A stretch of 64,000 nt of DNA from Escallonia rubra (Eukaryota > Streptophyta > Magnoliopsida > Escalloniales > Escalloniaceae). The stretch spans positions 124,001 through 188,000 of the forward strand of contig JAVXUO010001151.1 in the NCBI GenBank assembly GCA_033065855.1, given 5' to 3'. The position numbers were made by a program, and so were the translations under genes. Of the stretch, positions 1 to 64,000 are shown one piece after another (the first letter of the stretch is position 1; every line of letters starts with the position of its first letter). The notes under the pieces were generated by a model. That model saw only the letters and a program-made list of their open reading frames with translations, did no database searches and was not told where the DNA came from.

Positions 1-2325
1 TGTTTACAAACACATCTTTAGCAGAGACTAAAAATTCCATGGCCAGATAATCGCCCAATTATCCTGCTATTTGCAACTTCTAGACCCACTATCAGTGACT
101 GCTAGAACTGCCATTCTCAAGAGATTTGGAGTTTCCTTTCATCGACCAAGACTGTTGGCTTGAGATATTTGAGATATCTTTGTCGAAGATTCTGATGGTG
201 AAGGATAAACTCATGGGGCAAAGATAGTTTGTCTGAGTTTACGGTCAGTTCTCCCCATGTTGCCTCCCGTGTATATCGGGGTGCATACAATGATAACTTT
301 AGCCTTGGGGCTCCTAACCTTAATCGTTCCCTTGGCTGGCTTGATTTGCTTGTGGGTTGATGTGGGCTTGCTATTCAACATAGTTTTGGTTGGCCCCCAC
401 TGTTGGTCTTTGGTTCTGCCTAGGTCCCCCCAGACAGTGGCAAGGGGACCTTGCCATTGACATTTTTCTTATCCAAGTTCCTAGCTCTGTTTAAAAGATC
501 TCTAAACTTTTGCTCCCAGACAAACTTCTTTAGATGTTTCAAATACACTCATCATCCATAAAACATGTTCATCGCTTAGAAAGAACCTCTTCCCGACAAG
601 GTTTTTCCTTTGATCTCCAAGCGGGGTTCAACTAATTCCCGACAAGGTTTTTCCTATATTCTTTAATTCTTGCAGGACCTTCTAAGTTAGAGGTACTGCA
701 AATATCAGGATCTTAATTAGGGGTTGGGTGTTGGAGGCTTTTCATTAGGATCTCCAATTAACAACCATTTTCTTGTAATGCATGAGAGTTTTTGAGGTGC
801 GCGGGTGTACCTGACGGGACCACGTTTGAATCACAATTATGAAATGTGTTAAGCGGTCTGTTATTTGAAGGAAAAGTGTCTAATCTGACTTCTTGTGAAA
901 CGATCTATAAGGACTTCGAAATGTCATCAGAGTTCTTTTGCCCTAGTGCTTTAAGACTTCTTCAGTGCTATTTATGTTACTGTTATTCATCCCTAATCTA
1001 CTCCTACTTCTAAACAAACCAAGCATAAATAATACATTGAACAAGGACAATTTAACTTTATAGTGTTTGCAAATGATTGGTTTTGTAGTGATGATGACAC
1101 TTGAGAGTGCAAAGCACCTCGTTCAAAGAAGGAATACACTTCGGGTACTTTCGGGATCAGACATACAATAATTGGCTTGATTGTTGTAAACTAACCTGAT
1201 ATATACCTGTTTATTTAAGGTAAACGAAGGTGTGTGAGCTATGTCATATTTTGTGTTTTGGTTCTGAGGAGGATTAATTAAGACAACATTGAAGGCTTTT
1301 ACAGCTGAGTTGAAATCATTTGGCCTTTGAACGATCCAATAGGGAGCTTTCACATATTTTAAAGCATGCCTCTTTTTTGCTCTATTAATGCTAAGCAACA
1401 AAGCATGGAGGCGATGATCTTGCATAAGGAATCAATCATGTGTGTGTATTTCTGCGCATGTCGCGTTTGGTAGTGTTGGGTTTGGTGGGTTGCATTGTGT
1501 GGCAGTTTTAGGTTTGGGTTTTGTGGGCGGCGATTTTGCTCTTAAATACGGAGGCAGCGGGTTGGGTGGCAATGGTGGGTTCGTTAGCCAGGGAAGAGGC
1601 GGTGGCCGAGGAAGTGGGCGGTGACCGGTGGTTCTCTTTTGAAGAGAAAAGATCTAGATTGTTTTTAATTTATATTTTGATATCATTTCCATTTCCGTTT
1701 TAATTCATTTTCATTATGTGTTTGACAAATTTATCCCTAATATATGGGACTTAATTGACCGAGGTTTGCTATTAATTTGGATGAAAAATTATATGGGTTA
1801 CTTGTTGCCTAAATAAAGAGTCGGGTTTTTAAGTTTCAATATTAAACGCCTGAGTCCTCAACTGAAACTTTGAGGTAGTTTTCAGGTACTAAATTAAAAT
1901 GCATTTTACCCATGATTTTAAGAAGAATTATCATTGTTCTCTTGGCGGATATTCCTATTCATGGGTAGCCGACACCCATTTTATACTAGATCTAGCTTTC
2001 TGCACCTTAAAATTTGTAAAAGGCTACCATTCATATCGCTTGAGATAAAGTGTTGCAGGTATGCATTAGTTTCCAATCTACATAGTGACCGAAACATCTA
2101 AATAATTATGTGCGCTGAATGTAATGGCACACACGAGTTTATCATGTTATATCTCATTATTAAGATTATTAGTCGGTAAACTACTTTACAAACCATACAC
2201 ATGCAATGGACGTGAAGAATAACTAATAGAGTTCAGTGCATTGAGACAGCCGATCATGTGCAGCCGTTGTGAAGGGAAGGCATGGCAAGGCATGACGAGG
2301 GTGTTAGGAGATTTCGTGGGGGAGA
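1..2325. other. unrecognised, probably old repeat-derived DNA
   Basis: I recognise no gene here. Short open frames on both strands lack family motifs and look like chance. A 19-bp direct repeat (TCCCGACAAGGTTTTTCCT) occurs at 591-609 and 637-655. It resembles the end of a retrotransposon LTR, so the stretch may hold old LTR remains, but that is only a resemblance. Confidence 0.3.
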
Positions 2326-2860
2326 TTGCCACGACCCGCCTAATGTTGGAGGCTTTTCCACACAGGCACTTACTAGGATGACACGCGTGCACTTAAAGAT
2401 ATCCATGCATGTAAGGACTCTGAAATGTGTTAGCATTTTCTTGTGTATTCTTGTAAAGGAATTCTAGTAGAATTGTTTAGAAAGGTAGGGAAACTTCGAG
2501 AATTCTAGGAAGTGTTCTAGAGGTGTAATGATAGTTGTTAGATACAAATGATCACAACAATCCTTTAAGGAGGTAGAGTAGTATAAATATGGAATATGAG
2601 GACTTCAATCTTAATCATCCACCAGAGTATCATATATTCTCCATCTTCTAACTTTGCCATTGTGTGGGTTTCTGAGTGCCCGAAGACTCGAGGGAGAAGT
2701 GAATGGCTGGCACACAACATTAGGGGGTGGGGACTTCAATTGTAATCATCCACCAGAGTATCATATATTCTCCGTCTTCCAACTTTGGCATTGTGTGAGT
2801 TTCTGAGTGCCCGAAGGCTCGAGGGAGAAGTGAATGGCTGACACACCTAAATGGGGGTTT
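2326..2860 (+). repeat. LTR-like fragment with a tandem 131-bp duplication
   Basis: A purine run at about 2319-2326 is followed by TGCCACGACCCGCC, which looks like a polypurine tract next to the start of a gypsy-type LTR. A TATA-like GTATAAATATGG lies at 2581-2592. From 2602 a 131-bp unit is repeated once (2602-2732 and 2733 to about 2860) with a few substitutions. No matching second LTR lies in the window, so this would be a solo or truncated LTR. A chance resemblance cannot be excluded. Confidence 0.35.
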
Positions 2861-4175
2861 GGGTTGGGGGGGGGGGGGGGCGCAAAGATGAATTGGCTTG
2901 GGATTTTCTGAGACGTGCAAGTAGGAGAACAAGGCTGAATTATGCATCTTTGGGGATGCCCACCTTACACCTTGGCCATGTACCCAAAGTTTCTGCTCGC
3001 GCCAAGGCCATGTACATAAACTTTTCCTTGCCAAAAGAAAAGATTGGGCATTATTACCGTAGACTTGAGAACAGCACATCGGAGACTTCGAAGTCAAAAT
3101 ACTCCAATCACATTAACAAAATTGCGTGATGGATGGGCTAGATATGATTTAATGCTAAATACACAAGTGGATACTATGATCTCTTGTATGAAGTAGTACT
3201 TGATTTGTGTTTGTAATATATTTTTGGGGAAATGGAAAGAGATGGCTTTGAAGCGCATCTGAAGAGACATTTTTTTGGTAACGATATTGGTCCCTACTCA
3301 AGAAAGAGTTCGCTAACGAGTTACAAGAAGATATAATAAATCATGTAAAGACTACAGTTAGGAATATCGAAGAACTTCAAAAAATATTCTTCATGCAATA
3401 GTTGGCAATCAAATTCTTGGTGAATGGTGACCAAGGGGGAGTTCTCATACTTCTGTATATCATGATGATCGACCAAAATAATGTAATTCATATGCTTTCG
3501 TGCACCCTTTCATATAAAGGTTTGCAACAAGAACCTCTTCTAGAAGGTCACAGATGATGAACTTCATGGTTAAGATTTAAATCTCAATCGTTAGTCCAAT
3601 AAAGTTACTATTTTGAATTTGAACAATAGCAACAACCGTTGATTCTTATAAAGAGTTATGCCCCACCTTAAGAGTCACAATGCATTATGTGGCAAAGCCT
3701 TTGTCTAAACTAGCATATGGGGCATAGGCAATGCCGTGCAAACACAAACTGTAAAACTATAATAGATAATATTGCAAATTAAAGGCTGTCCTCTAGAGGA
3801 CGATGAAGGGGAAAAAAATCAATAATGAGGGTCTGAGAAAATCAAAAGAAAATAGAAAATAAAGGAGATGGTCAAAGAAGAGCATGAGAAAAGAAATTAC
3901 AAGTAAAGTGGTGCTAGAAGATAGGAGAGCATTATGAGGTAAGTTTAAAATTAAATTACTTTAATGACCGTTGTTAGTTTTTTTAGGCGAGATATTTAAT
4001 GGTTTCAAAAAGTGGAATAACGGGTAGAATTGGAAGTTCAAAAAGGGTTCAGTGTGGGGGGTGCTTTCCCTTCATAATAATATAAATAAATGTCCACTAT
4101 GGTTCATCAATTCACACAGGGAAAAAGTGGACAATCAAGTAATCTACTCATATGAATATTTTAAACCACTATCCT

Positions 4176-4178
<3 letters not shown>
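2861..4178. other. unrecognised intergenic DNA
   Basis: It begins with a run of G at about 2867-2880. Short open frames (for example at 2851-3129 +) show no family motif. I see no gene, RNA or element boundary that I can support. Confidence 0.3.

Positions 4179-4238
<60 letters not shown>
4179..4238. repeat. (TA)n microsatellite, 60 bp
   Basis: This is an uninterrupted TA dinucleotide array. An open frame running into it ends in alternating Tyr-Ile, which is an artefact of the repeat. Confidence 0.95.
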
Positions 4239-4241
<3 letters not shown>

Positions 4242-5690
4242 ATTTATAATTTTCAAACTCACTGAATTTAACAAATATCAAATCCAACAATTTGATAAAG
4301 AGGGGACTAGATTACGTGGATCAGCTGTCACCAATGCTATCAAAAATTTCAGGTCTAAAGATTTGGACAACCCTTATAAAGATAGGTTAGTTGAGGAATC
4401 GCAAAAACATTTCAATGATATGAGACAAAGTGTGCATGGAGAAGGGGAAGTGATCCTCGGGATTAGAATGAATATGGTAAGAAAATTTAACATGTTAAGT
4501 TAATTGCATACATAATTCAGTGCATATCTCACCCCCAAAGGGGCGACAAATGGTGTATATTCAACCGAAGACTTAACCTACTCCGCATGCATGCTTTGAT
4601 GGCAGCTTTATAGAGTTGGTTATTAGAAGCCCTAGAGCACTATGAGCCTTTTGTATGGGAGTTTTCCTTCTTGAACATCACCAACAAAACTGATATTCAA
4701 GCAAAAGTTCTAAATGGTGATCGAAGCAGAGTAGGGTGTAGATGGTTAGGACGATCCTAGCTAGTGTTATAACGTTAGCTGGATTAACGTGGAGAGGGAT
4801 GTCACCAAATGTCATTAACTATTTCATTAAGGGGCTTAGCATTTCCAAGAATGGAAGAAACACAATAAATTCGGACCGACTGGAGTACTACATTAAGGAA
4901 AATTGTTGACTGTACTACTAGATTAGGGAAGAGCTTAAAAAGTCAAAGCCACGTGTATCCCAAACCTGGTGAAGGTCATCATCATACACCTCCGAGTGGG
5001 TTTACTACTTAAAGTTAGTGCCAAAAATGTGGCCTGATAGGTCAGATGATGTGCACATGACACTTATCATTAATGATGTCTTTATTTAGAGGACGGAATT
5101 TCGGCCTAAAGATTCAGCAAAGTACTTTAGCCTTGCCTATGGGAAGACAATTAGGCTTTGACAAAACTATGATATAATTGCACTGAAGTAATATATGGTG
5201 GTAATGGTAATGTACTTGAACTTCAAGCTGAGTATTGATGCAATTTCTATGAAGAAAAAGCCCCGACAGAGGATACTACAATGGGTAGAAAAGCCATCAG
5301 CCGGGTTGAAATTGCTTGAGGTTGAAGTCTGACTGTTCGAGAAACTATTCTTGTTCTAAAATAGCAAGCCTGATGATTGGCTTGGGAATCGAACCCTTGT
5401 TCTAAGATAGTGATACCGGGGGTGTATAATGTACTATGCTTGCATACTATTGCTGCCATGGACACCTTCCCAATTCGAAAAGCTCGGGTAGTTTGCAACT
5501 GATAATTTCCAACCCTGCAAGGATAATCTTCAACAGGACCGCATAAATTAGAAGATACAAATGACAAAAAGTACAAAATTCATCTGATAGGTTGCAAGAC
5601 ATTTTTGAAATGTTTTTTGCATAACCGACCGGTTTCAGATGGTTAGACTAATGTAACAGTTCACGTATATTTCTAACATGTTCTTTAGAA
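4239..5690. other. unrecognised DNA, perhaps decayed coding sequence
   Basis: The + strand around 4290-4480 has an open, protein-like composition without a family motif and is soon broken by stops. A - strand open frame at 5247-5576 (109 codons) also has no recognisable motif. No element termini were found. It may be an old transposon interior. Confidence 0.25.
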
Positions 5691-5699
5691 AAAAAAGAA

Positions 5700-7410
5700 G
5701 GCCTAATCCCAAAGTTGTGCCCTCAAGTTTATCTCCAGTACAACTTTAGTATCCAACTTTGAAGGTGTGCCAAAGAAGTACCTAACTTTGAAAAAACGTA
5801 CCAAATCAGTACCTCGGCTGACGAACGACGGATGTCGTTAGAAAGTCAGAAAGGTAGGACTGTCATTATTAAAAAATTTGTGTTTTTACTTAAAAAGTTC
5901 AGGTACTGACGGTTTACTTTTCATAGGTACTCTTTTGGTACGATTTACTTTTACTACTTTTTCTTTTCACAGTCATTCGATGTGGCACTATCTTAAACGT
6001 TTGATTATTTTATCTTCCTTAATTAATCATTAAAAACTCTTTATCTCTCCCTCTCCCTGTCATCTCGGAGCCACTGCCATAATCAGTTGTCATCCTCATC
6101 GTCCAGACCAACGACCCACCGTCATCGCCACCGGTCTTGCCACTGCCACCACTTACATTAGTGACCCCTCACCACCGATCTGGCCACTGCCACCTCCCAC
6201 ACCAGTGAACGCACCACTGTCACCACCGATCTAGCGACTGCCATTACCTACTGACATGGTTACCACCATCGTCGCCAGCATCCAAATCAATCTCCAATCA
6301 CCACCGACGCTCACATCCATGACCCAAGACCAATCGTCGTCGGTGCACCCAGTAATGGGCACACAGGGTGTTGGGTTTGTGATGGCTGCATTGGGTTTGT
6401 GACGGCGATGGTGACATGCGGTGGTCGGCGACGGTGTTAGGCGACGATAGTGGTGGTGGTGGTCTGGTGGGTGATGGTGGCAATGGATAAACCGTCGATC
6501 TGGCCGATCTGGCCACTGCCACCTCTCACACTACTGAATGTACCATCGATCGAGTGACCGCCATTACCTACCGACCTGTTTACCACCATTATCCTTGACC
6601 GCCGGTGTCTAAATCAATCTCCAATCATCGCCGGCGCTCACATCCATGACCTAAGACCAACCGTCGCCGGTGCACCCAGCACCACCACAACCTAACATCA
6701 CCATCACCACAACTCTTACGCAGTGGCATCATCACTGCCGGTGGACTGAGCAAGAATTTTTAAAAACTGGGGTACTGGTTATAACACGGATTTTGTGCAT
6801 AATCTTCTCCTTTCGGGTGACACGGTTCTGTAGAATCCGTGGCTTGGTTGCGAGGAGAGTTTGAATGTGCACAATCTTCTCCAAGGCTTATGTATTTTGC
6901 TTCAAGCCTCTTACTGTGTGCGGATATGTTGGTAATGTGTGATGGTCAACAGTGTTGGGTTTGTGGCGGCGGTGTTGGGTTTATGATGGCAGTGACCACA
7001 CACGGTGTTGGGTTTATGACGGGGATGGTGCCACACGGTGGTCGGCAACAGTGTTAGGCGATGATAGTGGTGGTGGTGGTGGTCTGGTGGGTGATGGTGG
7101 TAATGGATAAACAGTACCAAAGTCGAATGACTGTGAAAAAGAAAAAGTAGTAAAAGTAAACCGTACCAAATGAGTACCTATGAAAAGTAAACCGTACCAA
7201 ATCAGCACCTGAACTTTTTAAGTAAAAACACATTTTTTTTAATAATGACAGTCCTACCCCCTCTGACTTTCTAACAGCATACGTCGTCCATTAGCCGAGG
7301 TATTGATTTGGTACGCTTTTTCACAGTTAGGTACTTCTTTGGCACACCTTCAAAGTTGGGTACTAAAGCTGTACTGAAGGTACTTGAGGACACAGTTTTT
7401 GGATTAGGCC
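5700..7410. mobile_element. Mutator-like non-autonomous element (MULE 1)
   Basis: Long terminal inverted repeats of about 290 bp run from 5700 to about 5990 and from about 7120 to 7410, with outer ends GGCCTAATCC and GGATTAGGCC. A perfect 9-bp target duplication, AAAAAAGAA, flanks it at 5691-5699 and 7411-7419. Long TIRs plus a 9-bp duplication are the signature of the Mutator superfamily. The interior is rich in CAC/GTG triplets and internally duplicated: about 6175-6350 resembles 6505-6682, and about 6395-6492 resembles 7020-7113. No transposase is present, so it would have moved in trans. Open frames inside are proline- or histidine-rich triplet artefacts. Confidence 0.88.
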
Positions 7411-7419
7411 AAAAAAGAA

Positions 7420-8269
7420 TTAGGTCTTTTTGTTGTTCTTTCATCTTTCTGCCAGTGTTTGTTAATGTAATTGACAGTTAAATTATATTTGTGATGCAAA
7501 GACTTATGGCCAAACCACTCAGGAGACTCCAACCAAGAAAAAGTTGAATTGGTGGAGGTCAAAGAGTCAATATAAAGTACCAATCAACTATTGTGGCTTT
7601 GCCAACAGAGTGACACCATGACTGCTTACATAGTCAAAGGAGAAAAGGATGAGTGTCTAATCAACATAGATTTTAATCTGACTGCTGCCCAAACTAATAG
7701 TTCATCATCACCAAGAGCAATATATGCCTCCTTTCTTCCTTGATAAGCTATCATCATTACCCGAACATTAGGAAGAAGAAAGATAATACTGGAAAGAAAG
7801 ATGACAGCCATGACCGACAGTTTAAGATAAGGGATAAATACTCTGAAGCCCATGAGGAAATATAGAAAGAATTATTTCCCCTGGAAGTAATGGGTCATTA
7901 TTAATAAACGTCTCAGCTAGTCGATGTAAAGTAATAGCAAGGGCTTGGAAGATCAACATACACACCTTATGTCGCGAGAACCTCCTAGAGGACCTTGATA
8001 TCACTGGGAAAAGGTGAAAGGATGATGGAATAGTGGCTGTATCTGAGGGCTAACTAAGGCAAATTCCTTCTTGCTTTAGTAGACTTGATAAGTCAATCCG
8101 GCGTCAACCCCAAGAAGAAATACAAAAACAAGTTTCATCAATTCTTAAAAGGCGCTAGAATATCAAACTTTGACTTCACATGCAATGGCATTCTGCCAAT
8201 TACAAGTCAACATGTGTCTCGGTAGTGCCAGAAAGTATGGTTCCCTGAGCTTCTATCGCCCATGGCGGT
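7420..8269. other. unrecognised DNA between MULE 1 and the Tat element
   Basis: Two short - strand open frames (7626-7853 and 7822-8004) have no recognisable motif. Nothing else can be supported. Confidence 0.25.
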
Positions 8270-9411
8270 TGTATACACCTCATTTATGTAGTTATTAATA
8301 ATTAATGGGCCTTATTATTAAGTAGAGTGCATTATTGAGTTTAAGCCTAGTAATGTGGCTTAGTTAATTAATTTAGTCCAGTTCAATTGTTAAGTCTAGT
8401 CCAGTGTCAGTCCACTCCAATGTATAGATTTAACTTAATTTGATTTAGTTTGTTTAGATAATTTGGAAAAATAATCTATGAATTATCAGTGATGTAAAGA
8501 TTAAATCAATTATTTTTATGGTTAAAGATGAATTATCCCGAATATGATATATCTCATATGCAAAATTAGAGATAATTATCGAAATTAGGGTAAGATAATG
8601 CCTCAAAATTGAATTTTTTTTTAATTATGGGATGAACCGACCGATTTAAGACTAACCAGCCAGTTAATTGACTTTTATTAATCTGTAATTTTATCCAATA
8701 TTCTGACTTATCTCCATCCTTGCAGATTGGCATAAATCAGATTCTGCGACCCTGAGCACTAGAAATAGAGCCCTTAGCCTTCATTTTCAGGGGTATCTGA
8801 TCTTGATTTGGGTGAGTTCAGGAAGCTTATTCTCATTAGAGCTTGTGTACCATTTCTTCGTGAAATGATACGTTGTTCTTTCAAGAATCCTAGTCGTTCA
8901 AACTCACTTTAAAAAGTCTTTTCATCCTTGCATCATGGATCATTCAGAGAGCGTCCCCAAGTCCTCGCAGGAAGCTACTTCAAGAGGTATCTTTGAGTCT
9001 AGGTCTAAGTCTCGGAATGTAGAATACTTCCCATAGGACCAAACTCGAACTACGGCGGGTTTGATTCCAGTTATTTTGACCAGGTACATAGGCAATTCGA
9101 CCCCCAATGTCGAGTTCAAACCAAAAACATAAAAATAAACTTAGGGCAAGTTTTGTTGTATTTTATGCTTTATGTATTTTTAAGGCCAATAATCAATAGA
9201 AACGAAGTAGGGACCAAAAAGGCGTGGCGCGAGTGCCTAACACCTTCATGTCTCGTAACTTAGTTCCCAAACTCATCTCCCGGTTTCGGATAGATTAGTC
9301 GTCCTTTTAGACACTTTGGAGTCATTCTTAGGATTTTCTTATTTTTCCTATTTTGTTTAGTTAAATAAGATGGCAATTCGCTAGGGGATTTTGTCGAGGC
9401 GGTTTGCTACA
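8270..9411 (+). repeat. 5' LTR of the Tat-type element
   Basis: It begins TGTATACACC and ends GGTTTGCTACA. It aligns along its length with 27717-28929, sharing blocks such as TTATTAATAATTA near the start, CAGATTCTGCGACCCTGAGC in the middle and AAATAAGATGG near the end, with many substitutions and small indels. This divergence means an old insertion. Confidence 0.8.
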
Positions 9412-10498
9412 GTGGTGAGTCTGTTATGGACTAAAAAAAAAAGGATTAGACTTGAATTTTTTTTATTGAGTTGTTGGCCTTGTTGTATTTTTCTTTGTGT
9501 TGTATAAGGTGATATAACTGTGATATTTGTGTTTTTATTTTCGTACCCCACACATGCACACGTGTCACCCCGACCATCCTTTCGAGAGCAACAGTTTAAG
9601 GCATTGGTCCTCTTGGTCTCAAGGCGATCTTCCGATTGTGCTTTGAACTCTACAGCCTTGTACTTAAGGGAGTTCATGGTCTTCTTGGTATAAAACGGCT
9701 TGTACGCATACTGATGATTGCCCATTATTAACTTCCTAGTTAAGCGCATGAGGTATATGGTATAGTCGAGCCAATAGAAGTGACCTTTACACCGACGTTG
9801 AGAGAAAACCACACACCCGGACCATTCAGTGTTCTGTTTTTTGTTGGGAGAATACATGTATTGGCCTTTAACATGTTTGCTGGGAAACCAACCAACGGTT
9901 TATAAGCTAAACTGGCAATTCCACAAAAAGAGGAGACTCTGACTAACCGGACGGTTAATTGTGCTCCCAATCAGACAGTTAGTCTGTAGGTGCAATTACT
10001 TGAAAAATTCAAAAATGGCTAGTTTATATCCTGATCCAACCCACTGACCAACCAGCCGATTTATTCATTAGGATGACTGGACAATTATCAGAACTTTCCC
10101 TTCCAAAAAAATTCTCAGAAAGATCCCAGAAATAATCCCTAACCCCACTGAACAACTCGCCGATTTATCCAGCATGATGACCAGACAGTTAGTCAAAACC
10201 TTGTCCCTAGATAAAACTCTAAAAAAATTTCCATAAAATAACCTAACCCTCATTGACAAACCAGCTGGTTTTCCTTCCTAGATAACTGGACGGTTAGCCA
10301 GTCTTACTCCTTCAATTTCAAACATCCGAAAGAAAGAACACCTCAAAGACCAGGAAAACTTGCCTTCACCCCTATTAGGGTATGAGACAGCTAGCTCAAT
10401 CTTTATGGTTTGTGTAATCATATTTTTGATAAGTTCCTCTATACAGTTAAGGCTAAGCGTTATTGGTTTCAGGACTCATCGGGAAAGCTCTCACGAAC
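9412..10498 (+). repeat. Tat leader with a tandem repeat of about 105 bp
   Basis: This is the untranslated stretch between the 5' LTR and gag. At about 9935-10305 a degenerate unit repeats roughly every 103-106 bp. Each copy carries a pair of motifs of the kind CCAACCAGCCGATTT and GACTGGACAATTA, i.e. a degenerate inverted ACCGGNCGGTT core. Related motifs recur at 21480-21655 and 26270-26450. Short open frames on the - strand (9381-9857, 9740-9970) show no motif. Confidence 0.55.
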
Positions 10499-11560
10499 TC
10501 CAATGGCTGAGGAATTTTTGCAGATCCCCGATTTGGTCCATATTATCCGTCAACTACATAAGGATTTTTAGAATGGTTTCGCTACTTTGACAGATCAACA
10601 ATATTGATTAGCCGAAGAATTGGACAACCTTAAGAAAAGTGGTAGGAAATAAACAGATTCGATGGAGAAAAAAAGGATTACAAGAAGAAGGGTCCAGAAT
10701 TTGATTGGCAGTACGAGTCCAAGGACGAGGAAGTGAAACCCCATACAGTGCCAGAATAGAAAGACAAACTGGCGGCACTTGAGTCCCAAATCGCCAGAAT
10801 GAGGAGAGCCGATGTCCCTGTAGATCTTAGTCTCCTAACCATAGAGCCCGGGGATAGATTGTCTGCCAAGTTTAAGATATCGAAGATGGTTAAATTCGTC
10901 GGGACCATGTATCCCAAAATTCAAGTCAAAATATGCATGCATGCACTAGACCTTTATGGAGTGAATCAGAACCAGTTTATATAGTTGTTCCATTGTACCA
11001 TCACGGGATCCACCTCTCGTTGGCTTTTGACTTTGGATGAAGCTCGAGTCCTGGCTTGGGAAGATATTGTGAGAGAGTTTGTGAAGTAGTATCAATACAA
11101 TGCTGACCTAGATATTACCTGGAGAGATTTGAAAATCACAAAACAGGGATCGAGAGAGTCAGTGTCAGCCTTTATTATGAGATGGAGAAATAAGGTAGCT
11201 TAGATGGTGAACTGTCCGACGGATGAAGAGAAAGTAAACATCGTAAAGAATAATCTGCTTCTAGTATACCATGACTATATCATTGGCCATTACCACACAT
11301 CGTTCAAGGCTATTATATGATCCCTCATATAGATAGAAGATGCCATATAAGAGAACCATCTTTTGTGAATCAAAGCCATGGGTATACCCAATCGGTCCGA
11401 GGAGTTTTAATGTGCAGCCTAAGCCAGTTGCATCCAATAATGTCAAGAATGTGCAAGAACCCCAGATTGTGTCATGGGAGGCCACTGCAGTGCCTAGGAG
11501 GAAGTTCAGGTCGTTTAATGCACTGCTGTCGAAAGTCTTCGAATAGTTATTAAGAAGGGG
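10499..11560 (+). pseudogene. gag remnant of the Tat-type element
   Basis: Gag forms the structural particle of a retrotransposon. The frame starting near 10799 reads through a recognisable plant retrotransposon gag domain. It has an upstream segment with the KFVGTMYPKIQVK motif at about 10890-10930, then LTLDEARVLAWEDIVREFVK at about 11024-11086 and the AFIMRWRNKVA motif at about 11167-11205. At least three in-frame stops interrupt it (near 10981, 11086 and 11200), and upstream stops lie before 10799. It cannot be translated as one protein. It lies upstream of the protease and pol remnants, in the usual order. Confidence 0.75.
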
Positions 11561-12199
11561 CATAATATCTAAGTTGCCACCTATTTATACACCAACAATA
11601 ATACCATAAGGATATGATATGCAGGCATTTTGTGCCTATCATTAAGGGAAATGACACTCTAAAGAGAGATGTTTAATGCTCTGACACACAATATAAAGCC
11701 TCATTGGTAAGAGCAAGGTCTCATATCCCGTAAAGTTAAATGTATGGAAAGAACTCTTACTGCCTCACAAGGTTAATTACATTGATGATAGCCAACCAGT
11801 CATGGATCCGACTGTCTTTATTGTTCTAGCCAGCCAGTTTGGAAGTCAGTTTCAGCATATGGTTCTCTGCCACAGTTTTTTTGATGTGATTACATGGCAA
11901 AAATTGATAGAAGGCGAGGCCTTTATTGCCAAGGAAGAATATGATGAAGAAACTAGTTTTATGTTCTTACCCAATCCTAGGTATCTCACCTAACCCGATC
12001 AGGCCGAGTGTACTAGGTCACACCCCAACCAGCCATATCTAATTCGATGTTATATCAAGACCCTCCTAATGATGAAGTCCTACAACAGTTAAAGAAAACC
12101 CAAGCCGACATTTCAGTATGGGTGTTATTACCTCATACTCTCACCGTCAAGCCGTCATCAAACTACTTAGCAAGACCTAGATGCCAATCCAAATTCAAC

Positions 12200-12830
12200 C
12201 AGAAGACATGTCCTAAGTGCTAGGGGCTATACATTATGGAAATTTCCTTACCTTTTCTGAGTTAGATATGCCCAAATCAGAATTAAGCCACAACAACCCG
12301 CTCCATATCACCATGAGAGCGCTTGATAAAAAGGTTCATTTAATCCTCATAGACAATGATTCAGCCTTGAATATTTGTCCCTTACGCATTGTTCAAGCCC
12401 TCGGCATTGACCCATAGAGTTCACCCCGTCCAATCAAGCCATCCGAGCCTACAAAAATACTGCAAGGGAAGTAATTGGTACATTTAAGCTCCTAATGACA
12501 ATGGGAACCGCCAGTTTTGAAGTTGAATTTCAAGTCCTTGGCTATACCTGTGCATTGAACCTCCTATTAGGATGACCATGGATACACTCTGTGGTGTAGT
12601 CCCCTATACGTTACACCATAAGGTCAAGTTCATTTTGGATAAGGCCGACTTCACTATAATAGAAGATTCACAGTTACGTCAGATCGGACAGGTAGAGAAA
12701 GAAAAAGACAATGTTCAGTTACCGCACGACTCGTTGGATGTTCTGCTCAGTGGTAATCGGGTTCAGTGTCTCAAATACGATGTAGTTTGTCACGGGAAAA
12801 ACTTCCTCACCTTTTCCCCTTAAAGTAGTG
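12200..12830 (+). pseudogene. aspartic protease remnant of the Tat-type element
   Basis: The protease cuts the Gag-Pol polyprotein. The active-site segment reads LILIDNDSALN at about 12340-12374, where plant Tat/gypsy proteases usually have D-x-G-S, so the glycine is replaced by Asp. Further on, LGYTCALNLLLG is followed by a TGA at 12573-12575 and then PWIHSVVVPYTLHHKVKFI, a conserved stretch after the protease core in plant gypsy elements. A stop at 12415-12417 also breaks it. About 640 bp of diffuse, broken frame separates it from the gag remnant, and 12831-13558 continues as poorly conserved pol spacer. Confidence 0.7.
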
Positions 12831-13558
12831 CAACTGTGCTCCCTATGAAAGCTTTTTTACTTTCTCGAAAAAGGTTTAGGTAGGAATTGTCAAAGAATTT
12901 TCAGCTTTCCAGATGTCGAGAACAAGAAAGATAAGTTCAGCTTAGGGTATAGACCGACCAAAGGGGAGAAAAAAGGAAGCCATCTAGAAAGTTTCCCAAG
13001 CGAAGAAAGACAAGGAAAATGGGCAGCGCACAAATATCAAAGGCATGACCTAGGACCCTTCCATGAACGGATACTTCATTAAAGAAAGAGAGAGTGGGCC
13101 CTTCTATGGATTTTTAGAGCCTATATACAATGGAAAGACTGGGATGTAGATCAAAGGATGAGAGATATTCTGCAACTGTGAATGAGTTGAAGACGAGGAA
13201 ATGCCAATCCTTACTAAGCCAGATACCAAGGCAATTTCTGATTCAATGGATTTAATGGAACCAGAGGCGATGACAACATATTTCACTGATATACTTATTT
13301 CAGTGCTTATCTGTGAAGTGGATGACCAGATCATGAACCTAGAAAGCCTAAGCATTCCAGCACAGGGTGATACATGGATTAGATGATCGAGTACAGACCG
13401 CTGACTGTGAGAGAGATCACAATAGGGAGTTCTGCTGCCCAAGATGCTCCGGAACCGAAAAACTTGGATGCTTATGCCACCATAGCCAATTTGAATCTAC
13501 TCACTTCTTATGTTTTCCCAGACTATTTGATTAACAATATGATGGTTGATTTTGATTA
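12831..13558 (+). other. spacer between protease and RT of the Tat-type element
   Basis: A + strand open frame at 13201-13386 is in keeping with the weakly conserved pol region between protease and RT, but it has no diagnostic motif. The stretch ends at the 9-bp target duplication of MULE 3. Confidence 0.4.
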
Positions 13559-14758
13559 GGGATACAACAATATCTGTGAGGTTAGGCTAAAATTACAGGC
13601 GTGTCATTAGCTTGGACAAATTATACTTATGTATGTTGATCAAATAGAAATACTAAAATACATTATGATTTGGATGCAATGACCAAAATGCCCATCATTT
13701 AGTAATGTAATTCTTCAAATGCCAGTCTCCATTCTCTCTGTGTGCGCAACAGACTCTGATAAATTCAAGTGCTTGTTCAGATATTGGCAAAACAATGTAT
13801 AAACTACACAAATATCTGACACCCAATATTCATCACTGCTACAGATTGAACATGAAAACAAAATTTCTAGATTCAGTGTCTTGTTTGCCTCTTCCTCTCA
13901 GATTCAAACCTAAAATCAAACATGTACAAAAAATGGCATCCCAATCCCAATCACACTGAATAATTTCTTTGGCACTTCTTCTTCTTCTTGTTTGTTTTTC
14001 TGGCTACAAATACCCATAGTACATACATATCCACAGAAGGGATTATGGCAACAACGTCGTCTATGGTATGCACGTGGTTGGTGGCAGCATGCATGTCGAT
14101 TGCCTGTTACAAGGACCACCATGCTATGCTCACTCCCTTGCCACCAATGCTCGATTCTTCGAGGCGGAGGTGGAGGATTCTCGCCAAATACAGGGCGACT
14201 GCCGGCATAGGATTTTGGCTTCGAATTTTTGCTTTTGTGATAGGGCTTCTACTTCATTTATATGACCGAGGGGCATGCTGGTGGGCCGCAGGTGGTGGCA
14301 GATTAGTGTTGCAAGCGGCGGTGGATTAGTCCTGCTGGCTGATTAGGATTTCAGAGGCAGGGGTGAGGAAGGGGAGGCGACATGATGGGGGGATTGAAGG
14401 AGCCGCGACATTAGGGGTGTGGTGATGGTTGTTGTTTCAGGTTGAGGAGGAGAGAGAACACCAGGATGTGTTTGTCTTGCCGACTTTGAGACGGTTGAGT
14501 GGTTGCCAAAGAAATTACAGAGGCGAAGTAAATGAGAATTAGGGTTGAAACCCTAATTTACAGATGAGATATGGTATATACTTTGCATATACAAAATAAG
14601 GTAGTAGTGCCATTTAAAATTATGTATTGATGACATAAGTAAATACATATATTTTTTTAATAAATCAATGATGGAAGGATATAATTGTAACCTTTTGAAA
14701 TATTGTGTTCTTGATTGTAATTTCACCCTAACATCAGGGATATTGCTGTAATTATTCC
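13559..14758. mobile_element. Mutator-like non-autonomous element (MULE 3) inside Tat pol
   Basis: A perfect 9-bp target duplication, TTTTGATTA, lies at 13550-13558 and 14759-14767. The termini are imperfect inverted repeats of about 45 bp; the left contains ACAACAATATCTGTGAGGTT and the inverted right end contains ACAGCAATATCCCTGATGTT. There is no transposase. The interior has overlapping open frames at 13988-14329 (+) that resemble no family I know. They could be a captured gene fragment (Pack-MULE) or chance. Confidence 0.75.
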
Positions 14759-14767
14759 TTTTGATTA

Positions 14768-15674
14768 TCCTCTTTGTTACTAATATAGATTATGATGAAT
14801 TAATCAACACAATTAATGACGAGTCATACCTAATGGACCCCCAGAAGAGAAAAAATATTCACAAGAAATGAAAAAAGAAATTAAAAATTGGGAATCTAGT
14901 CTTGTCAAGCGAGTGGCAGAAAAAATAGTTAAAGTCAGTATAGGCATGCTTGAGAATATAAAATAAATCAAAATTAGCTTAGGTGCGATAAAGAAGGAAG
15001 AAATCACTGCACTTCTTAGGGAATTTATCGATGTATTTACTTCGTCATATAGTGACATGCCCGGTAGAGACCCGTCGATAGTGGAACACCACCTACCTGC
15101 CCTGCCCAAAGCCAAATCCGTCAAGGAAAAGCTCCGCAAGTTGAGGCCGGAGTGCTCCGCATTGGATTACAGAAGTGTTCCGCATTAAGAAGAAGGTGAT
15201 GAAGTTACTCCGTATTAGATTCATTAGAGTAATCGAGTACCTTACCTGGCTAGCCAACATTGCACCAGTCCTTAAACCTTCTGATCAAGTCAGAATGTAT
15301 GTTGATTACCGAGACCTAAATTGAGTTTCCCTTAAAGATGACTTTCCTCTGCACATCATAGACAATACAGCCAAGCGTGAGTTGGTATATTTCGTAGATT
15401 GTTTTGCGGGGCACAATCAGATAAAGATGGCTCTTGACGACCAGGAGAGGACTGCCTTCACCACTCCTTGGGGGTACTTTTTTTCTATATCGTGATGTCT
15501 TTGGGCTTGAAGATTTTTGGAGCTACCTACCAGTAAACTGCCACCACCCTGTTCCATGATATGATTCATAAAGAGGTAAAAGTGTATATTGATGATCATC
15601 GCACAAAGTCGACAAAGCGGGAGGATCATCGCACAGTGTTGAGAAATATTCTGAGAGGTTGAGCCAGTATAACG
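14768..15674 (+). pseudogene. reverse transcriptase remnant of the Tat-type element
   Basis: RT copies the element RNA into DNA. Readable pieces are a segment upstream of RT (motif DMPGRDPSIVEHHLP at about 15054-15098), VDYRDLN at about 15302-15322 followed by a stop, FPLHIIDN, a catalytic-palm-like FVDCFAGHNQIKMALDD at about 15391-15441, AFTTPWGYF, and a VYIDD box at about 15572-15586 that keeps the two catalytic aspartates. Stops and frameshifts separate the pieces. The block is cut by a hAT-like insertion at 15675, and the frame resumes at 16220. Confidence 0.8.
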
Positions 15675-16211
15675 CATAGTTATTAAAGGCGCAGGTGTAC
15701 CTAAGGCACAAAGGGTCCCTAGAGCCTAGGCCTAGGCGCACGCCATTTCAAAGTGAGGCACAAAATAAAAATAAAAAGATATTAGTGCATTAAGCCAATA
15801 AAATCACAGCCTCCAAGTCTGGTAGAGATTTCTCCTCAATTTCATCTTCTTTGTCTACAAGGTGGAGTGAAGGAGTAGATTTACTTAAAAGAGAGTAATA
15901 ATTAGAGTTGAGGCGCTAGCACAGTGAACAATAATAAGAGAATCGATTGACTTAGGGTTTGGAGTTTTAGGTTCTTTTATGGTTTAGATATTGATTTATT
16001 ATTTTATGAAACAAAGAATAAAAAATAATGAACGGTTGAGATGATGCCACGATCCAAAAATAAAAAAATTAGGATTTTTGAGGTTTTTTTGTTGTTGCGT
16101 CTCGACCACCGTCTTGCGCCTTGCACCTTGCCCCTGGTGCCTAGGCATGAAAGGCGTGTGCCTTTTGGAAAGGGCTGCGCCTTGCGCCTAAGCGCGCCTT
16201 TGATAACACTG
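15675..16211. mobile_element. hAT-like MITE inside Tat pol
   Basis: The termini are inverted repeats: CATAGTTATTAAAGGCGC at the left and, inverted from the right, CAGTGTTATCAAAGGCGC. The 8-bp target duplication is GTATAACG at 15667-15674 and GTATAATG at 16212-16219, with one mismatch. An 8-bp duplication and CA...TG ends fit hAT. The ends are rich in GGCGC/GCCTAGG and the middle is AT-rich. There is no coding capacity. Removing the insert with one duplication rejoins the pol reading frame. Confidence 0.75.
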
Positions 16212-16811
16212 GTATAATGTGAGGCTAAACCCTCAGAAGTGTGTGTTCCGGGTTACAGCAAGAAAGTTGCTAGGTTTCATTGTGAGCAAAAGAGGAATAG
16301 AGGTGGACCTTGCCAAGATCAAAGCCATAGTTGAGATGCCCTCTCCGATAACTGAGAAGGAGGTAAGAGGATTCTTGGGTAAGATCTAATACATTAGCCG
16401 ATTCATATATCATTTGACCATGATCTGTGAACCTGTGTTGAAGGTATTAAAAAAGGATTCAACAAAAGAGTGGAACCCTTCATGCCAAGAAGCCTTCAAC
16501 AAAATCAAACATAGCAACCCCACAGTTCTAAGGCCTCCGATACCCGGTAATCATTTACTGCTATACCTAACCATAACTGATACCACAACCGGAGCCATGT
16601 CAGCCCAATATTTGAGAATTTCTTGATCGAGAGAGCCATTTTTCTGTCAACAAGAAGCTGACCAAAGGAAAGGTGAATCATTCAACTTTAGAGAAGACGC
16701 GTGTATATCTGGTTGAGGCAACACAGAGATTGAGACATTATGTTTTAGCTTACCTTATCGTACTTTTAGGTAGAATGGCTCCTATGAAGTACCTCTTTGA
16801 GAAGCTAGTAC
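16212..16811 (+). pseudogene. RT end and first RNase H remnant of the Tat-type element
   Basis: After the hAT-like insert, pol continues with LNPQKCVFRV, then LLGFIVSKRGIEVD and the RT connection segment at about 16220-16400. An RNase H-like part follows: EWNPSCQEAFNKIK at about 16469-16510, HLLLYLTITDTTTGAM at about 16552-16600, and MKYLFEKLV at about 16779-16810, where the next insert begins. In-frame stops are present near 16388 and 16624. RNase H removes RNA from the RNA-DNA hybrid. Confidence 0.75.
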
Positions 16812-17537
16812 CAGGACTGCAATTTGGGCGGTCTGGACGGGCCCAAAGTTCATACCATACCTAGCCCACTCTAAAAAACTCGTGCCCTTGCCCAGCCCAG
16901 CCCATCTACGGGCTAAATAATATATGTCGATGCCTAGCCTGTGAAAGTTTTGGTGGGCACAGGCCGGACACGGGCTGTTCATAGGTTGTCCATGATTTCA
17001 TATTAGTTTTTATTTACTTTATTTTAATGTATTATCATCCAAGTCTAGCTATTAGTGATAAGTTTTTGATAAATTAACTTTTAAGCATATCATTTACCAT
17101 TGGAGTATTCTAATTAGTCATGATAATAAAGATGAGTAAAGTGAACTCTCAAAATGGAATTAATTATAAGCATGTAAATAAAGTTCCAAGAAAAAATAAA
17201 AGAAAAAGACGAGGGTTTTGTAACAATCTTACGATGTCTAGTCTTGTAATGAAAGACATGGGAGAAAAAAAGAAGTCTTCAAATGTCTCTAAATGCATAT
17301 TGTTAGAGGATTTTAAAGACTAAAGAAAAAAAACACATATCTTCTACACGTAAAAATTTATATATGTAATTCATATATAATTTAAACTTCTACAACTAGG
17401 TTTCCCACGGGCTCGGCGGGCCTCCAAAAACCTTTGCCCATGTCCACCCCAGTTACTATAATACTAAGACCACGCCCATATTTTTATGGGCCGGCATGGG
17501 CTACCCACGGGGCTGCCCTGCCCAAGTTGCACCCCTA
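16812..17537. mobile_element. hAT-like non-autonomous element with GGGCC-rich ends, inside Tat pol
   Basis: The left end is CAGGACTGCAATTTGGGC; the right end, inverted, is TAGGGGTGCAACTTGGGC. The 8-bp target duplication is GCTAGTAC (16804-16811) and GCAAGTAC (17538-17545), one mismatch. The subterminal regions are full of GGGCC/GGCCC and the middle is AT-rich. No transposase was found. It resembles the element at 58206-59970 in design. The pol frame resumes at 17546. Confidence 0.75.
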
Positions 17538-17545
17538 GCAAGTAC

Positions 17546-18170
17546 TGTCAAAACACATAGCCAAGTGGCTTTCATTGCTATCAGAATTTGATATCACATG
17601 TCACCCAAAAGTCGATCAAGGGAAAGGTCGTGGCCGACTTGTTAGCCGATTTTTCGACAGAAAATACCAGCAAATGGGAGGCAAAATTTCCAGATGAAGG
17701 AGTGTGTGTCGTGGAAACAAAAGTAAGGTAGTAATTGTATTTTGACAAAGCAGTGAATAACAAGGGCTTCAGAGTAAGGATATTGTTAATCTCACCAGAC
17801 AGAGCCCATTCATTTATAGTAATCAATGTGACTTTCGACTGTACTAACAACACCGCCAAATGTGAAGGTTGTATCATTGGTTTAGAGATGGTCATAAACC
17901 TAGGATTTCAAGAGATTACAATGTACGGAGACTTAACACTGATCATATACCAGATATTGTATGGAGACTCAACACTGATCATATACCAGATTTAGGATTT
18001 GTGGAGAATAAGAGATACACGTATACAAGCATACCATGCCCATTTGGAGAAAATTATATACCAGTTTGAGGATGTAATGTTTCATTAACTACCCCGTCTC
18101 AAGAAAAAAATTGTCGATGCCTTAGCCACCCTTGCTTCGATGGTTGATATACCCAAATGACAGTAGGTAG
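17546..18170 (+). pseudogene. second (archaeal-type-like) RNase H remnant of the Tat-type element
   Basis: After the insert the frame gives AKWLSLLSEFDITCHPK (about 17559-17610), then a second RNase H-like domain. A YFDKAVNNKGFRVRILLISP segment lies at about 17738-17800, TFDCTNNTAKCEGCIIGLE at about 17831-17890 and YGDLTLIIYQI at about 17925-17960. A short tandem copy of the last segment follows (GGAGACT repeats at about 17928 and 17962). KKIVDALATLASMVD-like residues close it near 18105-18150. A second RNase H between RT/RNase H and integrase is a Tat hallmark. Frameshifts break it. Confidence 0.75.
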
Positions 18171-18239
18171 AGCCATTTGTGATACATAAGAGAGATAGAC
18201 TAGTTTATTGCTTCATGATAGCACCTGTAGAGGAGGATA

Positions 18240-19130
18240 GAATAGCCGAACCTTGGTACACTAATGTGCAGAACCTTATCCGGAATGGTACATACCCTGA
18301 CAGATATGCCGCGAATTACCGAATACCTTTGATTAGATAGGTAGCCCAGTTCATCATGTGTGGCCAAAGATTATAAAAGATACATTATAATGGAGAACAC
18401 CTACTGTGTGTAACCAAGAGAGAGAGATCATGAAGGATATACATTCAGGAGAGTGTGGACCGCACATGAACGACTGAATGCTAGAGAAAAAAAATTCTTT
18501 GACGAGGATATTATTGGAGTACAATGGAGCAAGACTGTATTGAGTATGTGAGGAGGTGTCACAAGTGAACAAGTGTATGCTAACCTACAATCTTTCCCTC
18601 TCCGAGAATTATATATCTCCCTGGCCGTTCTCAGTTTGGGGAATATACATGATAGCAAAAATCAGTCATAAGGCCTCTAATGGACTTGAGTCTGGTAGCC
18701 ATAGATTACTTCACGAAGTGGGTGGAAGCCGCTTCGTATACCGTCGTCAATGCCAGGAAGGTGGCCTAACTAGTCAGAACAGACATCATTTGTCGATATG
18801 GAGTGCCTCGAGAGTTGATCTCAGATGACATGTTACATTTCGAAAGAGAAGTCACGGACATAGCCAAGGAGTATGACATCATTCGTCACCATACCGTCCA
18901 TAGGCCAATGGAACTGTAGAGGCGGCCAACAACAATATCAAGAACATGATGAGTAAGATGATAGCTTCTTGTAAGAGTTGGCCATATAAGCTCTCCTACG
19001 CCCTCTGGCACTATAGGACACATGTGAATACATCGACCGGAGCTATCCCATATTCCCTAGTCTATGACGTGGAGGCCTTACTCCTGGTATAACTGGAAGT
19101 TGATCTCTGAGAGTAACTAATTGATTAGGT
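18240..19130 (+). pseudogene. integrase remnant of the Tat-type element
   Basis: Integrase inserts the cDNA into the host genome. The piece VAIDYFTKWVEAASYT at about 18690-18740 carries the first catalytic-region aspartate. GVPRELISDDMLHF at about 18801-18842 corresponds to the second, where the usual D-N-G is changed. A frame near 18900-19080 gives a Glu-containing AANNNIKNMMSKMIASCKSW run and then LSYALWHYRTHVNTSTGAIP. Several frameshifts and stops break it. A zinc-binding N-terminal part can be guessed at 18240-18560 but is badly worn. Confidence 0.75.
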
Positions 19131-19504
19131 CTCTATACGATCAGGTGAATCATAATTGGGGGTACAACGTTGTTAGCCAATTTAGACGGAATCGAATTAT
19201 CACAACTAGTCAATCTAGACCGACTAAAGAAATGTTATAGTTGAGAGAAATTTGATGTAACACATATATGAAGGTATGTAGGAAGCCCATAAAGTTATCT
19301 TGGGTGTGGTCAAATTTTAATAAAAGTCTTTTATTCAACGTAACTGCTAAGATACACACTACATTCCTAAGAAAAATAAAAATGTCCGCTAGGACGAAAA
19401 CCCTGCAAAAAAAAAATTAAAAATGACAGTAAACACTATTAGAAAAAATAAAATATTTTCACTAGGATGTAAACCTTGCAAAGGGCAGTTTAGGAAAAAA
19501 AAAT
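19131..19504 (+). other. end of Tat pol and spacer
   Basis: This is the worn C-terminal end of pol followed by A-rich sequence at about 19400-19500. No further gene is seen on the + strand. The antisense block B ends near its right edge. Confidence 0.4.
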
Positions 19505-21354
19505 TCTAGGTCCTGTCATCAACTTCGGGAGATTGAGCTTCAGCACCTTCTTCGCACGTTTAATGGTTCCCAGCAATATAATGGGAAATCTATCAGCATC
19601 TATTTCTTTTCCTTTGACTTCCATGTTTCCATACTCTTCTAATATGTCAACCTCTGAGATACCGGGATAATATCCTCCAATTCTTCTACCTCAAAAGCTG
19701 GTTTCTGAACTAATTTCTCGTTACCCTTGCCATGCCTGCAATCCAACCTACCCTCGTGATAAGCATCCATGCTAGCTTCCCAATCCTAAGCAGCTTTGGT
19801 GGACAGTGCCCATTTCTGTTGTTTTTCCTTAAGCAGTGTGGAAGGGTGTCGCTGGGGTTCATCTCAGAGACCGTATCGAGTTCCTGTCTGCCTCGAACTT
19901 CTCTTCAAATACTTGTGAACCAATCTAAGACTGCCTAATCCAAATAACTTAGACTTCTTCCTCAGGTGGAGGATGACGAAAACTTTGCATTGTGCTCAGA
20001 AAAGACTTCCCGGAATCAGGCTCCTCTAGCCCCAAGCCGATGGCAGTACGAGCTTTTTCCTTTGCTCGTGCCAGAGGCCATATCTCACAAGCACTTGGGA
20101 AATCCTAGTTCAGCTCTGCTCTCAGCTTACTCTATAAAGCCAACACTGTCTTCTAAACATGAAACCTGAGCCAACTGACATACTACTTATACAAGAAAGA
20201 AGTAACCGGATCCAGGCAGTCGACAAAAGTGTCACCCCCTACGAAACGATCAAAATAGGTAGGAGAACCCCAGGCTTTGGATATGACTTTGATAACGAAA
20301 GGGCTAATAATATTCTCTATGGCATCAAAGGTACTGTAGAACTCCAGAACAGCCTGCTTATACCCAAATTGTCTCAGAACCCGACAAGAAAAATAAAAAG
20401 TAGAATAGCAGAATCCCAGGAGACAGACACAATAATATCTAGAAGTCTACAAAATAGAGTCGCGATTCCCCACACGGGAAAATACCAACGTATATCCTTA
20501 GACTCCTAAACCTAGAAGAAGCGAGTTCATTCATTTATGCCCGACCGACCCTCAAAGAGCAAAGGTTGAGAATGGAAAGAGCATGGGCAATAAGTTCTTT
20601 CAACAAGAAGAGTTATTAGATGCATGTGACCTAGCAGTCACGTATATAAGAGCAAAGGGCTACGCCCAAAAGGGACACTCGGATCCTTATGTACATCGGT
20701 AATGCCATGTAGGGTTTCAGCTACCACTAAAGGGATTAGGGTTTTGCCTTTCGTGGATACTTGGATTAATATATCGGTCAACCTCACCTCAGCAACACGA
20801 GGGCCAGAAAAAGTGAGATATTTGGCCATCAAACATAATGCCAGAGCAGCTACCCGACCACATGCATACCGCTAGTCATCACCCTCCGGTTTAGTGGAAA
20901 AATATTCTATCACGGGAAAAAGAATAATACCGAGCAGCTACCCGACCACATGCGTACCGCTAATCATGACCCTCCGGTTTAGTGGAAAAATATTCTATCA
21001 CGGGAAAAAGAATAATACCTTCATCCCGGATGAAAGACCTAGCACGCTCTTCATGGCCTTAGCATAACCGTCTTGGATAACCAGAATAACAATTAGCAGA
21101 TTAACCGGAATGTCCACCAGAGCAAAAAAAATCTTCATATGTAGGGCATATTTTATCAAGCCAAAACAAAAGACGTGATCATTGACATCCCAGAATTTGA
21201 ATGCCGCGTGAAGAATATCTTCATGAATAACCACACTCCTCAGACTTGTCACGCAGTTTAGGTTGAATCGGCCGTTGACGTGGATCTTGTTGAATGAATC
21301 GGCAAAGGCGTGAAATTGGAGCTCAAAGATCGTTGAATCATCTTCGAAAGCCAT
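19505..21354 (-). pseudogene. antisense coding remnant B of the Tat-type element (plant mobile domain-like)
   Basis: A - strand frame begins with an ATG at 21354 and is open for 118 codons to 20998. It continues in pieces (20638-20832, then shifted frames) toward about 19505, where a tract rich in Glu and Ser would be the C-terminus. The segment LHAAFKFWDVNDHVFCFG at about 21165-21223, followed downstream by VLGLSSGMKVLFF, is of a type I associate with plant mobile domain/DUF7745-like proteins found in plant retrotransposons. That family link is from memory and moderate. An 88-bp tandem duplication at 20843-21018 shifts the frame. Its position after pol, in antisense, is the notable point. 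Confidence 0.5.
20843..21018. repeat. 88-bp tandem duplication
   Basis: Two nearly identical 88-bp copies (20843-20930 and 20931-21018) differ by a few bases. Because 88 is not a multiple of three, the duplication breaks the antisense frame B. Confidence 0.9.
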
Positions 21355-21479
21355 TAAGAATTCTTGGAAGAGAATGAGAGTCGAACGTGGTTCTGGAAGG
21401 ATGAATCTTGAAAATATAATGAGAGAGCCCTACTTTGTATAGAGATAGGGGTCAAAAATTTAGAATAATTTAAATTTTT

Positions 21480-21655
21480 ATTGAAAAAACTAAATGGTTT
21501 TCAAATACACCGGCCAGTTTTCCAAGTTGATTTCAATATTTTCTTATGTTCAACTGGTTAGTTTTACTTGGAAAATTGGTTTTTGTCTCTATTCAACCGT
21601 CCGGTTTTACCACAAAATTTGAGTTGGGTTCTGACCAACCGACCAATTTTCATCA
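21480..21655. repeat. degenerate ACCGGNCGGTT-type motif cluster upstream of antisense block B
   Basis: Four spaced copies occur in an AT-rich tract: CACCGGCCAGTTTT, CAACTGGTTAGTTTT, CAACCGTCCGGTTTT and CAACCGACCAATTTT. They lie just upstream, in - strand sense, of the ATG at 21354. The same kind of motif recurs at 9935-10305 and 26270-26450. Confidence 0.6.
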
Positions 21656-21664
21656 TAAAATTAA

Positions 21665-22960
21665 GGGATAATACCATTTACTCTCCTGAACTGTCCCCGT
21701 TTTGTAATTTTGGTCCCTGAACTTTAAAATTCATTAAATCAGTCCATGTACTTTGTGCTGTCATCAATTTAGTCCTTCCATTAGCATTTCTGTTAAAACT
21801 CGGGGGTATTTTAGTCAAATAATGAAAAAATATGGGATAATACCATTTTAGTCTCCTAAACTATCCCCGCTTTTTTAGTTTGGTCCCTGTACTTTAAAAT
21901 TCGTTAAATCAGTCCATGTACTTTGCATCGTCATTAATTTAGTCCCTCCGTTAGCATTTCTGTTATAAATTTAGGGATATTTCAGTCAAGCCCTAGCCTT
22001 ATAGTCCTCAACCTCTCCCCCTTACCTTTCTCTCTCTTCTCCCTTCCCCGTCTTCCTTTCCTCCCTCTCTTCTCCATCCTAGAAGCCACCACCAAAATCA
22101 CGAACTCTAAATTTCATCCCTTTAAAACTAAACCCATCAATCATCTTCCACTACAATTACATATGACTCACCACATGGAACATCCCTTACCTGATTTAAC
22201 ATACCCTTCATCCTCCCTCCCAACACCAACACCCCAATTACAGCAAAGGAAACTAGGAAGCCCACCCAATTCCTTCCATTCTCAGATCTGCAACGAAAAA
22301 TGACAAGAATCTGCAAAGGAAACCCAGGAAGGTCACCCATCTCTATGGAGGGCTTATGCATTCCACCAATTGCTAGAGAAAAGGCGGAAGCGATGATGGT
22401 TGATTTACGGTGGTCGCAGCAGATGTGGGGGAAGAAGAATGGGGGAGAGTTGGGGGTTAATGGCAGGTATGATGAACAGGTCTTCTTGTGGCTGAGAATG
22501 GTGGTGATCAAACGGCTGGTGGTGATGGTTGATTTATGGTGGTGGTAGCAATGGTGGAAAGGCGGCGGGGGGGAAGGGGTGGTGTGGGTTGGGGGAAGGT
22601 AGAAAGGGAAGATATATGAAATATTTTTTTATTATTTGACTAAAATACCCCCGAGTTTTAACAAAAATGCTAACAGAGGGACTAAATTAATGACAATGCA
22701 AAGTACAGGTACTGATTTAACGAATTTTAAAGTACAGGGACCAAAATAAAAAATCGGAGATAGTTCAGGGGACTAAAATGGTATTATCCCATATTTTTTC
22801 ATTATTTGACTAAAATACCCCCGAGTTTTAACAGAAATGCTAACGGATGGACTAAATTAATGACGATGCAAAGTACAGGGACTGATTTAACGAATTTTAA
22901 AGTTCAGGGACCAAAATAACAAAACGGGGATAGTTCAGGGGAGTAAAATGGTATTATCCC
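21665..22960. mobile_element. Mutator-like element with doubled terminal inverted repeats (MULE 2)
   Basis: A perfect 9-bp target duplication, TAAAATTAA, flanks it at 21656-21664 and 22961-22969. The outer ends are GGGATAATACC and GGTATTATCCC. Each arm holds two tandem copies of a terminal unit of about 169-170 bp: 21665-21833 plus 21834 to about 22000 on the left, and about 22620-22790 plus 22791-22960 on the right. The unit copies share blocks such as GTTTTAACAGAAATGCTAAC. The interior of about 620 bp has a pyrimidine-rich stretch and an open frame of 124 codons (22137-22511, -) without family motifs. There is no transposase. Confidence 0.88.
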
Positions 22961-23235
22961 TAAAATTAATTTGGCCACTGACTAACTTCTGTGAAAATTG
23001 ATAGGGTATGCCTATTTTAAGCCGAACCCTGTACTTGTCAAGCAACTCAGCTCAATCTCAAATTTTCAACCAGTTCCATCCCTTGTTCCTTCCTTTATGT
23101 GCATGCGTGTCATAATATATTTAGATTTCACAGCAACATAATAATTGACTAGTAAAGTTTCTAACTCAAAACATAGAAAAATTAGAGTTTAGTACATCCA
23201 GAATTTGAAATAAATCTCTAAAGGACTCTAGGCCT

Positions 23236-26190
23236 ACTCTAACATAGCTTCATCCTGGTCCTCATTGGGCTAGGCTCCTTTTCACCACTAGACTCTGAAG
23301 CTTCCTCGGCTTCCTCCATGACCTCGTTACTTTTTTCTTCAGCCTCGTCTTTAGCTTTCTCAGCCTCCGTTGCTCCCTTGTCACCCTATTCTTCATATTC
23401 CTCTTCCTTGCCTTCCTACTCGAGGGACGATTCCACTATGATGGTCTCATTGGACTGAGGCTTCTTGTAGGTATGCCTGAAGACCGCAGCAATTTGGGAA
23501 GATTTTTGTCTTAGTTTTAAGGGAGGGGCTGGAGTTTTCCTCTTGCTCTCGATGGCAACTTCATTTCCCGTAGAGGGTACCGACTCCAATTTAACCACTT
23601 TCTTTGTAAATGTCCGGCTCGTCGCCCTAGTCTTCACCCGCATTTCTTTCCTCAGTACCAGGGTCACCATAACAATCTCAGTAGCAGCAATAGTAGGGGT
23701 AGGGGGCTCCGCAGAGCTTTGTAGGCCGCTCGGTCCACCTCCCGAAGGCGACATCGAAGGAGTGGGAGTAGGCGTCTTCGTAACCTCATCTGAGGATCCG
23801 TACACTGATAGTAGATGCCAGTGGCCAGACACCATGCCTTTGAGGCTATGGATCATCATGTATGCATCAAGTGGGGAAAAGGATATTTAGACGCACCAAC
23901 TAGTTATGAAATCACATTGATAACCTCTATCCGTGTCCTAGCTCGAGAGCGAGCTAGATTTGCTTCAACTCGTTGTCTATTTCCATCAAATTTTCTCAAA
24001 TTAGCTTATGCTATTTCAAGAGTTTGTTGAGCTTCGTGTGCATCAATGTCACTACTAAATTCGTTGACAATATGTCTACGCTGGTTCAAATCCAGCTCGG
24101 CCCAACAATTCGCCAATCTACCACGGGGCAGTATAACCTCCTTGTCCTTCAGAAATGCCTGATACGGAGGAATCAAATAAAAAATTTTCTGCTAGATCCC
24201 TTATTTCCCTGGGATTGTAGTTCAATTGGTCAGAGCACCGCCCTGTCAAGGCATAAGCTACGGTAAATTTAAAATCAATGCAAGTCTAGAATTTGTCGTT
24301 TGGACTTCGGCCACGTCCTTGAGCCCGATCACCTCAGAATCCTTCTCCAGCCGGGGGATCGGCTTCTGTTCCTCGGTCTTCCCCTTTAGGATGACCAGAA
24401 CTATCCATGAAGGGAATTGGATACCCTCAGATGACTCCGCCTCCTTTTTTGCCCTTCCCATGTCTACCTTGGGCCGTATTTTCTTTTTGCTTATTTAGCC
24501 ATTCTGAGGTTTAGGGAGGGGCCAAGTCTTCTCTTACAAACTTTTTGTAGATACGAGAGTCGTTCGACCACTTAATGGAGGATACTAGAATCCCCCTAAC
24601 CGTACTCTGTCTCAGACTCCTATCCAGCTCCCCCGTTTGATACATCTCTACGGTAGGGGCAGTGGGAACTCAGACCTCAACATCCTAATGGTGCTAAAGA
24701 GCACCCTATCTCCCAACTAGAAATCCTCATGTGAGGGTCCCACTAGCAATATCTGGCATTGGGTGCAGGCAAGCTCCTTAAGATAGGTCCTCGTCGTCAT
24801 TCACTTAGAAGGAGAGGCCTGAAGCAAAAAAGAGACAACGGGGAAATATTCGATAAGCATGTATAGAGAAATATTCAAAATTAGTGAATTACTTACCGGG
24901 TATTATGCCAGCCTGTTGAAGCCACCCTGATACACCATCTCGGGAGGCACCGACCCGCTTATCTTTGTAATTCCACTGGTACATCACTGGTGAAATCTTA
25001 TTTGCATGCCCTTCCCGGGGTCAAGAAGCACATGAACCCATGACATCGAAAGCCTAAATCTGTAAGCATACATCATATGTGAGACAAGATGTCTACAACA
25101 CACATAAGAATAATTAGAAAATAGCTTAACAAGCATGGACATACCTCCCAAAATGGCATAATATCCCATGAAACTGAGGAATTACCCCTCGAGACACTGC
25201 ACTAATAGAACCGAACAAATATGCCAAAGTTTGAGTACCCCAATCGTACTCCTCAATCTCATTTGCTCTCTAATTCCCTGTAGGCCGACAGCTGAACACA
25301 ATCATCCTTATTGCTAAAAAAGGTCTCCCTTGGAGCATAAAGCAAGAATCCCCGTATAAACTGGTCGATCACCGGGCCCTCCGCCCTCTCCAAGTCCATA
25401 CCCTTGTAATAGGCATGGAGGGTACCCAACATGATGGAACCACCCTTTTCGAAAGACGGTTTGTAGTCGAGCAACTGGACTAAGAGGTCTCGATCATCGT
25501 CGAGATCATGGCTGAAGGTACATGCCTCCCTTGAGCACGAACACCAATGATGTTCATGAAGCCATACGGGGTGATCATCGCCTCCTTGAACAACATCTGA
25601 AAATTGTTGGTGGAATCCCACCAATGCTCGGCGAGACATAAAAGATGTCTTTTGCTTCGGGTCGTAATGTGCCACCCGTTAAGAAAAAGATCGAAACCTG
25701 TAATGACTATCCTAACCTTAATGGGCTGAGGATTTTTCCACCTCTCTCTAACAAGATTAGGGTAGCCCTTATAGTGCAAGTTTGTATGGGAGGGGCTACA
25801 AATCAAAAATGGGGAAGAAATCTTAAGGAACCGTCTGGTTCGTGCATACAATGCATGAAAAATTACATATGTGGGTTCTACTTTGCATGGGCATATTGTG
25901 TGTGAAGGAAGGAAAAAGAGTGCGTGTAACAGAAGAAAATTCATGGGAAACTTACCTCCTCGGTGAAAGAATGCTTGCTAAGGTGTGTTCTTTACTCCAA
26001 GTCAACAATGAGTAATCCAGCCGATTTGTTGGCCGAAATCGAGAGATTTTCTTAATTTGTGGGCCTCCTTCGTGCCCTCTTCTTGTTCGAATATAGTCGG
26101 CCATTCTTTAACTAATTCAGAGAAATAGGAAGAGGATTGAGCAAATTTACATGGTAAACGTGTGATTAGGGTAGGATTACACAAGGTAGA
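23236..26190 (-). pseudogene. antisense coding remnant A of the Tat-type element (plant mobile domain-like)
   Basis: On the - strand, coding-like sequence runs from an ATG at 26184 down to an acidic tail near 23240. The N-terminal piece (26002-26184) is followed by a candidate splice donor, GTAAGTTTCC, near 25955. Next comes a segment with LAEHWWDSTNNFQMLFKEAM and then TPYGFMNIIGVRA (about 25530-25630), which resembles the conserved core of plant mobile domain (PMD) proteins. An overlapping frame continues with DLERAEGPVIDQFIRGFLLY (about 25325-25400). The lower part (23416-23859, then 23240-23415) is rich in Ser, Thr, Lys and Glu. Frames shift several times, so it is probably dead. The PMD assignment is by remembered motif, not by search. 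Confidence 0.5.
24211..24262 (+). pseudogene. tRNA-Asp(GUC)-like fragment, probably plastid-derived
   Basis: The segment starts GGGATTGTAGTTCAATTGGT and continues with the D-arm, an anticodon loop CTGTCAA (anticodon GTC) and the 3' half of that stem. This matches the 5' part of the plastid (or plastid-like mitochondrial) trnD-GUC as I remember it. After about 24252 only a degraded variable-loop and T-arm trace follows (GCATAAGCTACGG), and no T-loop or acceptor 3' strand closes the cloverleaf. It is not a functional tRNA gene. It lies inside antisense remnant A. Confidence 0.7.
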
Positions 26191-26269
26191 GTTCTTAGAA
26201 AAAGGAAATTTGAGAGAGATTGAAGTTGGAGTGGGTTAAAAGTGTTTGAAAAAACTCTAAAATCACGCA

Positions 26270-26450
26270 CAAAACTGGATGGTTTAACGGTCAGTTTTAT
26301 CACTTAAGTTGGTCAACATTGCTGACCCACCAGCCGGTTTTTTACTCTTTAATTTAAAAAAATTCCAGCATGACTGACTAACCGGCCAATTTTAGACTCA
26401 AGATTTTAAAATTTTTAGAACTTTTCTATCCTCTGATCTAGCGGTCGATT
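26270..26450. repeat. degenerate ACCGGNCGGTT-type motif cluster upstream of antisense block A
   Basis: Copies include TGGATGGTTTAACGGTCAG, CCACCAGCCGGTTTT, CTAACCGGCCAATTTT and CTAGCGGTCGATTTT. The cluster sits just upstream, in - strand sense, of the ATG at 26184, as the cluster at 21480-21655 does for block B. Confidence 0.6.
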
Positions 26451-26789
26451 TTTGAACCCTAGAATTTTTTTTTTTGCATCCATATGCATATGCCTATATG
26501 TTGGTGTGCCTTGTATGATTACATCGTCGTTATATTTGTGTGTTTGCCTTCTTGCATGTACATGTCCATTATCTTAATCCCCAAATTGCTTTGCAATCCA
26601 AATTCTTCGAAGTTGTTGCTTAGTTCAATGATTTTTGTATAGTGTAAGGCCAGTACAAGATCCCGCGCGCGTTGCTAGAGGCAGTATTTTCTTTATATAT
26701 ATCAATTATATTGTTATTTCCGACACTCAATGATAGCCGTTCTTGTGACATTGTTGGCTCTGGCTTTGAGTGATATTCCTGAAATTTTC

Positions 26790-27510
26790 ATATGTCCAAG
26801 CGACCAATCGCCTAGTGACGTGTTGTTGGCTTCGGCTCTTGGACATGTGTCAGTGTTCCTAAGCGACCAACCACCTAATGACGCGTTGTTGGCTCTGGCT
26901 TTTAAAATTGCCTATGTCCTTATATCTAAGTGACCAATCGTTTAGTGACGCGTTATTGGCTCCAATTCTTAGATACACAACTTTGTTTGTCGACTTTTTC
27001 AATCTGTCTTGGGGGCTCCGACAATGGTCAAATTTATTTCCCTGTCCGTTGACCCTTTCAACTCATTTTGAGGGCTCCGGCAGTGAGCAGTTTTGGTTCT
27101 AATTCCAAATCCAGTCTTGAATAACCCTAGACGACCAACCGCTTAGTGATGTCTTATTAACACCGACTTTTAGGGGTACGCTCTTATATCTAAGCGACCA
27201 ACCGCTTAGTGACGCATTGTTGGCTCTGGATCTTAGAAATACCACTTTATCTATCGACCCTTTCAACGTGTCTTGGGGGCTCTAGATGACCAATCGTCGT
27301 TACTATTGGCTCGAGCTTTTAGATATGCTATTCTCATTTGCCCAAGCGACCAACGCTTAGTGATGCATTGTTGGCTCCGACTCTTAGGCGATGAGTTTTC
27401 TAGTTCCAGTTCCAGCTTTAGCTCCGATTCTAATTCCAGTTCCAACTCCGGTTCCAGACTTAGTATCCTTAGACGACCAATCGTTGCTATTGTTGGCTCC
27501 GACTTCGAAC
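26790..27510 (+). repeat. variable tandem repeats in the Tat 3' untranslated region
   Basis: Eight copies of a CGACCAA(C/T)CG core followed by a block like CTTAGTGACGC and TTGTTGGCTC recur near 26801, 26864, 26932, 27132, 27195, 27287, 27347 and 27474. Spacing varies from about 60 to 200 bp. They lie between pol/antisense remnants and the 3' LTR. A short (TTCCAG/TTCTAG)-type array lies inside at about 27395-27455 and gives Ser-rich or Glu-Leu-rich chance frames. Confidence 0.75.
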
Positions 27511-27716
27511 AATACATGTATTTTATCGAACTATGTTGGTCTGTTTCCTTTTTAGGGGATACTTAGGAAGCCCTTTACAGGTCTGATCTCATATCTGTGT
27601 CACGGTCCTTGAGTCTGTATTAAAGTCTTGTGGTCTTTTTCTATGTTTTCCTAAAAAAATGTGTAGTTTTTCAGTTATGTTCGCCGCGCGCGAGCTCTTT
27701 TATCGAGGGGCTTTTT

Positions 27717-28929
27717 TGGACACCCCATTTTTGTAATTATTAATAATTAGTGGGCTTTATTATTAAATAGAGTGAATTATTAAGTTTAAGCCTAGTAATG
27801 TGGCTGGCTTAATTAATTTAGTCCAGTCCAGTATCAGTCCAGTTATGTCAGACCAGTCAGATGTCTAGATTTAGTTTAATTTGATTTAGTTTGTCTAGAT
27901 AATTTGAAAAAATAATATGTAAATTATCACTAATACAAGGTTAAAGGCAAATTATCTCGAATTTAGTACATCCCATATACAAAATCATAGATATTTACCA
28001 AAATTAGGGTCAAATAATGCCTTGAAATTCTAAAAAATTATTTTTTAAAATATGGGATGAATATGCCGATTTTTTACTATCCACACGGTTAATTTGTCAA
28101 TTTGAAATTTTATCCAATATTTGGACTTATCTCCAGCTTTGCAGATTGGCATAGTCAATCAGATTCTGCGACCCTGAGCGCTATAAGTACAACCATTCGC
28201 CTTCATTTTCAGAGAGTCTTTGATCTTGGTCAGTTCAAAAAGCTTATTCCCTTTAGAGCATGTGTACCATTTTTCATTAAGTGATACACTATCTCTCTCG
28301 AGAATTCTAGCCGTTCAAACTCACTTTAAAAAGTCTTTTCGCCTTTGCATTGTGGATCATTCGGAGAGCCTCCCCGAGTCTTCGCGGCAAGCTACTTCAA
28401 GACGTATCTTTTATTTTGCTTTTTAGTGTAGAAAATCACTTTAGATTTGTTTCTCATTCCCGTAGTTGCATTAAAAAAATGGGTAAAAAAGAGTCTTTTA
28501 CATTTCTGAGTCTAGGTCTAACTCTCAGAATGTAGACTATTTCCCGTAGGACCAAAGTCGAACTACGACGATTTTTATTCCGATTAGTCAGACCGGATAC
28601 GTAGTCAATTTTACCCCCGATGTCGAGTTCAAGCCAAAAGAATAAAAATAAACTTAGTGTAAGTTTTGTTACATTATATTTTAAGGCCAATAATCAATAG
28701 AAATGAAATAGAGACTAACAGGGCATGGTGGGTGCCTAACACTTTTCCATTGAGTAACTTAGTCTTCGAACCCATCTCCTAGTTTTCAATAGATTAGTTG
28801 TCCTTTAGGACACTTTAGAGTCATTTTTAGGGTTTTCTTATTTTTTGATTTTGTTTAATCAAATAAGATGGTAACTCCATAAAGTCCTTTCTTAACGAGA
28901 AGATTTTTCCAAGGCAGTTCGCTTCAACA
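27717..28929 (+). repeat. 3' LTR of the Tat-type element
   Basis: It begins TGGACACCCC after a purine-containing CGAGGGGCTT tract that may be the polypurine tract, and ends CGCTTCAACA. It aligns with 8270-9411 but is about 70 bp longer, with an extra block near 28400-28500 and another near 28880. Confidence 0.8.
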
Positions 28930-29980
28930 GTTATTACCTAGTATTCTGGACCCTAAGTAAAAGATGGCTATATATACAGGATCATCCCTTTGTTTGCGCT
29001 ACTGGGCATACTCACAATCGATTTGTGTGCCAGCGGAACAATCGATTAAAAATGCGAGATCTTTTTTGCCCCTCGGGACTAAGGACTTCCCTGAAAGCGA
29101 GAAAATTCGACGAACAAATGAAAAAACCAAGTAAAAGACTGAGCGCCCATAAATGACAAAGAGAGCTTTCGATTGATTGTGAATATTTACACAACAATGT
29201 TCCCAAATCTGAAAACTGAACTTCCTATCGATAGGCAGCCAAAACCTCTAAACATAAAAGTAAAGAAAAAGACTTGAAAAAGTCTTGATATGTTTGGTTG
29301 ATGATTGTTGATGATGATTGATGATCTTTGACCCACTATTTATACTAGAGGCTTTGTAGAAAATAACTACCATTATAAGACAAACTACTCACTTAGAAAA
29401 TTATCACCCACTAATAAATAACCAACCACACTTATCCCTTATCAATAGGAACATATTTTCAAAACTTGGTTTAATTCACTTCTTGAATCTTCCATTGTCT
29501 CTTCAGAAATAATAAAAGGTAAATGTCATTTAGTGGCATTTAATCAAAGTGAACTCATTAGTGAAAAAAGATATTTTCTGGTGCAAACACCCTTAAACGG
29601 GATATGAGATTAAAACGTGATATAACTTCCCATTACTTAAATACCACTAAACATTCTAACCAGCGCAGTGTGCGAAACTCCTATGATGGCGCACACACTT
29701 TGCTCACACCTCTGTCAAGTCTGCCCTAGATAGCATCTTAGTCCTCCTTGGACTCTAGCCTTGAAACTCAAAAGGACGTTTCTTATCCCTAATCGGTTAT
29801 TGTTTTACATGTTAGTGACCACGACAGCTCCGGTAGGACATGTCTGACTAGATATAACTCCAGTCCTTGTATGACCTTCCAGTCTTAAGTGTTCATATTC
29901 TATGGGTGGACAAATTCTGGCTGCTTATTGTTGTACAAAATTTGAAGATCACCAACAACATGGAGTGAAAACTAAAAATC
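28930..29980. other. unrecognised DNA right of the Tat element
   Basis: No gene is seen. On the - strand a TATA-like AGTATAAATAG lies near 29336-29346, followed downstream by a GATGATTGTTGATGATGATT run, so this could be part of another LTR or a promoter. Neither can be supported further. Confidence 0.25.
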
Positions 29981-29982
29981 TA

Positions 29983-30991
29983 GGTAGCGTTTGAAACAAT
30001 TTTTGTTTTTAGTTTTTTGTTCAGTTTTGAAACGTAGAAAAAATATTGTCGTTTGACAGACAATTTTAGTTTTTTTTTTTACCTTCAGTTTTATAAATCC
30101 GTTTTCAAAATAATTAAGTCTATTTTTTAAAACACCATTTTGGATTTTTCAGTTTTTTTTATGGAACATTTTTCAACTTTTGTTAGAAGCATTTTATGTC
30201 TCTTCTTCCCTTCAATATTCATGACCAACACTTATCACCCAAGAATGACCAACACCCCTGAACACCAAACTACGAACACTGCCAACCACCACAGCCATTG
30301 ACCGCCGATCTGCCACCACCACTGATCAACATACCCGAACACTAAACTTGCCAACACTACTAACCACCATAGCCACTGACCTCGCCACCGCCACCGCCAC
30401 CGCTACCACCACCAGTGATTAACACCCACAAACACAGCCAACAACCATAGCGACTGATAACCACTACCATTGACCAATACTGCCGAACACCTCTAAATCC
30501 AATTCACCATCATACCGACCACCATTGATTCTATAACAAATACCATAAACAAATTTCATCCATCGATTAGTCCTAGTATCTTTGATTTGCATAGGTAAAT
30601 TCCAAACTAATCATACTTTTCACTCAATCAAACCAATGATGCCATAATTCACAAGCTAGTGTGTTACTATTTTTTTTTTTTGATGCAAAGTGTGTTACTA
30701 TTATAGCAATAGTTGGACGATGGCATAGGAGATGTGTTGGTCATTGTGGGAGTACTTCTAGTTGTTGAACAAAAGAGCTCAGAAAAAGCTCTCAAGTATT
30801 AGAAAATGAAAGAAAAAAAGAAAGGAAAAACTGAAAAGAGAAGAGAGAAAAAAAAATAGAAAAAAAATCGAAAACTAATTATGTAAAATTGTAACCCATC
30901 AGTTTTGTAAAATGATAATAATAATAACTCAAAGAGGTTTTCGTTTTTCAAAGAACAAAAACTGAAAACTGAATGAGTTTTGACCACGCCC
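29983..30991. mobile_element. probable non-autonomous TIR element
   Basis: The left end (GGTAGCGTTTGAAAC, then ATTTTTGTTTTTAG) and the right end read in reverse (GGGCGTGGTCAAAAC, then CAGTTTTTGTTC) are imperfect inverted repeats. Each end is flanked by TA (29981-29982 and 30992-30993). The interior contains CCACCA-type triplets at about 30290-30420 and an A-rich right arm. No transposase is present. The superfamily is uncertain; Tourist/PIF-like or another TIR type is possible. Confidence 0.45.
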
Positions 30992-31191
30992 TAATTAAGT
31001 TCAATTGAAAATTTTCGATAAGAGTCGTAGAAATTTGAAGGTGCTGAGACAATAGTACATGATAACTGATTTGAAGGTGCTTAAACCCAACACTTTAAAA
31101 CGCCACTGTAACGGAAATTGTAATCATAAGAAACAGATTACATAACCAAAAGTTACGCTTAGAATTGCCTCCGAAAAGTAACAGAGTGCAT

Positions 31192-31197
31192 TTTATT
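31192..31197 (-). terminator. AATAAA polyadenylation signal of the ABCG gene
   Basis: On the - strand AATAAA lies about 25 nt beyond the original stop codon at 31222-31224. It is now separated from the active stop by the 1.2-kb insertion. Confidence 0.45.
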
Positions 31198-31221
31198 CAG
31201 TTTTGCTAATTATCTTTAAAT

Positions 31222-31253
31222 CTACGTTATTGTCCTCAATTTCATTCTCCTTA
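31222..31253 (-). pseudogene. stranded original 3' end of the last ABCG exon
   Basis: Read on the - strand and joined across one TTA/TAA target duplication, this tail continues the ABCG frame in phase with eight more residues, RMKLRTIT, after the Arg that closes LFLR, and then TAG (31222-31224). That matches the basic C-terminal tail usual in this ABCG clade. The insertion at 31254-32456 disconnects it from the rest of the exon, so it is now untranslated. Confidence 0.85.
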
Positions 31254-32456
31254 CGGTCCGTTTGGAACCAATTCTTTTAGGATTTGGATTTCATATTTGA
31301 AATTGGATTTGGAATTCAATTCACTTTTTTTGTTTGAAACGAAAGAGAATTCAAATCACAGAATTCCAATTTTGTGTTTGGAGAACAGAGTAAATGGAAA
31401 GATAATACATTTTTAGACAATTATATCCTTGACTTACAATGAAAAACAAATTACGGTAAGTGGTTTCAAGTGTGCTAGTGCCACCACATGGTGGCGGTGG
31501 CGGTGGTAGTGACAGCACTGCACGGGGTAGCAACATCGACGGTGAAAGTGGTGAGGTGGTCAAGTGATGGTAATGATGGTATTGGTGGTATTGAGGTGTA
31601 ACAAGGTGTAATTGGTGGTCATCAACTGACGTCAATAGTGATGCGATGATAGTAGTTGTGTCGGTGGTGGCAATAGTGGTGGCGGTGGCGGTGGCAGTAG
31701 TGATGTTGGCAGCGGTGATGGTGGTGGTGGCGGCAGTAGCGATGGTGACTGTAGTGGTGGTGGCGGCGGCGGTGGCAATATGGTGGCAGTGGTGGTGGCA
31801 GTAGTGGTGGCGACAGTGGTGATGGTGGTGGCATTATTGGTGGCTATGGTGGCTGTGGCGGCAACAGTGGTGGTGGTGGTAGTGGTGGCAATAGTAGTGG
31901 CGGTGACAGTAATGGTGGCGATGGTGGTAGTTATAGCAGTACTAGCGGTGCTGGTGGTGGCAATAGTGGTGGCAGTAGTGGTGGCGACGGTGATAGTTGT
32001 GGCAGTACTGGCGGTGGCGGTGGCAGTAGTGGTGGCGGTGGTTGTAGTGGTGGTGGCGGTAGTGTTAGCGGTGGTTGTGGCAACAGCGACAATGGCGGTA
32101 GTGGTGGCAGTGGTGGTGACGACGACGGTAGTGGTGGTGGTAATAGTGGTGGTGGCAGTAGCGGTGCCGGTGGTGGTAGTAAAAGTGATGTGGCTGTAGC
32201 GGTAATGAAGATGGTGGTGGTGGTGGTGGGTTCATTGTTGGAGAGATCCTGAAAATGGTAAGATATGTAAATAATTACTTTTAATTCAAGTAAATCGAAA
32301 TCCCATGAAATCCGACCATTTTTCTTCGGATTTCACACTAGAGAAACAAATCCAGTCAAATCCCATGAAATCCAATTCCTTTTTTTAATGTTCCAAACAA
32401 CAAAATTTGAGGATTTGAAATGAAATCTCATCAATTCCATGGTTCCAAACACACTC
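31254..32456. mobile_element. PIF/Harbinger (Tourist-like) element inserted in the ABCG last exon
   Basis: The termini are CGGTCCGTTTGGAACCA at the left and, inverted from the right, GAGTGTGTTTGGAACCA. The 3-bp target duplication is TTA at 31251-31253 and 32457-32459. A GTTTGG-containing TIR with a TTA duplication is typical of PIF/Harbinger Tourist-like elements. Inside lies a long imperfect GGT/GGC triplet array at about 31485-32235. The 139-codon frame at 31780-32199, nearly all Val and Ala, is an artefact of that array. There is no transposase. The right end supplies the present ABCG stop codon. Confidence 0.85.
31485..32235. repeat. imperfect GGT/GGC trinucleotide array
   Basis: The + strand is about 750 bp of GTGGTGGC-type triplets with interruptions (GTAGTGGTGGCGG and variants). 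It has no coding meaning. It forms the core of the PIF/Harbinger-like element. Confidence 0.9.
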
Positions 32457-35400
32457 TTAGGAACAAGTAGGCCAGCATTCGATAACCAATGATCATCACC
32501 AACATAGCTCCCACTTCAGCTCCACCACTGTCGAGCCTTTGCCCTTGGATGGAAGGGGTGTCACAAGAACCTGATCCATGCTGCAAACCGGAGCATTTGT
32601 ACTGAATCTTTAGGAGAAGCCTGTATGTGTGATAGTTGAAAGATACATATCGCACCCATGACATGAAAGGTGGAACCTTCTGCAGCCATATACAAATAAA
32701 CAAGCCAAAATTCATTGACCCATGTTGTTTTCTCCAAATTATCACGTGTAAGTAATTCAGCTCGAGCTGATTCTCCTTAAACTTTTTTATGCCAACGTAA
32801 GGAACAAATTACTTAGGTATAAGGCCATCTTTACCTGGATAAAGAATCCACCAGCTAACATGAATGCCATAACAACTATTGAAGCCAAGGTTGTTGCTTT
32901 CTTCACATCCATGAATGCTGCGCCTATGGCCAGTCCTAGACCCTGCAGTTGATTTGCAGTTCATAAATGTATTACTTCTCGCATGACATTTCACACATCA
33001 GAGACACAAAATCATGGCAACCCAGGATTTATGAGGATGTGTTAGCTTCCTAATGCCATATCTTTTGCATAAAGTTACAAAGTCGTCAGTAATGTTAATT
33101 TATTGCATGATGTACAATATGGTGTATCCTTTCTTTTGACTTGTACCTAAACGATTAACATGTGTATTTCCTATTGAGTAGTGATTTCGAAGGGGTACCT
33201 GAGAAGCAACAATGCTGAGGAAAATTGTAAGTAGGGTAAGCAAAAATGCAAGGAAGCTTGGCTGCAGTCCCACCATGAAATAGACTATCACCAGGAACAC
33301 TAAAGGCAATATGAGGTCCAAAGGAAGATCACTGGTGTTTCTCGCTACCAAGTATGCACTGAGTCTGTACATGCCCACCGACCTCTCTTTGACTAGCATG
33401 GCCCTTTCTTGAGGGAAGGTGAAAATGGCTGTAAATAGAGGGAAAAAGGCCCAGAATACTGAAATGAAGAACAAGAGTCCTTCCTGCATGTCAAACAAAT
33501 CAAACTCAGTATGAAAGCATAATATAAGCTTGTAGTGTCTCAATGAACAAGTAATCTTATCCTCTGATATAAAAAATTTCACTGTTGGAATTTAAATAGA
33601 AATCTACAAGGAACACGGCCTAGACATTATGCAGTAGTCTAAGATACAGTAGTAAGGTCAGAAGTTTGGAGAGGAGTACTAATATCTCTAATTCTGTGTG
33701 GGGAAATTACCAAACCTTTGTGCAGATGGTTCCGTGAAGTCCTGTCTAAAGGATACTTGTCTTGAATTGTAACTGGTCTGCCGATTCGTATGCATAAAAA
33801 TCTATTTTGAGAGTCCTTCTAGTGTTAATAGAGGGAGCTCTGTACAACTCTCGGGGTTGGTACATCTCCAGGCATAAAGCCCCAACATACTGAAACTCTT
33901 TTACACTCATCCTATCATATATAGTGTGCTTCCACTGACAGGACATTAGTAAAAACCAGAACAATAAGCATCAGTACCTGGTCTTGAAGTTGCTTGGGAG
34001 AAGAAGCAGCTGAGTGCCACCAAAGGAGTCCTACAATTAAAGCAGTGGTAATAACTTGGGTTATTCGGATACTGCTAAGATATTCATGACGCCTCTCCTT
34101 AAGGCCTCTCCTGAAGAGAATCGAGAACTGTTCTCCCCAACGTGCTCCTGGCTCCCTTGAGTTTAGCCAATCCAGCTTCTCAGGATTTTCCTCAATCAGC
34201 GTAGGCTTCAGAAACCTTGTTTTTTTCATGTTCGCAGCTCTTGCTTCATAAGCCCCTAGAAAGTACTTCAATAAATAAAAACATTATAATTAAGATCTGT
34301 TGTATATTATTTTTTTGGACAATCTCTATGTCCTATGCCAATTTGAAGGGCGAAAGGAAAGATCATATGGAGCTGATATTAATATGTCACAGATAGAATC
34401 AGCATATGAACAAAAGTGGACATATATTGGATCAACTTGAGGGAGAACAAAATTAAGAATGTGACCAAAGAACCTGGGCTATATGGTGGTTGTTACCTCT
34501 TGGGCATCAGATGATGAAAAGTCCCAGTCATTATGTTTATAATTTTGGCTAGCATGTAAGAACTTATCCTTCAATTCTGAAGGAACAGATTTGTCCTTCA
34601 TGTTTCCATTTGCAAGATCGATGAGGAACTCAGCTGGATTCATGGCTATACAAGGAGAACAACCAATTGATGAGAAATATGGCATTGCATCCGAGGCTTT
34701 TCCAGAGTACAATGAGCTTCCTTTCCCCAAGAGAATTAACTTGTCAAACTTTGTGAAGAGCCTACTTGATGGCTGATGTATTGTGGCCACCACTGTCTTT
34801 CCTGCCTGCAAGACAAGTATAGTTTGCTGTTATGCTCTACATACCTTGAGTAGTGAGATTATTACAAAGTCATAAGTTACGCAGATAATTACTCTCAATT
34901 CTGGTCAATTATAGTGTGTTGTTTTTGTAACGAGTAAGGTTAATAGGAAATATCGGGCTTGCTTGTTTCTTCTTATAAGATTACGATGTCTCTTTCTAAG
35001 GGACGATTGAAGTATGAAATATCCAGTTCTGAAAAAGTTCAGTACCTGAGCAATGTTATGCAGCATCTGAACAATCCAAAGTGCTGTGGTTGAATCTAGA
35101 CCAGATGTTGGTTCGTCTAAAAATAGAAGTGATGGGTTCAGCAGAATTTCATTCCCAATGCATACTCGTTTTCTTTCACCACCCGAAACCCCTCTCACCA
35201 ATGCTCCACCCATTATTGTATTTTGGCACCTGAAAGAAGACATCATTTTATCCTTTTCAATCAACTTCATCATATTAAACTGCAAACTTGTGGTGTTTCC
35301 ATTTGCCATGTAAATGGGACAAAGGATTGTAAAGTCCTACGCGTCTCCAAATGGTATCCAAAATTTTTAGTTCTCCAAACTGTTCATTTCCCAGTCCTGA

Positions 35401-37391
35401 AAAAGCATCCTATGCTATGACAGTGCCACTTAATAATCTAAGATGCGCATTTGACTGAATGAATCCCTTACGTATCCCTGGCTACTTGTAAGCATCCCTT
35501 ACGTATACAACAAAAAGTCTCTCAATCTCGCAAGTAACTTACAATTGCAGGACTTGCTCAACAAAAAGTCTCTTGTTGTATTAGCTAAAACAGTGGATTC
35601 AACTATGATAATTGATTTGTTACACGCTTGAAGTTGAACATGAAACCATATGTCAAGTAGCACGAAGAGGCACCTTTCAAGACCAAGCTCGCCTATAACG
35701 TGCATGGCTCTTTCCTTTTTCTCTTCTTTGGATAATGTGCTAGGAAGACGAAGCAGGGCAGCATAAGTTAAGGTTTCTTTGACTGTAAGATGTGGAAACA
35801 CAACGTCATCTTGTAACACAAAACCAATCCTGTTTAAGCACAATCATGTGATGATTAGCTAGTCGTTAATTAAGCACGTAGAAAAACTCTGTACCACAAC
35901 TATTTTTTTTCTCGAATAACCTGCTGTTTTTATCTCGCTCATCACATCACGTTTATCGTGTGATGAGAGATATAAACACTACCAACACATATACCTTCGC
36001 TTCAGTGATTTGCCATATGGTTGATCGTTGTAAGTGATGGTACCCTCATTGTTTTTGACCTTTCCACTGAGGAGGTTAAGTAGTGTTGTTTTACCACCCC
36101 CAGATGGTCCCATGAGGGCAAGAACCTCTCCTGGGCTCACTGAACCAGTGATTCCATGCAGTATCCGTTTTTCTGCAGTCGAGTGCTTCTCCCCTTTGAC
36201 CGTTACCTTGTATTTGACATCTTCAAACTGCAAATTCACAAGCAATGAAGCAGATAGGACCGGAGTTGTTCTTTGCGAAAAAGAAAGTAGAAATGAGGGT
36301 ATAAACTCTCCAAAATTGAGATTCAGATCCCAATCCGCTGAAGTTCCTTTAGGAACAAGGAACAAGGTTAATTTTGTCGCTATAAATATCAAACTGTTTT
36401 GTTGCAAAAAGTTGGGTTTAGTGACAAACAATACTTTAGAGACGATATTCACTTTTCTATACGTTTAAGACAGAGAGAGGGATCGGAATCCCTTGTAATC
36501 TAGATTAGGAAAACGGAAGTCTCTGAAAAGAAAACCGCAAAAACAACCTCGAGACGTATGGGTAATGTAGGTTCCATATGCATTTTCCTCCAACACGGAT
36601 CTTCCTCGGCAACTGATGAAGATTGCTTCATATTACTACCTTCTGCTTATACAACAAGAGCTAGTTAGCAGTAACAATACAAGCTACTCGAACTCAATTT
36701 TCAAACTGAGTCTTATAGCAAGTCTTCTGATGCATAGGAAAAGAGAAAATCTTCAAACTCCAATTTTATTCCAAATTTTCTATGCATTTTCTCCTTTGCT
36801 GAACTCTCTTAACAAAACCGCAAATGTCAGACGAGAGGGAAAAAAAATGTACAAAGCTGTATTAGTTTGTTCAACCACTTCCTTTGGTCTAAGATTTGAT
36901 CACTTTAGAAACCAAACGTTTAGTAAAAGTTAGCCAGCTGTAGTGAAAACTGATTACAGCTTACTTCGGCTAGGGCTCTGCGGTCTCCGGGCATGAGAGA
37001 CATTGCCATCAGAAGGAAATGAAGACCCAGAAATCGCGAGGAATCCCATTCCATCACCAGAACCCCAGTTTAGATTGGTGCCTTCTTCATCATAACCACC
37101 AGCTGTGACATTGTTGATAAGTTCATCTATGTTCAGTATGAATTGAGCACTCAGAGATTTTGCTTTACGGATAGTTTTTCCTTGTGGTGATGAACTCATT
37201 TTCAGTTCAAAGCTTCGCGTCTTCTGCGTGTGAATCTTACTTTTGCTGTCCCCCGAACTTGATAGAATTGAGGTTTGGCTTATTCCTGAAGGTACAAGAG
37301 CAGCAACCCGGCCAGCCTTTAGAAGAAATGCAGTTTCGTCCACTTTGTTCAAGTCATCCGAGCACCCGAAAGTTTCTCTTTTCACCTCCAT
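32431..37391 (-). CDS. ABCG (WBC) half-size transporter, ABCG22/ABCG27-like clade
   Basis: It is a membrane ABC exporter of the G subfamily; the substrate cannot be told from sequence, and relatives such as Arabidopsis ABCG22 affect stomatal water loss. Ten coding exons join in phase with GT-AG introns: 37391-36965, 36642-36548, 36227-35995, 35829-35674, 35229-35046, 34805-34497, 34265-33978, 33483-33199, 32942-32835 and 32679-32431, giving 777 residues. A Ser-rich N-terminal region (1-170) precedes the nucleotide-binding domain: Walker A GPSGGGKT 214-221, Q-loop Gln258, signature VSGGE 318-322, Walker B LLFLDEP 338-344, H-loop His375. The membrane domain starts near 515 with about six hydrophobic segments (e.g. 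[59 protein letters not shown]). The final VCLEPWN and TGA come from an inserted PIF/Harbinger-like element. All core motifs are kept, so it is probably functional. Confidence 0.93.
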
Positions 37392-38613
37392 CAGTGGTAA
37401 ACTGATATATCATAGTACAACCACAAAGTTAATTGCAGCCAAACGAGGGCTCTTGGCAGTGTAAGAATACTCAATGAAGGTTATATCAGCATATATTCTA
37501 GTTTAAACAAGGAATGAAGTATCCAACTTCCAGACTATTATATACAAGCATTCTACGATTTTTGATATCTTTCTTTGGATGACTTAATTAAGAAAGAAAG
37601 GGAAGGCTGTTTCTCCTTTTGTAAGCTAATTTTAAAAAAGCACTTGCTAATTTTAAAAAAGCATGCATGTTTGATCTGTGTGAGCATGTGAATCTAGTGC
37701 AGACATAGTTGCAAAATAAGGGTTCATATCTCTCACCAACAAACATTTCAGGTAACGAAGAAGAAATCTCCATTATTGTAGAAAAAAAAAAGTGTGAATA
37801 GATAAATCAATCCCATGCTAAATTTTTGATATACTGAACTCTGGTACATGAAGAAATGAACACAGAAGAGAGTTAGAAAGAAGATTACTTGTAGGCAAAG
37901 TTGCGGGCAGTTATTCGAATTCTCAGGAAGGAAGAGAGAAGCTCATACAAAAGTAATTTTAAGAGTTCTCAAATAGAGTATATATAGAGACCTACCCTTA
38001 TAATCTCGGGTGACTCAAGTACCATAATGCATTCGGGTGACTCCATTTCATTTGCAAGTGCCTTGTCTCTCAATCAATGCTCTTGTCGGACATTGAGTGT
38101 AGCTAAAAATATTACTTTCCGTACCAGTATATATTGGTAAGGTCAAAAATCCAGAGTGTCTTTGGCCCTAAAGCATCAACTATGGTTTTGCTACAGCCAT
38201 GGTTGTCACTGTAGGATCTAATTCTCCCTTCACTGTCAATATACCGTCAATCTTCAGTGCCGCTTTCACTACAAACTTTATAGTGAATTTCAGTAACAAT
38301 TTTGCAAGGTGCGCCCAATGCAGTGGCGAGGCCACCTCTGGGAAATTATTTCCACCATGAGTGTTGAGGGGAAATAAGAATTAAATTAGCCATCTAAAAC
38401 ACAAAAAAAGATAAAGACAATGACAGAGTTAATTAAGGTGAACTTGCCCACCTTAAATCAGTTAGAATAAGTAAAGGGTCGTCCACCTTAAGTAATTTGA
38501 TCATTAAAGAACTTGTGAAAGCGGTTTTTCCAGTTTTCCCCATGTATGCATAAGTTTCTAGCCTCACAAATCGCTACCTGTTATAGAACTGCTACTAACC
38601 ATATTTAACAATA
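37392..38613 (-). promoter_or_regulatory. 5' region of the ABCG gene
   Basis: A TATA-like CTATATATACTC lies on the - strand at about 37976-37987, roughly 590 bp before the ATG at 37391. A candidate 5' UTR intron could run from a CAA/GTAATC donor near 37886 to an ATATATCAG acceptor near 37402. Both are guesses by eye. The region ends at the Helitron border, about 1.2 kb upstream of the ATG. Confidence 0.35.
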
Positions 38614-41418
38614 CTAGCACAGAATCCCGTGCCAAGCACGGGATTATTTATTAACAGTAATTTATTTTAGTATTTTTGAAATGCATAATAAAATATATTG
38701 AACAATTTTAAAATTTTATGGTTATTTCATGAAAGATAGTTACTTTAATTTTTGGTCTGAATTTCTTGTTATAAAATAAATTAACCCTTCTGGTGACATA
38801 TCAATAAGTAATGTCCTTGTGCGTATTTGCTAATTTCGATTTGGTAACTACATAGATGAACAAACATTAAAAGTTTATTTAGTACACAAAAAATAAAAAG
38901 TAAATTTTACTGATAAAAATATGCGGAGAACATATTGAGATCAATTTGCTATTGCATAAGACATTTTTATTATTTTCTAAGTATCTTTTAAAAATAATTT
39001 GTACCTTTGAATGGGTTGCCCATAACGTTAATTACATATTAGTTTAATTTTGATAGAGAAAATTTTGGTCCATATATTTGTTTATAGAATGTGAATTATA
39101 AAAGTTAATCAACACGACTAATTAAATAAAGATGATGTGGCATTTTTAGAAGCAAATGAAATCTACCAACAAAGTATACAGAGAAAATAGTAATCAGTGC
39201 ATGAGATAATTATATAAAGTTTAAAAAGTTTAACAAACATGACTATATATAGGATAGTTTAAAACCTCATAGTAAGGATATTGTTGAACAAAATTTAACT
39301 AACAATTCACAAATTATACAATAAGCATGCTTACTAAGTAAGATTTGTCTTCCGATATAATAAGGTTTTCAATCTAAGTTTTAGTCTACATTCATCACAA
39401 AATAACTAATATCTTCTTAGATTTTATACGTAATTCTAATTGGAATTATAAAAGTTAACATAAAATCATAAATGGTTTGTAGAATTTAGAATGCTTAAGA
39501 GTTTAATTACTCACAACTAAAATATCATAGAAAAAAATTTGGTTCAAATTTTTTTTCAACATAGAATTAGTTGAATTTAATAAATGGTTACATAATTAAG
39601 GTTTTAAATTTACTGTTTTCATATATCTCATATGAAATTTGCATATTATGGTATTTTTACATTTAACCAATGCGACTAAATAGGATATTGCAAAACTTTA
39701 GAGTGAAAAAATTACTAACCAAAATCTTTAACCAACATATTTATCAAGTTAGATTTATATTTGAATTTACAGAAAACTTAAATATGAATTTGAAATAGTA
39801 CCTTATTTTTCTTATTAATATTTCATGTTAGAGAGCTTTTTCAATATATAATATTCAAATAAAGTCATAATAGGTTACTATATTGGTTAGAAAATTTGAA
39901 TGTTTCAAATCGATTTCTAAATTGCATAACGCTTATTATTTAAATGTTTAATGTATTTGCTAATCTAATTAATTGCAAAATTAAGGACCCCGTTCAAAAC
40001 AATGTTTGAAAATCTTTAGCAATATTATTATATATAACATTAGTTTTTATAACTCTTATTATGTTAGAAACACAATGCAATGAGGTGTCATGAGTTATCA
40101 TTGTATTTCTCGCCTCAGTTATTAAATATTATAGCTCATGATCTCAAGTCAAGCTCGAGTAAGTTAATAAAATATTTTTAAAAGTTACAAAAAGTGTATC
40201 AATGCATACCGCATTTTAAGAAACAAAAAGATATTAACATCTTATGAAAAAAAAAATCTACTTTTGCTAAGACTATAGCCCGTTGGTGAGAAATTTTTAT
40301 TGCTTTATTTGTAACAGCTTCGAGTAACTTGTCAAGACTATATTATTAGGTTCTTTTAGTGGTCCAGCCTATAACATTTCAAAATCAAGTCTCTTAGCTT
40401 GAAAAGTTAGGTTAAGAGTTCTTTATCTTTTGAATCATAAATGTCATAATCCATTCTTATCTTCTTCATGAATCATTATTTCAAAAAATTACCAATTTAT
40501 TAAGATACGAACGTGATATCCAGTAGAATATTTTTCGTCTCATACACATTTAGAATTGTAATTTTGATTAGATGATCATACAATTGTTGCGGAGTATTTG
40601 CATTGGTATATATGTTTGCTTTAGTTCCTTCGAACTATAAGTTTAAAGAATGATGAGTATATTGTGTTACAATGTCGTCGCTAGATTTTTGCGTTCTTTA
40701 AACTTTTCTTTTACATCGTCAAACAGTAACGTAACATGAACAATCTACTCATTGTTCTTTCAACTTACAGTTCAAATGAACTAAAGCAAATATATATGCG
40801 TACGCAAATATTATACAACAATTGCATGCCAATCTAATCAAGGTTTTAATAGTCAAAGTCAAAGGCTAATACGTAAATATACATTTGTAGCATAGAGTTT
40901 AAACGTTGTAAAGTTGGTAAAGAGTTTGATTTGTTTTTTAAATCCTTATATATGGGATATAACCAATGTGGTGATTGTGAGGTCTTATTTAAAAAGATGA
41001 CTTATAATTTGTTTATTAAATCTATATATCACATTATTCATTTCTAACGATGATTTTTTATGTATATTATGTATATATCTATATATATCAATAATGATGG
41101 TACATTTAACTCAATTAGAATTTCATATTTTTCCCTTCTAAATCTCATATGTTATTTTTGTTCTATCGATAGATGATTTTTTATATTAACATTAAAGAGT
41201 GGTTTTAATAAAACAATAGTCAAAATTAAGTCATAATAAGTTATTGTATTGATTAGGTTGAGTTCTAAAATATTTAGAATTATTTTTTTAAATTATACAA
41301 CTCTCATTATACTTGCAACATTAATCAAATTTAAAAATAAGGTACCTATCAAAATTCAAATCAATTGATAGATCATTTTTTTTCCTTGTAACATTAATTT
41401 TTTCTTCTAAATCGAAAG

Positions 41419-41457
<39 letters not shown>

Positions 41458-41864
41458 TTTTTATATTCATATTAGAGAGTGCTTTTGAAGATATAATAGT
41501 TAATATTAAGTCTTGATAAGTTAGTATAAAGATTAGGTTGAGTTTTAGGATGATTAAAATTAGTTTTTGAATTACATAGGACTTACAGAAAACCTTTATT
41601 ACTCCTTAAAAAATAATTACATATAAGAATAAGGATTTCATCAAAATTTAAATTAGTTAATTGATCACATTTCTATTTTAAATCTCATAGGTTATTGTTT
41701 GAGTCTATGAATTTTAATTTTCATATTAGAAAACACTTTTGAGGACATAGTTGTCAAAATAAAGTCTTAATAGATTAGCATATTATTGATTACGTAGAGT
41801 TTTAGAATGATTAGAATTAATTTTTAAATTAACTTTTTCTTCTAAATCAAAAATATTATTTTAG

Positions 41865-41935
<71 letters not shown>

Positions 41936-42281
41936 TTTTTAAATTCATATTAGAGAGTAGTTTTGAAGATACAATAGTCAATATTAAGTTCTAATAAGTT
42001 AGTATAATGATAAGGTTGAGTTTTAGAATGATTAGAATTAGTTTTTGAATTTTAAGGACATAATTTTCAAAAAGAAGTCTTAATAGATTAGTATATTGAT
42101 TAGGTAAAATTTTAGAATGATTAGAATTAGTTTTTAAATGAAATAAAACTTGCTAATATAGAAGTTAATTAATCTTAAAATTAGGATCTAATGACGTGTC
42201 ATATAAAGAAAAGACGATGTGTCGCGTAAATAATTTATCGATCAATGTCTTTCTCGCTTCGCTTATTATATATTATATAGA
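38614..42281 (-). mobile_element. non-autonomous Helitron
   Basis: Read on the - strand it starts with TC (TCTATATAATATATAATAAG) after an A at 42282 and ends with CTAG at 38614-38617 before a T, i.e. insertion between A and T with no duplication. Just before the CTAG end is a GC-rich hairpin, ATCCCGTGCTTGGCACGGGAT-like (about 38623-38643), with arms CCCGTGC and GCACGGG, followed by about ten bases. TC start, 3' hairpin and CTRR end are the Helitron hallmarks. The interior is very AT-rich, without Rep/helicase coding. It contains (TA)n arrays and a diverged repeat unit of about 130 bp. Confidence 0.88.
41150..42150. repeat. diverged repeats inside the Helitron
   Basis: A segment of roughly 130 bp recurs at about 41160-41290, 41455-41570, 41700-41830, 41933-42050 and partly 42050-42140. 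Shared blocks include TTCATATTAGAGAGT, TTTTGAAGATA, AATATTAAGT and ATTAGAATTAGTTTTT. (TA)n arrays lie between copies at 41422-41454 and 41866-41932. Confidence 0.7.
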
Positions 42282-44199
42282 TAGTATATGCGGTCGAACG
42301 AAGATCCAACCAAGCATAATTACATACTAAATTCTTCCATTCAAACTTACCTTTGGAATACATTCAACTTTGATCTAGACCAATACATGTTAGTTTAGCC
42401 GTGCATACGAGGACCATCTGGTATCACCCTTACGAACAGTTACTATCAAGAGGCTAAAGGTGTCTGCCACAAACGGATTATACAAGGATTATACAAGTTT
42501 TGGTGTCTGATACATGTTGCATATATTAACCTAATCATAAGGTCGGAGCCTTGTTTGGCTTCGCTGTTCATAGTACACAAAAAACCAGGACCATTTAATT
42601 GAGCTAGCTGGCAACTATCTTAGCCATCATGTGATCACAAAAACCTGGCTAGAGAGTTAGGATCCGTGGTACATATACAAGGCTCAGTTGTGTCTATCAC
42701 TTTGGTCGGTGCCCTGTACTCTAGGGCAAACCTGTTTATGGAACCATGAGGGCTGTCACCTTCTAGCCAGGATGTGGTCATGGCAACAAAATACGGCAAG
42801 TGAGGCAGACCGAAACCGATTGCGATTCCGGGACCTTACAGCGCTTAAGTCCTTTCTCTAACTTCCTACTCTTTTCCACTTGCCGAATTGTCAACATTCA
42901 TGTCCTGGCACACTCCACGGGGAACAAAAGATGAAAGAGACTTTTTCGTGGGAAAAAAGAATTTACCATGAAATTTCTTTTTCTTTGGTGCTTCTGGCTA
43001 AAAAAATTGCAACTGAAGGGTATGCCACTTTGTATTAAATATGCCACAATATGTCGCCTCTGAACAGAAAATTACAAATATATGTTTTCCAAGAATTCTT
43101 CAGGCAAATGAATTTGGCTATCGATACATAACTGCTTCCGTCTCATAATTTTGGCATCATTTTAATTTTGGAAGTCAAAACATATTAGGAACAAATCACA
43201 TAAAAAGTTTGCTATGCTATGTCTAAGGAAAAACCTATCTTAGCTCATATCATCTTCAGAAGGTAAATGTGGTATGTCAAGTGACATTTTGCTACCTATC
43301 TAAAAATCGTACCAAATTTTTAAAAATCTTCACCTTTTTGCTTTTCTGCTATGGTTTTAGTGTAATTGCACAATTTACAACACAAAAGAATAAGTGTAAA
43401 GAAGAAAAAGAAACACCGGCGAGTACTCTTCATGTTGCTACCACCATCTTCATTACATGAACGGTGTGAAAACCAAGTACCAGAGAGGATAGAATACTCA
43501 AATTCAAAAGGAATGCAGTTGTACTTATTGTTTAATTTGGCTGATAATTCATACTACTGTCGTACCAAGAGACTTTCTTTAATTCCTGCCCATATTTTGG
43601 TTGTGGGAGTCTTTAAGGGGAAGGCTACCTTCATTGTGTAACTATACTCACCTGACCTCCTATGGGCCCAAAAGAATAAGTAAATTACGTCAAAGTTCCA
43701 TCAAATGTTGTCCTTGTCAAACAAGAGAAATTAAGCTCGGAGACCCAAGTGATGAATAGTCGGAGAAGGTACCTTTTCGAGTGATGTGATTCATCTTTCA
43801 AAGCCTACTTTTAAGTGGAAATGGACTCATCAATGGCTAAAGAAGAGGCCAGTATATGAACTTAAGCACAACATTTTTCTTTTGATGATCGTATAGTCAT
43901 TTTCATTGCCGACTGATGCTTAAGGAACCTCTTTCGTACTGTTCCTGTGCCTGATAAACAAGATGACAATCTTACTTACTGTGGGTAATACCATATTCAG
44001 ATATATGAATGTGCATTCCTTGACATGAAGTCGAGGCTTATGCATTACTTTTTTTTGAGCACATACGCTTGTGTATGAACCATTTGACTAGCAAGCGAAT
44101 GCAGCAACATGAAGAAGGTTTGAGTACAACAGCAAATTAACAAAATAGAATAACAGCACAACAGCAAGCAAATGGAAATGATTGCAATATCATACATAC
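42282..44199. other. unrecognised DNA between the Helitron and the copia region
   Basis: Short + strand open frames (43269-43460, 43366-43641) have no family motif. No RNA gene or element border was found. Confidence 0.25.
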
Positions 44200-45464
44200 C
44201 CAAGTTTGGATACAACTTAAAAAAGCTTCAGGCCACTAACGGGCTACACATCTACAAAACAAAACAAAAAAAAAAGCAAATAAATAACAACAAAAGCTAT
44301 CTACTGGAATTCAGAAAGGAGTATCCCGTTGGATCAGCACTGCATGCCTCCAATGCCAGCTGCTGCTCCTCTGCCTCGGTCAACTCGACACCCACCTCAA
44401 TAATCCGCCTCTCCAAGTCCTCATGTTACCTCTCTAAGTCCCCCCGCTGCCTTCAACCCATCTACTCTCATGGCTACGACGGCCAGCACCGCCATCACAT
44501 CACCAACCCTGCCTCACGACCTGACATACTCTGTCAACCAACCCACTCGCAAACCGATCAGCTCAAGGGATGCAAGCTCAGTGCGAAATCGCCGCCACCA
44601 CATCGGCAATCCATATCGGAACTCGGGCTGCTGCTACACTAGACTGATAAGTACGCTAGCCCAGAAGACCCCCCTCAGTGTCGCGCTCGTCCCAAAAGTC
44701 TTTGGTTATCTCCCCCTAACCGCCTCCAACGGCTCCCTGCCGCATACAGGCCAAGTCCATCCAAAGGTGCCTCATCATTCCGCTCAACTACGGCCGCTCC
44801 CCTCAGGACATCCGTTGTCTTCGTGACTCTGCCATATGCTGGGCAGGCGCCCTTCCACTGGCCATACTCGAATGCATCGTTGTATGAGTAGCGCCAGCAT
44901 CCACCTCAAACGATGCCAATATTACGTGCTCCCGTGGGGCTCCGCTAAGATAGTGTTATCCTCTAGCAAATGTCCTCAACTCCCCTAAGCAGTGCTTGTG
45001 GCGGCAAAGGCCCGACACTTGTCGTATGTGCCCCCTCAGCCGTAGGCACCTCCTCGACCACGATCTCTACATCGACTGAGTTGTCCTTGCCTTGTCCAGG
45101 GGCCTCATCCTATACATTAGCCATTTCCCAACCCGCATCTCGGTCGTCATGCTCGGGATCCCCAAACCCTCCTTGGGAGTGAAATCATTACCGTTTTGCG
45201 ACAGACTCAGCCAACTATCATGATCTCCGATAAGGCCCCTATATGCTCCGAAAAGTCAGCCTTGTTGTAAGCCTCAGCATCATCATCCTCCGGGCCCAGC
45301 CCGTCATCGCCGCCCTCATCCTCCTCACCGTCCTCCTATCAAGAAAACAAGAACACACGCCAACTATACAAATGCAACACTTTCCTGAATCAGGAGTTGA
45401 AGCTTACTTTAATATCAGGTAGCCTCACGTGCCCTCTTCTGCCCGTGTGCTCATGAGACTGAAC
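44200..45464 (-). pseudogene. degenerate coding tract, unrecognised (left of the copia element)
   Basis: On the - strand at about 44328-44450 a frame with charged, coiled-coil-like composition (LERRIIEVGVELTEAEEQQL) ends at a stop near 44322. Further up, about 45240-45345 reads as an acidic run with many Asp and Glu. Stops and shifts break it. It and 50373-52640 seem to be the two sides of one - strand gene-like tract split by the copia element. I do not recognise the family. Confidence 0.35.
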
Positions 45465-45468
45465 TACC

Positions 45469-45856
45469 TGTAGAAAATAATAAAGCAGGAAGAGTGGTGT
45501 ATAAAACCTCACTACCAGAAGAAAACAAAGTTGTATAACTCTCTCACAGGAAGCTCTCGTAATAGACCTCACGAAGAGAAAACACTCAATAGATGAAGAG
45601 GTAAACAACAGAAGAATAAAATGCTTGTGAAGGGATACTATATTCAACTAAAGGACTGCGCGCCTATATATATATGCTTACAACACTCCATGGCGTGCAT
45701 GATGCACGTTCTCCACCTCCACTCCTAAAACTAAGCAACAACTCTACTAACCCATTACTCCACATACTAGGATCATGCTAAGGACTCAGTAACAAACCAC
45801 TAACATAAACCACTAACATATAGTTAACCCACGAGCTGGTGTTGACTACTTCAATA
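45469..45856 (-). repeat. 3' LTR of the copia element
   Basis: It shares nearly all of its sequence with 49992-50369. Differences include an extra AACATAAACCACT-type block near 45797 and a changed (TA)n stretch near 45663. Confidence 0.92.
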
Positions 45857-45865
45857 CTCCCTCTC
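45857..45865 (-). other. polypurine tract of the copia element
   Basis: On the - strand GAGAGGGAG lies directly before the 3' LTR (TATTGAAGTAG). This is the usual second-strand primer position. Confidence 0.6.
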
Positions 45866-46408
45866 AACACTAGCTCCTCCTTTGTTTGCCATCCTAAGCT
45901 GACGACGGAAACTCTGGAACTTGTTTTCACTTAAACTTTTTGTCAACAAATCTGCAACTTGATTTTCCGTTCTGACATGCTACAGCTTGATCTCCTCTTG
46001 CAAGACCTTCTCTCTAATGAAATGATAATGCACTTCCACATGCTTAGTCCTTGCATGAAAAACTGGATTCTCGGCCAAACGTATTGCTGACAAGTTATTA
46101 CAATACAAAGAAATTGGATACTCTATTGGCTGATGCAAGTCCTCCAATAGTTGCAAAATCCAAGTGCTCTCTTGAGCTGCCATTGCCACTGCTCGGTACT
46201 CCGCTTCTGTGGTTGACAAAGACACTGTTGGTTGTCTTTTGCTACACCACGAAACTACTCCAGACCCAAGCGTGAAAATATACCCGGTAGTTGAGCGTCG
46301 GGTATCATGGTCACCTGCATAGTCAGCATCACAAAAGCCAACTAGCTTACAATCTCCACCTTTCTTGTATATAATTCCATAGTCAAGTGTACATTTGACA
46401 TATCTCAA
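45866..46408 (-). pseudogene. copia RNase H domain
   Basis: The frame from 46408 contains [37 protein letters not shown] and the segment up to [18 protein letters not shown], which is the copia RNase H with its acidic residues. It runs into a TAG at 45980-45982, where relatives continue without a stop (HVRTENQVADLFTKSLSE-like, seen just below). It is out of frame with the RT piece above. RNase H degrades the RNA template during copying. Confidence 0.85.
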
Positions 46409-46439
46409 AATCCCTCAAACTGCTTCCAAATGAAGCTTC

Positions 46440-47083
46440 TTAGGATTTTGCATGTACCGACTCATCACGCCAACTGCATAAAAAAATGTCAGGTCTTGCT
46501 AGAGTTAAGTAGATCAAACTACCCACCAACTTTCGGTACATCGTCGCTTCTTTCAAGTCGTTTCCTTCATGAGCACACATCTTAGCGTTTGGCTCCATCG
46601 GCGTTGAAATTCGTTTGCAATTTAGCATTTCAAACTTCTTCAACAGATCTTTAGAATACTTTTGTTGATGGAGAAAGATTCCTTCTTCACTACGGTCAAT
46701 CTCCAAGCCAAGGAAGTGGTTAAGTTGTCCAAGCTCTTTCATTAGGAAGCGAATTGAAAAATTCTCCTTTGTTTGGAGAATTTCTTCCTCACAATCTCCT
46801 GTAATTAAGAATCAGATCATCTACGTACACTAGCACAATGGCTAGTTTTCTTCCAACAGCTTTGACAAATAAACTGGAATCCGCCGTTGCTACCGAATAT
46901 CCACTGAGTAAGAAATTCAGCAATCTTACCATACCACGCCCTCGGTGCTTGCTTTAATCCGTAGAGAGCCTTCCGAAGCTTACACACATACTCAGGATGA
47001 TCTCGACTTTGGAAGCCCATCGGTTGACACATGTAAATCTCCCGATCCAACTCGCCATGAAGGAATGCATTATTTACATCCAT
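46440..47083 (-). pseudogene. copia reverse transcriptase, second half
   Basis: [32 protein letters not shown], a YVDD catalytic box at about 46815-46826 and [10 protein letters not shown] mark the copia RT. A frameshift occurs after EFLTQ (about 46910), and another near 46495 beyond LARPDIF. A TAG at 47093-47095 separates it from the first half of RT. RT would act in cytoplasmic particles. Confidence 0.88.
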
Positions 47084-47095
47084 CTGCCATAAATT

Positions 47096-48022
47096 CTAAT
47101 CCTTGCTAGCTGCAAGTGCAAGTAGAACTCGCACACTTGTAAGCTTTGCAACTGGACTAAACGTTTCATCATAATCTAGTCCATATTGTTGAGAAAACCC
47201 CCGAGCTACTAGACGAGCCTTATGTCTCTCAATTGATCCATCTGTATGAAGCTTTATCTTATAAACCCATTTGCAAGAAATAGGTTTGACATCTCTCAGC
47301 TTTGGCACGAGCTCCCAAGTTTGATTCCGTTCTAATGCCTCGATTTCATCTTCCATAGCTTTAATCCATTTTGGATTTTGAGATGCTTCCTCATATGTCT
47401 CTGGCTCTTTTTCATCTGTTTTTTCCATGATGGCGACGTTGGCATACTTGGGATTTGGCTTTCTCGTTCTTGCTGACCTTCTGAGGAGAGGTGTTTCCAC
47501 TCCACTAGAATCACCTTCTTCGCTTGGTTGTTGATACACACTAGTTTGCCAAGGATTTTGAGCCACGTCTTCTTCGGCATTACCTTCGTCGACTGTACCA
47601 TCAACTTCGCTCAGGGGGATCTGAGAAGATTCTAATGCCTCTTTAAAAATATATGAGTTAGGGAGTAGTTCCTCATCTGAGGACCACCACGAAGAAGCTT
47701 CATCAAACACCACATTTCGGGATGTGTAGCACTTCCCAGTTACTGGATCACAGCACCGCCATCCTTTCCTTTGATTTTCGTATCCTACAAAGATACACCT
47801 AACAGCCTTTTTGTCCATCTTGCTACGTAAATGATCAGGTACAAATACATAGCATACACAGCCAAAAACTTTGAAATAACTTACAGTATGCTTTGTGCTC
47901 CATAATTTCTCGAAGGGTGAAAGGAAACTTAACCTTTGTTGAGGAAGTCTATTGATCACAAATACAGTCGTCCTCATTGCTTCTGCCCAAAATCGCCCAG
48001 GAACATTTTTAGCGTGAAGCAT
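47096..48022 (-). pseudogene. copia integrase C-terminal part and first half of RT
   Basis: The 308-codon frame begins with integrase C-terminal motifs (WAEAM, INRLPQ, and F-G-C-x-x-Y at VFGCVCYVF), then a spacer, and from about codon 205 the N-terminal RT block (W-x-x-A-M at KWIKAMEDEI, WVYKIK, KARLVARGFSQQ, YDETFSPVAK). It ends at a TAG (47093-47095) just before the next RT motif. Confidence 0.88.
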
Positions 48023-48047
48023 ACTTCAACATATTTCGGCCAGGTGC

Positions 48048-48512
48048 CTATTCTTCCTTTCTGCTACGCCATTTTTGCTGCGGTGTGCTAGAGCATGTGA
48101 ACTGATGGCATATCCTGCATTCTCCAAGGAAATCTGAGAACTCATCTGAGGTATACTCTCCTCCGTTGTCGGTGCGTAGACAACGAACTTTTTTGCCAAC
48201 CTCTGCTTCTGCTTCCTTCTTGAACTCTCTAAACTTTAAAAAAGTCTCAGATTTTTCCTGCATAAAGTAAACCCTTACATACCTCGAAAAGTCATCAATG
48301 AAGGTCACCGTGTACTTCATCCCACCGATGAAAGCTTGTCTGACCGGCCTAAACACATTAGAGTGTATTAACTCTAATGGTTCCTTTGCTTTAAATTTGG
48401 ACTCTTCAAATGGCAACTGGTGTGGTTTTCCATACTGACAGCCTGCACACACCGTGTCTATTCTCACTTCAATTTGAGGAAGTCCCTTTAGCATCGACTT
48501 CTTCATCATCAC
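48048..48512 (-). pseudogene. copia integrase catalytic core
   Basis: It carries the second half of the zinc finger (CAGCQYGK) and the D,D-35-E core: HSNVFRPV, where the first catalytic Asp is replaced by Asn and a Gly by Arg; then RTDNGGEY with the second Asp. After GECRICHQF the frame shifts (about 48080), so the catalytic Glu region lies in another frame. Both the substitution and the frameshift would abolish activity. Confidence 0.85.
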
Positions 48513-49034
48513 ATCTAGCTAGGAATAGCTAACATGACTTAGCCGAATATGCCATAAATTAGCAGTCTCTTTCCTCCTTGCCTTGTCTACATATACAGTC
48601 TCTGCTGACAGCACATAGACTGACTCTAACCTTTGTCCCTTGATCATCGGCTCTTCAATAATCTCAAGGTCACGATATACCTTTACATCTTGTGGACCAA
48701 ACAAGACAAAATGGCCAGAAGATGTTAATTGTGCTACCGAGAGAAGATTCTTTTTCATACCTGGGACATGATAGACATTTTGAAGTGGCAACTCATCATC
48801 ACTGGATTGGGAAGAGATAATTGCACTACCGACGTGAGCTATCGGTAACTTCGAGTTGTTTGCTATCACCACCACACGACTTCCCTTGTAATCTGACAAA
48901 TTTTGTAGCTTTTCCACATCACCCGTCATGTGATTGGAGCAACCTGAGTCAACAATCCAATCTTTTTCATAATTGATTCAATTGGATGTTATAGCTGTAA
49001 AAGCAAGGTCCTCTTCTTCTGCAGCAAAGAATGC
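48513..49034 (-). pseudogene. copia protease and GAG-pre-integrase domain
   Basis: The protease active site [13 protein letters not shown] (about 48905-48945) keeps D-S-G. LLSVAQL and the GAG-pre-integrase motif [11 protein letters not shown] (about 48526-48560) follow. A TGA at 48978-48980 lies before the active site, and a TAG at 48519-48521 ends the frame before integrase, whereas relatives read through. Confidence 0.85.
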
Positions 49035-49042
49035 CTCAGATC

Positions 49043-49921
49043 TCATTCCTCCTCGACCTTGAAAGTAGCAGCATTACTCTCCACGCCCTTTTTCTTCGAC
49101 CTACATTCTTTCGCCATATGTCCCTTATTCTTGCAATTAAAGCACCGCCCTTCAAACTTTTTGCCACGACTTTGACTCTTTGAGCCTCCCCCTCCACGAG
49201 TGCTCCATTCGCTTTGACGACCTCCCGTATTGTTATCATTCTTTTTAAATCCACCGGCACCATGCTGCTTTGAATTCCATCTGCCGTTATTGGCATAAAG
49301 TGCTTCCTCTTGACCCTTTGGTGAAGCTCCTCCCATTTGCTTAGCTAAGGCTTCTTGACCAGCTAGTAAATTCTTGAATTCTACAAGCGACGACTGAATC
49401 CATCCTTGTACGGCAGCAACAAAGCCTCTATATTCAGGCCTCAGACCATGGATGATGATTCCCTTCATCCTCGTCTCTCTGATCGGAGCTTGTGGATCTA
49501 ACTCCGAGATCTCCCGGCATAACATCTTCACTTTATGGAAGTATTGTGCGACTGTCATGTCACGTTGCGCTATTGAGAGTAATTCGCTCTCTAAGAGTTG
49601 GAGCCTCGTGTCATTTTTCTTCAAAAATAGCTTGGTGAACGTATCCCAAGCCTGTTTTGGGGTTGTGGCGTCTCGGATGTGTTCTAGCACATCTTCTTCA
49701 ACCGTTGTCTTCAAGGCGAACATTGCTTTGCCCGCTTTCATCTTCCACTTTCGCAGCATGCCATTTGCATATTCGGCTTCCGGTTGTGTCACCTCGCTAC
49801 CGTTGACAACCTCCCACAGGTCTTGCCCTTGCATGTAAGACATCATGCAAGTTGACCATGTATTGTAGTTGCTGTTGTTGAGCTTTTTTATTCTGCCGAC
49901 AGCTTGTAGGTCCGTCATCAT
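49043..49921 (-). CDS. copia Gag protein (open frame)
   Basis: A 292-codon open frame encodes a plant copia Gag. It has an N-terminal YNTWSTCMMSYMQGQDLW region, a UBN2-type core (PKQAWDTFTKLFLKKNDTR, MLCREISELDP, GLRPEYRGFVAAVQGW) and a Gly/Lys-rich C-terminus with one zinc knuckle CFNCKNKGHMAKEC (near residues 260-273). It is intact from the ATG at 49921 to TGA at 49043, but the fusion to pol is broken by a frameshift right after it (about 49040). Gag alone could still be made if transcribed from the 5' LTR. Confidence 0.88.
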   Translation of the reverse strand: MMTDLQAVGRIKKLNNSNYNTWSTCMMSYMQGQDLWEVVNGSEVTQPEAEYANGMLRKWKMKAGKAMFALKTTVEEDVLEHIRDATTPKQAWDTFTKLFLKKNDTRLQLLESELLSIAQRDMTVAQYFHKVKMLCREISELDPQAPIRETRMKGIIIHGLRPEYRGFVAAVQGWIQSSLVEFKNLLAGQEALAKQMGGASPKGQEEALYANNGRWNSKQHGAGGFKKNDNNTGGRQSEWSTRGGGGSKSQSRGKKFEGRCFNCKNKGHMAKECRSKKKGVESNAATFKVEEE

Positions 49922-49976
49922 GTCGACAATAAAACTCTCACAAAACTACAATAGATGATCTCCCAAAGAATGCCCG

Positions 49977-49988
49977 GCTCTGATGCCA
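49977..49988 (-). other. primer-binding site of the copia element
   Basis: On the - strand TGGCATCAGAGC starts three bases after the 5' LTR end. It resembles the TGGTATCAGAGC usual in copia elements primed by initiator tRNA-Met. Confidence 0.75.
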
Positions 49989-49991
49989 GAT

Positions 49992-50369
49992 TGTAGAAAA
50001 TAATAAAGCAAGAAGAGTGGTGTATAAAACCTCACTACCAGAAGAAAACAAAGATGTATAACTCTCTCACAGGAAGCTCTCGTAATAAACCTCAGGAAGA
50101 GAAAACACTCAATAGATGAAGAGGTAAACAACAGAAGAATAAAATGCTTGTGAAGGGATACTATATTCAACTAAAGGACTGCCTATATATATAGGCTTAT
50201 AAACTGAACACTCCATGACGTGCATGATGCACGTTCTCCACCTCCACTCCTAAAACTAAGCAACAACTCTACTAACCCATTACTCCTACATACTAGGATC
50301 ATGCTAAGGACTCAGTAACAAACCACTAACATATAGTTAACCCACAAGCTGATGTTGACTACTTCAATA
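49992..50369 (-). repeat. 5' LTR of the copia element
   Basis: It is nearly identical to 45469-45856. In element orientation it begins TATTGAAGTAG and ends CTACA. The TA start instead of TG is shared by both LTRs. Confidence 0.92.
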
Positions 50370-50372
50370 CCT

Positions 50373-52640
50373 CACCAGCCTGCCCACCCTCTGGCAGAAG
50401 TCCTGCCCATAATAGTGCGAGGGCACCCTCGCCCACTCCCAGCCTCGGCCCTTGATTCTGCACCTGTATAATTCATGTCGGCCCCTCAACAGGGACACAG
50501 TCATTGGCCACTACTGTCCCAACATCCCTAAGAATCAATGACAAATCCCTGTCTGATGAGCACTCAGTATCGAGACTAGCCTTAGCGCCATGTTGCCAGC
50601 AAAGACATCGACAACAGGTATGCACGATGGCGCCCTAAAATCCAAGGATTGACATCTACCCTGAGATGCTTCCACCATCGGGCATACTCATTCATCACCA
50701 CCCTCACTGATAAGATGTTGTGAATTTTCCACTCTGTCATCAGGGCTGGCCACTCTCGGGCCCTATCAAACACGACGTAGTAGAAAGCGGTCTCCGTACA
50801 TCATGACTCTTCGTAGCCACAGGGGTGCTCGAAATCATAGCTGAACGCCAAAGCGAGGCTATCAGGGCTGTATCTTGCCACATAGTACCGGTTTGCTCGG
50901 CTTCCCGCTGTCGTCTATCCTAGAAATGTAACTACCAGTAAAGGGCCATGCCTAGTTTCGCGAGCCCTCTCCTTGCCAAGTCTACCCAGAGATCGCGTCC
51001 TCACAGCTAGAAGAGCATGAAGTACGTCCTATGCATTCTTATGTGAATAGAAGATAGACACTCACCCTTCCTACCCAGATCTCAGCCAACCTACACTCGG
51101 GCCTCTAGCTCCTCCCCGAAGCAATGGCCCCTTCACCAGCACACTATACAAGCACCCGTCGTGCTGTGTTGTCCATTGATTGCCTGGGAGCTATAAGGGG
51201 ATCTGGATGCTTCTGTGGATAACTAATCGGCCAATATACAATGTAACACTACAAAGGTATTGCTATAGAAACATCCAATCGATGTATGTCTACACCTCAT
51301 AGTGCCCCTATGACCTCCTTACGTCACTCATAAACTAATCTAACCATGAGTATAGGGTACCCAAACAAATGGGACTTAAGCCATATCGTGCCCCCTTGGC
51401 CATCAGAATGGCCAAAGAAAATACCCGTATGGACACAATATCCTTCGTGCCCCCTCGAAGACAAACCTACATGAGTACAAATATGTAAAAGCTGTTTATT
51501 ATAAGACTCCCTAACACAAAAACATGAAATACCAGACAACGCATAAACATCTAAGTTACCCCTGGGGGCTTACATTTATGGAATGACATTCAGACAAATA
51601 AAATTAATGGGAATGATATTCAGACAAATGAAATTAACTTTGTAATGCATGGCAATCCCTAAATAAAACTTAACTCTGAAGCATAGAGTACGAATTGGCA
51701 ACAAGCACTTACTTCGATATGAATAAGGCAAGGGACGCCACCGGCTGGAATGACGTCTATGTGAACTCATACAGAAATCTATGGGACCCCCCTTCTTTAA
51801 CTCCAGTCGAGCAGCCTTGAAGTCGTATAAGTGCTTCATCCAACTGCGAAAGGTGCCCTTCCTGTTCGACTTCATCTCGATCAAGATCTGCACTAACCTC
51901 CTCTACAAACTCTTTTCCTCCACGTTCAGATGCACTGCATACTCGTCCTTGGTCCCTTGTACATGGAGCCCTTTCAGTATCACAACATCCAATAGCGTCA
52001 AACCAATCTAACTAAATATCGTGATGAAGGTGTGAGCCTGATAACTCCACTTAGAAATAAGTTGAGTCAGTCTACTGATGTTCTTGAGGGCCTCCAATTC
52101 CTCAAATATCACGTCCAAGGCAAGCTCCTGCCCTAGTGAACGTATCATGTCTGCTCGAGCCTCATCATGCATAATGTAGTCATATCAATCGTCCCTTGTT
52201 ACAGCCATCACACTATGAGCCTTAAACACCACAGATGACTAAGGCATGTCCAGCTTATCTACCAATAAGCAACACATGGATCTTGGCGATATCATGGGCA
52301 TGGTATAACCACTCAGGGCTCTAATATATGGTGATGGCAATGTTGGGTTTGTTGCCATCAACGCACCCCTCCAGGGGACAGAGAAATCCCGGTTGGCCAC
52401 CCACATGCTCAAGTCTCTCCATAGCGCCTTATCGGGCATGCTGGACATGACCCCCTTCGACGCCAACAAGATACTACTCTTGTTGTGGTCCAAATCATAA
52501 TTTTGCTAGTCTGACTCCCGATATACAAAAGGGACCAAAGGCTCCCTCTGCGACAGATCGTGACACCCTGCGATGAATGCTGACGACTACTCGTCGCACC
52601 CCGCATCCTCACCAAAGTTTTCTTCCTTCCCCCCCTCATC
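50373..52640 (-). pseudogene. degenerate coding tract, unrecognised (right of the copia element)
   Basis: Several - strand frames have protein-like composition: 52239-52493 (KALWRDLSMWVANRDF), 51576-51893 (EMKSNRKGTFRSWMKHLYDF), 50582-50773 (NEYARWWKHLRVDVNPWILG). They follow one another in the same direction but shift frame and contain stops. No known family is recognised; a transposon-associated protein is likely given the setting. The start may lie near 52640. Confidence 0.4.
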
Positions 52641-53690
52641 GGGCCCTCTCCATATTTCTAATGTCTCCTCCAACACCGCCAACATGCCCCATAGACGTGG
52701 TCCGCCTTTCAGCAATGGTGGCCTACCCTTCGACCCCCTTACCTGGCTTTCCCCTTTCTTCCTCTTCCCTCCCGCTCCCCCTTCCCCTTGGCCGCCCTCT
52801 CCCCGCGGTCTGCCCCTTTCCCTTTCCATTCCTCTCTCTTTTCTTCCCCGCCCCCTTCCCCCTTTGTCTCACTCCACCAGCGGCCCGCCCCATCCCTTTC
52901 TTCCGATCCCCTTCGATATTCATCATTTCTTTACCCACTCCCTTTTGCCCGCACAACTACTCCCTCCCCTGCCGCCACCTCCATGGCCCGTGGCGAGTGT
53001 GCCACCATTGCTTCGTCCATCATTCTTCTACCCATCCACCTTGTTGCTTTAAGAGCTCACCTCGATCTTGCCATTTCCATTCTTCTTTTCCTCTTCTCCT
53101 CATCTTCTCCTTCTTCATTCCTTTCTCTCTCTCACTCCCTCATTTTTTTTCCAAGTATTAAAAGTGGGTAAAATGAAAGATAAAGCCCCAAAAAAACCCA
53201 ATTTTCATATGGGTAGTCAAAGATTTCATCTTGGCCACCCATTTGAAACTTACCTCTTTCATATTAGCCTTTTCATTCAAAATCTCTCACCTCATTCCAA
53301 AATTGCATATTGCACCCCCCCTCCTTCCCCCCCACCCCGATCCACTAACTTACGGATTTACCCCACTAGTTTTGCACCATTTATAGTTTTTGACCCCACT
53401 TTTTTTTCTTCGGCGTTCTGAATTTTCGCACCAAAAGTTATGCGTGTTCTACGCGCCCGGGTCGCCCCTCCACACATACCACACGTAGAGGGCTTATGTT
53501 ACGAACCCATCTTAGTCATCTCTTTTTACCGCCCTTAGGGCCCATTTTGTGCAAAACGTCAACTTTTTCAATGTTCGAAGTTCAATGCTCCCAAAATCGT
53601 TCAATCCACACCGCATGACCAAGTCACGTACGCGTCGATCTTTTTCCCATTTCTTCCTTTTCTTTTTTTTCACTTTTTTGCCTACGTCAT
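52641..53690. other. pyrimidine-rich low-complexity DNA
   Basis: The + strand is very rich in C and T (CCCTTTCC, CTCTTC and similar), giving several long Pro/Ser/Leu chance frames on both strands. From about 53200 to 53690 it becomes less biased but holds no recognised gene. Confidence 0.5.
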
Positions 53691-53693
53691 ACC

Positions 53694-53862
53694 CTCCCCC
53701 TGAGAGGTTGGCCGTCATCCCCCCAAGGGGTTGGCTACCACCCTCTTAAAAAGGTTAGACGCCTCCCCCTTAAAAGGATTGGCCACCTCCTCCTCAGACG
53801 GGGTTGGCTGCCTCCCCTTAGGACGGGGTTAGCTACCTTCCCCCTAAAGGATTTGACTACGC
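53694..53862 (+). repeat. degenerate tandem repeat, about seven units of 23-26 bp
   Basis: Units of the type CCCCCTNAGANGGGTTGGCTACCT follow each other, with GGTTGGC or GGTTAGC as the best-kept core. The array is degenerate. Confidence 0.7.
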
Positions 53863-56081
53863 CTTTCTCCCATGGGCTGCCCGTCGCCACTCTCGAGCAC
53901 CATCTCTGAGTCACGTGCCCATGGCACGATGCCCATCTCCGTAACATCTGTCACTATGGTTGTATGATGTCTGCGCAACACCCGTCCACACATTTGAGTA
54001 TCGTCTCCACATCACATACCCTTGGCATGACGCTCACCCATGCACTACGCCACTCATACAGTCACGCCCCCAGCTCTCTGTCATACTACCACGACCCAGG
54101 TGTTGGTCCATCACTTCATCACACCATCAGCACCTCACCTTGGTCATATAACAAGTTCTTACCCACTCTCCGGAGTGTGCAGCATCCCAAAGGGCTCCCT
54201 TCTGGTGTTTCAGAATGATGACCCTTCACAGCGAAATAGGCTCGTTCTCCAAGACACTATCTCTCCTTAGGGTGACTGACGTGACACTAAGCATACCTAA
54301 GTGTGACCCTGTCACACTCACATTACCCGTGATCATCAACGCCCCCATGACAATGACTCCCAGGTCACTCTGAGACATGCGCAAGTCTTCTGAGGATAGT
54401 GTGCGTAGTTCTCCAGGTAGTTGCGTGCAAGGACCCTCCCTTACCATTGTTAGGTTTTTCTTGTATCTTGACCCTTTCTGTGGGACACAGTAAGGGTTTT
54501 GGATTGGTGGCTGGCACAAGGGCGTTTTCTATCATGACGACACTGCGTGGTCAAGCTTTTCATATGGGCAAAGCTACATTGTACGGGGGCAGGCGGGCTG
54601 AATAGATGATTTGACGCTCCGAGGAGCACCGATTTATGGCCCCCCATGGTGTTGTGGCACTTCGAGGGGGAAGCATGTGTCAACTGGTGACAATGCATGC
54701 TTTTGCTTGTAAATAAGGGCCTTGGGACTTCATTTCAAGGGAGTGTTATATAACCTGACTACTAACCCATGTTTAACATTCCCATCGCGTGCCTTTTTCT
54801 TTTCATATTTTTCCCGGGGTTAGAAGACCTTCCTCCTCATAAGGACACCTAATCGACTTCAGAACGTCTGGTATATAATTAACATGCAATAAAGTTAGCG
54901 CTTTCACAAAATTGTATTTACCAAAATTCTGCTTTTCCTCCCCAAAATATCCTACTTACTACTTTCTTTCTTTTTTTTCCTGGGTTGTCACAACTTGTTA
55001 GTAATTTTGAATTACGCCCCATTTCTAGTATTCAAACATTGTTCACCATTTAGGTATCAATAGCCTGCAAAGCCACTATCACTGTCACACCCTTAACATA
55101 TTACATCTAATCAAGGATCAAATGAAACAAACCAGCATTAAGCAAACTTTGCAAATCTCTAAACCTAAGCAAATTGCATTCAAAAGCCACAGTCTAGAAA
55201 TTCAAGCAAATTGTCCTCAATCCACCTCATCCTTAACCACATTATCGTCGTCTCCATCTTCACTACCTTTAGTGAATATTCATTCCTAACAGATCTCTTG
55301 GTTTTGATTTCTAATTGCAGTCTAGGTTAGGGTAGTAACAAAGCCATTCGATGAAACAGCCACGGTTCGTCTAAAATTGGATGGTGCTTGAGATTCTTAG
55401 CGATATGAGGTAGGTGGTACTGGGTTGATCGACAATTGAGTTGATTATGGTTTTGGCCAATGAGACTTTTTAACTCTGTACTGTCAAAATTGAAATTTTC
55501 AAATCATAATTTTCTGTTTGCACAATGAGATTTAAAAATCCAAAATGGTGTGGAGTGTAATTTCTCTAATTGCAGCTAGATATGTGTAATGAGGACAAAT
55601 ATCAGCGGTGCCAAATGTGGTAAACCTTATCGAACTCCGACAGTTTTTTTTCACCACTATAATGACTCCAAATTCTAATGCCACAACACAAACTAGGACC
55701 ATTGTATATGTACCACCTTTTTGGTCATTCAACTCATATTGTCACAAACGAGGAGCAGGCAAGGAAGAGATTTTAGAGAGAACAATACATCTTCACTCCA
55801 CTTGATCTCTCCAAGTTCCACCAAAGTGACTCAAGTACGCAAAGTTACATAGTTCATATAAGTAACTAAACATGCTATTAAACTATCAGTAACTTACTAC
55901 TTCAAACACTTATTAGCCCATTACCCACCACTTCAACTAAGCATCCATGACACTAATAGATTTGTAAAATACAATCTGGGGCTGCCGGCACCGAATTTCA
56001 TTCCTCTCTCTCCCTATGGAACTTCTTCTCTCGCACTGCCTGCGTCTCTACATCCACTACTGGTTTTTATTGGTGGATGAT
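53863..56081. other. unrecognised DNA
   Basis: Open frames here (for example 53964-54218 +, 54450-54698 -) show no family motif. No RNA gene, LTR pair or TIR pair was found by eye. Confidence 0.3.
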
Positions 56082-56089
56082 GGTGTGGT

Positions 56090-56749
56090 CAGGGGCGGAC
56101 CTCCCATCTGACCAAGGGGGGCCATGGCACCCCCTAACTTTTGGGTAACCCTTTTTTTAAACTTATTAGTTCATGGAAAAACATACAAAAATGTCATTAT
56201 ATTATAATATTAATTAGTTTGAGTCTTATTTTGTTGTAAATTTTACTCTTTGTGCCACCGACCGTCATATATTTGTCTCTCATTTCCTTACTCTATCTTC
56301 ATTCTTCCAAATTTCAAATTTTAAAAATTTATATTACAGGAAAAAAAAAACGAGTATATCAAAATAAAAAAAATTTGTTTAAATTCTTATTGTATGTTAA
56401 CTTATACGTTACTATTGTACTCATACAATTGATAATCACATTAGTAATATATCTATACATTAAGAGTTAAACTTCTTTCATGTAAATATTAATAATTTAT
56501 TATTAACTAACCTTACCAAGTTAAATAAATCACTATGGACAATAAAATTACTATATGATTAGTAGTTAAATTGATGTATGTGAGCAACATTTTGCACTTA
56601 ACTTATTTAATATGAAGACTAATTATAATATATTTTTTATTTTTTGTCTTTTATGTGAACTTGAACCTTCTAAATATTTTTATGTTAGCCATCAATATGT
56701 TTTATGACTTTTTGGCCCCCCGCGATTAGACTTTCTGGGTCCGCCCCTG
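56090..56749. mobile_element. non-autonomous hAT element, 660 bp
   Basis: A perfect 12-bp terminal inverted repeat, CAGGGGCGGACC, is present at both ends. A perfect 8-bp target duplication, GGTGTGGT, flanks it (56082-56089 and 56750-56757). Next to the TIRs are G-runs (GGGGGGCCA). The interior is AT-rich and non-coding. Confidence 0.95.
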
Positions 56750-56757
56750 GGTGTGGT

Positions 56758-57600
56758 ACTGTGTTTAGATTTCTAGATATAGTTTGTTTGGTTTCTCCCT
56801 TGGCCTGATTACTTGTTCGATGGCTTGGAGAAAGTTTCTAGATTTGCTCGTAGGTTGGTGAGAGGCTTTGAGGGTAGATCTGAGATCCGTCCATCTTCGG
56901 TGTCTTGGGGTGGTGTTTAGGTAGGTAAGTGGTTCAGATGTGGTTGGTGAGCAGGGTGGCATTAGCTTGTGGTGGGTTAGGTGGTCGGGTTCTTCTTCTC
57001 GGCGCTGTTGGTCGGAATCATGACATATGGACTAAAAAGATGGTACATTTCTGTTGCTATTAGTCCATATGTCATAATTTTAGTCCCTTGTGGTCGGTTA
57101 GGTGGTCGGAATTTCTCTTTTAACCGAACCGCCCAGTCATGATTCTGAAAAGATGAAAAAGATTAATTTCTTGAAAAAAGAGACCAATTATCTTCATGTT
57201 TAGATACCATTTTTTAAACGATAAATGAACAATCAAATTTAGTTGAGTAAATTGAAAGAAAACAATCACTATGAAAGTATGCGAGTATTGTTTAAATAAC
57301 ATTTCTACTACAATTTTGCAACATGATGAATAGGATAAAGACTAAATCAGGTGGTAATATATTAAGCCTCATCCTATGTATGGGGGGGGGGGGGGTAAAT
57401 TAATACTCTTATTGCTAAAATCGCGCTCTTTTATCACTAAACAAATGTAGTAGTAGCACTTTTTGGTTCCTTTAGTGACAAAAGGTGTAATTTTATAAAA
57501 GAGGGTATGGATGTAACCTCACCATATGTTCACATTAAATCTCAAACTATTTGCATTGTCACGCAAACAAAAACCGTACAATTTCTTATATAATCTTTAT
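56758..57600. other. unrecognised DNA with a hairpin and a G-run
   Basis: A perfect 16-bp inverted repeat (ATGACATATGGACTAA at 57020-57035 and its complement at 57060-57075) can form a hairpin with a 24-nt loop. A run of G lies at about 57382-57395. No gene is recognised. Confidence 0.4.
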
Positions 57601-58205
57601 ATATCCTAGAACTAGGTATTCTCCCTGGCAGCTCCTATTAGGAATCTGTGAGCATCAATCCCCCAAGCTTGGCATTAATCTCTGTTTTGGAGTGTGATAA
57701 GAGGTTTCTTCCGACTGTAACCTCTGTATTTTACCTATTGTTAGATGATATGAAGAAAACCTTGAATATTTGCACATCTATCTTCAAAGATCCTTCCATT
57801 TCTTTCTTGCCGAATACCATATATAGCGACTGCCATAGAGAACTTACACAGTTTGTCTTTAAAGCTCTTCCTTCAGAATTTCCTGATAACATCTTCAAAT
57901 AATCGAGACCATGCTATTAAGGGTATATCCACCTGCAATTTCCTTACAACCATTCTCCAGAGTTCAGTGACATATGAGCACTGCTTGAGTAAGTGATCTA
58001 TAGTCTCAAGCTGATTCCAACAAAAAAACACACAGGTCTTGTTGAATTACATTCCAAGCTTTCAATTTGGTTTTGGTTCTTAAGCCACACTTGCATAATA
58101 ACCATAGGATATGTCCGATAACTCATACAAGTTTCCACCAAGGGATCTGAGGTTCTTCGGTTCCGACACCTTTCCAAGCAGTGCTAATTGTGAACCTGCC
58201 AATGT
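57601..58205 (-). pseudogene. LINE ORF2 C-terminal part, RT zinc-binding domain
   Basis: On the - strand, about 57930-58190 reads as a zf-RVT domain: ILWLLCKCGLRTKTKLKAWN, then LCVFCWNQLETIDHLLKQC and SYVTELW, with the Cys-His pattern (C-x2-C in CVFC, then H and C). This domain follows RT in plant L1-type LINEs. Stops and frameshifts are present. It is cut by a hAT element at 58206; older ORF2 sequence resumes at 59971. Confidence 0.75.
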
Positions 58206-59970
58206 TAGAGATGTCAAACGGGCCGGGTGCCCTGCGGCCCAGCTCGACCCGGCCCAAAAAAAGCCCGGGCCGGCGTGGCCCTGTTATGAACAGTGTAGGC
58301 CCGAAATTTTAGGGCCTTGGACCTGGGCTTAGACCAGGCCAAGGTTTTAGAAAAATGGCCCGACCCTAAAAAAGCACGAAAAAAGCCCAGCCCCAAAACA
58401 GGCCCAAAATTGGCCCTGTTTTGGCCCTAAATTGGCCCGGATCTAGCCCTAAATTGGCCCAAACTCGGCCATATTCCCCACTAATTCAAAAAATTCCACT
58501 TTACCCCTCCCCCCCCCCCAACAACTATATAACTGCTAGTTTGGGGGGTATTTTGGTCCAAGTTAACTTTTTTAAATCTTTTAAGGTTTTTTACACTTTT
58601 ACCCTCCCCAACAACTATAAACGGCTAGTTGTTAGGGGTATTTTGGTCTTTTGTGAACTTTGAAAAATCTATAAATTCACACCCTTCCTTTCTAATTTTT
58701 CACACCAATCTTCTTACTCTCTCTTATCTAAACATTCTACATTTCTACAAGCTTTGCTACTATTTTTCTCTCCAATTACTACTCTTGTTTATTAATTAGT
58801 ACTTTTGCTAATTACTACTCATGTTTATTAATTACTGCTCGTGCTAAATTCTAATTACTAATTATTCCTCTTATTCATTTGTTACTCTCTAATTATTTTG
58901 TTTACTAATTAGTAATTAGTGAATTCTTATTTATTAATTAGTATTACAAATTTATTTTTAATTACTAACTCCGGCCAATTTTGAATTACTAATTACTCTT
59001 AATCCCTAGTTACTCTTCAATTTTTTTTAATTGTTATTTCTAATTACTTATTACTACTCTAGTTTTATTTTTTCAATCTAGTAAAAAAGTTGAGAGTCAA
59101 ATATGTCTTGACTACTAAAGAAATTCAGGCGTGGATCATCATCACGAAAAACACCACCACCAGGTCAAGCACCACCACCAGCACAAACACCACCATCACG
59201 GCCATCACGAACACCAATCCAAGCACCACCACAACCATTCGTTCCTGGACGAATGAGCTATAAACTTTTATTGGCGCCATCTAGCAAAATCTGGAACATT
59301 TATTTAATGATGAAAGTGAGTTCAAGTATATCTTCCCCTTTCCCTTGTCTATATGTTTTGCCAAATTAAAATCCTAGTTGCGGCCATGATTTGTAAAGAG
59401 GCTCCGTCTGACAAATAACAATGGCCCGATGACTAGACAAAATGTTAGTGATCAGAAAAATAAAAAAACATGATGTTAATATTGTAGATAATAATGTTTC
59501 GAGATTTTTAATATGAGTTAATGATTCTGACGATTGTAACCTCTTTGCAGTGGTCATGGTTTTACAATAAAGATAAGGATGTGTATAGAAAAGGAGGAAG
59601 TAGACAAACTAATGAGAGAGTCACCCATGTTTAACTGCTAGTGCCCCTCTTGTGTAACGGGAACTGTACTACAACGTCAGTGGGGAACCTCTTACACTAG
59701 TTTCATTTGGTGATTGAGGCTTTTGATGTTGCTCCAAGTCTCCAACCATTTAATTTATAAATGTGAATAACAAGGAGTTAAGAATAAGGAAAAAAAACCA
59801 AAAATAAAATATTAGGTCTAGGGCCAGGGCTTGGACTGGGCCCAAGTATACAAGTTTTAGGCCCGGCCCGGCCCGGTTTCACTTCTTCTGGCCCGACCCC
59901 GACCCAGTTTCGTTGGAGGCCTGCTGAAAATGGGCTGGGCCGGCCCAAGCCCGGCCCATTGACATCTCTA
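58206..59970. mobile_element. hAT-like element with GGGCC-rich ends, inside the LINE
   Basis: The left end is TAGAGATGTCAAACGGGCC and the right end, inverted, is TAGAGATGTCAATGGGCC. The 8-bp flanks are GCCAATGT (58198-58205) and GCCGCTGT (59971-59978), two mismatches. The ends are dense in GGCCCGG and the interior is AT-rich with an ATTACTAATTA-type stretch. At about 59103-59260 a frame rich in Pro and Ser (KKFRRGSSSRKTPPP) might be the start of a lost transposase, but there is no catalytic part. Confidence 0.78.
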
Positions 59971-59978
59971 GCCGCTGT

Positions 59979-60478
59979 GATGTAAATTCCAAATAACCCT
60001 ATCTGGTATCTCACTATCAGGCATAGGCAATTTTACCAATAGTGTGTATAAGGCTCTTAGCTCATTAGATCTAATGAGAGGTAGTTAGTAGCCCAGCTTG
60101 AAATTTGTTTGTCAGTTTTCCACAAGGATTTGGCAGTCCTTATATTACAGCTTGGTTGATATCAAAGGGAACCCCAGATAGGTGACTGGGAATTTGCCAA
60201 TAGGCATGCCAATTATCTCATTTAATTGCACTACGATATCCTCATCAACACCAGCTAGATAAATTACACTTTTATTGAGGTTGGAAGCTAGTCAAGAAAG
60301 CTGCTCAAACTCTATCAAAGCTTGTTCGATTAACAGAAGTGAGCTTTGTTTAGCTTTAGCTATCAACGATAAATCATCAGCAAAACTCAAATGATTGATT
60401 TGCAATTCCTAACATCTATGGTGGACTGAGAAGGCAGGATATTGAGCATAGGTATTAAGAGGCCCAGAGAATGCCTCC
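59979..60478 (-). pseudogene. LINE ORF2 reverse transcriptase, palm part
   Basis: On the - strand EAFSGPLNTYAQ-like residues near 60440-60478 lead to HLSFADDLSLIAKAKQSS (about 60340-60395), the catalytic F-A-D-D box of non-LTR RTs. ASNLNKSVIYLAGVD (about 60245-60290) and KFPVTYLGVPFD (about 60160-60195) follow, as in plant L1 elements. In-frame stops interrupt it. The joining part toward the zinc-binding domain seems partly missing. Confidence 0.8.
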
Positions 60479-60643
60479 CAATATAAGAAAAAGGGGCTTA
60501 ACGATCGTTGAGGGCGATCGTTAAAGCCAGAAAAGTGGTCGCTAATCGCTTTTAGCAACCGCAAACGGCGGTCGCAAAAACGGTCGCTAAAGGCTAGGTC
60601 GCTAAGTTTTAGAGACCGCTTTTAATAGCGGTCGCTAATTATA

Positions 60644-61700
60644 TTAGATGCATAGCCATCTGGCAGCATGATTGCAGTATCGTGATAAATTATATGCATA
60701 GCCATCTGGCAGCTTCAAGTGTAACCCACTCACACACTTGTTGTATTTAAATTGTATCCAATGTGTATATTGCTTTGGGCAACACCATCTTACCATTAAC
60801 CATTCATGGATCAAACACCATCTCATGTATTCTGCTGTTTTGGAAGAGTAATACAACCTTTGAAGCCTTGGTGTTAGTGGAAAGTATCGCAATATCTTCC
60901 ATGCTATCTTCCTTTTCTTCCTACTGGTTGGGTTATACCTTGCATGGCCATAAACCAGACACTCCTTCAAATTATTTTTCTCCTTCCAACATAAGACACA
61001 ATCATTATTGCATGCATATATCTTCTCGTACCCCAAATCGATTTTCATCATCATTTGGCATGCATCTATCTTAGCATTATAGTACGTCTCAGACAACTTT
61101 TCATCCTCTGGCAACATTTATTTGTTAAGCTTCAGAGAAGCATCAAAATCTTTATCACTTAGACCATACTCAGACTTTAAGTGTAGCATCTTTGTTATAG
61201 CAGATAACTTGGAGTGCTTTGTACTTCCTTTCCATATTGACTCTTCAGAGTCTTTAACAATTTATAAAACTTCTTAGAACTCGGGTTTGGCTCTTCTTCC
61301 GCATTAAGATTGCCATCATTAAAAACTTTATTGAAGTTTATCCCACTAGGCCCAGCTTCCATTACCATATGCTGATATTGAGAAAATCCCAGATCTCTAG
61401 GACTAACTTGTCTAACCTCAATGGGCACCTGAGCCGCTGCCCTCAAAAATTGGTTCCCCGTGTTGAGTCCAAGTCGTATAATCACTCATAAAACCTTTAC
61501 GAAAGAGATCATAAGTTACATTGTCGGGCATTTTTTAACTTAACAGCTGACAATCATTGCACGGACATTTAACCATGCCCCTTATCCACAAAGTCTCGTT
61601 GATTCAAAGCGAATATAATAAATCTGTTCACTCCCTATCTAAACTCTTCTGATACCCTAATCCCACTTGGAGCAATCGTCTGTTGCATCCAACCTTTATC
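60644..61700 (-). pseudogene. CACTA Tnp2-type transposase remnant (N-terminal part)
   Basis: On the - strand a transposase-associated domain is visible at about 61570-61710 (VDKGWMQQTIAPSG, then a stop). The region MPDNVTYDLFRKGF starts at an ATG at 61531. The frame 61195-61485 includes EEEPNPSSKKFYKLLKTLKS. After a frame break, 60644-61117 has LPEDEKLSETYYNAKI, CNNDCVLCWKEKNNLKEC and KILRYFPLTPRLQRLYYSSK, the conserved start of the Tnp2 catalytic region. It stops before the catalytic core is complete. It would bind or cut CACTA ends, but this copy cannot be active. Confidence 0.85.
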
Positions 61701-62309
61701 CACTAACATGATATATATCTCTTACTACCAAGTGAACCTATACAGAATTGTAAAAACTTTCACATAGAGCCACAAAAGCAGAAATTTCATGTTTTATATA
61801 GTTTTGCTATGATTGTTTATGCATCATGCAAGGTTAAGAAAATCTTGTTCGTGAAAATTGTTTCTCAAATGAATGTAACTTGTTGTACTACAAGTGCTTC
61901 AAGGTCACCTATCAGCACTGTTTACTGTTCTTCAAAACTAAAAATGTCGCATCACTTGAAATTACTAACAATACTCTTGTAGTATTGTTAGGAATCCCAA
62001 GAGATCAAACGTACACACAGTTATCCTAAGAAATCAAACATACACATAGTATCCTAACAATAAACCTCAAGATCCTTCTCAAAATAGGCCAATGAGTTCT
62101 AGCTTCTCTCATTCTCCATAGGTGGAGGCCTCAGGTGCCAATGAGTTATAGCGGCTCCCTCAAGTAGGGGCCTCAATTGGCTCTTCTTCCACATTAAGAT
62201 TGCCATCATTAAAAACGTTATCTAAGTTTGTCCCACTAGGCCCAGCTTCTATTACCATATGTTGATATTGAGAAAATCCCGGATCTCTAGGACTAACTTG
62301 TCTAACCTC
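61289..62309. repeat. 131-bp direct repeat within the CACTA element
   Basis: Copies at 61289-61419 and 62179-62309 have equal length and differ at a few positions. The first lies in the transposase remnant; the second lies upstream of it. A segmental duplication inside the element is the simplest explanation. Confidence 0.88.
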
Positions 62310-63382
62310 GGTGTTTTGCAACTATAGTAGCACATTTGCATAGCCCTAAGCTATGAGGTGGAGGCCAAAAAAAAAAAAAGGTGTGTCTTCACAGTGTTGT
62401 GTTGTGATGTCATACATACAAAAGAATTTTTTTTTATTTTTAAAAAAAGGGGTTGTGTAACTTGCTGGCGCAACAAGGTGCAGAACCAGCAATGAAACAC
62501 TTAATTTGTATGACATTATGGTGACAAGAAGTGCAAGAAAGGTAATTCCCCCCTCAAGTAACTTTGTTGTTTAGTTTTGGCCTTGTTCCCTCAATTTCGT
62601 AGGTCATTTTGCTATGCTATCCTAGTAATACATAATGATGCTTTAAAATCTGGCATCAGCTTAACATTACTAAGGCGTAACTGTCACCACTGGAGGTTAT
62701 TATGCATATGGTTGTAATTCTAATTTAGTTGTGCATAAATGTTGTAAGGAAAATTTTTGTAATTAAAGGTTTCCAACTCAAAAATTGATCTAGAGAGAAG
62801 AAGAGGAGTATGGGGAGTTAAGGTTCATGTGGTGTTCAGCGGGTTATGGTCTGGCTTAATGTGAATGGCCCACATCAAACGTTTCCCAGATTTGATGAAC
62901 CTATGTGGTAGAATATATTCTCCCAAATCTGAGACCGGCTTATTGCCACCATAAATTACCTAATATCAGCAGCAACAATTTAGGTGATATAGGGTACTTA
63001 ATGACGTCTTCTATAAATTACTTAATTTTTTGAAGAAAGGTAAGTTTTAACTAAGGGTGTAACATTGTAAAGAGCAATTCGTACCAAGGGACATGGCAAT
63101 GAGATCAAATTACATAGTTTTCATGCTCAAATCTTTCAATTGTTTTCTAATTTGCAAAACGAATTTAGAACCTAAATCAAGAACATAAAAAAAAAAGGAA
63201 GATTATAGTGGGCTTGAGTAACAGACCTGGTGCTACAGAGATGGTAAACGATAGGCGATGAACGTGCAGATTGCGGTAGTCGGATGACAGTGGGCTTGGC
63301 GGCGGCATAGAGCATGGCAGGGCGGTGCGTAATTGTGGCGTCGTCGGCTTCGCGGAGCGGTAATCTTTACGGCTGTCGGTGT

Positions 63383-63385
<3 letters not shown>

Positions 63386-63418
<33 letters not shown>
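63386..63418. repeat. (AG)n microsatellite
   Basis: An uninterrupted AG/GA array of 33 bp lies within the CACTA element. Confidence 0.95.
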
Positions 63419-63421
<3 letters not shown>

Positions 63422-63746
63422 AGGCAAACTATAGGGTTTCTATATTTTTAATTTAGTGACCGCGTTAACAGTCTCTAAAATCGGTAGCTAAAATTAGCAA
63501 CCGGTTTACAGTCACCAAAAACAGTCGCTAAAATTAGTGACTGTCATAACGGTCGCTTAATTTCGCCACAAACTCGATGGTCGCTAAATACGGTTGCTAA
63601 AATATGCGCCAATTTTTTTGTTGACCCCGCCAGAATTTCTCTACACCTGGCGACCGTGAATAATAGCAATCGCATATGCAGTCGCTAAAGTATGAGTTAG
63701 CGACCGCATTTTTTAGTAGTCGCTAAAGGCACTGTTTCTTGTAGTG

Positions 63747-64000
63747 CCCTTGACCAACAAAGAGTCGTAAGGAGAGACGGGATCTCCTTGCCTTAATCCT
63801 TTAGAGCTAGCAAAATACCCATCCAGATTGCCATTTAAACTGATAGAGAATCTTGCAGTGGTTACATATTGTATAATCCACTACACAAAACTTCGATGAA
63901 AATTGCATAACTTCCATTACAGTCCTTAGGAAATCCGAACCAACTGAATCATGAGCTTTTTGCAAGTCAATGTTCATTACAAACCTTGGTTGTCCACCTT
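63747..64000 (-). pseudogene. LINE ORF2 reverse transcriptase, N-terminal part
   Basis: On the - strand NIDLQKAHDSVGSDFL (about 63925-63975) is the RT motif with a catalytic-region Asp seen in plant L1 elements as D-L-x-K-A-Y-D-S-V. After a frame break, SSKGLRQGDPVSPY (about 63765-63805) is the next conserved RT block. It continues beyond the right edge of the window and, leftward, past the CACTA element at 60478. Confidence 0.85.

Follow-up and report, generated by a model that had tools for sequence, protein, structure and literature searches.

We analyzed a 64,000-nucleotide stretch of an Escallonia rubra contig (JAVXUO010001151.1, positions 124,001 to 188,000 of the forward strand), hereafter the window. 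Its minus strand carries a gene for an ABCG half-transporter, the last coding exon of which is interrupted by an inserted element (Table 1). The gene model was built by hand and by eye, with borders picked to hold the reading frame and the GT-AG rule, and the occurrence of GT-AG at nine of nine introns is therefore partly a product of how the model was made. Its ten exons (37391-32431) yield a spliced translation of 777 aa with one stop, which is terminal (32433-32431). Matches of this protein to PF00005, PF01061, and PF19055 all exceed the curated cut-offs. The ABC ATPase domain (PF00005, residues 197-346) is N-terminal and the ABC-2 membrane domain (PF01061, residues 513-722) comes next, the order that identifies an ABCG half-transporter. 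Among proteins of solved structure, the best relative is Arabidopsis ABCG25 (E = 1.5e-155; PDB 8i38 and others). It has the same domain order but, unlike the gene described here, carries no such insertion.

Table 1. Coordinates in the window of the ABCG gene, the element inserted in it, and associated signals.
Feature	Position	Strand	Basis
ABCG half-transporter gene, up to new stop	32434..37391	-	spliced translation of 777 aa, Pfam domains, closest solved relative ABCG25
Exons of ABCG gene	37391-36965, 36642-36548, 36227-35995, 35829-35674, 35229-35046, 34805-34497, 34265-33978, 33483-33199, 32942-32835, 32679-32431	-	gene model
Exon 10, the last coding exon, in its present reading up to VCLEPWN and TGA	32431..32679	-	gene model
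Right target-site copy TTA (on the gene strand, TAA inside CTA-AGR, Leu-Arg)	32457..32459	.	direct reading
Insertion of 1203 bp, putatively non-autonomous, with Tourist-like ends	31254..32456	.	inverted ends (13/17, including GTTTGGAACCA), TTA on either side
New stop TGA inside element	32431..32433	-	sequence reading and gene model
Best splice acceptor inside element (TTACCATTTTCAG|G; exon would start at 32248)	32248..32261	-	score 6.1, untrained matrix
Degenerate GGT/GGC/AGT trinucleotide array inside element	31480..32230 (limits approximate)	+	TRF rows; strict triplet scan 31636-32206; lag-3 autocorrelation 0.55
Left target-site copy TTA	31251..31253	.	direct reading
Stranded 3' end of old coding exon: rest of Arg codon, RMKLRTIT, TAG (31224-31222)	31222..31250	-	joined tail aligns with ABCG25 LRRIK
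AATAAA, 25 nt past old stop	31192..31197	-	sequence scan

The two ends of the element are inverted with respect to each other. They agree at 13 of their first 17 positions, 11 of them consecutive (GTTTGGAACCA), and the outermost two bases differ. With up to one mismatch, this 11-mer occurs twice in the window, a count that is not beyond chance by itself (shuffles average 1.72 occurrences, and 50 of 100 reach two). The weight of the pair comes from its arrangement, because both copies match exactly, stand in inverted orientation, and lie six bases in from their respective ends. A local alignment of the 230-bp ends scores 36, where the highest of 500 mononucleotide shuffles reached 32; this is weak support because the best match is subterminal, out of register, and AT-rich. 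A pattern search of the window with up to one mismatch returned no copies besides the two ends themselves. Likewise, blastn of both ends at E values up to 1 turned up only short, weak matches elsewhere in the window, none of them a clear second copy (the best being 44 nt, 79.5%, E = 0.003, at 41659-41701).

About 750 bp of the element is the trinucleotide array, and the remainder comes to about 450 bp. Lag-3 autocorrelation is 0.55 in the array, and two control stretches give 0.28 and 0.31. The array is also the sole match of a strict triplet scan in the window, and the same scan gave zero matches in five shuffles. By inspection, the long open frames of the element are located in the array and have low-complexity translations only, and we rejected them as genes. 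The RNA fold of the element, in which the ends pair with the array between them, was set aside as evidence, because folds above 1000 bases came without a shuffle control.

The insertion point lies nine codons before the old stop, and the duplicated TAA falls within the Leu-Arg codons CTA-AGR. The element now supplies the final two bases of the Arg codon, then VCLEPWN and a TGA (32433-32431), which is in frame and seven codons past the junction-spanning Arg codon. Beyond the element, the same frame goes on through RMKLRTIT to a TAG (31224-31222), and joining the flanks gives LFLR-RMKLRTIT. The predicted protein is 777 aa with the element and 778 aa in the flank version. The predicted exchange costs eight residues and gains seven, behind the last membrane helix; counted from the shared Arg to the C-terminus, the net charge is +4 in the flank version and 0 with the element. 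An earlier, sequence-only reading of this DNA had described a TTA-flanked 1203-bp insertion in the last coding exon, with an array of about 750 bp rich in GGT. It had also placed an in-frame stop after seven residues of the element, a flanking frame running on to RMKLRTIT and a TAG, predicted lengths of 777 and 778 residues, and an AATAAA 25 nt past the old stop. Each of these holds at the coordinates given here (the AATAAA starts at 31197), the array being recovered by both the autocorrelation and the strict scan. That reading also spoke of a rewritten C-terminus, which overstates a swap of eight residues for seven behind the last membrane helix. The change to the protein is small, and the distance from the stop to the poly(A) signal may outweigh the change of tail.

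Whether the flank version is the ancestral one can be judged against ABCG25. The solved C-terminus of that protein is ...GYRVLAYLALRRIK plus one residue (LALRRIK plus one residue), an LRR-I/M-K end directly behind the last helix, as in the flank version here. Aligned to ABCG25 with phmmer, the element version matches as far as the Arg by the insertion (residue 127 of the fragment) and scores 91.6 bits. The match of the flank version is three residues longer, placing RMK on RIK (96.1 bits), and a shorter query agrees. Three codons that match RIK equally well occur at 155 of 127984 positions in the window (both strands). If a preceding TAA, the same frame, and Arg as the first residue are also required, 3 of 2956 positions qualify, and the insertion site is one of them. 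These comparisons favor the flank version as ancestral, on good but not conclusive evidence from one relative and three residues. The proposed loss of a short basic tail is borne out to the extent of this one solved relative, with its LRRIK. The further description of the tail as the one expected for this clade agrees with the same single structure. In AtABCG21 and AtABCG22, too, the domain order is the same and an LRR-I/M-K end sits right behind the last helix, the C-terminus of AtABCG22 having the similar form LR-x-MK. Mutants of AtABCG22 have open stomata and greater water loss (PMC5624933).

Taken as a whole, the locus is probably explained by transposition: a Tourist-like non-autonomous element entered an ABCG gene that is intact in other respects, at a TTA nine codons short of its stop, and duplicated that TTA. 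The element would be transcribed along with the exon, and translation would end at its TGA. The protein would thereby lose the basic tail RMKLRTIT while keeping all of its domains. The transcript would either be longer, and exposed to long-3'UTR decay, or end at a signal inside the element. Candidate poly(A) hexamers in the element lie 42 and 146 nt (ATTAAA), 195 nt (AATGAA), and 593 nt (AATAAT) after the new stop, and the old AATAAA (starting at 31197 on the minus strand) is 1234 nt past the last base of that stop. Because plants degrade mRNAs with unusually long 3'UTRs (PMC3711448), this distance makes a lower transcript level likely unless polyadenylation takes place within the element. The larger predicted effect is on the mRNA, which could be degraded, polyadenylated within the element, or spliced to a strong acceptor there. 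We expect a mildly to moderately reduced transcript, a near-normal transporter, and no new function.

A harsher outcome, in which long-3'UTR decay leaves the allele effectively null or strongly reduced and the gene is heading to a pseudogene, strikes us as unlikely. It would fit the 1234 nt to the old AATAAA and the response of plant decay to long 3'UTRs (PMC3711448). It would also fit the wheat element Mariam, considered below, which is kept in the transcript of a carrier accession and for which a decreased real-time PCR signal is mentioned (PMC6824096). However, the ten exons and their splice sites are intact, so the gene has no sign of decay elsewhere, and the ATTAAA hexamers in the element could end the transcript early. 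A haplotype error or heterozygosity at the insertion locus is possible.

Tourist-like elements of the PIF/Harbinger type have a 3-bp TTA/TAA target-site duplication, GTTTGG-type inverted ends, AT-rich ends, and no evident gene, and Tourist MITEs usually measure a few hundred bp, under about 600 bp. The element here shares with them the TTA/TAA duplication. It resembles them in the GTTTGG-type core of its partly matching inverted ends, in the AT-rich ends, and, as far as inspection of its long open frames goes, in having no evident gene. It is unlike them in its length of 1203 bp, about twice the usual limit, and in the long degenerate GGT array in its middle. Given this length, of which about 750 bp is array, we name it Tourist-like and not a Tourist MITE. 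Tourist-like (PIF/Harbinger-type) is the label that fits the element best, as a putative member of that group. The same label in the sequence-only reading draws on the target-site duplication and the end sequence; it sits less well with the size, the array, and the lack of a clear second copy in the window. Those three points, with the differing outermost bases, are what would speak for another kind of inverted-end element, or for a rearranged array that lies by chance between two TTA. We hold such an origin to be very unlikely, given the two 11-mers, identical and inverted, that lie six bases in from either end, the position of the ends directly beside TTA, and the homologous C-terminus that is restored when the flanks are joined.

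Splicing could alter what the insertion does to the transcript. We scored donors and acceptors with untrained matrices and summed the two values, on which scale the nine ABCG introns reach 2.9 to 9.4. One arrangement would make the element partly intron-like by joining a donor at 32454 (AGA|GTGTGT) in frame to the acceptor at 32248, replacing the tail with 105 Pro/Leu/Thr-rich residues from the array that end at 31931. The acceptor (6.1) beats seven of the nine acceptors of the ABCG introns, the sum (4.4) is within the range of these introns, and the frame is open for all 105 residues. The donor (-1.7), however, is below all nine ABCG donors (lowest -0.3), the matrices are untrained, and a trinucleotide array is expected to hold open frames anyway. 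This arrangement is accordingly rated as improbable as a non-Tourist origin of the element.

A narrower form is more of a long shot still, namely that 32455 is joined to 32248 in a small share of the transcripts or in certain tissues, turning the array into coding sequence for a 105-residue Pro/Leu/Thr-rich C-terminal extension. If true, the array of the element would be a ready-made low-complexity tail for the transporter. In a wider form of the idea, inverted-end elements of different superfamilies would repeatedly carry GGT/ACC-rich cores (the window has one clear case and two weaker ones), and such tails could arise repeatedly.

In maize, some Ds and dSpm alleles are reported to lose the whole element from their transcripts by splicing. 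For the present element, we scored GT-AG pairs spanning it (donors 32540-32381 with acceptors 31300-31191). Nine such introns would restore the KLRTIT end, and they score -4.3 to -12.9 with the same untrained matrices. The pair 32452 with 31249, which gives LFLRVRMKLRTIT (LFLR-V-RMKLRTIT, with one extra Val), scores -10.4. The best pair of any kind reaches 0.5 (32486 with 31205) and would remove the end of the last helix. That most transcripts lose the whole element, and so keep the old basic tail or nearly so, is most improbable: such GT-AG pairs exist, one of them yielding the near-original tail, but all pairs tried score 0.5 or less against 2.9 to 9.4 for the introns of the gene itself, and we rejected full removal on these scores.

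Transposition of a Tourist-like element, the reading that we prefer, has a counterpart in wheat. Mariam is a 307-bp element in exon 6 of the 5-formyltetrahydrofolate cyclo-ligase gene; the mRNA keeps it, and a stop and an altered, shortened C-terminus result (PMC6824096). Both cases involve a miniature element in a coding exon, an internal stop, and an altered C-terminus; retention in the mRNA is described for Mariam (PMC6824096) and predicted here. Mariam differs in its 307-bp length, in being without terminal inverted repeats, in its 9-bp duplications, and in disturbing a domain (PMC6824096). Here, in contrast, the predicted loss is confined to the last eight residues. We class the two as events of one kind, the present one involving another element and a milder outcome; insertions that give a stop and a new C-terminus were already documented in plants (PMC6824096).

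Literature searches covered MITEs whose interior holds repeats, minisatellites, or GGT; MITEs that lie in coding exons or are linked to stops and polyadenylation; ABCG C-termini; and ABCG genes with MITE insertions. Within this limited set of open-licence papers, none returned work on this case among the matches listed, and one search on the first subject matched no paper. The insertion is an ordinary kind of event and leaves general views unchanged. It does indicate that coding exons can receive MITE-like elements that carry a long trinucleotide array. It also offers a natural case in which a transposon shifts the stop codon of a membrane transporter with the domains untouched, so that the effect of the basic tail could be measured apart from that of a 3'UTR extended by 1.2 kb.

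Two other inverted-end structures were seen in the window. At 29983-30990, about 260 bp further downstream of the ABCG gene, is a possible second element with CTA on both sides and weak ends; its ACC-rich core (30225-30535) has a lag-3 value of 0.38 (controls 0.28 and 0.31). The other spans 1711 bp (5700-7410). It has inverted ends of the form GGCCTAATCC and inverted arms that match at 89% over 121 nt; the low-complexity sequence AAAAAAGAA flanks it on either side, so it is perhaps Mutator-like. Its interior has GGT/ACC-leaning stretches with lag-3 values of 0.34 and 0.43 in two parts, against the same controls (0.28 and 0.31). The strict triplet scan of the window found no GGT array in the core of either structure, and since its only match was the array of the main element, we disfavor reading these cores as GGT arrays. 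Repeat-containing interiors of MITEs are discussed for Arabidopsis (PMC10342631) and are of a different kind from the GGT/ACC cores here.

Several further repeats occur in the window. A Copia-type retrotransposon lies at 45469-50370 on the minus strand, with direct repeats over 396 aligned positions (91.7%) and gag, integrase, and RT domains spread over several open frames. Long direct repeats at 8275-9379 and 27720-28877, of about 78% identity and 19.4 kb apart, may be the LTRs of a large and old element; a Pfam scan of 11 of the 27 open frames of at least 90 aa between them gave no match. At 38613-38642 on the minus strand, a CCCGTGCTTGGCACGGG hairpin is followed by ATTCTGTGCTAGT, a combination that we take to resemble a Helitron 3' end. 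Last, 21677-22960 contains 170-bp tandem repeats (22621-22790 and 22791-22960, 94%), which are also within inverted arms of 292 nt at 92%.
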